Source: Pseudomonadota bacterium
Lineage (GTDB): Bacteria; Pseudomonadota; Alphaproteobacteria; Puniceispirillales; Marisalimonadaceae
DNA: 55,766 nt
Direction: 5' to 3'
Assembly: GCA_027625145.1 (NCBI GenBank)
Contig: JAQBXK010000011.1
Location: 1-55,766 of the forward strand
Shown: positions 1-55,766 of the stretch, piece after piece
How positions within the stretch are numbered: position 1 is the stretch's first letter
Layout: each line of letters opens with the position of its first letter
The notes under the pieces: generated by a model
The model's input: only the letters and a program-made list of their open reading frames with translations
Told to the model about the DNA's origin: nothing
Database searches by the model: none
Program-made: the position numbers and the translations under genes

Positions 1-123
1 TAAAAAAAATAATTAAACAAATTTTATTTATTTAATTATTTCCTTTAATGAAATAAGGTTTTAATTTTATAGTTTATTATTCTTATTTTTAGCAAAATTA
101 GATAATATTCTTTATTTTATTCA

Positions 124-129
124 AGGAGG
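124..129 (+). promoter_or_regulatory. Shine-Dalgarno site fixing a TTG start
   Basis: A perfect AGGAGG sits six bases ahead of a TTG codon at 136. It is one of the strongest ribosome-binding sites in the window and decides the start of the first CoA-transferase, which has no nearby ATG. Several other genes here also appear to start at TTG or GTG. Confidence 0.8.
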
Positions 130-135
130 ATTTTA

Positions 136-1323
136 TTGTCTTTTGATTTGCCTTATGAAGGTTTAAGAGTAGTTGATTTTTCTCAAGGTGTAGCTGGACC
201 ATATTGTGCAATGCTTTTAGCTCAACATGGCGCCGAAGTTATTAAGATAGAGCCAAAAGAGGGTGATTGGTCCAGAAAATTAGGTAAAGAGTATGGTGAT
301 CATTCTGCTTTTTCTGTAACAGCAAATCTTGGAAAAAAGAGTTTTGTTATTGATTTAAAAAACTCTAAAAGTCAGGAAATTTTAGATAAAATTATATCTA
401 AAGCTGATATTTTTATTGAAGGGTTTAGACCAGGAGTTATAGATAGACTAGGATATAGTTATGAGAGACTAAAAAAATATAATTCAAAGTTAATTTATTT
501 ATCTATTTCAGGATTTGGTCAAAAAGGTCCTATGCGAGAGAAACCTGCCATGGATCCAGTGCTTCAAGCTTTCACTGGTTTTATGTCTGAAAACAAAGGA
601 GCTGATGGGTATCCTCATAGGACACCTGTAATTATTTTTGATATGACTACTGCTCTATATGCTACTCAATTAATTGGCACAACATTATATGCATTAAGAA
701 ACAACAATGTTGGCAAAAAAATTGAAATAAGTTTGATGGAAGCTGCTGCAGCTATCCAATCAATTCGACTTATAAGTGGATATATGGATGGTCCTTATAC
801 TCACGCATCTTCACCATCTGGAACATTTAAAACCAGTGATGGATGGATACAAATTATAGTTGTAAAAAATCATGAATTTGAGAAATTTTGTGATGTTCTT
901 GGTTGGAAAGATTTTCTGAATGATGAGAGATTTTCAAGTAACTCCAAAAGAAGAAATCATGCAAATTTACTCTCGAAAGAAGTACAAAAAACATTTGCAA
1001 ATAATACAACTGATTATTGGAGAGAAAAATTAACTAATGCCGGTGTACAAAATGAAAAAGTACAAAGTTATACAGAATTTGTAAAAAGTGAACAAACGAA
1101 AGCTTTAGATTTAATCTCATGGTTAAAACAACCTACATCAGATGAGATTTGGCCAGTTCCTAATTTACCTGGTATGCCAAAGTTAGAAAACGGAAATAAC
1201 TTATCAGTTGCACCATCATTAGGACAGCACACTAAACAAATAATGCTTGAACATGGTTATGAAATAAATTTTATAGATCAACTTATTGAAGAAGACGTAA
1301 TATTTCATTCATTTGATAAATAG
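136..1323 (+). CDS. CaiB/BaiF family III CoA-transferase
   Basis: Predicted family III CoA-transferase that moves CoA from an acyl-CoA donor onto a carboxylic acid in the cytoplasm. Length (395 aa) is normal for the family. The N-terminus has the nucleotide/CoA-binding pattern DFSQGVAGPYCAMLLAQHGAE near residues 14-33. Asp140, in AMDPVLQAFTG, lies where the family has its catalytic aspartate that forms the anhydride intermediate. The TTG start is set by an AGGAGG six bases upstream. The substrate cannot be read from sequence. Nearby GMC, SDR and dioxygenase genes suggest catabolism of an organic acid. It differs clearly from the second family III enzyme at 10816-11964, so the two are not a recent duplication. 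Confidence 0.88.
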   Translation: MSFDLPYEGLRVVDFSQGVAGPYCAMLLAQHGAEVIKIEPKEGDWSRKLGKEYGDHSAFSVTANLGKKSFVIDLKNSKSQEILDKIISKADIFIEGFRPGVIDRLGYSYERLKKYNSKLIYLSISGFGQKGPMREKPAMDPVLQAFTGFMSENKGADGYPHRTPVIIFDMTTALYATQLIGTTLYALRNNNVGKKIEISLMEAAAAIQSIRLISGYMDGPYTHASSPSGTFKTSDGWIQIIVVKNHEFEKFCDVLGWKDFLNDERFSSNSKRRNHANLLSKEVQKTFANNTTDYWREKLTNAGVQNEKVQSYTEFVKSEQTKALDLISWLKQPTSDEIWPVPNLPGMPKLENGNNLSVAPSLGQHTKQIMLEHGYEINFIDQLIEEDVIFHSFDK

Positions 1324-1333
1324 GAGATTAGAT

Positions 1334-1438
1334 TTAAAATCTTCCTGTAACTGTAAACATAAGTGGAAAAAATAATATAAAAGCTAATATAAGCTCAGAT
1401 TTCCAACCTTCTGTAAAAGTATATTCTTCTTTTGCCAT
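1334..1438 (-). CDS. Putative 34-aa single-pass membrane protein
   Basis: A short ORF starting at ATG 1438 on the minus strand and ending TAA at 1334-1336. The product begins MAKEEYTFTEGWKSE, then has a hydrophobic stretch (about residues 16-31, LILAFILFFPLMFTV) and ends TGRF. The charged, Trp-containing head and one membrane helix look like a real small membrane protein rather than random AT-rich sequence. A G-rich run lies 12-17 bases upstream of the ATG. It converges on the CoA-transferase, 10 bases from its stop, and diverges from another tiny membrane ORF at 1548. The family is not recognised and the function is unknown. Confidence 0.5.
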   Translation of the reverse strand: MAKEEYTFTEGWKSELILAFILFFPLMFTVTGRF

Positions 1439-1547
1439 ATTAAATAACCCCCATTATTAAATTATATTATCATATTATTTAATTTTTTATATTATTCAAG
1501 AACAATAAAATTTATAGTTTTATTTTATTTCTTTCGAAGAGGCTATT

Positions 1548-1673
1548 ATGACCTTTATATTTGGTATAATTCTATCAGCAGTTATTTTTTTCTTTTTTGA
1601 TGACATTCAATCCGTCTTAGTAACTTCTGGTTTAAGAGATAGTCTTGTTATTTGGCTTCAATCTTGGAAATAA
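1548..1673 (+). CDS. Putative 41-aa small membrane protein
   Basis: A short ORF with ATG at 1548, preceded by a GAAGAGG ribosome-binding site (1536-1542), ending TAA at 1671. The N-terminus, MTFIFGIILSAVIFFFF, is a single hydrophobic segment. The C-terminal part (about residues 18-41) is polar to amphipathic and Trp-rich, ending WLQSWK. It is divergent from the 34-aa ORF at 1334-1438 and lies 120 bases before the GMC oxidoreductase. It might be a small subunit or membrane anchor for a neighbour, but no family was recognised. Confidence 0.5.
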   Translation: MTFIFGIILSAVIFFFFDDIQSVLVTSGLRDSLVIWLQSWK

Positions 1674-1744
1674 ATTTTAAAGTTTCTAAAATATTTTAAT
1701 TCAGTTTATTTTTTAATATTTCTTTATCTTTTATAATTGTTATT

Positions 1745-1801
1745 ATGGGATATTTATTTATTATGTTAACTATTATTATTTGGGGTTTAATTAATGAGTG
1801 A
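1745..1801 (+). CDS. Possible 18-codon leader ORF overlapping the GMC start
   Basis: An ATG at 1745 opens an 18-codon frame of hydrophobic residues (MGYLFIMLTIIIWGLINE). It ends TGA at 1799-1801, so it overlaps the GMC start at 1794 by eight bases. There is no good ribosome-binding site. It could allow translational coupling, or be chance in AT-rich DNA. Weak evidence. Confidence 0.2.
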   Translation: MGYLFIMLTIIIWGLINE

Positions 1802-3434
1802 TAGTTTTGATTACATTATAGTTGGTGCAGGTTCGGCTGGATGCGTTTTAGCGAACAGATTAAGTGCAGATGGCAAACACACAGTATGTCTTTTAGAAGC
1901 TGGCCCCCCTGATTGGAACCCATATATACATATTCCTGCTGGATTTATGAAAACATTGGTAAACCCTAATGTTAATTGGTTGTTTAAATCTGAACCTAGT
2001 TGGGGAACGAATGGAAGAGTAATAGATATTCCTAGAGGTAAAACTTTAGGAGGATCAAGTTCTATTAATGGAATGGTTTTTAATAGAGGTCAAAATATGG
2101 ATTTTGACGTTTGGGCTCAAAAAGGAAATAAAGGTTGGAGTTATTCTGATTTATTACCTTATTTTAAAAAATATGAAAATAGGTTAGGTGATCATGATGA
2201 AGTTTATAGAGGGACAGAAGGTGAACTGCCAATTACTGATTTAGAATATAGAGATCCTTTATGTGATGCCTTTATTAAAGGGGCTGTTCAAGAAGGTATT
2301 CCGTTAAATAAAGATTATAATGGTAAATCTCAAGAGGGTGTATCATATGTTCAGCGTACAACTAAAGGAAGATTTAGAGTAAGTTCAGCAAGAGCGTTTT
2401 TAAATCCAATTAAATCAAGAAAAAATTTAAAAATAATAACTAATGCTTTTGTAACTAAAATTATTTTTGAAAACAAAATAGCCACAGGCCTGCTTTATTC
2501 AAAAGGTGGTCCAAGAGGACAAGAAGTAATATTAAATGCTAATAAAGAAATCATACTTTCAGCAGGAGTAATAAAGTCTCCACATTTACTTCACCTATCT
2601 GGTGTTGGACCAGCTAAACTTTTAAAAGAGCTAGGAATTGATTTAATTCATGATTTAAAAGGTGTTGGAATGAATTTAAGAGATCATTTTGCACCTAGAT
2701 TAACTGCACGTGCTAAAAACATTGAAACAGTTAATGAAAAAGCAAGAGGTTTTAAATTATTAAAAGAAATTGGAAAATATTTAATTGGAAAACAGTCTAT
2801 TGTTAATTTAAGTCCAACTTTAGTTTATTGTTTTTGGCATTCAAATGAATTTGTTAAAAATCATGATTTACAATTAACATTTACGCCAGCTTCTTATAAA
2901 GAAGGTGTTCAATCAACACTTGATGACGAACCAGGATTTACTGTTGCAGCTTGGCAGCAAAGACCTGAATCGTTAGGTTGGATAAAGCCTAAAAGTAGTA
3001 ATCCTTTTGATAAACCATTAATTCAACCAAATTATCTAGATGCAGATGAAGATAAGAAAGTAGTTGTAGCTGGTTTAAAATTAGCAAGAAGATTAATGCA
3101 TTCTGAAGCTTTATCTAAATATTTTGATTATGAGGTTTATCCAGGATTAGATAAGCAGTCAGATGAAGATCTTCTACAAATAGCTAGAGAAAGAGGCACT
3201 ACTACTTATCATCAGATGGGAACATGCAGAATGGGTCCTAAAACAGATGATACAGCTGTGGTTGACAATAATTTAAAGGTTTACGGTCTTAAAAATATAA
3301 GAGTTATAGATGCCTCTATAATGCCTACAATGTTATCTGCTAATCTTCATTCTGGCACAACTTTGATAGGCGAAAAAGGTTCCGATTTAGTTCTTGGTAA
3401 AGTTCCTCTTCAATCTATTGATTTAAATTATTAA
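1794..3434 (+). CDS. GMC-family FAD oxidoreductase (choline/alcohol dehydrogenase type)
   Basis: Flavoprotein of the glucose-methanol-choline family, oxidising an alcohol to an aldehyde or ketone. At 546 aa it is typical of the BetA/alcohol-dehydrogenase branch. The ADP-binding motif GAGSAG is at residues 11-16, the GMC signature with GKTLGGSSSING at about 82-93, and the proposed catalytic His473 in TTYHQMGTCRMG. The C-terminal segment ANLHSGTTLIGEKGSD occupies the second active-site position. No signal peptide is visible, so it is probably cytoplasmic or peripherally membrane bound and passes electrons to quinone or oxygen. Choline itself is not indicated: no betaine aldehyde dehydrogenase or betI is present. 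The substrate is unknown. Confidence 0.9.
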   Translation: MSDSFDYIIVGAGSAGCVLANRLSADGKHTVCLLEAGPPDWNPYIHIPAGFMKTLVNPNVNWLFKSEPSWGTNGRVIDIPRGKTLGGSSSINGMVFNRGQNMDFDVWAQKGNKGWSYSDLLPYFKKYENRLGDHDEVYRGTEGELPITDLEYRDPLCDAFIKGAVQEGIPLNKDYNGKSQEGVSYVQRTTKGRFRVSSARAFLNPIKSRKNLKIITNAFVTKIIFENKIATGLLYSKGGPRGQEVILNANKEIILSAGVIKSPHLLHLSGVGPAKLLKELGIDLIHDLKGVGMNLRDHFAPRLTARAKNIETVNEKARGFKLLKEIGKYLIGKQSIVNLSPTLVYCFWHSNEFVKNHDLQLTFTPASYKEGVQSTLDDEPGFTVAAWQQRPESLGWIKPKSSNPFDKPLIQPNYLDADEDKKVVVAGLKLARRLMHSEALSKYFDYEVYPGLDKQSDEDLLQIARERGTTTYHQMGTCRMGPKTDDTAVVDNNLKVYGLKNIRVIDASIMPTMLSANLHSGTTLIGEKGSDLVLGKVPLQSIDLNY

Positions 3435-3524
3435 TCTAGTCTAAATTTAATTATTATTTATTCATATTTATCTTTATATGCTTTACTATAATTAAATAAA
3501 CATAGGATTATAAAGGAATTAAAA

Positions 3525-4394
3525 TTGTCAGAATCTCAAAATTACATACCTCCAAAAATATGGACATTAGATAAAGAAAATGGCGGTAAATTTGCTAATA
3601 TAAATAGACCAACATCAGGTTCTACTCATGAAAAAGAACTTCCTATTGGTAAACATCCATTTCAATTATATTCTCAAGGAACTCCAAATGGAGTTAAGGT
3701 AACTGTCATGTTAGAAGAGTTACTTGAATTAGGTGTTAAAGAAGCTGAGTATGATGCTTGGCTCATAAGAATTGGGAAAGGTGACCAATTTAGTTCTGGT
3801 TTTGTTGAAATAAATCCTAATTCTAAAATACCAAGTTTATTAGATAACTCAAACTCAAAAGCATTTAGAGTTTTTGAATCAGGGTCTATATTATTATATT
3901 TAGCTGATAAATTTGAAAAATTTATTCCTAAAGACTTTCAAGAAAGAACAGAATGTTTGACTTGGCTTTTTTGGCAAATGGCTAGTGCACCTTATCTAGG
4001 AGGAGGTTTCGGACATTTTTACGCTTACGCTCCTGAAAAATTTGAATATCCAATTAATAGATTTTCAATGGAAGTTAAGCGTCAATTAGATGTTTTAGAT
4101 AGGCATCTCTCCAATAAAAATTTTATTTGTTCTGAACAATACACAATTTCAGACATTGCTATATGGCCATGGTATGGCGCTCTTGTATTAGGAAGATTAT
4201 ATGGAGCAGAAGAATTTCTGGATGTTAAATCGTATAAAAATATTTTAAAATGGGCAAAGATGATTGACGAAAGACCTGCCGTTAAAAGAGGAAGAATGGT
4301 TAATAGAATCACTGGGGAATTATACACACAGCTACATGAAAGACATAACGCTAATGATTTTGCAAATAAAACCCAGGATAAAATTAAAAGTTAA
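3525..4394 (+). CDS. YghU-type glutathione S-transferase family protein
   Basis: A 289-aa GST-fold protein most like YghU, the disulfide-bond oxidoreductase subgroup that can bind two glutathiones. An N-terminal extension of about 45 residues (YIPPKIWTLDKENGGKFANINRP) precedes the thioredoxin-like domain. That domain carries YSQGTPNGVKVTVMLEE, in which Asn and Thr replace the usual catalytic Ser/Tyr/Cys. An all-helical C-terminal GST domain follows from about residue 145. The start is TTG at 3525 with AAAGGA upstream. Zeta-type maleylacetoacetate isomerase is a less likely alternative given the YghU-like N-terminus. It ends eight bases before the convergent SDR. Confidence 0.85.
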   Translation: MSESQNYIPPKIWTLDKENGGKFANINRPTSGSTHEKELPIGKHPFQLYSQGTPNGVKVTVMLEELLELGVKEAEYDAWLIRIGKGDQFSSGFVEINPNSKIPSLLDNSNSKAFRVFESGSILLYLADKFEKFIPKDFQERTECLTWLFWQMASAPYLGGGFGHFYAYAPEKFEYPINRFSMEVKRQLDVLDRHLSNKNFICSEQYTISDIAIWPWYGALVLGRLYGAEEFLDVKSYKNILKWAKMIDERPAVKRGRMVNRITGELYTQLHERHNANDFANKTQDKIKS

Positions 4395-4402
4395 TTTGTT
4401 AT

Positions 4403-5161
4403 TTATAGTTCTTCAATTCCTAGATTTGCAATATACCTTCTATGCCAAGTAGGGCTTATAGTTAATTCATTTATACATACATGTTTTGGCATTTGACATA
4501 AAAATGCAATTGTTTCACCTAAGTCATCAGGCTGTAACATTTTTTTCTTCTGTTCAATTGATAATTTTTTAGGACGTTTATCTAGAATTGGTGTGGCAAC
4601 TTCTCCAGGACATAATGAACAAGCTCTAATGCCCACATTACAAAATTCCATATTAATTGTCTCTGTCATTGCATTTACTGCATGTTTTGATGATGTATAC
4701 GAAACTCCAGATAAAGTGCTAACATGATTTCCTGACCATGAAGAAACATTTATGATTAAGCCATCCATTTGATCTTTCATATGAGGGATGACGGATTTAC
4801 AACAATAAAATAATCCATTTATATTTGTTTGAAAAACTTTGTCCCAGTCATTTTGATCTATGGTTTCCCAATCTCTTTTTTCAATATTTATACCGGCACA
4901 ATTTACTAAAATATCAATTCTATCATGATCTTTTTTTATTTCGGAGGTGATTTGCTTAACTTGATCTTTATTTGAAATATCTAAAATTTTAATTTCTGAC
5001 TTATTTATACATTGAGCGGCTGTTTGTTGTAATGTTTCTTTATTTCGGCCAGATAAAATAACTTTCATTCCCAATGCAGATAATGTTATGGCGGCGTTTT
5101 GTCCGATACCAGATCCTGCTCCTGTAATCCAGACAATCTTATCTTTTAAATTTCTTTTCAT
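4403..5161 (-). CDS. SDR family NAD(P)-dependent oxidoreductase
   Basis: Classical short-chain dehydrogenase of 252 aa. The Rossmann motif GAGSGIGQ lies near residue 15, NNAG is replaced by NCAG (VNCAGINIE), the catalytic Ser is in NVSSWSG, and the YxxxK dyad is in SYTSSKHA. The C-terminus is longer and more divergent than the SDR next to it. It lies 41 bases downstream of that SDR on the same strand, and the two together with the TauD-type gene probably form one transcript (6849 to 4403). Substrate unknown. Confidence 0.88.
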   Translation of the reverse strand: MKRNLKDKIVWITGAGSGIGQNAAITLSALGMKVILSGRNKETLQQTAAQCINKSEIKILDISNKDQVKQITSEIKKDHDRIDILVNCAGINIEKRDWETIDQNDWDKVFQTNINGLFYCCKSVIPHMKDQMDGLIINVSSWSGNHVSTLSGVSYTSSKHAVNAMTETINMEFCNVGIRACSLCPGEVATPILDKRPKKLSIEQKKKMLQPDDLGETIAFLCQMPKHVCINELTISPTWHRRYIANLGIEEL

Positions 5162-5202
5162 ATTTAATTTATCTTTCCTAGTTCAAATGATTAAATTAAT
5201 TT

Positions 5203-6006
5203 TTATTGAGCTGTTAGCCCTCCATCAACAACAAGACTTGATCCTGTCATAAAGCTAGATTCATCTGAAGATAAAAATAAAATTGTTTTAGCAACTTCTT
5301 CTGCTGTCCCCAATCTACCTATAGGAGTTTGGGATATTCCCGCTAAATATGAATCTTCAGATGTCATGTTTGGGTTTTGTTTCAGTCTTGCATCAGATAC
5401 TTGATCACCCATTTCAGTTTCTATAATGCCTGGATGAACTTGATTTATTCTTATAGGGAGCTTTTTCTTTCCAAAATAAATTGCCATTGATTTAGTGAAA
5501 GTTGTAATCCCTCCTTTAGTCATTGAATAAAGAGGGTCTAGTTGGGATCCAACTAATCCAGCTACAGAACTTAGATTAATTATTGAGCTTCCATACTTTG
5601 ATTTCTTTCCGGCATCAATTAAAAATGGTGTAAGATATTTTATTCCTAAAAATACACCAGTCAAATTTATAGAAATCAATCTTTGATATTCTTCCATTGA
5701 TACATCATTGATTTCTTTGCCTAACCAAATTCCTGCATTATTAACTAAAATATCAATAGATTCATTTTCATTTTCTAATTTTTTTGAAAATTTATCCCAT
5801 TCTTTTTCTTGAGAAACATCTATTTTATAGAAAGAAGCTTTTTCTTTTTGGTTTAAAATTTGTTTTACTGTGTTAGAGCCATTTATTTCATCAATGTCTA
5901 GAATAAAAACTTTTGCACCAGCATTTGCTAAAGATAAACTTACAGATTTGCCAATACCTTTTGATCCGCCCGTTATTACAGCATTTTTATTAAGCAGTGG
6001 CATCAT
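5203..6006 (-). CDS. SDR family oxidoreductase (3-oxoacyl reductase/cyclohexanol dehydrogenase type)
   Basis: Classical SDR of 267 aa with GGSKGIGKS at about residues 13-21, NNAGIW, NLSSVAG, the catalytic Tyr-Lys in YSMTKGG, and a typical C-terminal MTGSSLVVDGGLTAQ. It should reduce or oxidise a hydroxyl/keto group with NAD(P)(H). The start at 6006 has GAGG upstream; a second ATG follows at once, so the start is uncertain by one codon. It lies 12 bases downstream of the TauD-type dioxygenase, suggesting a joint transcript. This SDR could act on that enzyme's product. Confidence 0.88.
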   Translation of the reverse strand: MMPLLNKNAVITGGSKGIGKSVSLSLANAGAKVFILDIDEINGSNTVKQILNQKEKASFYKIDVSQEKEWDKFSKKLENENESIDILVNNAGIWLGKEINDVSMEEYQRLISINLTGVFLGIKYLTPFLIDAGKKSKYGSSIINLSSVAGLVGSQLDPLYSMTKGGITTFTKSMAIYFGKKKLPIRINQVHPGIIETEMGDQVSDARLKQNPNMTSEDSYLAGISQTPIGRLGTAEEVAKTILFLSSDESSFMTGSSLVVDGGLTAQ

Positions 6007-6018
6007 AACATGTCCTCA

Positions 6019-6849
6019 TTAATATTCTTCATTTTGAATCATTAATCTGTAAAGATATCTTTTTTCATTCATATCATAATCGCCATTAGCCTTATGCATT
6101 AATATTCTATTGTCCCAAATAACAAAGTCACCTAATTTCCATTTATGCCTATACTCAAAATCTTTTTTTGAAACATACTTCATAAGTTTTTCTAATAGCT
6201 TGATACTTTCAGAATTCGTTAACCCAATAATATTTTCTATTCTTATTGGGTTAATATACAAACATTTTTTTTTATTTTCAGGATGAGTTCTAATTATTGA
6301 ATGAATTGTTTCATCTTGTTTTTCTGATTTGTTTGATAAAGCCATTAATTTTCTTTTGCTATGAGAACTTTGATAAACATGAACTGCCTTTAGGTCATTG
6401 ATTTTATTTTTTAATTTGGAGGGCAATTTTTTGTAAATTAAATTCATATTAACAAATTGAGTGTCTCCACCATAAGAAGGTATTTCTTTTGCATGAAGAA
6501 TAGTTGCTTTAGGAGGATTAGGATCATTACTATGGTCGGTATGATAACCTTCACCAGGAATATATATTTTTCCATCTTCATACTTATCTTTATTAGAAAT
6601 ATAATGAACTAAATTATTATCTTTTAATGAAAATTTTTTATTATGTTGTTCAAAAATTTTTCCAAAAATTTGAGATGATTTATGGAATTCATTTGGAGAG
6701 AGGTCTTGATTTCTAATAACAAGTACTGAATATTTTAAAAATGCTTTATTAAGTTCAGAATATATACCTTCATCATATATTTTATTTAAGTTAATGTTAT
6801 CAATCTCTGCACCAGTATGATCTGATAATTTTTTTATATTTAAATTCAT
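6019..6849 (-). CDS. TauD/TfdA family Fe(II)/2-oxoglutarate dioxygenase
   Basis: A 276-aa member of the TauD/TfdA family, which hydroxylates substrates such as taurine, phenoxyacetates or carnitine-like compounds using 2-oxoglutarate and oxygen. The metal triad is visible: His103-x-Asp105 in GYHTDHS and the distal His252 in DNRILMHKA. Arg264 or Arg268 is a likely 2-oxoglutarate anchor. It is first in a minus-strand unit with two SDRs. No sulfonate transporter is nearby, so taurine is not specifically supported. Related to, but clearly distinct from, the second family member at 47381-48277. Confidence 0.88.
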   Translation of the reverse strand: MNLNIKKLSDHTGAEIDNINLNKIYDEGIYSELNKAFLKYSVLVIRNQDLSPNEFHKSSQIFGKIFEQHNKKFSLKDNNLVHYISNKDKYEDGKIYIPGEGYHTDHSNDPNPPKATILHAKEIPSYGGDTQFVNMNLIYKKLPSKLKNKINDLKAVHVYQSSHSKRKLMALSNKSEKQDETIHSIIRTHPENKKKCLYINPIRIENIIGLTNSESIKLLEKLMKYVSKKDFEYRHKWKLGDFVIWDNRILMHKANGDYDMNEKRYLYRLMIQNEEY

Positions 6850-6968
6850 CTGTTAAATATCCCCTATATATATATTATATAGAAAGATTTTAACTTTCAA
6901 TTAATTTTACAAATAAATCTTTTTAACTACAATGTTAATTAGTATCATTGATAAACTGGGGAAATTTT

Positions 6969-7874
6969 ATGAACGTTATTCAAAATATACAAAATCAGAC
7001 ACCTCAAGAGAGAGCTATATATAATAGTCCTGATAATGTCTTTAATTGGTCTTGGCCAAAAGTTCCAAGACATAAGTTTTTAAAAGAAAAAGAAGAAGCT
7101 TTTAGTTTTAATGACAAAAGTTTACTGATCCCTCTTGATATTTCAGATATTTTGTCTACCCCTTATCCAGCTACTATTCCATCAATATTAGCAAGATATA
7201 TTAGATTGAAATCAGGAGATCCTTTGTCTCATAATTTGGTTGCATCAGGTGAAATATATTATGTTATAGAAGGTAATGGAAAGACAACAAATTTAGAAGA
7301 TACAATTGAGTGGTCAGAAGGCGACGTTTTTTGTTTACCAGGTGGCAATGAAACTAATCATTATTCTTTGTCGGATAATTCTATTTTATTTTTAGTTACA
7401 AATGAACCAATATTATCCTTTGAAAAATTAATTCCTTCTAAAGAAAAAAATGAAATAATTAAAGCTACTCATTGGACAAGTAAAAAAATTATGTCTAATT
7501 TAGAGGAAATTTATAAAAGACCAAAAACTAATGAAACTGCAGGGGTAGCTATTCAATTTTCTACACCTGGGACTTTACCTAGTAGAAATACTATTCCAAT
7601 GATAAACACAGCTTTAAATACACTTGAAGCAGGTGGCGACCAAAAACCTCATAGGCATAATGGAGCGGCAATAACCCTTGCTATTCAAGCAGATAATGTC
7701 TATTCCCGTATAGAAGATGAAGAGTTTGATTGGGAGAATGGAGCTGTGTTAATTACACCAGCCTCAGAGCTTCATTCACATCATAACCGCGGCTCTAAGA
7801 GAATGATGAGTTTTGTTGTGCAAGATGAGGGGCTTCATTTCTACCTTAGGACAACTGGTTTTAGTTGGGACTAA
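6969..7874 (+). CDS. Bicupin protein, gentisate-dioxygenase-like
   Basis: Two cupin domains in about 301 aa, related in layout to gentisate/1-hydroxy-2-naphthoate/salicylate ring-cleaving dioxygenases, which are usually somewhat longer. The N-terminal cupin (about 70-145) keeps His88, Glu95 and His131 of the classic ligand set but has Leu90 where the second His is expected. The C-terminal cupin (about 212-292) has His228-x-His230 and a third His at 269-272 (ELHSHHNRG) but no Glu. I chose ATG 6969, preceded by GGGGAAA, over an in-frame upstream codon at 6948. It is followed 32 bases later by an FrnE-like gene. Cleavage of gentisate is not shown; it may be a non-enzymatic or different-substrate bicupin. 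Confidence 0.75.
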   Translation: MNVIQNIQNQTPQERAIYNSPDNVFNWSWPKVPRHKFLKEKEEAFSFNDKSLLIPLDISDILSTPYPATIPSILARYIRLKSGDPLSHNLVASGEIYYVIEGNGKTTNLEDTIEWSEGDVFCLPGGNETNHYSLSDNSILFLVTNEPILSFEKLIPSKEKNEIIKATHWTSKKIMSNLEEIYKRPKTNETAGVAIQFSTPGTLPSRNTIPMINTALNTLEAGGDQKPHRHNGAAITLAIQADNVYSRIEDEEFDWENGAVLITPASELHSHHNRGSKRMMSFVVQDEGLHFYLRTTGFSWD

Positions 7875-7906
7875 GTATTTTTTTAATTATGTATTAGAGT
7901 GATAAT

Positions 7907-8521
7907 ATGAATGATATAACTTTAGAAGTGTTTACAGACTATGTTTGTCCTTGGTGTTATTTAGGAGATGCTAGAGTAAAAAAAATAAAAACTAATTTTA
8001 ACATTAACATAAAATTAGTTCATTTTCCTTTGCATCCAGCAACCCCATCAGAAGGACAGACATTATTAGAACTTTTCCAAAGTGGTCCTGATGACATAAA
8101 AGAAAAAAATTCAAGAATGAAAGGTTTAATGGATAAAGAAGGCCTTTCCTATAATAATCGAACGCATACTTATAATAGCAGATTAGCTCAAGAAGTTGGA
8201 GCTTGGGCTGAAACAATGCAAAAACACACATCTATACATGACAACTTCTTTGAAGCTTACTTTGTAAAAGGTTTAAATATTGGATTAGAGGAAGTTATTT
8301 TAGATGTTGTTGCCCATTCAGGTCTTGATAAAAAAGAAGCTAAATCAGTGATTAACAATAGAACATTTAAAAAAAATATTGATGAAGACTGGGAAAAATC
8401 AAGACAGTACGGGGTCACTGGAGTTCCAACTTATGTATATTCCGGCCAAAGTTTAGTTGGCGCCCAACCATATGAAAATTTAGAACAGTTTTTGAATCAT
8501 TTTGGCGTAAAAAAAATATAA
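7907..8521 (+). CDS. DsbA-family (FrnE-like) thiol oxidoreductase
   Basis: A 204-aa cytoplasmic DsbA-fold protein with the active-site motif CPWC at residues 14-17 (DYVCPWCYLG), an inserted helical domain, and the cis-proline segment GVTGVPTYVY near residue 170. There is no signal peptide, which matches the FrnE/2-hydroxychromene-2-carboxylate-isomerase branch rather than periplasmic DsbA. FrnE relatives act as disulfide oxidoreductases in redox stress or in polyketide and aromatic metabolism. It lies just downstream of the bicupin and is probably co-transcribed with it. Confidence 0.85.
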   Translation: MNDITLEVFTDYVCPWCYLGDARVKKIKTNFNINIKLVHFPLHPATPSEGQTLLELFQSGPDDIKEKNSRMKGLMDKEGLSYNNRTHTYNSRLAQEVGAWAETMQKHTSIHDNFFEAYFVKGLNIGLEEVILDVVAHSGLDKKEAKSVINNRTFKKNIDEDWEKSRQYGVTGVPTYVYSGQSLVGAQPYENLEQFLNHFGVKKI

Positions 8522-8549
8522 TTTTTTAATTTTATTAATTAGTAAAAAT

Positions 8550-9014
8550 ATGAAATATAAAAATATTTTATTTATAAGTCACTCTCCATCTCTAAACACT
8601 ATTAAATTATCAAATCATATTTGTATGAAAGCAAAGCGCTTAAATCCTAATATAAGCTTGATTTGTTTGAATCCTTTTGAAACTAATGTAAACTCTTTTA
8701 ATTCAATAGATGGTGTAATCATAAGTACTACTGAAAACTTTGGATATATGGCAGGAGCTACCAAAGATTTTTTTGATAGATGTTATGAAGATTTAAGAGA
8801 AATAACTGCAGGGTTGCCTGTTTTTTACTATGTTCGTGCTGGTTTAGACGGGCAAGGAAGTCAAATTGCGATTAATAAAATTCTAAAAGGTTTAAAATGG
8901 AAGCAAGTCTTACCACCTTTAATTTTAAAAGGTAAATGGCAAAACAATTTTATTCAAAAGGTTGAAGATCAATCACTTGCTTTTGTAAATGGCATTGAAA
9001 TGGGAATTTATTAA
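8550..9014 (+). CDS. Flavodoxin-like protein / NAD(P)H-dependent reductase
   Basis: A 154-aa protein with a flavodoxin fold. It starts ILFISHSPSLNTIKLSNHI (an FMN phosphate loop) and contains the second flavin loop ISTTENFGYMAGATKDFFDRC near residues 58-78, typical of NAD(P)H-dependent FMN/quinone reductases. It probably reduces a quinone or flavin, or serves as an electron carrier. It lies 28 bases after the FrnE-like gene. Its stop overlaps the convergent dehydrogenase by four bases. Confidence 0.75.
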   Translation: MKYKNILFISHSPSLNTIKLSNHICMKAKRLNPNISLICLNPFETNVNSFNSIDGVIISTTENFGYMAGATKDFFDRCYEDLREITAGLPVFYYVRAGLDGQGSQIAINKILKGLKWKQVLPPLILKGKWQNNFIQKVEDQSLAFVNGIEMGIY

Positions 9015-9859
9015 TTATCTCTTGGATATTTAGGTAAGTTTGCCAATCCATCCAATAGTGCTTTTTGAAAATTATCCATTGCTTCATTGAAGTCACTTTT
9101 TGTATTTTTTAAGCCATCTAAATAGCTATTTACATCTTTTTCTAAAATACCAATTGTGTTTTCTTTACTATAACTTTCTTTAGACCAGTCTATCGAGTTT
9201 ATGTTCTCACTAAACCAAGTTTTTCCAGATGAACAATTAAGTATGTCTAATAATTGTTCTGTTCTGATACCTAGGTTTTTGGCTTCTGATAGAACATGTC
9301 TAACAGCAACAACTGAAGATGCTGCTACAAAGTTGTTTAATACTTTTACAGACATTCCTGAGCCAAAATCACCTATATGATGTATAGTTTTTCCTAAAAT
9401 TTTTAATAAAGGTAAAATAGTTTTAAATTGATTATTTTTAGATCCAACCATAAAGGTTAATGATGCATCCTTTGCTCTCATTGGAGCCCCAGACATTGGG
9501 GCTTCAATAATAGAAATGTTTTCAGGAACTTTTTTTAAAAAATCCTTTAAAAAAGCAGGTGATAAAGTGGAACAAATTATAAGTATTTTATGATTTTTTA
9601 TATTAAAAAGTCCATCAACACCTTCGCATAAATCTAAAGTTTGTTTAATATCTCTTACTACACTTAAAATTACGTCATTATTATCGAAGAAAACTTTTTT
9701 AGAAGGAATAAAGTTTTCTTTTAGGTTTAAAAAATATTTTTGGGGTCTAATGTCATAACCTTCAGCTTTTATATTTTTGTTTAAAAGAACTTCTAGCATT
9801 GGCAATCCCATATTTCCACATCCTGCGATTCCAATATTTAATTTTAGTATATGGTTCAT
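9011..9859 (-). CDS. Beta-hydroxyacid dehydrogenase (3-hydroxyisobutyrate/tartronate-semialdehyde reductase family)
   Basis: A 282-aa NAD(P)-dependent beta-hydroxyacid dehydrogenase. The Rossmann motif GIAGCGNMG is at residues 10-18, the substrate-binding segment EAPMSGAPMRA at about 119-129, and the catalytic Lys172 in GSGMSVKVLNNF. The family includes 3-hydroxyisobutyrate dehydrogenase, tartronate semialdehyde reductase and GLYR-type succinic semialdehyde reductases, and the substrate cannot be chosen from sequence alone. It is divergent from the MaoC-like gene at 9935, sharing a 75-base upstream region that contains a perfect AT palindrome. Confidence 0.85.
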   Translation of the reverse strand: MNHILKLNIGIAGCGNMGLPMLEVLLNKNIKAEGYDIRPQKYFLNLKENFIPSKKVFFDNNDVILSVVRDIKQTLDLCEGVDGLFNIKNHKILIICSTLSPAFLKDFLKKVPENISIIEAPMSGAPMRAKDASLTFMVGSKNNQFKTILPLLKILGKTIHHIGDFGSGMSVKVLNNFVAASSVVAVRHVLSEAKNLGIRTEQLLDILNCSSGKTWFSENINSIDWSKESYSKENTIGILEKDVNSYLDGLKNTKSDFNEAMDNFQKALLDGLANLPKYPRDN

Positions 9860-9902
9860 TTTAAATGCCTTCTTTAATATTTAGAGTACTTGTTTTAAAT
9901 TA

Positions 9903-9926
9903 TTTTATTTAATATATTAAATAAAA
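9903..9926. repeat. Perfect 24-bp palindrome between divergent genes
   Basis: A perfect inverted repeat centred at 9914.5, made only of A and T, between the divergent start codons at 9859 (-) and 9935 (+). Its position is that of an operator or shared promoter. Because it is pure A/T, chance is more likely than for a mixed sequence. Confidence 0.4.
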
Positions 9927-9934
9927 CTTTTTTT

Positions 9935-10804
9935 ATGGACTTGCAAATGAATGAAGAAAATATAAACGTAGATGATCTTAAAAAATGGATTGGAAATAGT
10001 GAAATTGTTACAGATGAAGTTTCACAAGGTCTAGAGAAAAAATTTAGAGCTACTTTAAATATAGATCCTGGGGAACCGGTTTTTGGAGAAGAGGCTTCAT
10101 CTGGTATTCATTGGGCGCTAGCTCCTGCAGTTGTTAAATCGTCACTTCTAGGAAAAGATTCTCATCCTACAAAAGGTGGCTTTTTGCCTCCTGTATCTTT
10201 GCCTAGAAGAATGTGGGCAGGTTGTGAAACCGAATTCTTTTCTCCATTATTTATTGGAGATATAGTGACAAAAAAATCTTCCGTTTTTGATATTAACCTT
10301 AAAAAAGGCAAATCAGGTTTATTATGTTTTGTTAAGGCTAAATACGAGTTTTTTGTAAATGATAAGCTGGTTATTAAAGAATTTCACGACATCGTTTATA
10401 GAGATTTTATAAAACAACAAAAAAATCAAATTTTAAAAAATGAATTGCCTACATTTAAATCTGATTATGAAGAAAAAATATATACTCACCCAACAATGTT
10501 ATTTAGATACTCTGCAATAACTTTTAATGGCCATAGAATCCATTACGATTATCCGTATTCTGTTAATGAAGAAGGTTATAAAGATCTTGTTTTTCATGGC
10601 CCGTTACAGGCAACTTTGCTTTTAAGGGCTGCTGAAAAGTTTAAAAAAACCAAGGTTAAAAAATTTATTCATAAAGGTATCGCTCCAGTATTTGCTAATG
10701 ATAATTTGTTTATTAATATTGAAGATAAAGATAATAATGAAGTTAATTGTTTTACAAGTACTTTAGATGCAGGTTTAACAATGAAAGCTGAAGCTTTTTT
10801 TTAA
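9935..10804 (+). CDS. HTD2/MaoC-type hydratase, itaconyl-CoA or mesaconyl-CoA hydratase-like
   Basis: A 289-aa double hot-dog protein: an N-terminal FAS1-like dehydratase half (about 10-155) and a C-terminal MaoC-like half whose motif FRYSAITFNGHRIHYDYPY (190-208) carries the hydratase Asn/His/Asp pattern. This architecture is shared by mesaconyl-C4-CoA hydratases of the 3-hydroxypropionate bicycle and itaconyl-CoA hydratases of itaconate degraders. It converges on a CoA-transferase that resembles the itaconate CoA-transferase group, which supports a role in C5-dicarboxylate metabolism. No citramalyl-CoA lyase gene is in the window. ATG 9935 is used; ATG 9947 is also possible. Confidence 0.75.
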   Translation: MDLQMNEENINVDDLKKWIGNSEIVTDEVSQGLEKKFRATLNIDPGEPVFGEEASSGIHWALAPAVVKSSLLGKDSHPTKGGFLPPVSLPRRMWAGCETEFFSPLFIGDIVTKKSSVFDINLKKGKSGLLCFVKAKYEFFVNDKLVIKEFHDIVYRDFIKQQKNQILKNELPTFKSDYEEKIYTHPTMLFRYSAITFNGHRIHYDYPYSVNEEGYKDLVFHGPLQATLLLRAAEKFKKTKVKKFIHKGIAPVFANDNLFINIEDKDNNEVNCFTSTLDAGLTMKAEAFF

Positions 10805-10815
10805 AATTTATATAA

Positions 10816-11964
10816 TTACTTAAACTCTTTTCTTATTTCTTCTCCATTTTCATTAATTTTTGGAACAGAACCTCCTTCTGGAAGTTTTCCATCATGTTGA
10901 GCGCCGGAAGCTAATAATTTAATTGTTCCATTTGGAGTCTGAACATTCATATATAAATTTTGTGGATGATTTGATAATTGCTCCATATCAGAAATTCTTC
11001 CATATGCTATTCCTCCATCATCACATTTTTTTATAACCTCATCCCTAGTTAATTTTATAAAGCACTGGTTTATATGGTTTTCTAGAGATTCTCTATTTAT
11101 GACTCTTTTACTATTATCGCTAAATTTATTATCATTTTTTAAATTAGGAATATTTAAAACAATATCACATAAATTTGCCCATTCTCTTTCATTTTGAATT
11201 CCAATAAGAATTTCTCTGCCATCTGAACACATAAAAGATGCATATGGTGCAATGGTTGGATGCCTAATTCCGCATCTTTCAGGCACTTTGTTTCCATATT
11301 TATATTGAAGAAATGGTACATTCATCCAATCAGCAAGGGCTGAATATAATGAAACAGAAATATGTCGACCTTTGCCAGTTTTCATTCTGCCAATAAGGGC
11401 TAATTGGACTGCTTGAAGCGCTGTCATGCCAGCTGAAATGTCACATACAGAAACTCCAACTCTAGCGCGACCACTCTCATTTTCATTAGCAGGAACTCCA
11501 GTTAGGTCAGTTAATCCAGCTTCAGCTTGAATTAACATATCATATGCTTTTTGTTTCATATATGGGCCACTTTCTCCAAAGCCTGTAATAGAGCACGTAA
11601 TAAGAGATGGATATTGTTGTCTAAGATCTGACAAATTTAAGCCAAGTCTATCAAACGCTCCTGGAGCTAAATTTTGAATTAATATATCAGCTTTTTTTAT
11701 TATATTTTTTAAAACGCTAATATCTTCAGTAGATTTTAAATCTAAGGCTATAGATTCTTTTCCTCTGTTAAGCCATACAAAGTAAGCGCTATTTCCATTC
11801 ACTAAATTGTCATAATTTCTAGCAAAATCGCCTTCTTGTCTTTCTACTTTTATAACTCTTGCGCCTGCATCAGCTAATCGACTTGACAAATATGGAGCAG
11901 CAACAGCTTGTTCTATTGAAACAACTAACAAGCCTGAAAGATCTTTTGGAGCAAAATCAACCAT
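10816..11964 (-). CDS. CaiB/BaiF family III CoA-transferase, itaconate/mesaconate-type candidate
   Basis: A 382-aa family III CoA-transferase. It has the N-terminal SIEQAVAAPYLSSRLADAGA signature (16-35), a GDFARNYD segment (46-52) and the catalytic Asp142 in AYDMLIQAEAG. As I recall the family, the VAAPYxSSRLADAGARVIKxER and GDFAR...YFVWLNRGKES segments are characteristic of the branch that holds itaconate CoA-transferase (Ict). Pairing with the Ich-like hydratase 11 bases away, convergent, fits activation of itaconate or mesaconate to the CoA ester. That substrate is an inference; mesaconyl, citramalyl or succinyl transfer are alternatives. Confidence 0.85.
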   Translation of the reverse strand: MVDFAPKDLSGLLVVSIEQAVAAPYLSSRLADAGARVIKVERQEGDFARNYDNLVNGNSAYFVWLNRGKESIALDLKSTEDISVLKNIIKKADILIQNLAPGAFDRLGLNLSDLRQQYPSLITCSITGFGESGPYMKQKAYDMLIQAEAGLTDLTGVPANENESGRARVGVSVCDISAGMTALQAVQLALIGRMKTGKGRHISVSLYSALADWMNVPFLQYKYGNKVPERCGIRHPTIAPYASFMCSDGREILIGIQNEREWANLCDIVLNIPNLKNDNKFSDNSKRVINRESLENHINQCFIKLTRDEVIKKCDDGGIAYGRISDMEQLSNHPQNLYMNVQTPNGTIKLLASGAQHDGKLPEGGSVPKINENGEEIRKEFK

Positions 11965-12100
11965 TATTTATTCCTTCAAATTAAGTTTTTATAAACATGA
12001 AACTTTCTATATAAAATAATAGTATTTTTTAATTATTAATAGCTTTAATTATATGAATTAATATATTCATTATATTAATTATTTTTGTTTTTTTGCCAAA

Positions 12101-12105
12101 AGGAG
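12101..12105 (+). promoter_or_regulatory. Shine-Dalgarno site supporting the GTG start of gor
   Basis: AGGAG lies five bases ahead of a GTG at 12111, so translation most likely begins there rather than at the in-frame TTG at 12093, which has only T-rich sequence upstream. Confidence 0.7.
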
Positions 12106-12110
12106 AAGAA

Positions 12111-13469
12111 GTGTCTGATTATGATTATGATCTAATAGTTATCGGTGCTGGATCAGGTGGGACAAGAACCGCTAGAATTTCGGCCTCTTATGGAGCAAAA
12201 ACATTAGTTGTAGAAGGTGATAGGGCTGGTGGAACATGTGTATTAAGAGGATGCGTTCCTAAAAAGCTTTTAGTTTATGCTTCACAATTTTCTGAACAAG
12301 TTTCAGATGCTGAAGGATTTTGTTGGCAGGTTGATGGTTTTAAAAGTAATTGGAATAAGTTAATAAAAAAGAAAAACATTGAGTTAGATAGATTGCATGA
12401 AATTTATGTAAACTTAATTAAAAACTCTGGGTGTGATTTAATTTCAGGTTGGGGAAAAATTGAAGGCCCAAATCTTGTTTCTATAACGCAAGAAAATAAT
12501 CAAATAGTTCAATATTCTACAAAAAAAATAATGATAGCTGTTGGAGGAGAACCCTTTTTTCCTAATTTTAAAGGTAATGAATTTATGATTAATTCAGACA
12601 AGGCTTTGGATCTAGAAGAATTGCCAAAATCAATTATAATATATGGATCTGGTTATATTGCAGTTGAGTTTGCAGGAATATTTAATGGTTTTGGTGTAGA
12701 TACTCATTTAGTTTTTCGTTCTGATAAAACTTTAAAAGGTTTTGATGAAGATATTAGAGATCATTTAATGTTATCTATGGAACAAAAAGGTATTACTATC
12801 CATAATAACGTCACAATATCAAAAATTAATAAAGATTTTAATGATTACATAATAGAATTATCAGATGGCAATAAATTAAATGCTGATTTAGTTATGGGAG
12901 CAACTGGGCGTATTCCAAAAGTTTCAAAATTAGGTTTAGAAAAACATTTAATCAAACTTGGTCTAAGAGGTGAAATTTTAGTTAATGATTATAATCAAAC
13001 TAATATTGACTCAATATATGCTATTGGTGACGTTACTGATAAAATTACGTTAACACCAATCGCTATAGCTGAGGGCCATGCATTTGCTGACAGAGAATTT
13101 GGAAATAAAGAAAGATTTATCTCATACGAAAATGTACCTAGTGCAGTTTTTAGTCAACCATCTATAGCTGTAGTAGGTTTGTCAGAAAAAGAAGCTGTTG
13201 AAAGAGGTTTTAAAGTAAAGCAATATAAAAGTGAATTTAGGGCTTTAAAAAATACAGTTTCAGGAAATTTAGAGAGAACGTTAATGAAATTAGTTGTTGA
13301 TGAAAAATCTCAAAAAGTTATTGGAGCTCATATGATAGGTCCCGATTCTGCTGAAATAATTCAAGGAATTGCTATAGCGATAAAAGCTGGCGCTCTTAAG
13401 TCAGACTTTGACGCGACTATAGGCATTCATCCATCTGCAGCTGAAGAGTTTGTTACTATGAGGTCTTAA
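12111..13469 (+). CDS. gor: Glutathione-disulfide reductase
   Basis: Class I pyridine nucleotide-disulfide oxidoreductase of 452 aa that keeps glutathione reduced with NADPH. The FAD motif GAGSGG is at 12-17, the redox disulfide in GGTCVLRGCVPKK (Cys43 and Cys48), the NAD(P) motif GSGYIAVEFAG in the middle, and FRSDKTLKGFDED provides the basic NADPH-phosphate site. The dimer-interface His440 and Glu445 lie in HPSAAEE. The CVLRGCVPKK spacing separates it from lipoamide dehydrogenase (CLNxGC). The start is GTG 12111, set by AGGAG. It fits with the GST-like protein and monothiol glutaredoxin elsewhere in the window. Confidence 0.9.
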   Translation: MSDYDYDLIVIGAGSGGTRTARISASYGAKTLVVEGDRAGGTCVLRGCVPKKLLVYASQFSEQVSDAEGFCWQVDGFKSNWNKLIKKKNIELDRLHEIYVNLIKNSGCDLISGWGKIEGPNLVSITQENNQIVQYSTKKIMIAVGGEPFFPNFKGNEFMINSDKALDLEELPKSIIIYGSGYIAVEFAGIFNGFGVDTHLVFRSDKTLKGFDEDIRDHLMLSMEQKGITIHNNVTISKINKDFNDYIIELSDGNKLNADLVMGATGRIPKVSKLGLEKHLIKLGLRGEILVNDYNQTNIDSIYAIGDVTDKITLTPIAIAEGHAFADREFGNKERFISYENVPSAVFSQPSIAVVGLSEKEAVERGFKVKQYKSEFRALKNTVSGNLERTLMKLVVDEKSQKVIGAHMIGPDSAEIIQGIAIAIKAGALKSDFDATIGIHPSAAEEFVTMRS

Positions 13470-13583
13470 AATCAATTTATTAACACAATATTTGTAGATT
13501 AGATCATTTTCTGCTATTTGAGAATAATATAGAAATAAAAAATAGCTTGTTAATTAATATTTAATTGTGAAGAAGGTAGTATC

Positions 13584-14969
13584 ATGGTCGATTGGTCAGT
13601 AAATTCATGGAGAAATTTTCCTATTAGACAAGTTCCTGAATACAGCGACAAAGATAATGTTGTCACTGTTGAGAAAGAACTTTCTTTAAGACCACCTTTA
13701 GTTTTTGCCGAAGAAGCTAGAAGACTTAGAAAAAGGATGGCAGATGTTGCTGAAGGAAAAGCTTTCTTGTTGCAGGGTGGTGATTGTGCTGAGTCTTTTG
13801 CCGAGCATAATGCAAATAATATAAGAGATAGTTTTAGAGTGCTTTTACAAATGGCAGTTGTTCTTACTTTTGGATCAGCTTTACCTGTAGTTAAAATTGG
13901 AAGGCTTGCTGGTCAATATTCAAAGCCAAGATCTTCACCTTTTGAAATAATTGGAGACATAGAGCTTCCTAGTTATAGAGGAGATATGGTTAATGATATG
14001 GAATTTAACAAAGAAGCTAGAGAACCAAACCCAGAGCGTTTAATTAAAGTATATGACAAATCTGCATCTACACTTAATCTATTAAGAGCATTTGCAAGTG
14101 GAGGAATGGCAGACTTAACTAAATTACATGAATGGAATTTAGAGTTTGTGAGGGGAACCAAAGAAGCGGAAAAATATAAAAATCTTGCTGCTCAAATCAC
14201 TTCATCTTTAGAATTTATGAATGCTTGCGGTATGACCCCAGAAAACACTCCTCAACTTAGAGAAACAGAGTTCTATACATCTCATGAAGGCTTGCTTCTT
14301 AACTATGAAGAAGCTCTTACTAGAAAAGATACTATTACTGAGGAAAAAGGATGGTTTGCTACTTCAGCACATATGCTTTGGATAGGTGATAGAACTAGAG
14401 CTATTGACGAGGCTCATATAGAATATATGAGAGGTATTGCAAATCCAATTGGTCTTAAATGTGGTCCTTCTACAGATCCAGACGATCTTCTTAGGTTAAT
14501 TGAAAAGTTAAATCCTTTAAATCAAGCTGGCAGACTTACATTAATTGCAAGAATGGGTGTAAATGATATACATAAAAAACTTAAACCATTGGTTTCTGCT
14601 GTTAAAAAATCAGGGTTAATTGTTGGTTGGTGTTGTGATCCTATGCATGGGAATACAGTTAAAGCTTCTAGTGGCTTTAAGACTAGAAAAATGGATGATA
14701 TAATGACTGAAGTTAAAGGATTTTTTGATGTGCATGGTGAAATGAATACTGTTCCAGGTGGCGTTCATTTCGAGATGACTGGTCAGAATGTTACAGAATG
14801 TGTAGGTGGAGTTTACGCTGTTAGTGAATCTAATCTAGGTGATAGATATCATACTCATTGTGATCCAAGATTAAATGCAACTCAATCTTTAGAATTAGCT
14901 TTTTTATTAGCTGACCTTCTTGCTGAAACTCGTGGCAAAGTTGGAAAACCATTTTCTGCAATTTCTTGA
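13584..14969 (+). CDS. 3-deoxy-7-phosphoheptulonate synthase, class II
   Basis: Plant/actinobacterial-type (class II, AroA-II) DAHP synthase that condenses phosphoenolpyruvate and erythrose 4-phosphate, the first step of the shikimate pathway. At 461 aa it is full length. Signature blocks are FLLQGGDCAESFAEH (metal/PEP site), KIGRLAGQYSKPRSS and GLKCGPSTDPDDLL, and near the C-terminus GGVHFEMTGQNVTECVGG with the late DPRLNATQSLELAF. An AAGG ribosome-binding site precedes ATG 13584. The nicotinate phosphoribosyltransferase-like gene follows after 14 bases, so they are very likely co-transcribed. Confidence 0.95.
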   Translation: MVDWSVNSWRNFPIRQVPEYSDKDNVVTVEKELSLRPPLVFAEEARRLRKRMADVAEGKAFLLQGGDCAESFAEHNANNIRDSFRVLLQMAVVLTFGSALPVVKIGRLAGQYSKPRSSPFEIIGDIELPSYRGDMVNDMEFNKEAREPNPERLIKVYDKSASTLNLLRAFASGGMADLTKLHEWNLEFVRGTKEAEKYKNLAAQITSSLEFMNACGMTPENTPQLRETEFYTSHEGLLLNYEEALTRKDTITEEKGWFATSAHMLWIGDRTRAIDEAHIEYMRGIANPIGLKCGPSTDPDDLLRLIEKLNPLNQAGRLTLIARMGVNDIHKKLKPLVSAVKKSGLIVGWCCDPMHGNTVKASSGFKTRKMDDIMTEVKGFFDVHGEMNTVPGGVHFEMTGQNVTECVGGVYAVSESNLGDRYHTHCDPRLNATQSLELAFLLADLLAETRGKVGKPFSAIS

Positions 14970-14983
14970 AGAAAGTTTAAATT

Positions 14984-16165
14984 GTGACTAAATCTAAAAA
15001 AGAACCTAATATTAATTTAGATAAAACAGATGATTGGCCATTTGATTTAAGGCCTAGTCCTAATCAATTGCCTTCAGTAACAGATACTTATTTTTTAAGA
15101 ACTCGTGATATAGTGTCATCATTTGGAGATACTGAAGTAACTTATGCTATTTTTATGAGAAGACCTGTTATATCTGCTTTAAACCCTGCTTTGGAATGGC
15201 TTCAAGCCATTGTTAAAAAAAGAAACAGTAGCGTTAACGTTAACCGTTGTTTTAATGAAGGCGAGGATGTAGGTGCAGGAGAGCCAATGGTATACCTATC
15301 TGGTTCATTTTTAACATTAGTAGACCTTGAAACAGCCTTGCTTCAAAAAATTGGAGCTACATGTGTTGCTGCTTATAATGCAAAATCAATGGTAGAAAGT
15401 CTAAGAAATACATCTTTTCTAGCAATGGACGCAAGGCATTGTGCAGGAACAGACATGGCTGATTTAATGGCTTATGGTGCTTCTGTAGGTTCTAAAAGGG
15501 TAAAATCTGAAGGAGATGCAATTGGATTTATAGGTTGTGCAACTGATAGGACTGCTCATATGTTTGAAATTACCAGCGGTTTGGGGACTATGCCTCATGC
15601 ATTAGTGGGTTACGCAGGATCAACTTTAAAGGCTGCCCAAATGTTTAATTCTACATGGCCAAATCATCCTTTAACAGTTTTAATTGATTACTTTGGTAAA
15701 GAAATAACTGATGGTTTAATGGTGTGCAGAGCATTTAAAAATTTAGCTAAAGAAGGAACTTTGTCACTTAGGTTAGATACGCATGGTGGCAGATATATAG
15801 AAGGTTTAGACGTGGCAGGATCATATGCAGTGCTTGAAAGAAATGTTCCTGAAGCTATTAGAGGTTATAGAACTGAACAGGAATTAAGATACTTGATTGG
15901 TACAGGTGTTTCTGCGGCAGCTGTATGGCATTTAAGAGAAATGCTTGATAGTTCAGGGTTTGAAAATGTTAAAATTGTAGCATCTAGTAGCTTTGGTCCT
16001 GAAAAATGTAAAGTTTTTTCATTAGCTAATGTTCCAGTAGATGTGATCGGAACTGGGTCATATTTGCCAAGTAGGTGGTCAGAAACTTATGCTACTGCAG
16101 ACATCATTTCATATGGTGGGAAATCACAAGTTAAGCTTGGAAGAGAATTTCTACTTAGGCGTTAA
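14984..16165 (+). CDS. Nicotinate phosphoribosyltransferase family protein
   Basis: A 393-aa protein of the nicotinate/quinolinate phosphoribosyltransferase fold. Recognisable parts are an N-terminal TDTYFLRTRDIV segment, AMDARHCAGTDMADLMAYGASVG in the middle, LVGYAGSTLKAAQMF, and the phosphate-binding VDVIGTGSYLP near the C-terminus. It probably makes nicotinate mononucleotide from nicotinate and PRPP. The 31-base gap to nadE, the last NAD step, strongly supports that role. It is divergent from E. coli PncB and could be a variant with another base as substrate. The start is GTG 14984. Confidence 0.75.
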   Translation: MTKSKKEPNINLDKTDDWPFDLRPSPNQLPSVTDTYFLRTRDIVSSFGDTEVTYAIFMRRPVISALNPALEWLQAIVKKRNSSVNVNRCFNEGEDVGAGEPMVYLSGSFLTLVDLETALLQKIGATCVAAYNAKSMVESLRNTSFLAMDARHCAGTDMADLMAYGASVGSKRVKSEGDAIGFIGCATDRTAHMFEITSGLGTMPHALVGYAGSTLKAAQMFNSTWPNHPLTVLIDYFGKEITDGLMVCRAFKNLAKEGTLSLRLDTHGGRYIEGLDVAGSYAVLERNVPEAIRGYRTEQELRYLIGTGVSAAAVWHLREMLDSSGFENVKIVASSSFGPEKCKVFSLANVPVDVIGTGSYLPSRWSETYATADIISYGGKSQVKLGREFLLRR

Positions 16166-16196
16166 AAAATATTATTATTATAGGTTAAGTTATAAA

Positions 16197-17855
16197 ATGA
16201 AAAACAAACTTAAAATTGTTCTTGCTCAATTAAATCCAATAGTAGGAGATGTTAAAGGTAATGTTCAAAAGTTAATTAATATTAGAAGTAATTTCAATAA
16301 TAATATTGATATTATTGTTGTACCAGAATTATATATTTCAGGATATCCAATAGATGATTTGGTTCTTAGAGATGATTTCCTAGAATTAGTAGGTGATCAA
16401 ATAAATAAACTCGCTAAATTAACGAATGATGGAAAAGCTGCTATTATAATAGGGGCTCCTAGAAAAGAAAAAGATACTATTAGAAATTCAGTTTTTGTTT
16501 TAGATGAAGGTGAAATAATAGCTTTTAGGGATAAACATAATTTGCCTAATTCTGGAGTTTTTGATGAGCAAAGAATCTTTTCACAAGGGCCTTTGTCTGG
16601 TCCAGTTAAAGTTAGAGATGTTCTAATTGGTTTGCCAATATGTGAGGATATTTGGACTGAAACAGTTGTAGAGTGTTTATGTGAAACCGGAGCTGATATT
16701 ATTTTATCTATAAATGCTTCACCTTATACAATTAAGAAAAGAGATCAACGGATGTCTGTAGCCGTCTCTAGAGTTTTAGAATCTAAATTGCCATTAATTT
16801 ATCTAAATAGAGTTGGAGGTCAAGACGAGTTAGTTTTTGATGGATCATCATTTTGTTTAAATTACGATGGAAGTTTAAGTTGTCAGTTGCATGATTTTAA
16901 AGAAGAAATGTCTGAAATAACTATAGAAAAAAAAGATAACAATTGGGTTTTTAAAGCAGAAATTAAAAATGTTTCCTCTAATTTAGAAGGTTTATATAAG
17001 GCTTTAGTAATGGGCGTTAGAGATTATGTTAATAATAATAATTTTCCTGGCGTAGTTTTAGGAATGTCTGGTGGAATAGATTCTGCATTAGTTGCTGCTA
17101 TTGCAACAGATGCACTAGGCCCTGAATTAGTTAAAGCTATAATGATGCCAAGCCCATACACAAGTAAAGACAGTTTAGAGGATGCAAAAAATGCTTCATC
17201 TAAACTTGGAATAGAATACTCAGATTTAGACATAAAAGATGGTATGAGAGTAATTGAAAATATTTTACAAGACTTTGAAGGACCATTTGTAAAGTCAGGA
17301 ATTGCTGAAGAAAATATTCAATCTAGATTAAGAGGATTAGTTTTGATGGCTATTTCAAATAAATATGGACCAATGGTATTAGCAACAGGTAACAAGTCTG
17401 AATACGCTGTTGGTTACGCTACTCTATATGGAGATATGTGTGGTGGATTCGCTGTAATTAAAGATTTATGGAAAACCCAGGTTTTTGCACTTTGTAAGTG
17501 GAGAAATTTAAATAAATCAGAAGATTTTCTTGGACCTGATGGGATTGTTATTCCAGAACGTATAATAACTAAGCCTCCAAGCGCAGAATTAAGAGAGGAT
17601 CAAAAAGACACTGATAGCTTGCCAGAGTATGATATTCTTGACGCTATTTTACAAAAATTAGTAGAAGATGATTTTTCTATTAATCAGATAATTAGTGAAG
17701 GTTTTAATGTTGAGGAAGTTAAAAGAGTTTCGATGCTTTTATGTAGATCTGAATATAAAAGATTTCAATCTGCACCAGGCCCTAAAGTTAGTGAAAAAGC
17801 TTTTGGAAGAGATAGAAGGTATCCTTTAACAAGTGGCTTTAGAAATTGGAGCTAA
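16197..17855 (+). CDS. nadE: Glutamine-dependent NAD+ synthetase
   Basis: Converts deamido-NAD to NAD with ATP and glutamine. It has two domains in 552 aa: a nitrilase-type glutaminase (about 1-245) with the triad Glu44, Lys113 and Cys149 (LPICEDIWTE), and an N-type ATP pyrophosphatase domain with SGGIDS at 291-296. The C-terminus has the KPPSAELREDQKDTDSLP motif typical of NAD synthetases. An in-frame codon at 16089 would overlap the previous gene by 77 bases; the ATG at 16197, where the nitrilase domain begins, is the sensible start. It is probably translated from the same mRNA as the upstream phosphoribosyltransferase. Confidence 0.93.
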   Translation: MKNKLKIVLAQLNPIVGDVKGNVQKLINIRSNFNNNIDIIVVPELYISGYPIDDLVLRDDFLELVGDQINKLAKLTNDGKAAIIIGAPRKEKDTIRNSVFVLDEGEIIAFRDKHNLPNSGVFDEQRIFSQGPLSGPVKVRDVLIGLPICEDIWTETVVECLCETGADIILSINASPYTIKKRDQRMSVAVSRVLESKLPLIYLNRVGGQDELVFDGSSFCLNYDGSLSCQLHDFKEEMSEITIEKKDNNWVFKAEIKNVSSNLEGLYKALVMGVRDYVNNNNFPGVVLGMSGGIDSALVAAIATDALGPELVKAIMMPSPYTSKDSLEDAKNASSKLGIEYSDLDIKDGMRVIENILQDFEGPFVKSGIAEENIQSRLRGLVLMAISNKYGPMVLATGNKSEYAVGYATLYGDMCGGFAVIKDLWKTQVFALCKWRNLNKSEDFLGPDGIVIPERIITKPPSAELREDQKDTDSLPEYDILDAILQKLVEDDFSINQIISEGFNVEEVKRVSMLLCRSEYKRFQSAPGPKVSEKAFGRDRRYPLTSGFRNWS

Positions 17856-17937
17856 TTAAATTCAATTTAAGTACAAATTTACATAATATCTTCAATGTTT
17901 AACTAAAATTTAATGTTTTTAAAATTAGGAATTAATT

Positions 17938-19272
17938 ATGGTTAAAGTTCGTTTCGCTCCGAGTCCAACTGGATATTTACATATAGGTAACTTTAGAACG
18001 GCTTTAGTGAATTTTTTATTCGCTCGAAAAGAAAATGGGCATTTTATGTTAAGGATAGATGATACTGATGATGAAAGGTCTACATTAGAGTTTGAAAAAG
18101 GCATTATTAATGATTTAAAATGGATGAATTTCAATTGGGATAGTATTGAAAAACAATCAAGCAGACTTGGACGTTACAATGAAGCACTCAATATTTTGCT
18201 TGATAAAAAACGCGCGTATGCATGCTATGAAACTGCAGAAGAATTATCACTCAAGCGAAAAGTTCAACTTTCATCTGGAAAGCCTCCTATTTATGATAGA
18301 TCCGCATTAAGGCTTTCTGATTCAGATATTGCAAATTTAAAGTCAAGTGGTAAAAAGCCGCATTATCGATTTTTATTAAATCATTCTGAAATTAAATGGA
18401 ATGATTTAGTCAAAGGTGAAAGCAAGTATCATATGTCTAGTTTGTCTGATCCCGTAATATTAAGAGAAGATGGAAGAGTTATATATACACTTGCTTCAGT
18501 AGTGGATGATATTGATTTTGAGATAACTCATATATTAAGAGGCGAAGATCATATGACAAACTCTGCTGCCCAAATCCAATTATTTGAATCCTTAGGATCA
18601 ACTGCACCTAATTTAGGACATTTATCTTTGTTGACTGATATTTCAGGATCTGGATTATCTAAACGGTTAGGTAGCTTGTCTTTGCAAGATCTAAGAAATG
18701 AAGGTGTTAATCCTATGGCTATATCATCTTTATTATCAAAAATTGGATCATCTGATTCAGTTGAGGCAAAAAAAGATATTAAAAATATAATCATAAGTTT
18801 TGATATAAATAAATTTGGAAAATCACAGCCTAAATTTGATAAAAATGAATTATTAGCATTAAACTCTAAGGTTCTTCAATTGATGGAGTATGATGAAGTT
18901 TTAGATGATTTAAATAAATTAGATTTAAAAATTACAAAGGATCTTTGGAATTTAGTAAGAGGTAATATTTCCCTTTTAAAAAATGTAAAGGATTGGTCAG
19001 ATGTTTGTTTTGGTAATATTAATTCAATAATAGAAGATGAAGCTTTTATAACTCAAGCAGCAAAAACTCTTCCAGAAGGTGAATTTAATAAATCTACTTG
19101 GTCTATATGGACAAAAAATTTATCACAAATAAATGGCAGGAAAGGAAAAGATCTTTATATGCCACTTAGGTTATGTCTAACTGGGTATAACAAAGGTCCT
19201 GAAATGGCAGACTTAATCTTAATTATAGGAAGAGATAAAGTTTTAAAAAGATTAAGTAACCAAGATCAATAA
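17938..19272 (+). CDS. gltX: Glutamyl-tRNA synthetase (short alphaproteobacterial type)
   Basis: Class I aminoacyl-tRNA synthetase of 444 aa charging tRNA-Glu (and possibly tRNA-Gln in an indirect pathway). The HIGH-equivalent motif is HIGN at 15-18 in PSPTGYLHIGNFRTALVN, and the KMSKS-equivalent is LSKR near residue 240 (GSGLSKRLGSLSLQDLR). The LSKRLG form is typical of one of the two GluRS paralogues found in many alphaproteobacteria. Whether a second copy exists cannot be seen here. AGGA precedes the ATG. The gene is 16 bases upstream of cysS. Confidence 0.92.
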   Translation: MVKVRFAPSPTGYLHIGNFRTALVNFLFARKENGHFMLRIDDTDDERSTLEFEKGIINDLKWMNFNWDSIEKQSSRLGRYNEALNILLDKKRAYACYETAEELSLKRKVQLSSGKPPIYDRSALRLSDSDIANLKSSGKKPHYRFLLNHSEIKWNDLVKGESKYHMSSLSDPVILREDGRVIYTLASVVDDIDFEITHILRGEDHMTNSAAQIQLFESLGSTAPNLGHLSLLTDISGSGLSKRLGSLSLQDLRNEGVNPMAISSLLSKIGSSDSVEAKKDIKNIIISFDINKFGKSQPKFDKNELLALNSKVLQLMEYDEVLDDLNKLDLKITKDLWNLVRGNISLLKNVKDWSDVCFGNINSIIEDEAFITQAAKTLPEGEFNKSTWSIWTKNLSQINGRKGKDLYMPLRLCLTGYNKGPEMADLILIIGRDKVLKRLSNQDQ

Positions 19273-19288
19273 AAAAAGAAGAGTAATT

Positions 19289-20665
19289 ATGGGTAATTTA
19301 AAATTATATAATACTTATGAAAGACAATTAATGAATTTTTATCCCATTGATTCTAATAATGTCAGAATATACGTATGTGGACCAACTGTTTACGACTTTA
19401 TTCATATTGGGAATGCTAGACCTTTAGTTATATTTGATGTTTTAGTAAGAGTTCTTAGAAGCATTTATTCAAAAGTTACTTATGTTAGAAACATTACAGA
19501 TGTTGATGATAAAATAAATCAACGTGCAAAAGAAAAAAATATATCTATTTCAGAATTAACAAATCAAACTATTAAAAACTTTCAAAAAGATTGTAATTCT
19601 CTAGGAAACTTGCCTCCAGAACATGAACCGAAAGCAACTGATCATATTAATGAAATGATTGATATGATTGAAACTCTTATATCAAAAGGTTTTGCATATG
19701 TAGCATCAAACAACGTTCTATTTTCTATAAAAAAATTTAAAAAATATGGAAATTTATCAGGGCGTAATTTAGAAGATATGATTTCTGGTTCTCGTGTAGA
19801 CGTTGTTGATTACAAGGATAATCCTGGTGATTTTATTTTATGGAAACCTTCCTCTGAAGATCTTCCAGGTTGGGAAAGTCCATGGGGAAGAGGTCGTCCA
19901 GGTTGGCATATTGAGTGTTCAGCTATGAGTAAAAAGTATTTAGGTAATTCTTTTGATATTCATGGAGGAGGGGCTGACTTAATTTTTCCACATCACGAAA
20001 ATGAAATAGCTCAATCTTGTTGTTCTAATAATTCAAATTTAATGGCTAATTATTGGCTTCATAATGGATATGTGACATCTGATGGTGAAAAAATGTCAAA
20101 ATCTCTTGGTAATTTTACTACAATTAATAATTTATTATTAAATTGTGATGGTGAATCAATCAGATATTCACTTTTACAAGCTCACTATAGAGCTCCATTA
20201 AGTTTTGGGAAAAAGACTGTCACTGAAGCTCATAAATCTTTATCTAGATTATATAGAGCAGTTGATGGGTTTGAAATTGATGGCGATCCTGATAAAGAAA
20301 TTTTAATAAACTTATGTGATGATTTAAACACTCCTAAAGCTCTTGCTAGAGCACATTATTTGGCAGATCAAGCAAATAAAGGAAGTAAAGAAAGTGCTCA
20401 AAAATTAAAAAACTCAAGTTCAATATTAGGAATTTTGTCTCATTCTTCAGAAAATTGGTTAAAATATGGGAAAGATAGTTATACAGATAAATTTAATTCT
20501 CAAGCAATAATATCTGATCAAAAAATTAATGAATTAATCATAGAAAGAAAAATAGCTAAAGATAATAAAAACTATTCTTTAGCAGATCAAATAAGAAATA
20601 AATTATTAGAATTAAATATTATTTTAGAAGATAAGCCAGATCGAACTGACTGGAGAAAAAGTTAA
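19289..20665 (+). CDS. cysS: Cysteinyl-tRNA synthetase
   Basis: Class I synthetase of 458 aa charging tRNA-Cys. CGPTVYDFIHIGNARP carries the zinc-binding first Cys and the HIGH motif. GWHIECSAMS and HGGGADLIFPHHENEIAQ carry the remaining Zn ligands and the CysRS-specific region. KMSKS is exact at 268-272. The start ATG 19289 has AAGAAGAG upstream. It is part of a gltX-cysS-trmJ run with very short gaps. Confidence 0.96.
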   Translation: MGNLKLYNTYERQLMNFYPIDSNNVRIYVCGPTVYDFIHIGNARPLVIFDVLVRVLRSIYSKVTYVRNITDVDDKINQRAKEKNISISELTNQTIKNFQKDCNSLGNLPPEHEPKATDHINEMIDMIETLISKGFAYVASNNVLFSIKKFKKYGNLSGRNLEDMISGSRVDVVDYKDNPGDFILWKPSSEDLPGWESPWGRGRPGWHIECSAMSKKYLGNSFDIHGGGADLIFPHHENEIAQSCCSNNSNLMANYWLHNGYVTSDGEKMSKSLGNFTTINNLLLNCDGESIRYSLLQAHYRAPLSFGKKTVTEAHKSLSRLYRAVDGFEIDGDPDKEILINLCDDLNTPKALARAHYLADQANKGSKESAQKLKNSSSILGILSHSSENWLKYGKDSYTDKFNSQAIISDQKINELIIERKIAKDNKNYSLADQIRNKLLELNIILEDKPDRTDWRKS

Positions 20666-20683
20666 ATAAAACATGAACAACAT

Positions 20684-21445
20684 ATGAAAAACCTTGCCCC
20701 GTATATAATATTATCAAGGCCACAATTAGGTGAAAACATTGGTTCATCTGCTAGAGCCATGAAAAACTTTGGTGTTGAAAAATTAAGATTAATCTCTCCA
20801 AGAGATGGATGGCCTAATAAATCCTCATATGCTATTTCAGCTGGTGCAGATGATGTTTTAGATAATTTAGAATGCTTTGAATCATTAGGTAAAGCCTCTC
20901 ATGACATATCTTTATTAATAGCTACAACAGCTAGAAAACGTGTTATAGGAACAAAATCTTTAAATATTATTGAAGCTGTTTCAAAATCTTTTCATCATGC
21001 TATTGATGGAGGTAAGGTTGGGTTTTTATTTGGACCTGAACAATCAGGGTTGTCTAACGATGATGTTGTTCAAGCTGATTATACAATTTCTATACCGTTG
21101 AATAAAAATTTTTCTTCATTAAACTTATCTCAAGCTGTTTTGTTGATTTGTTGGGAGTGGAATAAATTAAAAATTTCTGAATTAAGCCCTCAAGATAATG
21201 AAGTTTTAGTTAATAAAAAACTAAAAAAAAGCACTGAATTATCAAATGTAGGTGATAGAGAGTATTTTTATAAACAATTAGATGAAATGCTAACAAAATC
21301 AGGCTTTTTTTATTCACCTGAAATGGCTCCTGTTGTAAAGCGTAATATTCGTAGTCTATTCAATAGAGCTTCCTTAACACATCAAGATTTAAGAACTCTG
21401 CATGGTATTATTAGGTCATTATCTGAAAAAGGAAATCGTACTTGA
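20684..21445 (+). CDS. trmJ: tRNA (cytidine/uridine-2'-O-)-methyltransferase TrmJ-like
   Basis: SPOUT-class RNA methyltransferase of 253 aa that most probably 2'-O-methylates position 32 of tRNAs. The N-terminal LSRPQLGENIGSSARAMKNFG and the knot motifs FLFGPEQSGLSNDD and ISIPLNKNFSSLNLSQA are diagnostic of the TrmH/TrmJ group. The longer C-terminal region (about 170-253) matches TrmJ rather than TrmL. It starts 18 bases after cysS. A possible rpsD promoter begins within its stop codon region. Confidence 0.88.
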   Translation: MKNLAPYIILSRPQLGENIGSSARAMKNFGVEKLRLISPRDGWPNKSSYAISAGADDVLDNLECFESLGKASHDISLLIATTARKRVIGTKSLNIIEAVSKSFHHAIDGGKVGFLFGPEQSGLSNDDVVQADYTISIPLNKNFSSLNLSQAVLLICWEWNKLKISELSPQDNEVLVNKKLKKSTELSNVGDREYFYKQLDEMLTKSGFFYSPEMAPVVKRNIRSLFNRASLTHQDLRTLHGIIRSLSEKGNRT

Positions 21446-21446
21446 C

Positions 21447-21587
21447 ATTTTTCAATTAACAAGTATTTTTCAATTCTAATTCCGATAATGTGGATATCAA
21501 CATGGTGTTGTTTATCCCGAAGTTATTACTTCTGGTTGGAAGCATAATTTCTACTTTATTTAAGTAGTTATATAAAGGGTTGTATTA
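21447..21587 (+). promoter_or_regulatory. rpsD upstream region with direct repeat and hairpins
   Basis: TTGACA at 21442-21447 overlaps the end of trmJ and could be a -35 box. An 11-base sequence (ATTTTTCAATT) occurs twice, at 21447-21457 and 21465-21475. Further down, CAACA/TGTTG around a three-base loop and GAAGT/ACTTC around TATT can form small hairpins. The roughly 140-base leader before a ribosomal protein gene could hold autoregulatory structure, but no known motif was recognised. Confidence 0.35.
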
Positions 21588-22214
21588 ATGCCTAAGTCAG
21601 ATCATAAAAGAACTAGTTCCAAACATAAAATAGATAGAAGATTAGGTGTAAATCTTTGGGGAAGACCAAAATCTCCTCTTAATGATAGAGAATATGCGCC
21701 TGGACAACACGGTCAAAGAAGAAAAAAGCCAACTGATTATGGTGTGCAGTTAATGGCTAAGCAGAAATTAAAAGGTTATTATGGTAATATTGGTGAAAAG
21801 CAGTTTAAAAAATATTATACAGAAGCCGTTCGAAGAAAAGGCGATACTGGAGCAAATTTAATAGGTATTTTAGAATGCAGATTAGATGCTGTTTTATATA
21901 GAATGAAGTTGGCTCCAACAGTTTTCTCATGTCGTCAATTAATTAATCATGGTCATGTTTTAGTTAATAGTGCCAGATGTAACATTCCTTCAAGAATGTT
22001 AAGTATTGGAGATATTGTTTCTTTAAAAGAAAAAGCAAAATCAATTCCAGCAGTTATGGAAGCAATTTCTTTACCTGAGAGGGATGTTCCTGATTATGTT
22101 GAAGTTGATCATTCAAAATTTTCTGGTACATTAATCAGAATTCCTATGCCTGATGAAGTGCCTTATCCTGTACAAATGGAAACTAATCTAGTTATCGAGT
22201 TTTATTCAAGATAA
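21588..22214 (+). CDS. rpsD: 30S ribosomal protein S4
   Basis: Primary 16S rRNA-binding protein of the small subunit, also a translational repressor in other bacteria. It is 208 aa, with the N-terminal basic region ([25 protein letters not shown]) and an S4 RNA-binding domain ([10 protein letters not shown] to NHGHVLVN) at about residues 95-130. It ends in the conserved IEFYSR. It is monocistronic by layout: trmJ is 142 bases upstream and a strong terminator follows. Confidence 0.97.
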
Positions 22215-22233
22215 TTCATATTGTCTTATATTA

Positions 22234-22267
22234 AATAACGCTACATAATTAATGTAGCGTTATTTTT
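22234..22267 (+). terminator. Rho-independent terminator after rpsD
   Basis: A 13-base-pair perfect stem (22234-22246 with 22252-22264), a five-base loop, then a run of T. It lies between the convergent stops of rpsD (22214) and grxD (22277). The upstream A-rich flank is short, so it should work best for rpsD but could stop both transcripts. Confidence 0.9.
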
Positions 22268-22276
22268 ATAAATTTT

Positions 22277-22603
22277 TTAAACGCTTATTCCAGCGTTATT
22301 AAAATAATCACTTAATTCACCATTTTCATGCATTTCTCTTATAATATCACAACCACCAACAAATTCATTCTTAACATATAATTGAGGTATGGTAGGCCAA
22401 TCAGAATATTCTTTAATTCCTTCTCTAATTTCAGCGTCTTCTAAAACATTAATGCTATTAAACTTTACACCCATATGAGTTAATACGCCTACTACTGCTG
22501 CAGAAAATCCGCATTGAGGCATTACGGGTGTGCCTTTCATAAATAATAAAACTTCATTATCTCTAATAATATCTTTAATTTTTTCTTTTGTATTATCTTC
22601 CAT
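22277..22603 (-). CDS. grxD: Monothiol glutaredoxin (Grx4 family)
   Basis: A 108-aa monothiol glutaredoxin that binds a glutathione-coordinated [2Fe-2S] cluster and works in Fe-S delivery. The active-site CGFS starts at Cys31 (TPVMPQCGFSAAVV), and the GSH-binding segments WPTIPQLYVKNEFVGG and GCDIIREM are present. It lies 12 bases downstream of bolA; the two products form a known complex. The arrangement places the pair at the end of the purine gene transcript. Confidence 0.96.
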   Translation of the reverse strand: MEDNTKEKIKDIIRDNEVLLFMKGTPVMPQCGFSAAVVGVLTHMGVKFNSINVLEDAEIREGIKEYSDWPTIPQLYVKNEFVGGCDIIREMHENGELSDYFNNAGISV

Positions 22604-22615
22604 AGTAAGTCTCCT

Positions 22616-22852
22616 TTAATCTTTTGGAGCAGAAGTGTTTAAGGCAAGAGCATGTAACTCTTTGCCAACTCTTCCACCCATTGCATTATAAATCATTTGG
22701 TGTTGCTGTACACGTGATTTCCCTCTAAATTCTTCTGTAACTACTTGAGCAGCAAAGTGATCACCATCACCTCTTAAGTCATCTATAGTAATTTTAGCAT
22801 TTGGAAAAGATTTTAATATCAGTTCTTCAATTTCATTTGATGTCATAGTCAT
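22616..22852 (-). CDS. bolA: BolA family protein
   Basis: A 78-aa BolA-fold protein. It contains DLRGDGDHFAAQVVTEEFRGKSRVQQHQ with the conserved His that co-ligates the glutaredoxin Fe-S cluster, and the GRVGKELHALALNT end typical of the BolA2/IbaG group. It is located between purL and grxD with 12-15-base gaps. It is likely to act with GrxD in Fe-S trafficking. PurF, an Fe-S enzyme in some bacteria, is not in the window. Confidence 0.93.
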   Translation of the reverse strand: MTMTSNEIEELILKSFPNAKITIDDLRGDGDHFAAQVVTEEFRGKSRVQQHQMIYNAMGGRVGKELHALALNTSAPKD

Positions 22853-22867
22853 GTTATCTACCTGCCT

Positions 22868-25192
22868 TTACTTATCTTCATTCATTAACAAAGGTAATGT
22901 TTCTTCATTATAATGACTTATATCATTAATTGATATGGGAGCTAAATTATATAAATTCAAGTTTCCAGTCATATTAGTGTCACCAAGAACAAAAAAGTCT
23001 ACTAAATTACTTTTTGCAGATAAAATAACCTTTTCAGGATTTTTAGTAGCAACAATAATTCTACCTTGATCTTCACCAAAACACCATCCGTGTAACATAT
23101 GATTTGACCAGTTTTGCGAAGTTGAATTTATAGGAAGATTAATATTTATTCCTAAATTATTAAAAAATAACATTTCACAAATAGCTGGAAGTAAACCCCC
23201 ATCAGAAAGGTCATGAGCAGAAATAATCATATTAGAATCTGTTAACTTTAACATAAGATCAATTAATTTTTTTTCATTTTCTAAGTTTATTGGAGGAGGT
23301 GCACCAATAACATCTTGAGATGTTATTTCTTGATATAAACTACAACCCAACCATCCATCATCAATTTTTTCGTTTTGACCAAGAAGAATTAATGTACAAT
23401 CAATTTCTGCATTTAACCCGATACATTTCTCTACTTCTTCTAATAGGCCAACCATTCCAATTACTGGTGTTGGTAAAATGCTTACACCATTTGTTTCATT
23501 ATATAGAGATACATTTCCAGATACTATAGGAGTATTTAAAAAAATTGAGGCTTCAGATATTCCTTGAATAGACCCAACAATTTCTCCCATTATATTAGGT
23601 TTTTCAGGATTGCCAAAATTTAAATTATTAGTGATTGCTGAAGGTTTTGCACCTGTTGAAACTATATTTCTTGCTGCTTCACATACTGCTTGCATACCTC
23701 CAATTATAGGATCAGATTTCACATATCTTGGTGTACAATCTGTTGTCATGGAGATACCTTTACCTAACGAATTTTTAGATTCAGTTCCATGAATTCTAAC
23801 TACTGAAGCATCACCATTACCATTGGATAAAACTGTATCAGCCATCACTGAACTATCATATTGTTCCCAAAGCCATCTTTTGCTTGCCATATTAGCATTT
23901 TGAAAAAAATTTGTTAAAATTTCATTTATCGTTTTATCTACAGCTATTTCTTTTGAAGTTAAAATTTGTTTATTTCTAATTATTTCATATGGTCTATCAT
24001 ATTCTGGAGCATCATCTACTAATGGTGCTATAGGAATATCACAAGCAACATGACTATTTTTATGAAGTATTAATCTTCCTGTATTTGTTACTTCGCCTAT
24101 CGTAGCAAAATCTAAGTCCCATTTTTGAAAAATAGCTTTTGCTTGATTTTCAGATCCAGGCTTTAAAACCATTAACATTCTTTCTTGGCTTTCGGATAAC
24201 ATTATCTCATAGCTAGTCATTTTTTCTTCTCTTGTTGGAACTAAGTCTAAGTTTAAAAACATACCTAACCCCCCTTTAGAGGCCATTTCAACACTTGAAC
24301 TAGTAAGGCCTGCAGCTCCCATGTCTTGGATTGATAAAACGATGTCTGTGCTCATTAATTCTAAACAAGCTTCTAAAAGTAATTTGCCAGTAAAGGGATC
24401 TCCAACTTGGACCGTTGGTCTTTTTTCTGAGCTGTTTTCTGTGAATTCAGCAGATGCCATTGTTGCTCCATGAATACCATCTCTTCCAGTTTTAGCTCCT
24501 ACATATACTACAGGATTACCAGATCCAGTTGCGGCTGAATAAAAAATTCGATCTTTTTTAGCTAACCCAACGGCCATAGCGTTCACTAATATATTTCCAT
24601 CGTAAGATTTATTAAATTCAGTTTCACCACCTACTGTTGGAATTCCTATACAGTTTCCATAGCCACCGATACCTCTTACAACTCCAGAAACAAGATGTTT
24701 AGTTAATGGATGATCTATAGATCCAAATCGTAATGCATTTAAAAGAGCAATAGGTCTTGCTCCCATTGTAAACACATCTCTTAATATTCCACCTACGCCT
24801 GTTGCAGACCCTTGGTAAGGCTCAATAAAAGAAGGGTGGTTATGAGATTCTATCTTAAAAACTACAGCTAGATTATCACCAATATCTATAACCCCAGCAT
24901 TTTCTCCAGGTCCTTGAATAACGTGACTACCTTTAGTTGGCATGGTTTTAAGCCATTTTTTTGAACTTTTATATGAGCAATGTTCTGAAAACATTGCAGA
25001 GAAAATGCCTAATTCAGTTTTATTAGGAATTTTTTTTATTTTATTACAAATCAGTTCAAATTCTTCTTTTGTTAAACCCATTTCTAATGCTGCTTTTAGA
25101 TTACTGGTTTGTTGAACAAAGTATTCATTTTTATTAACTTTAAAAAGTTCAGAATCTATGTTTTTATTTAGTTTTAAATCTTTGTTTTTCAT
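22868..25192 (-). CDS. purL: Phosphoribosylformylglycinamidine synthase subunit PurL
   Basis: The 774-aa small-type PurL converts FGAR to FGAM with ATP, using ammonia passed from PurQ in a complex with PurS. Recognisable parts are the N-terminal [16 protein letters not shown], the active-site [41 protein letters not shown] and [10 protein letters not shown] in the second half. There is no fused glutaminase domain, in accord with separate purS and purQ upstream. It starts three bases after purQ ends. Confidence 0.97.
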
Positions 25193-25195
25193 TAT

Positions 25196-25888
25196 TTAAT
25201 CAATTAGTTGTTCTATACTTGTGCTTAAAAATTTTAACCCATCAATTCCACCTTGAAATTTATTTATCACTCTTTCAGGATGAGGCATCATTCCTAAAAC
25301 ACGACCATTTTTTGATAAAATGCCAGCTATGTCATTTAAGGAACCATTTGGATTATAATTATTTTTATTATTTTTAATTTGTTTATATTTAAAGGCTATT
25401 CTTCCTTCACCTTCTAATTTTTCAATCACTTCTTTAGAAGCAAAAAAATTGCCTTCATTATGCGCTACAGGAATTTCTAGTGTTGTGCCCACTTTAAATC
25501 CTGAACAAAAAGGGCTTTCAAGAGTGTTTTGGATTTCTAATAATGTTTCTTTGCATGTAAAAAGTAATTTTTGATTTTTAATTAAGGAACCAGGAAGAAG
25601 TTTAGCTTCGATTAAAATTTGAAACCCGTTACATACACCAAGTACAGCTCCACCTCTGCTAATATGATTTTTAATGCTTTTTATTATAGGTGATCTAGCG
25701 GCTAAAGCTCCGCACCTAAGGTAGTCTCCAAAACTAAACCCTCCTGGTATTACTATTAAATCTAGATTAGGTACTTCCGTTTCTTTATGCCATAATTTTA
25801 TAGGAGTTTTACCAGTTATTTTCTTAAGGGCAATTATCATATCTCTGTCACAATTAGAGCCTGGGAATATAGTTACTGCCGTTCGCAT
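25196..25888 (-). CDS. purQ: Phosphoribosylformylglycinamidine synthase subunit PurQ
   Basis: Class I glutamine amidotransferase subunit of 230 aa. The nucleophile is Cys86 in GAVLGVCNGFQ, and the catalytic dyad is His203 and Glu205 in MMPHPERV. FPGSNCDRD at the N-terminus and GGFSFGDYLRCGALA are PurQ hallmarks. It is placed between purS (5-base gap) and purL (3-base gap), and translation is probably coupled. Confidence 0.97.
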   Translation of the reverse strand: MRTAVTIFPGSNCDRDMIIALKKITGKTPIKLWHKETEVPNLDLIVIPGGFSFGDYLRCGALAARSPIIKSIKNHISRGGAVLGVCNGFQILIEAKLLPGSLIKNQKLLFTCKETLLEIQNTLESPFCSGFKVGTTLEIPVAHNEGNFFASKEVIEKLEGEGRIAFKYKQIKNNKNNYNPNGSLNDIAGILSKNGRVLGMMPHPERVINKFQGGIDGLKFLSTSIEQLID

Positions 25889-25893
25889 AAATT

Positions 25894-26142
25894 TTATTTA
25901 TCCTCTAAAATATCAATTTTATAATTTTCAATAACAGTGTTAGCTAAAATTGTTTCACACATATTGTTAGCTTGTTCTAAGACTTCTGATTTATTTATTT
26001 TATCAATGTTTAATATTATTTGTTTGCCAATCCGTATATTTTTAAAATCTTTAAATCCAAGGTTCAATAATGAGTTCTCAATTGCTTGGCCTTCTGGATC
26101 TAGAACTCCATTTTTTAATGATATATTGATAATTACTTTCAT
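25894..26142 (-). CDS. purS: Phosphoribosylformylglycinamidine synthase subunit PurS
   Basis: An 82-aa bridging subunit of the PurLQS complex. The typical start KVIINISLKNGVLDPEGQAI and the LGFKDFKNIRIGKQI segment identify it. It is 12 bases downstream of purC and directly upstream of purQ, the standard order in alphaproteobacteria and Gram-positives that use small PurL. Confidence 0.96.
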   Translation of the reverse strand: MKVIINISLKNGVLDPEGQAIENSLLNLGFKDFKNIRIGKQIILNIDKINKSEVLEQANNMCETILANTVIENYKIDILEDK

Positions 26143-26154
26143 TGTAAGCTCACT

Positions 26155-26922
26155 TTACTTTACTATTTCAGTTTTACTACTTGAGTAAGTCTTTTTTTCA
26201 GGAAGTATACCCAATCTATTAGCTACTTCTTGATAGGCTTCTTTTAATCCACCTAAATCTTGTCGAAACAAATCTTTGTCCATTTTATTATTAGTTTTTA
26301 TATCCCATAATCTACAGTTATCTGGACTGATTTCATCAGCCAGCAATAATATTGAATTACCATCTTCTGAAAAATAACGACCAAACTCAATTTTAAAGTC
26401 AACAAGTTTTAGGCCAATACCTAAAAAAAGGCCTCTTAAAAAATCATTAATTCTTAGGCCATATTCTTGCATTTCATCCAGTTCATCTCTACTTGCCCAT
26501 TCAAAGTTGATAATATGATCTTCATTTATTAAAGGGTCACCTAATTCATCTTTTTTATAATAGTGCTCTACCAAAGGCCTGAAAAATAATTGTCCTTCCT
26601 TTAATCCAAGACGCTTTACAATTGATCCAGCTGCTATATTGCGAACCACAAATTCAACAGGTATGATTTCAACCTTTCTTACAAGTTGTTCTCTCATATT
26701 AAGTTTTTTTATGTAATGAGTTGGTATCCCAATATCAGTTATTTTTTGCATTAAATAATCAGAGATAGCATTATTCAAAACACCTTTACCATTAATTATA
26801 GAGTGTTTTTCTGCATTATTGGCAGTTGCATCATCTTTGAAATACTGAATTATTGTGTTTGAGTCAGGTCCTTCAAAAATTGTTTTAGCTTTTCCTTCAT
26901 AAAGGATTTTCTTTTTTGTCAT
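26155..26922 (-). CDS. purC: SAICAR synthetase
   Basis: Phosphoribosylaminoimidazole-succinocarboxamide synthase of 255 aa joining aspartate to CAIR with ATP. It contains YEGKAKTIFEG at the N-terminus, VEFVVRNIAAGSIVKRLGL and LADEISPDNCRLWD. It lies five bases after purB. The order purB-purC-purS-purQ-purL indicates one purine operon. Confidence 0.97.
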   Translation of the reverse strand: MTKKKILYEGKAKTIFEGPDSNTIIQYFKDDATANNAEKHSIINGKGVLNNAISDYLMQKITDIGIPTHYIKKLNMREQLVRKVEIIPVEFVVRNIAAGSIVKRLGLKEGQLFFRPLVEHYYKKDELGDPLINEDHIINFEWASRDELDEMQEYGLRINDFLRGLFLGIGLKLVDFKIEFGRYFSEDGNSILLLADEISPDNCRLWDIKTNNKMDKDLFRQDLGGLKEAYQEVANRLGILPEKKTYSSSKTEIVK

Positions 26923-26927
26923 TACTT

Positions 26928-28247
26928 TTATTCTTTCTCATTAGAAAAAACGCGATCAAAAATAGTATTAATGTGTTTAAAATGTTGGTCTAAATTAAAC
27001 AATTTATCAATTTCAATTTCATCAAGATAGTTTCTTACTTTTGGGTCATTCTTAAGTAATTTTTTATATACATTTTTTCTACTGTTTTCAGGGGTTTCCC
27101 ATACTTTCATTGCATTACTTTGAACCATTTCATATGCATCTTCTCTGCTTGCCCCTTTTTGAGTTAAAGCAAGTAAAACTTGTTGAGAATGAACTAGTCC
27201 TCCTAATTTTTCTAAATTAGAGAGCATTACTTCAGGGTAAATTAATAAATGATCAATAACTGAAGTTAATCTGCTTAAAGCAAAATCAAGTGTTATTGTT
27301 GCGTCAGGAGCTATCATTCTTTCAACTGCAGAATGGGATATATCTCTTTCATGCCATAAAGTAACGTTTTCTAAAGCTGGAGTTACAGAAGATCTCACTA
27401 TTCTTGCCAAACCAGTTAAATTTTCGCTTAAAACAGGGTTTCTTTTATGTGGCATTGCGCTAGATCCTTTTTGGCCTTGAGCAAAATATTCTTCAACTTC
27501 TCTTACTTCTGTTCTTTGAAGATGCCTTATTTCTGTTGCTAAACGTTCAACACTTGAAGCTATAATACCTAGCGTAGAAAAAAACATAGCATGCCTATCT
27601 CTTGGAATAATTTGAGTTGAAATTTCTTCAGGTTCTAAATTTAATTTTTTGGAAACATAACTTTCTACGAAGGGATCAATATGTGCAAAAGTTCCTACAG
27701 CTCCTGAAATAGCACATGTGCTTATTTCTTTTTTGGCATTAATTAATCTTTCTTTATTTCTTTTAAATTCAGCATAATAACTAGCTAATTTTAAACCAAA
27801 TGTTATTGGCTCTGCATGTATTCCGTGTGATCGACCAATAGTAATTGTATTTTTATGTTCTAGAGCTTTTTTTTCAAGAGCTAAAAGTAATTTATTAATA
27901 TCATTTAATAAAATTTCTGAAGCTTTTTGTAATTGTATTGATAAAGTAGTATCCAATATATCTGAAGAAGTCATTCCCTGGTGAATAAATCTTGCCTCAT
28001 CACCAACATATTCAGATAAGTTAGTTAAAAAGGCAATAACATCATGTTTTGTTGTTTTTTCTATTTCATCTATTTTCTCAATATCAAACTTGCCTTTTTC
28101 CCAAATTTTTTTGGCCGCTTCTAAAGGTATTACTCCTAATTGAGCTTGAGCATCGCAAGCATGAGCTTCAATTTCAAACCAAATTTTAAATTTCTCAGAT
28201 GGTGACCATATTTGTACCATTTCTTCTCTTGAGTATCTTTCAATCAT
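26928..28247 (-). CDS. purB: Adenylosuccinate lyase
   Basis: A 439-aa member of the fumarase/aspartase superfamily that splits SAICAR and adenylosuccinate. The signature GSSAMPHKRNPVLSEN contains the flexible catalytic loop. Conserved blocks TTKHDVIAFL, HQGMTSSDILDT and GRSHGIHAEP are present. It is the first gene of the minus-strand purine run; its promoter should lie in 28248-28393, an AT-rich stretch with no clear motif. Confidence 0.97.
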   Translation of the reverse strand: MIERYSREEMVQIWSPSEKFKIWFEIEAHACDAQAQLGVIPLEAAKKIWEKGKFDIEKIDEIEKTTKHDVIAFLTNLSEYVGDEARFIHQGMTSSDILDTTLSIQLQKASEILLNDINKLLLALEKKALEHKNTITIGRSHGIHAEPITFGLKLASYYAEFKRNKERLINAKKEISTCAISGAVGTFAHIDPFVESYVSKKLNLEPEEISTQIIPRDRHAMFFSTLGIIASSVERLATEIRHLQRTEVREVEEYFAQGQKGSSAMPHKRNPVLSENLTGLARIVRSSVTPALENVTLWHERDISHSAVERMIAPDATITLDFALSRLTSVIDHLLIYPEVMLSNLEKLGGLVHSQQVLLALTQKGASREDAYEMVQSNAMKVWETPENSRKNVYKKLLKNDPKVRNYLDEIEIDKLFNLDQHFKHINTIFDRVFSNEKE

Positions 28248-28393
28248 GCTTTCCTCAATTTAATATTATAAAAAATATTTTTTGATGTAAAATATTTTAA
28301 AGTGTTTATAATAATTTACTAAATGAATAACTATCATTTTACATTATATTTAATTAATTAACATTATCTTTTAAAAAAATATATGAGTAATAA

Positions 28394-28564
28394 TTGTTTA
28401 TAAGTTCTATTTTAAAAAATACGATTAAAGTTTTAGTAACTAATCCTGAAATAAGAAAAAAAGCAGTTGAAGTTACTATGAAAGCTTATAAAAATGCTAA
28501 ACCAAAATTAAAAGAAATTAGTAAAGCCATAAAAACAACAATTAATGATGGTTTAAAGAAATAA
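28394..28564 (+). CDS. Putative 56-aa basic small protein
   Basis: An open frame from TTG 28394 to TAA 28562-28564, bounded by a stop just upstream. The product is Lys-rich (NPEIRKKAVEVTMKAYKNAK, then KLKEISKAI and a C-terminal DGLKK) and looks helical. Its amino-acid use looks like coding sequence rather than random AT DNA, but there is no clear ribosome-binding site. It is alone on the + strand between purB and map, both on the minus strand. Function unknown. Confidence 0.45.
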   Translation: MFISSILKNTIKVLVTNPEIRKKAVEVTMKAYKNAKPKLKEISKAIKTTINDGLKK

Positions 28565-28628
28565 ATAATGATTTTATAAAATTTGAACTTTTAAAAAAAG
28601 TCTTTTCTAGAATAATGCCAGTTCTGAA

Positions 28629-29414
28629 TTATTTGTAATTTGGTTGAGTATATCCTTTTGGAGAGTTTGTGAATATTTCATACCCATTTGATGTAACTCC
28701 AATACTATGTTCAAACTGAGCTGACAAACCTTTGTCTTTTGTAATAGCTGTCCATCCATCAGATAAAATTTTTACATCATATTTTCCAGAATTTATCATT
28801 GGCTCTATTGTAAAAAACATGCCTTCTTGAAGAACGTTCCCTGTATTAGGTTTGCCATAATGAAGTATTGTTGGAGGGCAATGGAAGACTTTTCCTAATC
28901 CGTGTCCTGTAAAATCTCTTACAACTGAGAGGCCATGTTTTTCTGCATGTTCTTGAATAGCAAAACCAATGTCGCCAACAGTTTTTCCAGGTTTAACTAC
29001 TTCAATTCCTAACATAAGACATTCATATGTAATTTTTGTTAAAAACTTTGCTTTATTAGATGCAATTCCAACAAAAAACATTCGGCTAGTATCACCAAAC
29101 CAACCATCAAGTATTACTGTAACATCAATGTTTAAAATATCCCCATCTTTTAGGGTTTGAGATGAAGGTATCCCATGACAAACTACTTCGTTTATTGAGA
29201 TGCAAGTTGACTTAGGGAACCCTCTATAATTTAATGGAGCTGGAACAGCATTATGATTTATAATATATTCATGACATAAATTATCTAAAAATTCTGTGCT
29301 TACTCCAACTTCAACAAAATCTGTAATATAATCTAATACTTCTGCAGCTAATTTGCCTGCTTTATGCATATTTAAAAATTTTTTTTTATTATGAATTTGT
29401 ATATGATTGATCAT
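28629..29414 (-). CDS. map: Methionine aminopeptidase, type I
   Basis: Removes the initiator methionine from nascent proteins. At 261 aa it has the normal type I length. The pita-bread metal site is visible: DVTVILDGWFGDTSRMF gives the two Asp ligands, TGHGLGKVFHCPP the His, FFTIEPMI the first Glu and SAQFEHSIGV the last Glu. It is monocistronic, divergent from the CinA-domain gene at 29518. Confidence 0.95.
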   Translation of the reverse strand: MINHIQIHNKKKFLNMHKAGKLAAEVLDYITDFVEVGVSTEFLDNLCHEYIINHNAVPAPLNYRGFPKSTCISINEVVCHGIPSSQTLKDGDILNIDVTVILDGWFGDTSRMFFVGIASNKAKFLTKITYECLMLGIEVVKPGKTVGDIGFAIQEHAEKHGLSVVRDFTGHGLGKVFHCPPTILHYGKPNTGNVLQEGMFFTIEPMINSGKYDVKILSDGWTAITKDKGLSAQFEHSIGVTSNGYEIFTNSPKGYTQPNYK

Positions 29415-29517
29415 TTTAATTTTTCTTATTTAAATTTATATTTTAGTATTAATTTATATATACTTAAATAAGCATACGACGGATACTTATTATTTTTAAT
29501 TTTAGGAGTTTAATTTT

Positions 29518-30291
29518 ATGGTTTCAACAGCTGGTATTATAATTATTGGAGACGAAATTTTATCTGGCAGGACAAAAGACACGAATGTCAATTGGATTGC
29601 TTCAGAATTAAATAATATAGGAATCAGATTAATAGAAGCACGAATTATATGTGATGATATTTCTACAATTGTAGAAACAATTAATTTATTTAGGAATAAG
29701 TTCACTTATGTGTTTTCTTGTGGAGGGATTGGTCCTACTCATGACGATATAACAACAGAGTCTGTTGCAAAAGCTTTTAATCAAAAATTAGAAAAAAACC
29801 GTGAAGCTATGAGAAGGTTAACATTACATTTTGAAGGTACTAACATTGAATTTAATGAAGCTCGTCAAAAAATGGCAATTATTCCGGTTAATGCAACCTT
29901 AATTGATAATCCAGTTTCTGCAGCTCCGGGATACAAGATTGAAAATTTATTTGTTTTTGCAGGTGTCCCTAAAATAATGCAAGGAATGTTTCATACTATT
30001 ATAAATGATTTAACAGGTGGCAAAAAATTATTTTCTAGAACTGTATCATCTAACATTGGTGAAGGAATGATCGCAAAAGAACTAGAAAGAATAGAAAAAA
30101 AATTTTTAGGAATAAAAATTGGTTCTTATCCATATTTTAAACCAGGAAGCTTTGGAACATCAGTTGTTTTAAGATCAGAAGAAGAAATTCAATTAGATAA
30201 AGCATCAAAAGAAGTTTTGAAGGCTATAAATAACTTAGGAGGAAATGGTAAGATTTATGAAGAAGATCAAGTTGATGAAAGAAATTTATGA
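29518..30291 (+). CDS. Stand-alone CinA/MoaB-like molybdopterin-binding domain protein
   Basis: A 257-aa protein made of the N-terminal CinA (COG1058) domain only. GIIIIGDEILSGRTKDTNVNWIASEL is the start signature, and FSCGGIGPTHDDIT is the MoCF-type loop. SSNIGEGMIAKEL in the second half matches the ADP-ribose pyrophosphatase part of CinA. The nicotinamide-nucleotide deamidase (PncC) domain is absent, as in many alphaproteobacteria where it is separate. The role is probably nucleotide repair or cofactor housekeeping; not experimentally defined. GGAG precedes ATG 29518. Confidence 0.85.
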   Translation: MVSTAGIIIIGDEILSGRTKDTNVNWIASELNNIGIRLIEARIICDDISTIVETINLFRNKFTYVFSCGGIGPTHDDITTESVAKAFNQKLEKNREAMRRLTLHFEGTNIEFNEARQKMAIIPVNATLIDNPVSAAPGYKIENLFVFAGVPKIMQGMFHTIINDLTGGKKLFSRTVSSNIGEGMIAKELERIEKKFLGIKIGSYPYFKPGSFGTSVVLRSEEEIQLDKASKEVLKAINNLGGNGKIYEEDQVDERNL

Positions 30292-30297
30292 ATGAAT

Positions 30298-31017
30298 TTA
30301 TTTAGCAGAAGGCAAGGAGCTTTTACTTAATTTTCGTTTATTAAGATTTTTACTTTTAAAAAAGTGAATGAGAATTATTCCTGAAATAAATCCTCCAATA
30401 TGTGCAGCATAAGCAACTCCTCCATTACTTACTTCAGTTCCATTAAAACTTATTAACTGAATAATTATCCAACCTCCAAGTACTATTATAGCTCGAATAT
30501 TTATTATCTTAAAAAAAAAGATAAACCAAAAAAAAACTCTAATATTAGCTTTGGGGAATAACATTAAATAAGCTCCCAATACACCTGCAATAGCTCCAGA
30601 AGCACCAACCATAGGAATGGTTGAGTTTGGATCTAATAAGGCGTGTGATAAAGCAGCACAAGTTCCGGTAATTAAGTAAAAAACAATAAATTTTGTTTTT
30701 CCCATTACATCCTCAATATTATCTCCAAAAATATAAAGGTATGTCATGTTACCAATTAGATGCATCCAGCCACCATGAAGAAACATCGATGTTATTATAG
30801 AAAGAAATGATGGGATAAATTTAAGAGTTGGAGATAACTCTGAAAACCCAAATAGTACAGCTGGAATCATTCCAAAACTAAGAAAAATACTATCTTTAAT
30901 ATAGGAATTTTTAAAAACGTAAGTGATAAATATCAAAACACAAAATAAAATAATAATCCAACATATTAAAGGTTTCTTGTTTGTTGGGTTTTGATCAGAA
31001 ATGGGAAAAAAAAACAT
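30298..31017 (-). CDS. Rhomboid family intramembrane serine protease
   Basis: A 239-aa polytopic protein with about six or seven membrane helices. The catalytic Ser is in GASGAIAGVLGAY and the catalytic His in AAHIGGFISG. MFLHGGWMHLIGNMTYLYIFGDNIE is the typical rhomboid helix-2 region. It begins two bases downstream of panC on the same strand. Substrates unknown. Confidence 0.93.
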   Translation of the reverse strand: MFFFPISDQNPTNKKPLICWIIILFCVLIFITYVFKNSYIKDSIFLSFGMIPAVLFGFSELSPTLKFIPSFLSIITSMFLHGGWMHLIGNMTYLYIFGDNIEDVMGKTKFIVFYLITGTCAALSHALLDPNSTIPMVGASGAIAGVLGAYLMLFPKANIRVFFWFIFFFKIINIRAIIVLGGWIIIQLISFNGTEVSNGGVAYAAHIGGFISGIILIHFFKSKNLNKRKLSKSSLPSAK

Positions 31018-31018
31018 T

Positions 31019-31867
31019 TTAACTGTTGAATTCTATATTATCAATAATCCTTGTATTACCTATTTTTAATGAACCTAAAATTACTTTTTTTCCAACTTGA
31101 TCACTATTGAAAATAGGACTTAATAATTCATCTCTTATCTCGTAATAATCAGGTACAAGATTGATAGATATTAAAAATTCTTTTGCTGTTTTGATGATAA
31201 CTTCAATGCTTTCACCTAATTGATACAAATCAACACTTTTTTTCAGACATTTAAATAAATTAGATGCTAAATCCAATTCTTCATTGGATAAATAATTGTT
31301 TCTAGATGATAATGCTAAACCATTATTAGATCTTACGATGGGAGCAGTTAAAATATTTAGATTGGGAAAGTATGATTTAGACATATTTCTTATCAAAATT
31401 TGTTGTTGATAATCTTTTGCTCCAAAAACAGCAATGTCAGGTTTAATTATATTAAACATTCTATGAACGACAGTTAAAACCCCATCAAAATGATCTGGTC
31501 TTAATTTGCCACATAGCTCTTTACCAAGGCTGCCTGATTTAATTAGTTGAATTTCTGTTTCATCAGGAAACATTTCATTTCTGCTTTTTGGTAAAAATAA
31601 AATGTCACAATTTTCATCATTTAATTTTTTAATATCTTGTTCAATTGTTCTAGGGTAATTATCAAAATCATCATTTTTTCCAAATTGAAGTGGATTAACA
31701 AAAATTGTTGTTATAGTCTTTGAGGAATTTAATTTTGCTAACTTAACTAATGATAAATGGCCTTGATGTAAATTGCCCATAGTTGGGACTAAAGCTAATT
31801 TACCGGGTGATAGAGAAATTTGACCTAATGCTTCATTGAGTTCATATTTAGTTTTAGCAATAATCAT
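31019..31867 (-). CDS. panC: Pantothenate synthetase
   Basis: Joins pantoate and beta-alanine with ATP (282 aa). PTMGNLHQGHLSLV carries the HxGH ATP site. FVNPLQFGKNDDFDNYPRT and VFGAKDYQQQILIRNM line the pantoate and ATP pockets, and LALSSRNNYLS is the KMSKS-like end. No panB or panD lies nearby. It shares a transcript with the rhomboid gene. Confidence 0.96.
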   Translation of the reverse strand: MIIAKTKYELNEALGQISLSPGKLALVPTMGNLHQGHLSLVKLAKLNSSKTITTIFVNPLQFGKNDDFDNYPRTIEQDIKKLNDENCDILFLPKSRNEMFPDETEIQLIKSGSLGKELCGKLRPDHFDGVLTVVHRMFNIIKPDIAVFGAKDYQQQILIRNMSKSYFPNLNILTAPIVRSNNGLALSSRNNYLSNEELDLASNLFKCLKKSVDLYQLGESIEVIIKTAKEFLISINLVPDYYEIRDELLSPIFNSDQVGKKVILGSLKIGNTRIIDNIEFNS

Positions 31868-32006
31868 TTAAATAATGACCTATGTGTTTTATTTTAAGTA
31901 ATTATATAATATTTATTAAGAACTCTTTAATTAGTAATTAAATTAATTTAATCTTGCAAGGACGGAAACACTTAAAAATCAAAGTATTTTTTTATTAAAT
32001 TTTATA

Positions 32007-32094
32007 TGGTACGGACGGGCGGACTTGAACCGCCAAGGGCATAAAGCCCGCCAGATTTTAAGTCTGGTCTGTCTACCTATTCCAGCACGCCCGC
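32007..32094 (-). tRNA. tRNA-Leu(UAA)
   Basis: An 88-base gene read on the minus strand, including encoded CCA. The acceptor GCGGGCG pairs with CGTCCGT (two G-U pairs). The anticodon stem CCAGA/TCTGG encloses CTTAAAA, giving anticodon TAA (complement of 32058-32060). A long variable arm (CGGGC..GCCC) marks a class II tRNA. The T-arm is GGCGG-TTCAAGT-CCGCC. The flanks of this gap (31868-32006 and 32141-32232) hold nothing else I can support. Confidence 0.97.
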
Positions 32095-32111
32095 ATAAAC
32101 CATATTTGTGT

Positions 32112-32140
32112 TGTTTAGCTTAGGATTTTATGTAAGGCAA
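32112..32140 (-). promoter_or_regulatory. Candidate promoter for tRNA-Leu
   Basis: On the minus strand TTGCCT (32140-32135), a 17-base spacer and TAAACA (32117-32112) lie 17 bases ahead of the mature tRNA 5' end. Spacing is ideal and the match to sigma-70 boxes is moderate. Confidence 0.4.
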
Positions 32141-32232
32141 GTTATTTATTAAAAATATTAACAACATTTATCATGACATTTATTAACAAATTTCATATAA
32201 GTTAACTTGTTATTTAATGTGGAGTTAATAAT

Positions 32233-33333
32233 ATGAATAATGATAAATTAGGCAGTAAGATTGAAGGAGAAGAATATTTAGTTCTTCATGAATTTGCTAA
32301 AAAAGCTAAAAAAAATCTCTCGAAAGAAACATGGGATTACCTAATTGGTGCTGCTGAAACAGAAACTACATTTAAACGTAATAGATATGCTTTGGATAGT
32401 TTGGCATTTAGGCCAAGGGTATTAAGAGATGTTGAAAATATTAACTTAACAGCAGATTTATTTGGTCATAAGTTACGTATTCCTGTTATTTTAGCTCCAA
32501 TAGGGTCAATGCAAGATTTTGTTGATGGAGCTGGCATAGCTCCTACAACAGCGGCAGCTAATTTTGGTATTATGCATATGACTAGTTCTACTTGTTTACC
32601 TGGTTTTGAAGAAGTTGCAAAAAGTGTAGATTATCCAAAATTATTTCAACTTTACATAAGAGGTGATAAAGACTGGGTTGATGATAATATCAAAAGAGCA
32701 ATTGATTATAATTATGCTGGTATTTGTTTAACTGTAGATTTAGATGCTTATGGAAGAAGAGAAAGAGATTTGTCGAAGAGATATAGAACAACTTCAAGGC
32801 AATCTGCTTCAGGTTTTGAGCATCAAATGCGTTTTTCATGGAAAGATATAGATAGAATTAAAAGCTATTGTGATTTACCTATAATTTTAAAAGGAATTGC
32901 TACTGCCGAAGATGCAATTTTAGCTGTTGAGCATGGAGTTGAAGTTGTTTATGTATCAAATCATGGTGGTAGACAACTAGATTATGGCTTAGGCGGTGTC
33001 AAGGTTTTGCCTGAGATAGTTAATGCTATAAAAGGTCGTGTTAAGATATTTTATGATGGAGGGATAATGAGAGGTACTGATGTAGTAAAAGCTATTGCAT
33101 TAGGTGCTGATATGGTTGGAATAGGAAGACTTCAAGGGTTTGCTGCAGGTGCAGGAGGTTCTGATGCAATTTTTAGAATGTTAGAGTTATTAGAGGTTGA
33201 GATCAGCACTTGTATGAGGCTACTTGGAATTAATTCATTTAATGAACTAGATAATACATTTTTAACTAACGATAATTCTTTTGGAAATTTGGATGTTTTA
33301 AGCTCATTTCCATTGTTAAGCGAAGGTTATTAA
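32233..33333 (+). CDS. FMN-dependent alpha-hydroxyacid dehydrogenase/oxidase
   Basis: A 366-aa TIM-barrel flavoenzyme of the lactate dehydrogenase (LldD)/glycolate oxidase/lactate 2-monooxygenase family. The family motif SNHGGRQLDYG has the catalytic base His244 and the substrate-binding Arg247. PVILAPIGSMQDF, MTSSTCLPGFEE and FQLYIRGDKDW line the FMN site, and DGGIMRGTDVVKAIALGADMVGIGR is the phosphate-binding end. The substrate (lactate, glycolate, mandelate or another) is not resolved. GTGGAG lies upstream of ATG 32233. It seems monocistronic. Confidence 0.9.
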   Translation: MNNDKLGSKIEGEEYLVLHEFAKKAKKNLSKETWDYLIGAAETETTFKRNRYALDSLAFRPRVLRDVENINLTADLFGHKLRIPVILAPIGSMQDFVDGAGIAPTTAAANFGIMHMTSSTCLPGFEEVAKSVDYPKLFQLYIRGDKDWVDDNIKRAIDYNYAGICLTVDLDAYGRRERDLSKRYRTTSRQSASGFEHQMRFSWKDIDRIKSYCDLPIILKGIATAEDAILAVEHGVEVVYVSNHGGRQLDYGLGGVKVLPEIVNAIKGRVKIFYDGGIMRGTDVVKAIALGADMVGIGRLQGFAAGAGGSDAIFRMLELLEVEISTCMRLLGINSFNELDNTFLTNDNSFGNLDVLSSFPLLSEGY

Positions 33334-33341
33334 TTAAGTTT

Positions 33342-33890
33342 TTATATTAGTTCGTTAAATCTTTTTAAAAAGTCTTTTATTGATATTTTAGGAGAAACAG
33401 GTTTTATTTTTGTTATAAGTTTAATTTTAGGCTTCTTTAAAATCTGTAAAGCTTCTATTTCAGTATATCCAGCAATTTGAACAGATTCAAACCAAGCGGC
33501 TGCTTTATCTGCTTTTTTAATGCTTAACTCAACTGATTTAGGAATAATTGCAGGGAGTCCAAATCTTAAGTTAATAGCTTGCATCAAATTGTTTTCAACT
33601 AATCTATAACTATTATTTAGGGCGTATTTAAATGGAGTAATCAAGTCACCTATAACATATTCAGGCCCATCATGTAATAAAGCTGCTAATCTCCATTTCA
33701 AAGATGAGTTAGGATTATTTTCAGTAAATAATTTTTCTACTAAAAGTGAATGTTGAGCCACTGAATAACTATGAATTCCAATAGTTTGGCCATTCCAACG
33801 TGTAACACGAGATAACCCTAAAGCAATATCTTCGATTTCTATATCAAATGGCGATGGAGATAAAATATCAAGTTTTTTGCCAGACAACAT
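33342..33890 (-). CDS. HD-domain phosphohydrolase (YfbR-like)
   Basis: A 182-aa HD-superfamily protein of the YfbR/5'-nucleotidase-like group. It contains RWNGQTIGIHSYSVAQHSLLVEKL with the first His, LAALLHDGPEYVIGDLITPFK with the HD pair, and KKADKAAAWFESVQI with the last Asp. The annotated ATG at 33890 appears not to be the natural N-terminus. Seven codons upstream (INERAWQR, to 33914) continue family-like sequence but offer no ATG, GTG or TTG. See the finding on this point. It probably dephosphorylates nucleotides. Confidence 0.82.
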   Translation of the reverse strand: MLSGKKLDILSPSPFDIEIEDIALGLSRVTRWNGQTIGIHSYSVAQHSLLVEKLFTENNPNSSLKWRLAALLHDGPEYVIGDLITPFKYALNNSYRLVENNLMQAINLRFGLPAIIPKSVELSIKKADKAAAWFESVQIAGYTEIEALQILKKPKIKLITKIKPVSPKISIKDFLKRFNELI

Positions 33891-34045
33891 TCTTTGCCAA
33901 GCTCTTTCATTTATTTTATTTAAGTTTGAAGAAATTGATCTTACTTTCTATGTAAAATGTTATTTTTGTTTTTTTATTAAAAATGTCTTTATATTAATAT
34001 ATATTAAATATATTAAACTAAAAATACATTATTCAGGTAAGTACT

Positions 34046-34747
34046 TTGGATTTCTATCAAGCTGAAAGTAAATATAAGCAAAAACAACTAAGATTCATTT
34101 TTAGAAATGTATTAAAACTATTATTTATTTTTATAATATTTTTTTTAGGTTGGAGATTTGGTAATAGTGATAAATCAATTCTTATACAAGAAAATGAAAA
34201 ATTAGTTAATGAATTTTCAGAATCTAAAAATATTTTAGAAAGAAATTTGGCTGAAATTAGATTGAAACTTAAAGAGGCAAATTTAGCTTTAGATACTAAA
34301 AACATAAGAGATGGACAAACAAAATTTGGAAGAAATGCTAAGAACGTTTTGGCGTCAACATTAGCTAGTGGGGTGCCTGAAAATATTATAGTAGATAATT
34401 TAAGATTATTAGGAAACAAAAAAAATTGTAATAATCTTCAATACAAAGAATTGCCAGTATCTACAAAATTGTTTGTTCCTCCTGAAAATACATTGAGATT
34501 ATTATCTGGTAGTTTAAAAATTAAAGCAGAAGGTAATATTTTAGATATTAGTAATGATAATCCTTATTTTGATTCAAACAAACCTATGCGAGTTGCTTTT
34601 ATATATCTTGGAAACAATGATTTAGTTGAAGGAACGTTACCAATCAAAAAAACTATTTTTGCAGGAAATTTTTCTGTGAAAATAGAGCTTGTTAAATCTA
34701 ATGTAAGAGGGGCTGTTCTAGTTAATTATATAACTTGTAAAGTTTAA
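34046..34747 (+). CDS. Membrane-anchored coiled-coil protein of unknown function
   Basis: 233 aa. Basic N-terminus, one membrane helix at about residues 24-40 (LLFIFIIFFLGWRFG), then a Lys/Glu-rich coiled coil (about 45-85) and a beta-rich extracytoplasmic domain to the end containing two Cys (in KKNCNNL and the final YITCKV) that could form a disulfide. This layout suggests a bitopic inner-membrane protein with a periplasmic domain. The TTG start at 34046 has AGGT upstream. It is 58 bases before the SDR of the lipid cluster and might be co-transcribed. I do not recognise the family. Confidence 0.75.
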   Translation: MDFYQAESKYKQKQLRFIFRNVLKLLFIFIIFFLGWRFGNSDKSILIQENEKLVNEFSESKNILERNLAEIRLKLKEANLALDTKNIRDGQTKFGRNAKNVLASTLASGVPENIIVDNLRLLGNKKNCNNLQYKELPVSTKLFVPPENTLRLLSGSLKIKAEGNILDISNDNPYFDSNKPMRVAFIYLGNNDLVEGTLPIKKTIFAGNFSVKIELVKSNVRGAVLVNYITCKV

Positions 34748-34805
34748 TTTTAATATCAATATATATAATATTTAGTTACTTTAATATTTTTTAAAGAGTA
34801 TTTAT

Positions 34806-35555
34806 ATGAAGACAAAAACAGCTTTAATAACTGGTGTTAGTGATGGAATTGGAGCGGCTTTTGCTAGGCTTTTAATTGATAAAGGTTGGTATGTAATAGG
34901 AATAAGTAGAAACAAAGAAAAATTAAATATATTTCAAAAGAAATTAAATACAAAAATAAATATGTTTATAGGTTACCAATGTGACGTTCAAGACCTTGAT
35001 AAATTAAAGTTAATAGCAAAAGAAAATAATTCTCCATCATTATTGTTTTTAAACGCAGGTATTTATAAACCAATTGATTCAAGTAACGAAAATATTGATG
35101 TTTATAGAGAACACTTAAATATTAATTTTCTTGGTGTAATTAATTGTTATGAATCTTTTCTTCCTAAAATGATGTTAAATGGTAATGGAAAAATTTTAAT
35201 TATGTCTAGCATTGCTGGATGGATTGGATTACCAAAATCAGCTGCATATGGGCCTACTAAAGCAGCATTAAGATCCTTTGCGCAATCAATTAGATATGAT
35301 TTATTTTCAAAAGGTATTTCAGTGCAAATTTGTAGTCCTGGCTTCGTTGACACTTCTGCAACATCAATAAATGATTTTTATATGCCAGGTCTTTTGAAAG
35401 TTGATGATGCTGCAAAACTAATTTATAAAAATATGAATAAGAATAAGTTTGAGTTCTCATTTCCTTTTATTTTTTCATCGTTTATGAAAATATTAAGTCT
35501 TTTGCCTGATAAGATATCTTTATTATTAATTAAGAAAATATTACTGAAAAATTAA
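34806..35555 (+). CDS. SDR family oxidoreductase (lipid cluster)
   Basis: A 249-aa short-chain dehydrogenase with GVSDGIGAAFARLL at residues 10-23, LNAGIYKP, the catalytic Ser in IMSSIAGWIGLP, and YGPTKAALRSF. The C-terminal segment (about 215-249, FIFSSFMKILSLLPDK) is hydrophobic, suggesting membrane association. It is followed five bases later by the SnoaL-like gene. SDRs of this type recur beside CFA-synthase-like and DUF1365 genes in alphaproteobacteria, so a role in modified fatty acids or a related stress product is plausible. Confidence 0.87.
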   Translation: MKTKTALITGVSDGIGAAFARLLIDKGWYVIGISRNKEKLNIFQKKLNTKINMFIGYQCDVQDLDKLKLIAKENNSPSLLFLNAGIYKPIDSSNENIDVYREHLNINFLGVINCYESFLPKMMLNGNGKILIMSSIAGWIGLPKSAAYGPTKAALRSFAQSIRYDLFSKGISVQICSPGFVDTSATSINDFYMPGLLKVDDAAKLIYKNMNKNKFEFSFPFIFSSFMKILSLLPDKISLLLIKKILLKN

Positions 35556-35560
35556 ATATT

Positions 35561-35986
35561 ATGAAAAAAAAACCTATTGATAAATATATTGAATTATTTA
35601 GTGATTTAACAATAGATAAAGTAAAAGAATTTGATCATATAGTAGATCTAAATATAGAGTTCACTGATCCTTTTAATGTGGTTAAAGGATTAGATAGCTT
35701 TAAAAATATTTTTAACCACATGTTTAAAAATATTAAAGATCCAAAATTTAAAATTATAGATTACAGTATTGAAAAAAAAAGAACTTTTTTGAAATGGGAA
35801 ATGACTTTTTTTGCATTTAAATCTAAACAGATAATAGTTGGTATAAGTGAGATTAAATGTGGCAAAAATGGAAAAATAATTGCTCATCATGATTATTGGG
35901 ATTCTATGAATGGTATATTTATTAAATTACCTTTTATAGGATTTTTATACAAAACGAGTTTAAGATTATTTTCTTTAAAAAACTAA
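35561..35986 (+). CDS. SnoaL-like/NTF2-fold protein
   Basis: A 141-aa protein that looks like an NTF2/SnoaL fold. An N-terminal helix (YIELFSDLTIDKVKEFDHIV) leads to VEFTDPFNVVKG-type sequence at about 29-41, and a later strand KIIAHHDYWDSM carries His/Asp residues often lining the pocket. Proteins of this fold are commonly found next to the SDR, amine-oxidase-like and DUF1365 genes seen here. It overlaps the convergent CFA-like gene by four bases. Its reaction is unknown. Confidence 0.75.
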   Translation: MKKKPIDKYIELFSDLTIDKVKEFDHIVDLNIEFTDPFNVVKGLDSFKNIFNHMFKNIKDPKFKIIDYSIEKKRTFLKWEMTFFAFKSKQIIVGISEIKCGKNGKIIAHHDYWDSMNGIFIKLPFIGFLYKTSLRLFSLKN

Positions 35987-37155
35987 TCTAAGCTAAGCTT
36001 AATTTGTTTAAGATCTATGTTTTTTGATAAAAACCCTCCTTCACAATATGATAAGTAGTAATTCCATAATAGTTTAAAGTTTTCGTCAAACCCAAGTTTT
36101 TCTATTTTATCCCATTTTTTATTAAATTCTTTATTCCATATGTTTAATGTCTTTGCATAATCTTTAGAAAAGCTGTCTATAGAATTTATTTTTAAAGAAG
36201 TTTTATTAATTAGTTCTTTAAGAATTTTATCAGAAGGTAACATACCTCCTGGAAAAATATATTTTTGAATAAAGTCAGGGTTACTTTTATAAACATCATA
36301 AATTTTATCATCTATTGTAATTAATTGAAGTGAAATGTTTCCATTAGGTTTTAAAATATTTTCAATTTTTTTAAAAAATATATTCCAATACTGCTTTCCA
36401 ACCGCCTCAAACATTTCAATTGATACAATTTTATCAAATTTACCAGTAATATTTCTATAATCACATAATAAAACTTTTACTTTATGAGATAAATTAGCAT
36501 CAAAAATTCTCTTTTTAGAGTATTCATATTGCTCTTTAGATATTGTAACGGCGGTAAGATTACAATCATAATTATTTCCAATAAATTCTGCAAATCCTCC
36601 CCAACCACATCCTATTTCTAATATTTGATCGTCATTTTTAATTGCTGCTAATTCAGCTAATTTCTTATATTTATTATTTTGAGCAGCTTCTAATTTTATA
36701 GATGTGTTGTTAAATATTGCTGATGAATAAGTCATTGTTTTATCTAACCAATATTCATAAAATTTATTCCCTAAATCATAATGAAATGAAATATTTTTTT
36801 TTGCCTGATTTTTTGTATTTTTATTTTTATAATGAAAAAGCTTATGTATAATTTTTTTTAAAATTGAAATATTAAAAGTACTCTCAGCTTGATCATTATT
36901 AAGCGCACAGTAATGAATTAAGTTTGTTAAATTATTAGTTGAAATATCCTTGTTAATATATGATTCAGCAAATGCGACTGAGCCACCTTGAATGATTTCT
37001 TTTGCAGTATTTGGTTTAAGAATTTTTAACATTGCTTTAGGACCAGGATTTTTAGCTTTTATATTCTCAATGTATCCATTAGAAAACTCTATTTGGATTG
37101 AACCATATGAAAATTTTTTAAGGCCCTTTAAAAGTAAAATTTCCCAAAAAGTCAT
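35983..37155 (-). CDS. Cyclopropane-fatty-acyl-phospholipid synthase family methyltransferase
   Basis: A 390-aa SAM-dependent methyltransferase acting on unsaturated acyl chains of phospholipids. The N-terminal lipid-binding domain (about 1-110) precedes FHYDLGNKFYEYWLDKTMTYSSA. The SAM site LEIGCGWGGFAEF lies near residue 185, IVSIEMFEAVGKQYW has the conserved Glu of the bicarbonate/active site, and FIQKYIFPGGMLPS follows. Because it clusters with an amine-oxidase-like protein and DUF1365, it may methylate without forming the ring, as the furan-fatty-acid methyltransferase does. True cyclopropane synthesis remains possible. Confidence 0.9.
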   Translation of the reverse strand: MTFWEILLLKGLKKFSYGSIQIEFSNGYIENIKAKNPGPKAMLKILKPNTAKEIIQGGSVAFAESYINKDISTNNLTNLIHYCALNNDQAESTFNISILKKIIHKLFHYKNKNTKNQAKKNISFHYDLGNKFYEYWLDKTMTYSSAIFNNTSIKLEAAQNNKYKKLAELAAIKNDDQILEIGCGWGGFAEFIGNNYDCNLTAVTISKEQYEYSKKRIFDANLSHKVKVLLCDYRNITGKFDKIVSIEMFEAVGKQYWNIFFKKIENILKPNGNISLQLITIDDKIYDVYKSNPDFIQKYIFPGGMLPSDKILKELINKTSLKINSIDSFSKDYAKTLNIWNKEFNKKWDKIEKLGFDENFKLLWNYYLSYCEGGFLSKNIDLKQIKLSLD

Positions 37156-37192
37156 TGTTTTTCCTTAATTATTAAAAAGTGGATGAAATTCG

Positions 37193-38029
37193 TTATTTTT
37201 TATTTTCTGTTAATTCTTTTGCTATTGAATATTTTACATTTTTACTCTTAGGTATTTTATTGAAAGATACTCTTTTTAACCAAATTTTTAGAGCTTGAAA
37301 ATGTATGTTTATCCATATTTTCCCTGGAAAAAATAAAAAGTTAATTAATCCAATAAAAAAATTATAATTATTAAATTCTATTTCTTCTAATTTCATTGAA
37401 GCTGTAAAGATAATTTCGTTATTTATTTCGTATTTAACAGTAGTTTCTACTTTTTTATTTAGATAAATTGCTTTTAATTCATAACAGCCTTCATCATTAT
37501 AAAATGGTGAGACAAATAGTTTTTTCAATACCTTTTGTGAATTACCTTTTTTATTTACATCTAGTAAAATATAATGATGAATATCTCCAAATGTATTTTT
37601 TACTTCAAATATTGTATGTACTAAATTACTTTTTCCATCATAGCAAAAATAAATTGATAAAGGATTAAATCCAAATCCTAAAACTCTTGGAAAGCACATT
37701 AATTTTATGCTTTGGATACTTGTTGATTGATAAGATTTTTTCTTTATCAAATCAAATATAAAATTTAACAAATCTTTTGGTTTTGAGTTTTTTGTTCTAG
37801 AACCATGATCTGAAGGCATCCATGAAAAAAAATTCAATTTATTTATTGAAAATAAGAAAGGTTTTTCAAGATTCCTTTCTTCAGATATTGATGTTAAATC
37901 TACAATTATAGCGATAATTCTATTTTTAAAATAATGTTCAATTTTCCCATATCTATTATGATAAATTAAGCCTTTTAAAAATTTAAAATATTTTTTTTGA
38001 TATTTCATAATTTTATCATCTGCTATCAA
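37193..38029 (-). CDS. DUF1365 family protein
   Basis: A 278-aa member of DUF1365 (COG3496). The N-terminal GLIYHNRYGKIEHYFKNR matches the family's HxR start. Central CFPRVLGFGFNPLSIYFCYD and FGDIHHYILL are strongly conserved, followed by KLFVSPFYNDEGCYEL. The family is of unknown biochemical role and usually sits next to a COG2907 flavoprotein and a CFA-type methyltransferase. It overlaps the upstream flavoprotein gene by 14 bases, indicating coupled translation. Confidence 0.9.
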   Translation of the reverse strand: MIADDKIMKYQKKYFKFLKGLIYHNRYGKIEHYFKNRIIAIIVDLTSISEERNLEKPFLFSINKLNFFSWMPSDHGSRTKNSKPKDLLNFIFDLIKKKSYQSTSIQSIKLMCFPRVLGFGFNPLSIYFCYDGKSNLVHTIFEVKNTFGDIHHYILLDVNKKGNSQKVLKKLFVSPFYNDEGCYELKAIYLNKKVETTVKYEINNEIIFTASMKLEEIEFNNYNFFIGLINFLFFPGKIWINIHFQALKIWLKRVSFNKIPKSKNVKYSIAKELTENKK

Positions 38030-39293
38030 TCGTTTTCCAAGGAATTTGTATGTTCATTAATTTAGCTATAATGACAGCTGATTTTATACCATCCTCGTGG
38101 AATCCATATCCTGTCCAAGCACCACAAAAATATATGTTATTATTTCCTTGTATCGAAAAAAGATTATTTTGAGCTTCATTAGTTTTATTATTAAAAATAG
38201 GATGCATATAGTTAATCTTTTGATAAATTAGTGATTTTTTTGGATTTTTATATGGATTAAGACTAACAAAAATATCTTTTTTAGTTTTCAATTCTTGTAA
38301 AATATTCATCCAATAAGTCACTGAAGATTTTGTTTTACTATCTTTGTTAGATAAATAATTCCAACTTGACCACACATTCTTATTTAGTGGCATTAATGAG
38401 TTGTCAGAATGTAAAAAAACAATATTATTTTGGTATTGAAATTTGTTTAATAAATCAGAGGTTTCTTTTTCTATATTTTTCAATATTCTTAAAGATTGAT
38501 CGGGGTGAGAAGCCATTACAACTTTATCAAAATTATATATTTTATTTTGTTGATCAGTAATTATAATTTTATTATTCTTACTTATAATTGATTTTATTTT
38601 TATATTTAATAAAAGTTTATTATTTTTTTTAGATTTTAAAAGGTCAACAATCTTATTAACATAAATTATTGATCCATTTTTTACAGTTCTCCATTTTGGT
38701 CTTTTATAGAAATTTAGTAATTGATGATTTTTAAAAAACGTTAAAAGGCTTTTTGCAGGAAAATTTAAAATCTGTTCATCTGGACAAGACCATATTGCAG
38801 AAGACATGGGTATAAGGTGATCGTTTACAAATTCGTCACTGAATTTACATCTAATAATATATTCTTTTAAACTTTCATTACCTGGATTTGAATGAGCATA
38901 TTTATAACCAAATTTAAAAAAAATAAAAATGTCTTTTAAAATCCGATAAAAACTAAGATTAAAATAATTTTTTTTCTGAGCAAACAATCCTTTTAATGAT
39001 CCTGAGTACTCTAACTCTCCATTTCTTGCTGAAACACCAAAAGACATATTAGAACTGACTGTTGGAACTTTGAGCCATTTAAATAAACCAACAAGGTTAG
39101 GATAATTCAATTCATTGAATACAATAAAACCAGTATCAACAGGCACTATTTTTTTATTCACTGAAATATCAATTGTATTTGCGTGACCACCATATCTATT
39201 TTTAGATTCAAATAATGTAATGTCATGTTTTTGGGATAAAAGTAAAGCTGAAGAAAGGCCTGATATTCCAGACCCAATAATTGCAATTTTCAT
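38016..39293 (-). CDS. Amine-oxidase-like FAD protein (COG2907)
   Basis: A 425-aa flavoprotein with IAIIGSGISGLSSALLLSQ at residues 3-21, ESKNRYGGHANTIDI as the second FAD contact and a C-terminal FAD segment NIYFCGAWTGYGFHEDGIKSA. The HANTID and GFHEDG motifs are typical of COG2907 proteins. These act on fatty acids or similar lipids, not amines; the related UfaO is implicated in furan fatty acid synthesis. It leads the minus-strand unit flavoprotein-DUF1365-CFA-like. Confidence 0.9.
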   Translation of the reverse strand: MKIAIIGSGISGLSSALLLSQKHDITLFESKNRYGGHANTIDISVNKKIVPVDTGFIVFNELNYPNLVGLFKWLKVPTVSSNMSFGVSARNGELEYSGSLKGLFAQKKNYFNLSFYRILKDIFIFFKFGYKYAHSNPGNESLKEYIIRCKFSDEFVNDHLIPMSSAIWSCPDEQILNFPAKSLLTFFKNHQLLNFYKRPKWRTVKNGSIIYVNKIVDLLKSKKNNKLLLNIKIKSIISKNNKIIITDQQNKIYNFDKVVMASHPDQSLRILKNIEKETSDLLNKFQYQNNIVFLHSDNSLMPLNKNVWSSWNYLSNKDSKTKSSVTYWMNILQELKTKKDIFVSLNPYKNPKKSLIYQKINYMHPIFNNKTNEAQNNLFSIQGNNNIYFCGAWTGYGFHEDGIKSAVIIAKLMNIQIPWKTIDSR

Positions 39294-39318
39294 TAATAGG
39301 GGAACTCTATTTTATTTT

Positions 39319-39495
39319 TTAATTAATTTTTTTTAAACCAGACCTTGGTGTACACATATCAGAAAACATCTGTTTTAACATAGATTCCTTGCAATTTAAA
39401 TATTCAGGCATTTTCATATTTGATTGTTCTCTATATATTGATGCTATAACTGTTATAATTATTAATGATGCTAATATCCACATTGTTTTTGACAT
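39319..39495 (-). CDS. Putative 58-aa exported or membrane-anchored small protein
   Basis: ATG at 39495 to TAA at 39319-39321, too short for many gene callers. The N-terminus MSKTMWILASLIIITVIAS is a signal or membrane segment. The rest is polar, with two Cys (LNCKES and SDMCTP) and a C-terminal LKKIN. Upstream AAGGAAATATT gives a reasonable ribosome-binding site. It is 19 bases after the YcgN-type gene on the same strand and 25 bases before the flavoprotein start, so it may belong to their transcript. No family recognised. Confidence 0.6.
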   Translation of the reverse strand: MSKTMWILASLIIITVIASIYREQSNMKMPEYLNCKESMLKQMFSDMCTPRSGLKKIN

Positions 39496-39514
39496 ATAAT
39501 ATTTCCTTAAATAA

Positions 39515-39952
39515 TTACCAATTAAAAATATGATTAGGCAAATGTTTAACTTTAATTTTAGATTCGTTAGTTACTCTATTTTTAACACTATTACCACTTT
39601 TTACAATTTCATCATCGTTGCCAGATATAAGGGGGTGCCAGTTTGGCAATTCCTTCCCTTCATCTAATAGTTTATAAGCACAGGTATCAGGCATCCATTT
39701 TAATTCTTTTAAATTACTTGTTGATAAGATAATGCAATCTGGAACTATTTTTTTCCTATTAATATAATCTTTACATTGTGCTGAAGATTCGCATAATAAT
39801 TTACATGAAACATTAGTGTAAAATATTTCTTTATTGTCATAATCTTCTAGTTTAATTACACAACATTTTCCACATCCATCACATAATGATTCCCATTCAT
39901 CATCATTCATTTCAGTTAATTTTTTAGTTTCCCAAAATTTCTTATTACTCAA
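39515..39952 (-). CDS. UPF0260/YcgN-type cysteine-cluster protein
   Basis: A 145-aa member of the UPF0260 (YcgN/YkgJ-like) family, proposed metal- or Fe-S-binding proteins. Cys24, Cys27, Cys30 and Cys31 occur in SLCDGCGKCCVIKLED. Further Cys at NVSCKLLCESSAQCKDY and MPDTCAYKLL complete the conserved set. WHPLISGNDDEI is a family hallmark. Its exact role is unknown. Confidence 0.9.
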   Translation of the reverse strand: MSNKKFWETKKLTEMNDDEWESLCDGCGKCCVIKLEDYDNKEIFYTNVSCKLLCESSAQCKDYINRKKIVPDCIILSTSNLKELKWMPDTCAYKLLDEGKELPNWHPLISGNDDEIVKSGNSVKNRVTNESKIKVKHLPNHIFNW

Positions 39953-40021
39953 AATAAACCTTTATATTAAATTTATAGCTTCTTTTTTAAATATTTCTTA
40001 TTTATAGATAAAGATATAAAT

Positions 40022-41836
40022 ATGAAAAACAATTTAAAAAAATCACAATTATCAATTTCATCAGCTAAAGGAGTTTTTTCTGAGTTATATCAGGATATTT
40101 ATTTTGATAAAGAAAATGGTATTAATGAAAGTAAGCATGTTTATTTAAATTCAAATAACTTAGAAAAAAAATTTAAAGATGCTAATGAGTATTTAATTGC
40201 TGAATTAGGTTTTGGAACAGGGTTGAATTTTCTTTTATCTTGGGATTTGTGGAATAATTGTAAAAATAAAAATTCTTCTCTAACATATATAAGTTTTGAA
40301 AATGCGCCACTTTCGATAGTTGAACTTAAAAAAATTCATATACATTTTAAGAATTTATCTTCGTTATCAAAGATGCTTTTAAAAAAAATGCCTCAAGCTA
40401 TCCAAAATACTCATAGAGTTTATCTTGAATTAGGAAATGTTAATTTAATATTAATTTATGATAACTTTTCATCTTTAAAGAACTTTAATTTTTTTGCAGA
40501 CACTTGGTTTTTAGATGCATTTTCTCCTAAAAAAAATACAGATGCATGGAATAAAGAATTATTTGAAGAAGTATATAATCATACAAAAATTGGAGGTTCT
40601 TTATCTACATATACAGTAGCCGGTTATATAAGAAGAGGGATTTCAGAGAGTGGATTTAAAGTTTCTAAAATTAAAGGTATTGGTAATAAAAAAGAGATTT
40701 TATTTGCCTTTAAAGAGTATGAGCAGATACCTTTAACAAACGAATTATCTAAAGATAAGAATAATGTTGGACCAGTTGCAGTTATTGGGGCAGGTATATC
40801 AGGGGCTTCATTAATTTATGCTTTACAAAAAAGAAATATAGAATGTTATTTAATTGATAAATCATCAACTATAGCTTCTGGTGCTAGTGGTAATAAAGTA
40901 GCTCTACAAATACCTAAATTAACATTAGACGATTCACCATATGGTCTTTTATCATTAGAAGCTTTTTGTTTTTCAAGAAAGTTAGCTTTTGATTTAGGGG
41001 CAACTCCAATTTCAGAGGGTGTTATTTTACTGCCTTCAAGAGATAGAGAAATTAAAAAATTTAATTTACTATTAAAAAATAATTGGCCTAAAACTTTCAT
41101 TGACAATAAAATTGCTAATTTTAATTTTTTAGAAAAAATACAATATTTATATATGAAAACTTCAGGTTTAGTGGAAAATATAAAATTTATAAATAATCTA
41201 ATTAAAAATGTTAAATTCATTAAAAATTTTAATGTTAATAAAGTTATAAATTGTGACAATGGTTTAAAAAAAATAATTGATAATAAGGGTAATGAATTAT
41301 TAGCTAAATCAGTAATATGGGCCAATGGATATGAAATGTCTGATCTTCACGAAAAAATACCAATTATTCCTATTTCTGGACAAGTTACGTATATCCCCGA
41401 AACATTTGAAACCTCCAAAATAAAACTAAACTTTAGTTATGGTCATTTTCTTTCACAATCAGTTAATGGATACCATCAATTAGGAGCTTCTTTTAATAAG
41501 TTTATTAGTAATGATTTTAACAATCAAGATCAAATAGATAACATTGAATCAATTCCTGATTTTTTAAAAAACATATTTAAAGCCAATGATCAAACTAACT
41601 TTCAGTCTAGAACTAGTGTAAGAGCCTCTACTAAAGATAGAGTTCCTTTTTATGGATCGTTAGGCAAAGTAAATGGTAACAATTCTGATCAAACATATGT
41701 TTTAGGAGGAATGGGAGCTTGGGGATTTGTTTATGCTCCTTATTTTGCAGAACTTTTAATAAAATCTATTAATAAAGAACCTATTATAATAAATAAAAAA
41801 CTTGAGAGATTATTGACTTTAGATAGGCTTTTATAA
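40022..41836 (+). CDS. mnmC: Bifunctional tRNA mnm5s2U synthesis protein MnmC
   Basis: 604 aa with two domains. The N-terminal SAM methyltransferase half (about 1-235; ELGFGTGLNFLLSWD, FLDAFSPKKNTDAWN) is followed by an FAD-dependent oxidoreductase half (about 245-604; VAVIGAGISGASLIYALQKR, ASGNKVALQIPK, GGMGAWGFVYAP). It converts cmnm5U34 to nm5U34 and then methylates it to mnm5U in tRNAs. Domain order and size match E. coli MnmC. It is divergent from the UPF0260 gene. Confidence 0.94.
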   Translation: MKNNLKKSQLSISSAKGVFSELYQDIYFDKENGINESKHVYLNSNNLEKKFKDANEYLIAELGFGTGLNFLLSWDLWNNCKNKNSSLTYISFENAPLSIVELKKIHIHFKNLSSLSKMLLKKMPQAIQNTHRVYLELGNVNLILIYDNFSSLKNFNFFADTWFLDAFSPKKNTDAWNKELFEEVYNHTKIGGSLSTYTVAGYIRRGISESGFKVSKIKGIGNKKEILFAFKEYEQIPLTNELSKDKNNVGPVAVIGAGISGASLIYALQKRNIECYLIDKSSTIASGASGNKVALQIPKLTLDDSPYGLLSLEAFCFSRKLAFDLGATPISEGVILLPSRDREIKKFNLLLKNNWPKTFIDNKIANFNFLEKIQYLYMKTSGLVENIKFINNLIKNVKFIKNFNVNKVINCDNGLKKIIDNKGNELLAKSVIWANGYEMSDLHEKIPIIPISGQVTYIPETFETSKIKLNFSYGHFLSQSVNGYHQLGASFNKFISNDFNNQDQIDNIESIPDFLKNIFKANDQTNFQSRTSVRASTKDRVPFYGSLGKVNGNNSDQTYVLGGMGAWGFVYAPYFAELLIKSINKEPIIINKKLERLLTLDRLL

Positions 41837-41845
41837 ATAAAAATA

Positions 41846-42676
41846 TTATTGAGCAGCTAATTTGAAATCAAAATGAAAATCGTTAAAAATATTACAAAAA
41901 CTTTTTTGTATTTTTATAATTTTTTTATTAACAGTCAGTTTTTTTTCATTCATATATAAATTTCTATTGATCTCTATTTGTATTGTATTAACTCCAAGAG
42001 AAGGATGCCCATAATTCCTTGTTATAAAGCCTCCAGCATAGGGATTGTTGACTTCAACACTATACCCATGGCTAATAAAAATATTTTTAAAATAATTAAA
42101 AATTTCTTTTGAACAACTCTTACCAAAGTTATTTCCTAGAACTATATCAGTTTGTTTTTTATAATTAAGTAAAGCTTTTGAAGGCATTGTATGTAAATCA
42201 ATATGGATACAAATACCAAAAGTATTAAGTAATCTATTTATTTGTTTAGATAAAATATTATGAAATGGATCATAATAATTTTTTAAGATATGATTTGCAT
42301 ATGAAGCAGATAATTTATTTAAAAAAATAAATTCATTATAGCTTTTTTTAGGAATGACACCCAGTCCATAATCAACCATTTTTTGCTCCTGGATAAAGCC
42401 TTTTTCAACTACTTCAAAAAACATACTATTGTCAATTGAATGCCTGGATCTATTTAAATCCACAACTGCTCTTGAGCATTTAGCTATTATAATATCAGCG
42501 TTATTTTTGTCTAATAGATCTAAAATTTTATCAGATTCAAAATCTTCCATTTTTCTAACAATTTTAATATTTTTTTTGAAGTTGTTTAAAAAAATATCTG
42601 GATAAAAATTTCCTGAGTGAGGCACAGTAATTATAACTGGGTTCTTTGGTTTGCTCCTTATTAATTTCTTGATCAT
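41846..42676 (-). CDS. N-formylglutamate amidohydrolase family protein
   Basis: A 276-aa zinc hydrolase. VIITVPHSGNFYPD near residue 18 gives the first metal His, CSRAVVDLNRSRHS matches the family block around residue 72, IHIDLHTMPSKAL carries a second metal site near residue 155, and GVNTIQIEINRNLYM has the catalytic Glu. HutG-type activity on N-formylglutamate is possible, but no histidine-utilisation genes are present; the family also holds other amidases. Confidence 0.85.
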   Translation of the reverse strand: MIKKLIRSKPKNPVIITVPHSGNFYPDIFLNNFKKNIKIVRKMEDFESDKILDLLDKNNADIIIAKCSRAVVDLNRSRHSIDNSMFFEVVEKGFIQEQKMVDYGLGVIPKKSYNEFIFLNKLSASYANHILKNYYDPFHNILSKQINRLLNTFGICIHIDLHTMPSKALLNYKKQTDIVLGNNFGKSCSKEIFNYFKNIFISHGYSVEVNNPYAGGFITRNYGHPSLGVNTIQIEINRNLYMNEKKLTVNKKIIKIQKSFCNIFNDFHFDFKLAAQ

Positions 42677-42789
42677 ATTTATTTAAAAAAAACTATTTGT
42701 ATTTGTTTGAATATTATTTAAATCTAATATTTAATATATAGCTTTGTTTTCAAAAGTAAAAATTTAATCACTTATTATAAAGGCTTTTC

Positions 42790-43995
42790 ATGAGAATTTT
42801 TGATATACCTAATCCAGAATTAGATAATACAAGAAAAATGTTTAGAGATTTAGAAAGTGATTTAAGGCATACAAAAATAGATTTGGGCATTGGAATTTAT
42901 AGAGATGAAAATGGTGATGCACCTGTATTTGGAGCTATAAAAAAGGCAGAAAAAATTCTTTTTCAAACTGAAATTTCCAAGTCTTATAAAACTCCATCTG
43001 GTAATTTAAGTTATTGCAATAATATTTTAGATTTAGTTCTTGGTCAGAGTGTTTTAAAAGATAGACATGGTAAAATTGGTGTTATTCAAATTCCAGGGGC
43101 TGGTTCAGGGTTAAGAATAGCAGGTGAATTAATTAAATCTTCTACAAAAAACAGATGTATTTCTGTTCCTGATCCTACTTGGAGACAACAGCCCTTTATG
43201 TTTCAAAAGTCTGGGTTATCGATTAAAAAATATGTGTATTATGATACAAAAAATAATTTTTTAGATTTTGAAGGAATGTTAACTGATTTAAATAAATTAG
43301 AATCAGGAGATGCATTGTTATTACATGGATGTTGCCATAATCCAACTGGAGCAGACCTTTCAGTTGATCAATGGGAAGAGGTAGCTCATGTATGTTCTAA
43401 AATTGGTTTATTACCTTTCATTGACCTTGTTTATCAAGGATTAGGTAAGGGAATTGAAGAAGATGTCGAGGGTATTAGAAGGCTAGTAAGTATTGTTCCT
43501 GAAGTCATTCTTACAGTATCTTCTAGTAAAACTTTTGGTGTATACAGAGATCGTTGTGGTTTAATGGCTGTAATAACTGATGTTGAGAGAGTTAAGGCAA
43601 GTTCTCTTGAAACAATGCTAAGTGAAATAGCAAGAGAGCTTTATTTCCATCCCCCTGATCACGCTGCTTCCGTGATTAATATACTTTTAGAAGATGTTAA
43701 TTTAAAAAAAGAATGGTCATTAGAATTAAATACTATGCAAAAAAGAATTGTTTCTCTTAGAGATAAATTTGCTAATGCTCTTCAAGAAAAACAAAATAGT
43801 GATTATTTTAGTTTTTTAAACACTCAAAGTGGTATGTTTTCTCTTTTGCCAATTTCTAATGAAAGTATCTTATCATTAAGACATAATAATGGTGTTTATC
43901 TAATGCCTGATGGAAGAATTAATATTGCATCGCTACCTGAAATAAAAATTGAATATTTATCAAAAATAATTTCTGAATTACCTGAATTTAATTAA
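42790..43995 (+). CDS. Aromatic/aspartate aminotransferase (class Ialpha)
   Basis: A 401-aa PLP aminotransferase of the AspC/TyrB group. Recognisable parts are LGIGIYRDENGDAPVFGAIKKAE at the N-terminus, HGCCHNPTGADLS with the PLP-binding Asn, FIDLVYQGLGKG with the Asp-x-x-Tyr, SSSKTFGVYRDRCG with the Schiff-base Lys, and MPDGRINIASL near the C-terminus. Aspartate or aromatic amino acids cannot be told apart. It is 13 bases ahead of a thioesterase. Confidence 0.92.
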   Translation: MRIFDIPNPELDNTRKMFRDLESDLRHTKIDLGIGIYRDENGDAPVFGAIKKAEKILFQTEISKSYKTPSGNLSYCNNILDLVLGQSVLKDRHGKIGVIQIPGAGSGLRIAGELIKSSTKNRCISVPDPTWRQQPFMFQKSGLSIKKYVYYDTKNNFLDFEGMLTDLNKLESGDALLLHGCCHNPTGADLSVDQWEEVAHVCSKIGLLPFIDLVYQGLGKGIEEDVEGIRRLVSIVPEVILTVSSSKTFGVYRDRCGLMAVITDVERVKASSLETMLSEIARELYFHPPDHAASVINILLEDVNLKKEWSLELNTMQKRIVSLRDKFANALQEKQNSDYFSFLNTQSGMFSLLPISNESILSLRHNNGVYLMPDGRINIASLPEIKIEYLSKIISELPEFN

Positions 43996-44008
43996 GTAGA
44001 GAATAAAA

Positions 44009-44446
44009 TTGAAACAAAAACCATCTAGTAGAAATGAATATAATTATTTTTCTAAACTTGGAACTCGTTGGAATGATAATGACATTTATGGCCATATGAA
44101 TAACATTGTTTATTATGAACTATTTGATACAGCAGTTAATAAATGGCTTATAAAAAATCAACTACTTGATATTAAAAAGGGCAATAATATTGGTTTAATA
44201 GTTCAATCAGGGTGCAACTATTTCTCATCACTTGCTTATCCTGAAGACGTAGATGCGGGAATTAGAGTAACTGAAATTGGAAATAGCTCTATTAGATATG
44301 AAGTAGGGCTTTTTCAAGAAAACAAACAATTAGCTTCAGCGGAAGGTTTTTTTATTCACGTTTATGTAGATAGATCAACTAACAAGCCATTACCTTTAGA
44401 TAATGCCTTTAAAGAAGCTTTGAGATCTATCTTTATTGAACTGTGA
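44009..44446 (+). CDS. Acyl-CoA thioesterase (4-hydroxybenzoyl-CoA thioesterase family)
   Basis: A 145-aa single hot-dog thioesterase. The active-site motif TRWNDNDIYGHMNNIVYYELFDTA holds the catalytic Asp and the HMNN helix cap. It probably releases free acid from an acyl-CoA; the chain specificity is unknown. The TTG start at 44009 has only a modest TAGAGAA upstream. It overlaps nothing and lies 13 bases after the aminotransferase, likely the same mRNA. Confidence 0.88.
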   Translation: MKQKPSSRNEYNYFSKLGTRWNDNDIYGHMNNIVYYELFDTAVNKWLIKNQLLDIKKGNNIGLIVQSGCNYFSSLAYPEDVDAGIRVTEIGNSSIRYEVGLFQENKQLASAEGFFIHVYVDRSTNKPLPLDNAFKEALRSIFIEL

Positions 44447-44588
44447 TAACTTTAATTCTGTTAATTAAATTAAATTTCTTTTAAGGCATTCTTTTATAAT
44501 TGTTGAACTTTACTTTTTTACATATCTTAATTATGTATAGGTCTAATTAAAAATTGAATTTACATTCCTTTCAATTTTAAATTTTAAT

Positions 44589-44663
44589 GGGACTATAGCT
44601 CAGCGGTAGAGCACTTGGTCGACATCCAAGGGGTCACAGGTTCAATCCCTGTTAGTCCCACCA
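44589..44663 (+). tRNA. tRNA-Val(GAC)
   Basis: 75 bases including encoded CCA. The acceptor GGGACTA pairs with TAGTCCC, D-stem GCTC/GAGC, anticodon stem CTTGG/CCAAG, T-stem ACAGG/CCTGT with loop TTCAATC. The loop TCGACAT gives anticodon GAC at 44621-44623. Position 33, normally U, is C (44620). The flanks 44447-44588 and 44664-44779 contain no ORF I can support. TTGAAT, a 17-base spacer and TTAAAT just upstream could be its promoter. Confidence 0.93.
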
Positions 44664-44779
44664 TTAAATAATTGAAATATAAGGGTTGTTTTTAGAAATG
44701 AAAATGCTTAAGATTTAAAATAATAATTTTTTTACTCATTATCTTTTGTATATTTTAAATTATTTTTGAGATTAAATTA

Positions 44780-45661
44780 ATGAAAGCAATTAATAAGAGT
44801 TCAAATATACCATTAGGGATAACTTTATCTATTACTGAAGTTATTTGTACAATAACTATTGCATGTTTAGTTAAACTAATTGCAGGTGATTTATCTGTAT
44901 TTATGATTTTATTTTTTAGATATTTATTTTGCGTTCCTCCTTTATTGCTAACCGCAATTTATCAACGAGGAAAACATGCTTTTGATATTAAATCAAAAGC
45001 AGGTTTATCAATTAGAACAATAACTGGACTAGGATCTTTTGGTTGTCTTTTTGCAGCTCTTCAATTTATTGATTTAAGTCTTATGACAATTTTATTTCAA
45101 ACAATGCCACTTTTTATAACTTTACTAGCACCTTTTATCATTAAAGAAGTTGTTGGTTGGTTTAGACGTATTACTGCAATAACAGGTTTTGTAGGGGTTA
45201 TTTTAATACTAAATCCAACTACTGAAGATTGGTTTAATTATGGAGTTATATTAGGAGTTATGTCTCCTTTTTTTGGAGCATTAATGACGCTTTCTGTTAG
45301 ACGCTTAGGTAAAACAGATCATCCTGCAAGCACAGCTTTATGGTACAATTTACTAGGTACAATTGTATTTTTATTGATATGCATTTTTAATGAAGTAAAA
45401 TGGCCTGAATATAATGGAATATTATTAATTCTTTTAATTGTTGGAATTGTATCTAGTTTTCAACAAATATGCTTAGCCTATAGTTTAAAATTTGCTCCTG
45501 CAAGTTTACTTGCACCCCTAAGGTATATTTCAGTTCCTATAGGAATAATAGTTGGTGTTTATTTTTTTAATGAAACTTTATCGACAACTTTTTTTATAGG
45601 CACTGCAATAATTGTTTGTTCATCAATTATTATTATAAGAAGAGAAACCAAAAAAAAATAA
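44780..45661 (+). CDS. DMT-superfamily (EamA) permease
   Basis: A 293-aa polytopic inner-membrane protein with about ten helices in two EamA repeats (about 10-140 and 150-285). The repeat boundaries GFVGVILILNP and the LAPLRYISVPIGIIVG segment near the C-terminus are typical. It is a drug/metabolite transporter of unknown substrate that could export an amino acid, nucleoside or cofactor. The charged tail RRETKKK fits a cytoplasmic C-terminus. Confidence 0.88.
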   Translation: MKAINKSSNIPLGITLSITEVICTITIACLVKLIAGDLSVFMILFFRYLFCVPPLLLTAIYQRGKHAFDIKSKAGLSIRTITGLGSFGCLFAALQFIDLSLMTILFQTMPLFITLLAPFIIKEVVGWFRRITAITGFVGVILILNPTTEDWFNYGVILGVMSPFFGALMTLSVRRLGKTDHPASTALWYNLLGTIVFLLICIFNEVKWPEYNGILLILLIVGIVSSFQQICLAYSLKFAPASLLAPLRYISVPIGIIVGVYFFNETLSTTFFIGTAIIVCSSIIIIRRETKKK

Positions 45662-45776
45662 TTCATACACTTTTTAATCTTTAATTATTATATTATATAA
45701 TTATTTTCTTTAACTATATTTAAATTAAAATTATTAGATGATTAATAAAATCTTATTGTTATTAAAGTATATAAAT

Positions 45777-46334
45777 ATGCATACATTATTGTTAATTATA
45801 TTTTTGTTATATTCAAATTTATCTTTTTCCGAAATAAAATCTATAAATCTTGGCCATTTAAAAAAAAATAGTAGTGGAAAAATTGTTTTTTTAAGACATG
45901 CCTTTGCCCCAGGTAATGGTGATCCTTCTGATTTCAAGTTTAATGATTGTTCTACACAAAGAAATTTAAGTAAATCTGGTGTAGAGCAAGCAATGAAAAT
46001 AGGAAAAATAATTAAAAATAATAAAGTTAAATTTAATAAAATTTATTCTAGTTATTGGTGCAGATGTTTAGACACGGCTAAATATTTAGATATTGGTATT
46101 GTTATACCGCACAAAGGATTAAACTCTTTCTATGAAAATATAGTTGATAGAGAAGAAACAATAAATTCCTTTAAAAATTTATTAAAAAAAATAAAACCTT
46201 CAGAATATCCATTATTGATGGTTACTCATTATGTTGTTATTAGTGAAATTACTGGCTTATCAGTTTCAAGTGGTGAAATGGTAGTTTATGATATTAAAAC
46301 TAAAAAATCTAAATATTTGAAAATCATAGAATAA
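45777..46334 (+). CDS. Secreted histidine phosphatase superfamily protein
   Basis: A 185-aa protein if translation begins at ATG 45777, which yields a normal signal peptide (MHTLLLIIFLLYSNLSFSEI). An in-frame ATG at 45738 would add 13 residues, and neither has a clear ribosome-binding site. The phosphohistidine motif is LRHAFAPGNGDP, with Arg-His kept and Ala in place of Gly. CSTQRNLSKSGVEQA, SSYWCRCLDTAKYL and the second His in MVTHYVVISEI complete the active site. A periplasmic phosphatase of unknown substrate is likely. Confidence 0.8.
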   Translation: MHTLLLIIFLLYSNLSFSEIKSINLGHLKKNSSGKIVFLRHAFAPGNGDPSDFKFNDCSTQRNLSKSGVEQAMKIGKIIKNNKVKFNKIYSSYWCRCLDTAKYLDIGIVIPHKGLNSFYENIVDREETINSFKNLLKKIKPSEYPLLMVTHYVVISEITGLSVSSGEMVVYDIKTKKSKYLKIIE

Positions 46335-46342
46335 ATTAATAT

Positions 46343-46798
46343 TTATTTTTCTTTGTTTTTATTATCTTTAATTATCTCATAATCTCCCTCGATGATATCA
46401 TTATTTTTAGGCTTGCTTTGAAAACTGCTCTTTGAGAAATTTGAGGTGGCTTCTGAATTTTTATTTTTACTATTAGATTTCATTCTAAAGTTTCTGATTT
46501 TTTTTGGAAACATAAAAAGAAAACCTGGTAATGTAAATAATAATGAAAATATCCAATGCCATTCATAAACGTTTGTTAATCCTAAGAAAACTCCTAAAGT
46601 TAAAACTAAAAAAGTAAATCTATAAAAAACACTTAATAAAATTATAATCCAAGTAAAAAATGTTCCATAACGATACGGCTCCATTATATCCTGAATTCCT
46701 ATAAACCCGACTATAACATAACTTAAAAATAAAGTTGCAATCATAATTAAACTGATTAAGCCAAATTTTAGAATATTAGTTTGTTTTAGAATAAACAT
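46343..46798 (-). CDS. Small integral membrane protein, unknown
   Basis: A 151-aa protein with about four hydrophobic helices in residues 8-98 (for example GLISLIMIATLFLSYVIVGF and FTWIIILLSVFYRFTFLVLTL). A Lys/Ser/Asn-rich soluble tail from about residue 105 ends KDNKNKEK. No recognised catalytic motif. It is 18 bases downstream of the exported protein at 46817 and probably co-transcribed. Hypothetical membrane protein. Confidence 0.75.
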   Translation of the reverse strand: MFILKQTNILKFGLISLIMIATLFLSYVIVGFIGIQDIMEPYRYGTFFTWIIILLSVFYRFTFLVLTLGVFLGLTNVYEWHWIFSLLFTLPGFLFMFPKKIRNFRMKSNSKNKNSEATSNFSKSSFQSKPKNNDIIEGDYEIIKDNKNKEK

Positions 46799-46816
46799 CT
46801 CAATGCTTCTATAAAA

Positions 46817-47299
46817 TTAATTCTTAAATATTAATTTACCATTATATTTTCTCAAATAAAAAACTTTTTTTCCTGTCCAGAAGCATTTTTGTGAATCAGG
46901 AGTTGCCTCAACATATTCATCTATTTTCTTTAAATGAAATGTCTGATTACATCCTAGGAAAGAAAGTATTAATTTGCCATCAATAAAGTTAACTTTATCT
47001 TCTCTGCCATTTATTACATCAACGCTTGCATTTGTATAAGGAAAGCATTGAGCAAACTTATTTTTTTTACATTTTTTTTCAGTACTATTGAGTACAGTGA
47101 TGTGTTGAGCAATATTTTTTGAAAAAATAAATCCATCATTATCTAACATTTTACAATTATCAGTTGGAGGTGTAGTTTTTCCTGAGAATTCACATTCAAA
47201 CCATGTTCCATCTAATTTTTCAACTGCATAAGATTCAATATTAAGAAAAACAGAAAAAATAATTATAGCTAGATATTTAATGATTGATTTTTTAAACAT
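46817..47299 (-). CDS. Exported protein of unknown function
   Basis: 160 aa with an N-terminal signal peptide (IIKYLAIIIFSVFLNIESYA, likely cut near AVEKLDG). The mature part has six Cys by eye (ECEF, DNCKM, KKCKKN, AQCFPY, GCNQT, QKCFW), which could form up to three disulfides in the periplasm, and a repeated Thr/Lys-rich beta-like pattern. No family recognised. It is divergent from the TauD-type gene, with almost no intergenic DNA if the upstream start of that gene is used. Confidence 0.75.
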   Translation of the reverse strand: MFKKSIIKYLAIIIFSVFLNIESYAVEKLDGTWFECEFSGKTTPPTDNCKMLDNDGFIFSKNIAQHITVLNSTEKKCKKNKFAQCFPYTNASVDVINGREDKVNFIDGKLILSFLGCNQTFHLKKIDEYVEATPDSQKCFWTGKKVFYLRKYNGKLIFKN

Positions 47300-47380
47300 T
47301 TGAAACTCATTTTTAATTTTACAATATTTATTTTTATGATTAAATTTATAATATTACTATTATTAAATATTTTTTTATTC

Positions 47381-48277
47381 ATGGGGGAAACATTGATTAT
47401 AAAAACTAGAGATTTATTTCCTGATTTTGTAGGTTTTGTCTCCGATATAAATTTAAAAGAAATTTTGAGTGACAGCTTAATTAATGAACTTGATGCTGCC
47501 GTAAATAAATATGCTGTTTTGGTTTTTAAAGATCAAAATATTACTGATCATGAGCAAGTTAGGTTTACTGAATATTTTGGTAAGATAGAAGCGTCAGGTA
47601 AAACTTCAAATATTACCAAAGATAAAGATAGAAGATTATCTTCAGATTTAGCAGACGTATCTAACTTAGATAAAGATAACAAGCCTTTTACGTTGAATGA
47701 TCCTAGAAGAATTTTTAACTTAGGTAATCGTCTTTGGCATACTGATAGTTCATTCAAGCCAGTTCCAGCTAAATACTCATTGTTATCAGGAAGAAATGTT
47801 TCAAAAGAAGGCGGTAATACAGAGTTTGCTGATATGCGATCAGCATATGATAACTTAGATTTCAAAATTAAAAATAAAATTGAAAAAATGATATGTGAGC
47901 ATTCATTAATATATTCTCGTCAAAGATTAGGCTTTGATATGGTTAGAGAATTATCACCTGATGAAATCAAGAATTTTAAACCAGTTGAACAGCCGTTAGT
48001 TAGAAATAATAAATTAACAAATAGAAAGACTGTTTTTTTATCCAGTCATATTGGTAAAATTAAAGATTGGACTAGGCCTGATTCTATGTGTTTTATTGAT
48101 GATTTAATTGAGTACGCAACTAAAGAAAAATTTTTATATGTACATAAATGGTTGCAAAATGATTTAGTCATTTGGGATAATCGTCAGACAATGCATAGAG
48201 CAAGAGCGTTTGATGATTTAACTGAATACAGAGATATGAGAAGAACTACTGTTTTAGGGGAAGAAAAATTGATTTAA
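47381..48277 (+). CDS. TauD/TfdA family Fe(II)/2-oxoglutarate dioxygenase
   Basis: About 298 aa from ATG 47381. The metal triad is His120-x-Asp122 in LWHTDSSF and His272 in DNRQTMHRA; Arg284, Arg287 or Arg288 could anchor 2-oxoglutarate. LPDFVGFVSDINL-type sequence at the N-terminus is normal for the family (VxGVDL). The frame is open to 47300 but would add a hydrophobic 27-residue tail absent from the family. A TTG at 47393, just after a GGGGGA, is another possible start. The substrate is unknown; the 2,4-D/alpha-ketoglutarate branch (TfdA-like) fits better than taurine. Confidence 0.88.
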   Translation: MGETLIIKTRDLFPDFVGFVSDINLKEILSDSLINELDAAVNKYAVLVFKDQNITDHEQVRFTEYFGKIEASGKTSNITKDKDRRLSSDLADVSNLDKDNKPFTLNDPRRIFNLGNRLWHTDSSFKPVPAKYSLLSGRNVSKEGGNTEFADMRSAYDNLDFKIKNKIEKMICEHSLIYSRQRLGFDMVRELSPDEIKNFKPVEQPLVRNNKLTNRKTVFLSSHIGKIKDWTRPDSMCFIDDLIEYATKEKFLYVHKWLQNDLVIWDNRQTMHRARAFDDLTEYRDMRRTTVLGEEKLI

Positions 48278-48279
48278 TA

Positions 48280-49470
48280 TTAATTTTTTATTATTTTTCT
48301 TATTGAATTAAATCCATTTTTTAGATCTTCAATTAAATCTTCAGTATTTTCTGATCCTGTATAAATTCTTAAATATTCTCCAGATGGAACATAACTGGAT
48401 TTAAGTTTCCTGCTTTCAGAAATATTCATGGTAGATAAAAGGCTTGAATAACCACCCCATGAAGCTCCTATTCCAAAAATTTGACAATTATTTGCTATTT
48501 GATCAACAACATGCTGTGGGATGTCATCGTTAAATTCTACTCCAAAAATACCTGATGCTCCTTTGAAATCACGTTTCCAAATTCTATGATCTGGGTGTTG
48601 TTCAAGCGCTGGATGATTTACAAATTTAATTTCTTTTAATGTTTCCAGAAATTTGGCAACAGCAATACTATTCTCAGAACTTTTTTGTAATCTTAATGGT
48701 AATGTTCTTAATCCTCTTAATGACATGTAAATATCATCAGGACTAACATATATGCCTGAGTTTTTTGTCCATCTTTTAATTGCTTCTAAATTTTCACCGT
48801 TAGCGACAACAGCGCCCATCATTATATCAGAATGACCTGAAATGTATTTAGTTATAGCTTCAACTACTATATCTACACCAAAGTTTATGGGATTAAAGTA
48901 TAAAGCTGTCGCCCAAGTGTTATCTATTATTGATTTTAAATTATATTCTTTACAGATTCTTATAATTTTATCTATGTCTATTATTTCAAATGAATAAGTT
49001 CCAGGACTTTCAATATAAATTACCTTTGTTTGATTGTTTATTAAGGTTTTTAGATTTTCAATATCTCTTGAATTATAAAAGTCATAGGTAATATTTAGTC
49101 TAGGAAACTCTTCTATAATAAATCTACGTGTTGATCCGTAAACAGAATCAGGAATTAAAATATGATCATCTGCTTTTATTATCGACATTAAACTAGTTGT
49201 AATAGCAGACATACCTGATGGAGCAAGAACGCATCCTTCAGCGTTGTATATTGCTGCTATTGATGAAGTTAATGAATCTGATGTTGGTGTTCCATTTCTT
49301 CCATACGTATATTTTCTTGTTTTATCTCTATAGACATCCATTGTTTCACTTAAAATAGTGCTGGTTCTATATACAGGAGGAGAAGGTATACCATGGTTCT
49401 CAATTGGGTTTTTACCCAAATGAGAAGTTAAAGTTTCAATATGTAAATTATTTTTTTTTTTTTTAATCAT
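48280..49470 (-). CDS. metC: Cystathionine beta-lyase family PLP enzyme
   Basis: A 396-aa Cys/Met-metabolism PLP enzyme. TRKYTYGRNGTPT lies near the N-terminus, APSGMSAITTSLM binds the phosphate, VIYIESPGTYSFEI and SIIDNTWATALYFNP contain the PLP Asp, and EAITKYISGHSDIMMGAVV has the Schiff-base Lys. It releases homocysteine from cystathionine or acts as a gamma-family lyase. It is divergent from aapJ, an arrangement known from rhizobia, where metC precedes the aap operon. Confidence 0.88.
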   Translation of the reverse strand: MIKKKKNNLHIETLTSHLGKNPIENHGIPSPPVYRTSTILSETMDVYRDKTRKYTYGRNGTPTSDSLTSSIAAIYNAEGCVLAPSGMSAITTSLMSIIKADDHILIPDSVYGSTRRFIIEEFPRLNITYDFYNSRDIENLKTLINNQTKVIYIESPGTYSFEIIDIDKIIRICKEYNLKSIIDNTWATALYFNPINFGVDIVVEAITKYISGHSDIMMGAVVANGENLEAIKRWTKNSGIYVSPDDIYMSLRGLRTLPLRLQKSSENSIAVAKFLETLKEIKFVNHPALEQHPDHRIWKRDFKGASGIFGVEFNDDIPQHVVDQIANNCQIFGIGASWGGYSSLLSTMNISESRKLKSSYVPSGEYLRIYTGSENTEDLIEDLKNGFNSIRKIIKN

Positions 49471-49655
49471 GTTTTTCTTCTTAATTTAATTTAAATAAAA
49501 AATGTTCATAAAATAATCTTTATATAAAAATATGTGATTAAAATGTTAACAAAGTAAACATTTTTTTAATTTTTCTCTTGATACTACAGACAATAAGAAG
49601 GAAACTCTAGTAAGTTTTATGATAAACATGAAAAATATATTTATGGAGATATAAT

Positions 49656-50678
49656 ATGAAAACAAAAATGATTTTAGCAGTTGCTACTGCTGGAGTTATG
49701 TTTGCAGGATCAGCTCTTGCAAGCACATTAGATGACGTTAGAGCTAGAGGTAAGTTAAACTGTATTATTAATACTGGTTTAGCTGGTTTTGCTGCTCCTG
49801 ATGATAAAGGTAATTGGAAAGGTTTTGATGTAGATTTTTGTAGGGCTGTTGCAGCTGCTACTTTAGGTGATGCTAGTAAAGTTTCATATACTACAGCTAC
49901 TGGTAAGACACGTTTTACTAAGCTTGCTGCTGGTGAAGGTGAAATTTTATCTAGAAATACTACATGGACATTTTCAAGAGATGTTGATTTATCTCAAACT
50001 TTTGTTGGTGTAAGCTACTATGATGGTCAAGGTTTCATGGTACCAAAAAAATTAGGTGTTAAGTCTGCAAAAGAATTAGGCGGTGCATCAGTTTGTATTC
50101 AAACTGGTACTACTACAGAATTAAATTTAGCAGAATTCTTTGCTGCTAATAACATGAAATATAACCCAGTTCCAATTGAAACAAATTCTGAAGCTCAGGA
50201 GCTATATAAAGCTGGAAGATGTGACGTTTATACAACTGATGCATCTGGTTTATATGCTACAATATCTAGTTTTGATAATCCTTCAGACCACATGGTTTTA
50301 CCAGAGATTATATCTAAAGAGCCTTTAGGCCCTGTTGTAAGGCATGGTGATGATCAATGGGCAGATATTGTTGCTTGGACATTAAGAGCTATGTTGGCTG
50401 GTGAAGAGTTAGGAGTTACATCTAAAAATGTAAAATCTTTGGCTTCAAAAGACAATAAAAACAAAGAAATTAATCGTCTTTTAGGTAAAGATACTTTGCA
50501 AGGTGTTACAAAGCTTGGCTTATCTCCTGATTGGGCTGTTAATATTATTAGTCAAGTTGGAAACTATGAAGAAGTTTTTGAAGCTAACTTAGGACAGAGT
50601 ACACCTCTTAAAATTGCTAGAGGAGCAAATCAACTATATAGAGATGGTGGATTATACTACGTTCCGCCTATTAAATAA
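49656..50678 (+). CDS. aapJ: General L-amino acid ABC transporter, substrate-binding protein
   Basis: A 340-aa periplasmic binding protein of the AapJ family. A signal peptide (about 1-22, ending GSALA) precedes STLDDVRARGKLNCIINTGL. GFDVDFCRAVAAATLG and SRNTTWTFSRDVDLS match the amino-acid site, CIQTGTTTELNLAEFF and YTTDASGLYA follow, and the family-specific end is PLKIARGANQLYRDGGLYY. It takes up a broad range of L-amino acids. GGAG precedes the ATG. A terminator-like hairpin follows, before aapQ. Confidence 0.96.
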   Translation: MKTKMILAVATAGVMFAGSALASTLDDVRARGKLNCIINTGLAGFAAPDDKGNWKGFDVDFCRAVAAATLGDASKVSYTTATGKTRFTKLAAGEGEILSRNTTWTFSRDVDLSQTFVGVSYYDGQGFMVPKKLGVKSAKELGGASVCIQTGTTTELNLAEFFAANNMKYNPVPIETNSEAQELYKAGRCDVYTTDASGLYATISSFDNPSDHMVLPEIISKEPLGPVVRHGDDQWADIVAWTLRAMLAGEELGVTSKNVKSLASKDNKNKEINRLLGKDTLQGVTKLGLSPDWAVNIISQVGNYEEVFEANLGQSTPLKIARGANQLYRDGGLYYVPPIK

Positions 50679-50687
50679 ATAATATAT

Positions 50688-50728
50688 AAATCTTCGCTTT
50701 TATTATTTAAGCGTAGATTTTTTTTTTT
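50688..50728 (+). terminator. Hairpin between aapJ and aapQ, probable attenuating terminator
   Basis: AAATCTTCGCTT (50688-50699) pairs with AAGCGTAGATTT (50709-50720) apart from one mismatch, around a nine-base loop, followed by eight or more T. Lying inside the operon, it probably lets only part of the transcripts reach aapQMP and gives excess binding protein, a common pattern for ABC importers. Confidence 0.75.
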
Positions 50729-50771
50729 AGTTTTTTTAGTTTTTTTTTAAAATTTTAACTTCGGATTTATA

Positions 50772-51935
50772 ATGTTTTTTATAATTGGTCTGTGGCGAAA
50801 CGAAAAAAGTAGACAAATTATATTACAAATATTTGTTTTATTATTTATTGGTTGGTTTTTGTCATGGCTTGCAGGTAACGTAGCCTCTAATTTCAGTGCT
50901 TTAGGTAAAGATATAAGTTTTGATTTTCTTTCAATTCCTGCTGGTTACGATATTAACCAGTATCTAATTGAATATAATAGTAGAGACACACACTTAAGAG
51001 CAGCAATAGTTGGTTTGCTAAATACAGGTTTAGTTGCAGTTCTAGGTATTATTTTAGCTACTGTTTTAGGTGTGTCAGTTGGTATAATAAGACTTTCGAA
51101 TAATTGGTTAGCAAGTAAAATAGCTTATTGGTATGTAGAGTTTACTCGTAATGTTCCAATTTTACTTCAAATACTTCTTTGGCATGGGATTATTATTAAT
51201 TCTCTTCCTCATCCTAGGAGTGCTTTAAACATAGGTGATGTTAGTTTTTTATCTAATAGAGGTTTTTATATACCTAAGCCTATTTTAGAAAATGGTATTG
51301 AATTAGTTTATTTATTTTCAGTTATTGCAATAATATTTGCTTTCCTTTTTTATAAATTTAGTAAAAAAAAACAAGAATTAACAGGTGTTCAATATCCTGT
51401 TTTGTGGATTAATTTGTCAGCGATTATTATTTTACCAATAATGGGTTACTTTATTTCTGGTATGCCTGTTTCATTAGAAATTCCTGTACTTAAAGGCTTT
51501 AATTTTGTAGGCGGCATACATATGAGTCCAGAGCTTTCTGCATTAACTTTTGCTCTAGGTGTTTATACTGCTGCATTTATATCTGAAATTGTAAGAGCAG
51601 GTATATTAGCTATTGATAAAGGACAAAAAGAAGCCGCTGCTTCAATTGGGTTAAAACCAAGTAAAATTATGAAACTAGTCGTCTTACCCCAGGCTAGAAG
51701 AATTATTATTCCTCCTTTAACTAGTCAATATTTAAATTTGACTAAAAATTCATCTTTGGCAATTGCTATTGGCTATATGGATCTTGTTGCAACGTTAGGT
51801 GGAATTTCTCTCAATCAAACAGGAAGAGAAATGGAAACAATGGTTCTTGTTATGGCAATTTATTTATCAATTTCTTTGAGCATTTCTGCTTTTATGAATT
51901 GGTATAATAATAGAGTTAAATTAGTGGGTAGATAA
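50772..51935 (+). CDS. aapQ: General L-amino acid ABC transporter, permease AapQ
   Basis: A 387-aa inner-membrane permease of the HisMQ/GlnP type with about eight helices. The cytoplasmic coupling motif (EAA loop) is GILAIDKGQKEAAASIGLKP near residue 285. AapQ-specific features are the large loop between helices 2 and 3 and the start NEKSRQIILQIFVLLFIGWFLSW. It forms the membrane channel with AapM. It overlaps nothing and is three bases ahead of aapM. Confidence 0.94.
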   Translation: MFFIIGLWRNEKSRQIILQIFVLLFIGWFLSWLAGNVASNFSALGKDISFDFLSIPAGYDINQYLIEYNSRDTHLRAAIVGLLNTGLVAVLGIILATVLGVSVGIIRLSNNWLASKIAYWYVEFTRNVPILLQILLWHGIIINSLPHPRSALNIGDVSFLSNRGFYIPKPILENGIELVYLFSVIAIIFAFLFYKFSKKKQELTGVQYPVLWINLSAIIILPIMGYFISGMPVSLEIPVLKGFNFVGGIHMSPELSALTFALGVYTAAFISEIVRAGILAIDKGQKEAAASIGLKPSKIMKLVVLPQARRIIIPPLTSQYLNLTKNSSLAIAIGYMDLVATLGGISLNQTGREMETMVLVMAIYLSISLSISAFMNWYNNRVKLVGR

Positions 51936-51937
51936 TA

Positions 51938-53047
51938 ATGATTAAAGAATTATATAAACCTGGATCATATCCTAATTTAGCTCCACCAAAAGGCACGGTT
52001 GGTTTTTATGGTTGGACTAAATCAAATTTATTTTCATCACTTAGTAATTCATTATTAACAATATTTTCATTTATACTTCTTTATTTTTTAATAGATGGGA
52101 TTATTGGTTGGTTTTTTTTAGATGCTGTATTTGATGCAGATTCTAAAATTGAGTGTAGAAAAATAGATAGTGGAGCCTGTTGGGCAGTAATCACAAGAAG
52201 AGTTGGTCAATTCATTTACGGCTTTTATCCTGATGCTGAAAGATGGAGAATTGATATTGTCTTCATAGGTTTGTTTTTTGCCTCTGCACCGTTACTTTAT
52301 CCTGACTTGCCTCTAAGACGCTGGTTATTATGGTTTTCTGGGTTTTATCCATTTATAGCATTTATTCTTATTAATGGAGGCTTATTTGGCCTTGTATCAA
52401 TTGAAATAAATTTGTTTGGTGGCTTTATGCTTACATTGATCATTGGCGTTTCAGGGATAGTTTGTTCATTACCTTTAGGAATAATGTTAGCTCTTGGCAG
52501 GCAATCAAAGTTAACATTTGTAAGATCTATTAGTGTTTGTTTTATAGAATTTATGAGAGGTGTTCCATTAATAACTCTTCTTTTTGTAGCATCTTCTATG
52601 TTGAATTATTTTATGCCACCTGGGACTAATTTTAGTATTTTAGTTAGAGTTATTATTATGTTTACTTTCTTTGCCGCTGCCTATATTGCCGAGGTTATTA
52701 GAGGTGGAATTCAAGCAATACCTAAAGGTCAATATGAAGCGGCGGAGTCATTGGGTATGACTTATTGGCAAACAACACGATTTATAACTTTACCTCAAGC
52801 TATGAAAATATCTATTCCTGGCATAGTTAATACCTTTATTGGATTATATAAAGACACAACTTTAGTTATTGTAATTGGTTTATTAGACCCACTTGGTATT
52901 GGTAGGGCAGCTTTAGCCGATACCAAATGGAATGGATTATCCACTGAAACTTATTTATTTGTAGCTTTATTTTTCTTTGTAAGTTGCTTTGCTATGTCAA
53001 GGTACTCACTTTGGCTTGAAAATAAATTGAATACTGATCATCGATAA
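51938..53047 (+). CDS. aapM: General L-amino acid ABC transporter, permease AapM
   Basis: A 369-aa permease partner of AapQ. The EAA loop is [26 protein letters not shown], and [21 protein letters not shown] lies near the C-terminus. The N-terminal helices and the extracytoplasmic loop [23 protein letters not shown] are typical of AapM. It starts three bases after aapQ and ends nine bases ahead of aapP. Confidence 0.95.
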
Positions 53048-53055
53048 GGAATAAA

Positions 53056-53820
53056 ATGGTAACTAATAAAAAAAACAATTCTTCAAAGCCAGTTATTGAA
53101 ATTAAAGAAATGCATAAATGGTTTGGTAATTTTCATGTTTTAAAAAATATTACTTTAAAAGTTAATCAAGGTGAACGTATTGTGATTTGTGGTCCATCCG
53201 GCTCTGGGAAATCAACATTAATTAGATGTATAAATAGATTAGAAGTGCATCAACAAGGTGATATAATTGTTAATGATATTGAGCTTTCTGGCGACTTAAA
53301 AAATTTAGAAGCTATTAGAAGGGAGGTTGGAATGGTTTTTCAATCATTTAATCTATTTCCTCATTTAAGTGTTCTTGAAAACTGTACTTTAGCGCCAATT
53401 TGGGTGAGAGGACTTCCTAAAAAAGAAGCTGAAGAAATGGCAATGGAACTTTTAACTAAAGTTAAAATTCCAGAACAAGCTCTTAAGTTTCCTGGACAGT
53501 TATCAGGTGGTCAACAACAAAGAGTAGCCATTGCTAGATCTTTATGTATGGAGCCTAAAATAATGCTTTTTGATGAACCAACATCAGCTTTAGATCCCGA
53601 AATGATAAAAGAAGTTTTAGATACAATGATTGAATTAGCAGAAAGTGGAATGACTATGCTTGTTGTTACGCATGAAATGGGTTTTGCTAAAAAGGTAGCA
53701 GATAGTATAATTTTTATGGACGAAGGTGAAATTATTGAGCAAAACAATCCAAAAACTTTTTTCAATAATCCAGAAAATGAAAGAACTAAGTTATTTTTAA
53801 GCCAAATACTTAATCATTAA
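53056..53820 (+). CDS. aapP: General L-amino acid ABC transporter, ATPase AapP
   Basis: A 254-aa ABC ATPase energising AapQM. Walker [10 protein letters not shown] lies near residue 50, the Q-loop is [16 protein letters not shown], the signature is [15 protein letters not shown], Walker B is [14 protein letters not shown] and the switch His is in [23 protein letters not shown] precedes ATG 53056. It is the last gene of the aap operon; no clear hairpin follows before the convergent sseA-like gene. Confidence 0.96.
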
Positions 53821-53832
53821 TATTTTGTGAAT

Positions 53833-54699
53833 TTAATCATTACCTTTTACTATTTTTTGCCCTGAAGTAGCCCATTCTGTCCAAGAACCATCATAAATTG
53901 GTATTTCCAAACCTTTTGCATAATGTAAAGCAAGAGATATAACACATGCAGATACTCCTGATCCACAGGTTGCAATTAATTTTTCATTGCCTGTTATGCT
54001 TTTATCATTAAAAATTAAATTTATTTCATTAATACTTTTTAGTTGTCCATCATTATTAATAAAATCTGAAGAGGGCAAACTTTTAGAATTTGGAATATGA
54101 CCCGATTCCAATCCATCTCTAGGTTCTTTCGCTTCACCTGTAAATCGTGCGTAAGAACGAGCATCAAGTACGAATGTATCTTTATCATTAGAGATTTCAA
54201 TGATATCATTTAATTTCTTAACGAGTTGTTTTTTTTCTATTTTTGCAACAAAATTACCTAATGTTATATTTGTTTTATCTTCTGTAACAATACCTTTCTG
54301 TGCTTTCCATTTTTTTAATCCACCTTTAAGTATAAATAAATTATAATGACCAAAATATCTAAACAAAAACCATGCCCTTGCTGATGATAAAAAAGGAGAA
54401 TTATCATAGATTATTATTTCATCTTCATTATTTAAACCTAAATCTTTCATCATACCTGAAAATATTTCTTTTGAAGGGATCATGTGAGGTAGTGAATCAT
54501 TAGGGTCAGCTATTTTATTTATATCAAAAAATATGGCATTAGGGATATGTTCTTTATTGAATTCATCTTCTGCATTTAAATTTGAGTTTGGCAGAAAAAA
54601 AGTAGCGTCTAATATTTTTAAATTATGACCTTTATTAATTTTTTCTATTAATTCATTTGGTTCAAGAAATAAATTCATATTGTCTCCATTTATAGCCAA
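53833..54699 (-). CDS. sseA: 3-mercaptopyruvate/thiosulfate sulfurtransferase
   Basis: Two rhodanese domains in 288 aa. The catalytic Cys is in the C-terminal loop CGSGVSACV, the CGSG(V/T)xAC form of 3-mercaptopyruvate sulfurtransferases. The N-terminal domain has IIYDNSPFLSSARAWFLFRYFG, and LDARSYARFTGEAKEPRDGLESGHIPNS in the second domain leads to the loop. It overlaps the cysK-like gene by ten bases, so translation is coupled, and it likely handles sulfur from cysteine or cystathionine. Confidence 0.92.
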   Translation of the reverse strand: MAINGDNMNLFLEPNELIEKINKGHNLKILDATFFLPNSNLNAEDEFNKEHIPNAIFFDINKIADPNDSLPHMIPSKEIFSGMMKDLGLNNEDEIIIYDNSPFLSSARAWFLFRYFGHYNLFILKGGLKKWKAQKGIVTEDKTNITLGNFVAKIEKKQLVKKLNDIIEISNDKDTFVLDARSYARFTGEAKEPRDGLESGHIPNSKSLPSSDFINNDGQLKSINEINLIFNDKSITGNEKLIATCGSGVSACVISLALHYAKGLEIPIYDGSWTEWATSGQKIVKGND

Positions 54700-55694
54700 T
54701 AGGGTTTTATTAAATTTTTACTTACAAGAAAAGTAGGGTTCCATATTTTAGATTGATAACGTTGACCTGAATCACAAAGTATTGTTACTATAGTTTTCCC
54801 TGGACCTAATTCTTTAGCTAGTTTTATTGCTCCAGCAATATTGATTCCACTTGAGCCTCCTAAAAATAATCCTTCATCTTTAAGAAGGTCAAAAATTATT
54901 CTTAATGCTTGATTATCATCAATTCTAAAAGACATATCTACAGGGCAATCTTCTAAGTTTTTTGTTATTCTTCCTTGGCCAATACCCTCAGTTATAGAAT
55001 TACCTTCAGATTTCATTTCTCCGTTTTTATAATAGTTATATAAACCTGATCCAAAAGGGTCAGATAAAGCTATTTTTATATCTTTATTTTTTTCTTTTAA
55101 AAACAATCCTGTTCCAGACAATGTACCTCCAGTACCAACAGCACAAGTAAATCCATCAATTTTACCTTCTGTTTGATCCCATATCTCTGGACCTGTTGAA
55201 TTGTAATGAGATAATTTGTTAGCAATGTTATCAAATTGATTAGCCCATAGGACACCCTCATTATGTGTTTTATTTAACTCCATAGCAATTGTTTCAGATT
55301 GTCTAATATAATTTCCAGGATTCGAATAAGGCAATGCTGGGACAAGTTTTAGTTCGCATCCAATTAATTTTAAGGTATCTTTCTTTTCTTGACTTTGTGT
55401 TTCAGGCATTATTATTAATGTCTTATAACCTAGACAGTTTCCAACTAAGCCAAGTCCAATACCAGTGTTGCCAGCTGTTCCTTCAACTATAATTCCTCCA
55501 GGCAAAAGATTTTTATTAGAAATAGCGTCTAAAACAATACCTTTAGCGGCCCTATCTTTAATAGAAGATCCGGGATTAAGAAACTCTGCTTTACCATAGA
55601 TATTACAACCGGTCATTTCACTTGCTTTATTTAATTTTATTAAGGGAGTGTTTCCAATTGTATCTATAAAATTTTCTTTTACATAATTATTCAT
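54690..55694 (-). CDS. cysK: Cysteine synthase (O-acetylserine sulfhydrylase family)
   Basis: A 334-aa PLP-dependent beta-replacing enzyme making cysteine from O-acetylserine and sulfide. The PLP Lys is in LNPGSSIKDRAAKG, the substrate loop in EGTAGNTGIGLGLV, the PLP phosphate loop in AVGTGGTLSGTG and the ring-nitrogen Ser/Gly in EGLFLGGSSG. This longer EGTAGNTG subfamily is common in alphaproteobacteria next to a rhodanese; cystathionine beta-synthase activity cannot be excluded. Its promoter should lie in 55695-55766. Confidence 0.9.
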   Translation of the reverse strand: MNNYVKENFIDTIGNTPLIKLNKASEMTGCNIYGKAEFLNPGSSIKDRAAKGIVLDAISNKNLLPGGIIVEGTAGNTGIGLGLVGNCLGYKTLIIMPETQSQEKKDTLKLIGCELKLVPALPYSNPGNYIRQSETIAMELNKTHNEGVLWANQFDNIANKLSHYNSTGPEIWDQTEGKIDGFTCAVGTGGTLSGTGLFLKEKNKDIKIALSDPFGSGLYNYYKNGEMKSEGNSITEGIGQGRITKNLEDCPVDMSFRIDDNQALRIIFDLLKDEGLFLGGSSGINIAGAIKLAKELGPGKTIVTILCDSGQRYQSKIWNPTFLVSKNLIKPYWL

Positions 55695-55766
55695 AAATTT
55701 TACTTACTATTTAATTTTTTTTGTTTATACAAAGTATAATAATTTTATAAACATTATATCTATATA

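Follow-up and report, generated by a model that had tools for sequence, protein, structure and literature searches.

A conserved ufaD-ufaO-ufaM locus without sigma-E and ChrR in the SAR116 clade: a probable furan-fatty-acid cassette

Gene content and layout of the locus

The window (the whole 55,766-nt stretch that was analysed) originates from a bacterium of the same order as Ca. Puniceispirillum marinum (SAR116). Between positions 34806 and 39293 it contains five intact ORFs, all open and located as in the original prediction: an SDR and a SnoaL-like gene on the forward strand, and a CFA-type methyltransferase, a DUF1365 and a COG2907 flavoprotein gene on the reverse strand. Together with the features upstream of the flavoprotein gene they are:

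34806..35555, + strand: SDR short-chain dehydrogenase, partner gene of ufa loci (Pfam PF00106, E 1.6e-37; adjoins ufaMOD in 20 of 20 order relatives and in named loci)
35561..35986, + strand: SnoaL/NTF2-like protein, partner gene of ufa loci (Pfam PF12680, E 2.8e-8; same place in 20 of 20 order relatives)
35983..37155, - strand: ufaM homolog, SAM-dependent fatty-acyl methyltransferase of the CFA superfamily (PF02353, E 5e-84; in a clade with ufaD/ufaO-linked enzymes)
37193..38029, - strand: ufaO homolog, DUF1365, predicted O2-dependent furan-forming enzyme (PF07103, E 4.2e-52; invariant residues retained; structure model)
38016..39293, - strand: ufaD homolog, COG2907 FAD protein of the amine-oxidase fold, predicted fatty-acyl desaturase (Pfam amine oxidase and NAD_binding_8)
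39319..39495, - strand: new, conserved small ORF of 58 aa that lies between ycgN and ufaD and has a hydrophobic stretch at its N terminus (same place in 5 same-family genomes)
39515..39952, - strand: ycgN, cysteine-cluster protein, putative first gene of the unit (NCBIfam NF003501, above cut-off; gap sizes)
39953..40021, - strand: 69-nt gap between the divergent ycgN and mnmC, candidate promoter region of the ufa unit

The SnoaL match (E 3e-8) is above the cut-off and the other four genes have strong family E-values. For ufaO the ATG at 38008 is probably the start, in preference to the call at 38029. The SnoaL and methyltransferase genes end two convergent units, their stop codons overlapping by 4 nt. 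Judging from the gap sizes (7-37 nt), ycgN, the small ORF, ufaD, ufaO and ufaM may well form one transcription unit, and since none of its gaps exceeds 37 nt, the 69-nt space between ycgN and mnmC would be the likeliest promoter site.

All five genes recur in this convergent arrangement in 20 of 20 order relatives examined, so their grouping is not due to chance. The cluster is of the furan-fatty-acid type that had been predicted, consisting of ufaD-ufaO-ufaM homologs with their usual partners; the SDR and SnoaL proteins are conserved accessories of the ufa locus. A search of viral contigs found no relative.

In R. palustris the genes RPA2571-2570-2569 (ufaD-ufaO-ufaM) are necessary and sufficient for furan fatty acid (PMC7380195), and the window shares with them three adjacent families in the order D-O-M (the R. 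palustris order as given by the locus-tag numbers of PMC7380195). It differs in that the window genome is without sigE-chrR, the unit is led by ycgN and the small ORF, and SDR-SnoaL is convergent. UfaD, UfaO and UfaM homologs are likewise present in R. sphaeroides (operon RSP1091-1087 beside rpoE-chrR; ufaM, RSP2144, beside phrA). There, however, the genes are sigma-E-controlled, ufaM lies apart from ufaD and ufaO, and the operon includes three more genes that are unneeded for furan. The furan genes of this species are sigma-E targets and are required for ChrR turnover (PMC6852236). Halomonas has ufaM, ufaD and ufaO consecutively, as in the window, and its ufaM yields 11-methyloctadec-12-enoate in E. 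coli (PMC12089945).

A convergent layout identical to that of the window (ufaD-ufaO-ufaM against SnoaL-SDR) is seen on pAB510d of Azospirillum sp. B510, whose ufaD homolog adjoins sigE-chrR and is 41% identical to window UfaD, and in Thalassospira lohafexi. Both have a divergent sigE-chrR and a DUF3833 gene behind ufaM, whereas the window has neither. The arrangement is thus not new. The two convergent units described in the original prediction are present, but they are no sign of the reduction it had suggested, because the same layout together with sigE-chrR is found in Thalassospira, Aestuariispira, Kordiimonas and Azospirillum. A locus with FAD protein, DUF1365 and methyltransferase in the same order also exists in the actinobacterial genus Tsukamurella, though there with a sigK-type ECF sigma and another anti-sigma; M. 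tuberculosis presumably has a D-O-M locus with sigK too.

Regulator, photolyase and promoter motif

The predicted absence of photolyase, RpoE (ECF sigma) and ChrR from the window was borne out, and for the two regulators it extends to the genome. In the host genome (95.7% complete) we found no ECF sigma and no SigE (ECF11) match; its three sigma-70 proteins are RpoD-, RpoH- and FliA-like. No ChrR was found there either, the only Cupin_7 match being a stand-alone cupin of 181 aa without a sigma neighbour. At this completeness a contig could have been lost, but the relatives agree on the absence: of the 61 order genomes, only 3 have an ECF11 SigE. Loss of the regulator concerns nearly the whole SAR116 order and many small alphaproteobacterial genomes. 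The photolyase, on the other hand, has not been lost but is merely unlinked: the host genome encodes photolyases on contigs C30 and C14, away from the ufa locus. A photolyase lies beside ufaD in 7 of the 20 order relatives, and in the host the SDR and SnoaL genes are linked.

An initial sigma-E pattern (TGATC...TAAG) gave almost no matches and was replaced by the motif TGATCY-N15-17-CGTA, derived from the data of the present analysis. Among the named loci (the best 80 matches of the named-genome scan, outside which R. palustris and R. sphaeroides fall), this motif lies upstream of ufaD in 29 of 54 loci with an adjacent SigE, against 2 of 26 without. It precedes ufaD in Azospirillum sp. B510 but is absent from the window: it occurs in none of the 20 SAR116 ufaD upstream regions and nowhere in the 55,766 nt, and its count over the whole host genome (5, against 6 for a reversed control) equals background. 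At the SDR-SnoaL operon the motif is present in three of the 20 loci, precisely those of the SAR116 genomes with SigE; here it precedes an extra SDR heading the operon, and the spacers have diverged.

Proposed pathway and alternative explanations

Overall, we consider it probable that the SAR116 clade has passed on its ufa cassette vertically as a furan-fatty-acid set, and that this set has become uncoupled from the sigma-E/ChrR singlet-oxygen circuit. By analogy with the R. sphaeroides and R. palustris homologs, for which the steps are proven, UfaM would use SAM to methylate cis-vaccenoyl phospholipid chains, UfaD would desaturate this product, giving a methylated conjugated diene to which UfaO would add O2 and so close the methylfuran ring. 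Given the lack of an ECF sigma, ChrR and a sigma-E promoter, ufaD-O-M and ycgN would most likely be transcribed together by a housekeeping sigma, and the furan lipid would then quench singlet oxygen in the membrane at all times instead of serving as a stress-induced signal.

The host genome has a single DUF1365 and a single full-length CMAS. The UfaD family profile matches the solved LkcE at 1e-62. For UfaO no sequence relatives were found in the PDB; its predicted structure is a beta-barrel (pLDDT 86), and the model's best fold matches (Foldseek E down to 1.4e-3, VIA-align Z up to 7.2) are small calycin-like barrels, namely the OlmO/OssO spirocyclases and nitrobindin. Such scores are to be expected of a common arrangement, and no cofactor was deduced from them.

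With regard to the chemistry, the methyltransferase might be a cyclopropane synthase, the flavoprotein and DUF1365 acting on cyclopropane lipids. It is a member of the CFA superfamily and shares the SAM motif, Glu239 and Tyr317 with E. coli Cfa, from which it differs by Ser at C139 and Gln at H266. Cotton cyclopropane synthases carry the same two substitutions (PMC3132707), so we dropped this active-site pattern as proof of chemistry, and the plant protein AT3G23510 resembles both UfaM and UfaD (PMC10940516). Cyclopropane chains are also present in Ca. P. marinum IMCC1322, a member of the order. The text citing its fatty-acid profile (PMC11813361) puts unsaturated chains at 92%, polyunsaturated ones at 1.0% and cyclopropane chains at 0.66%, and the lack of any mention of furan there counts against the furan reading. 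The IMCC1322 genome, however, holds two cfa-type genes, the second of which could supply the cyclopropane, and wild-type R. sphaeroides is likewise low in furan fatty acid. A careful tree groups window UfaM with methyltransferases linked to ufaD/ufaO (support 99/91), apart from E. coli-type and alphaproteobacterial Cfa; this agrees with the original prediction and led us to reject a true cyclopropane synthase. Moreover, its identity is 31% to E. coli Cfa but 36-71% to ufa-linked enzymes, and NCBIfam Cfa models score far under their cut-offs. Cyclopropane chemistry at this locus is thus very improbable. A somewhat less remote option, still unlikely, is that UfaO is diverged or inactive and that the product is a methylated alkene or a conjugated methyl-diene, or else a 10- or 11-methyl branched chain if reduction follows. 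Of the enzymes, UfaO has diverged furthest (22-31% identity to named homologs, 26-50% to order relatives) and evolves fastest (dN/dS-type ratio in close pairs about 0.21-0.28, where UfaD and UfaM have 0.11-0.19). Besides, actinobacterial D-O-M loci with a sigK-type regulator exist, and in crude extract 10-methylstearate has been reported as the product of recombinant M. tuberculosis UfaA1 (PMC5660069). Against this, window UfaO retains every residue invariant among 41 homologs, is under purifying selection, and accompanies UfaM and UfaD throughout the 20 order loci.

With regard to regulation, there is a modest chance that the cassette still responds to light or stress through another regulator, for example RpoH, a MerR/LitR protein of the kind seen at gammaproteobacterial loci, or a repressor that acts upstream of ycgN. 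MerR genes adjoin ufa loci in Salinivibrio and on a Klebsiella plasmid and occur in 3 of the best 80 named loci, and RpoH is encoded in the host genome. Yet the 20 SAR116 loci have no comparable MerR gene in their vicinity, and between ycgN and ufaD the only room for a dedicated promoter is in gaps of 19 nt (ycgN to small ORF) and 25 nt (small ORF to ufaD). It might also be argued that the genes are in decay and have survived only by chance since the regulon was lost: the regulator and DUF3833 are absent, as is the promoter motif, and UfaM looks split in two genomes (L049 and L065), which may be an assembly error. This explanation is hardly credible, given that DUF1365 is present in 22 of 24 high-quality order genomes, every frame in the window is open, and the ufa genes are under purifying selection, with ratios (0.11-0.28 in close pairs, similar to neighbouring genes) well under 1.

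Possible role of the lipid

Furan fatty acids are membrane lipids that react with singlet oxygen. In R. sphaeroides their scavenging and signalling roles are entangled (PMC6852236), and lineages without sigma-E and ChrR separate the two. A complete furan set minus the light-stress switch that controls it in most other bacteria can consequently be regarded as a natural experiment on the purpose of the lipid: where the pathway is intact and selected in the absence of sigma-E and ChrR, the lipid must serve something beyond that circuit. More tentatively, furan fatty acids might be constitutive in SAR116 and other small-genome marine alphaproteobacteria as a standing quencher of singlet oxygen. 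Selection would then act primarily on the chemical protection they give, and the ChrR-turnover signal that has been proposed in R. sphaeroides would not be their main role. If true, furan lipids would be a general, so far unrecorded part of surface-ocean bacterial membranes. For an abundant marine group, the analysis re-labels a gene annotated as cyclopropane synthase, and it yields a clear chemical prediction, namely that furan fatty acids occur in SAR116 membranes. The light-exposed ocean habitat that had been proposed fits the host, a marine bacterium whose genome encodes a proteorhodopsin.

Gene layout and enzyme identity

The original prediction of a five-gene lipid set is borne out, with both genes and positions as described. 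The features are as follows.

Features of the ufa locus in the window
39515-39952, minus strand: ycgN, head of the minus-strand unit
39319-39495, minus strand: small ORF of 58 aa, hydrophobic near its N-terminus (MSKTMWILASLIIITVIASIYREQ...), between ycgN and ufaD
38016-39293, minus strand: ufaD (COG2907 flavoprotein), minus-strand unit
37193-38029, minus strand: ufaO (DUF1365 protein), minus-strand unit, with a likely ATG start
35983-37155, minus strand: ufaM (CFA-type methyltransferase), last gene of the minus-strand unit
Plus strand: SDR-SnoaL, a unit convergent with the minus-strand ufa unit

The small ORF is bordered by gaps of 19 and 25 nt, ufaD is separated from the probable ATG start of ufaO by about 7 nt, and a further 37 nt lie before ufaM; the stop codons of the SDR-SnoaL and ufa units share a 4 nt overlap. 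Since consensus scans gave no more promoter-like sites than shuffled sequence and found no terminator, it is from the gaps that we infer a single transcript from ycgN to ufaM.

The three families and their order are identical to those of the R. palustris ufa genes (RPA2571-2570-2569), which are both required and sufficient for furan fatty acid formation (PMC7380195). A careful tree built from 68 proteins puts the window's UfaM with 49 other ufaD/ufaO-linked enzymes and 3 unlinked ones, apart from the E. coli-type and alphaproteobacterial cyclopropane synthases (support 99/91). This separation places the enzyme with the ufa type and argues against a true cyclopropane synthase. UfaM has Ser at E. 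coli Cfa C139 and Gln at H266, a pattern typical of the ufa-linked clade; because cotton cyclopropane synthases carry the same pair, we do not use it as proof of chemistry. A Halomonas ufaM from a consecutive ufa locus yielded the expected 11-methyloctadec-12-enoate when expressed in E. coli (PMC12089945). The UfaD profile matches the solved LkcE at 1e-62. For UfaO the predicted model is a confident beta-barrel (pLDDT 86), whose matches, to calycin-like barrels, are no more than weak.

Conservation and layout in relatives

The host belongs to the order of the SAR116 clade, in a family different from that of Ca. Puniceispirillum marinum IMCC1322; its genome (2.27 Mb, 95.7% complete), of which the window is contig 16, encodes proteorhodopsin. 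DUF1365 is found in 22/24 high-quality genomes of the order sample. Nonsynonymous/synonymous ratios in close same-family pairs are low (0.12-0.14 for UfaD, 0.11-0.19 for UfaM, 0.21-0.28 for UfaO) and resemble those of neighbouring genes.

SDR-SnoaL is convergent with ufaD-ufaO-ufaM in all 20 order relatives inspected, from four families, and DUF3833 lies between ufaM and SnoaL in 7 of them. The two convergent units were correctly noted, but they do not indicate a reduced set: ufaM and SnoaL converge in 12 of the best 80 named loci, including loci of Thalassospira, Kordiimonas and Aestuariispira that carry sigE-chrR, and plasmid pAB510d of Azospirillum sp. B510 is alike. The arrangement is not special to SAR116.

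Photolyase is, as noted, absent from the window. In 7/20 order relatives a photolyase gene stands immediately upstream of ufaD. Within the window's family, genera g3 and g4 have it between ycgN and ufaD, the slot occupied in genus g2 and the window by the 58-aa ORF, which keeps its position in 5 same-family genomes. A related photolyase, 40-48% identical, is encoded on a different contig of the host genome.

In two loci UfaM appears in two pieces (L049 7924-9085 in G004; L065 6004-7319 in G059), which a frameshift, a pseudogene or an assembly error would explain.

Search for the sigma-E/ChrR switch

The absence of RpoE and ChrR noted for the window extends to the rest of the genome (95.7% complete). 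A sigma-70 region 2 search returned three proteins (657, 299 and 235 aa), which we read as RpoD, RpoH and FliA, the last being located among flagellar genes; Cupin_7 matches a single protein, a cupin of 181 aa whose gene neighbours a tricarboxylate-type transporter. With Azospirillum SigE as query, SigE was found in 3/61 order genomes, all of family f4, a fourth match (E 2e-4) being negligible. SigE is followed by a ChrR-like protein in G053, and adjoins a Cupin_7 match in G027.

A sharp motif, TGATCC-N16-CGTA, was derived from 48 sigE-ufaD intergenic regions, and its strict form (TGATCY-N15-17-CGTA) was scored within 400 bp upstream of ufaD. Among the best 80 named loci it occurs in 29/54 with SigE against 2/26 without; within the same distance it occurs in 0/20 SAR116 relatives. 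The window has none on either strand, and the count across its own genome is at background. Five of the best 80 named loci, all lacking an adjacent sigE (L122, L125, L126, L140, L151), have the motif before a photolyase gene preceding ufaD, as against 0/7 locus photolyase genes in SAR116. Of the 20 SAR116 relatives, only the three that have SigE show the motif ahead of the SDR-SnoaL operon, in front of an additional SDR at its head (L063 and L065 were read directly, L056 by position), and their spacers differ; the two remaining SAR116 matches fall inside genes.

Among the best 80 named loci, a FufM-like methyltransferase and DUF1295 (26-27 loci) and DUF2177 (38 loci) often adjoin ufaD-ufaO-ufaM and sigE-chrR; being such frequent neighbours, DUF1295 and DUF2177 are candidates for additional furan-lipid genes or members of the sigma-E regulon. 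The large Klebsiella pneumoniae plasmid p2020S07-151-550k (L074) bears an entire ufa locus together with a MerR regulator, beside metal-efflux genes and an IS element.

Pathway and switch in small genomes

UfaD and SigE (E <= 1e-30) co-occur across 115 evenly sampled alphaproteobacterial genomes: 40 have both, 15 UfaD only, 3 SigE only and 57 neither (Fisher p 6e-15, ignoring relatedness and incompleteness). SigE accompanies UfaD in 35/37 genomes above 2.3 Mb and in 5/18 at or below that size (p 5e-7, with the same two factors ignored). UfaD without a strong SigE match is found in 13 genomes between 1.2 and 2.3 Mb in size, so that loss of the switch with retention of the pathway seems to have recurred among small genomes.

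The role proposed for the furan lipid in R. sphaeroides, ChrR turnover, cannot apply in the window's organism. Most simply, the pathway would be retained for the membrane action of its product, and the inducible sigma-E/ChrR circuit would have been dropped in the course of genome reduction. For IMCC1322, a published summary of fatty acids gives 0.66% cyclopropane and does not mention furan (PMC11813361). In that genome (G030; 2,753 kb, 2,582 genes) the locus lies at about 617 kb; by this position the gene SAR116_0580, annotated cfa, is probably the ufaM homolog. SAR116_0655 is probably a second cfa-type gene, both assignments coming from a gene-density estimate rather than a sequence match.
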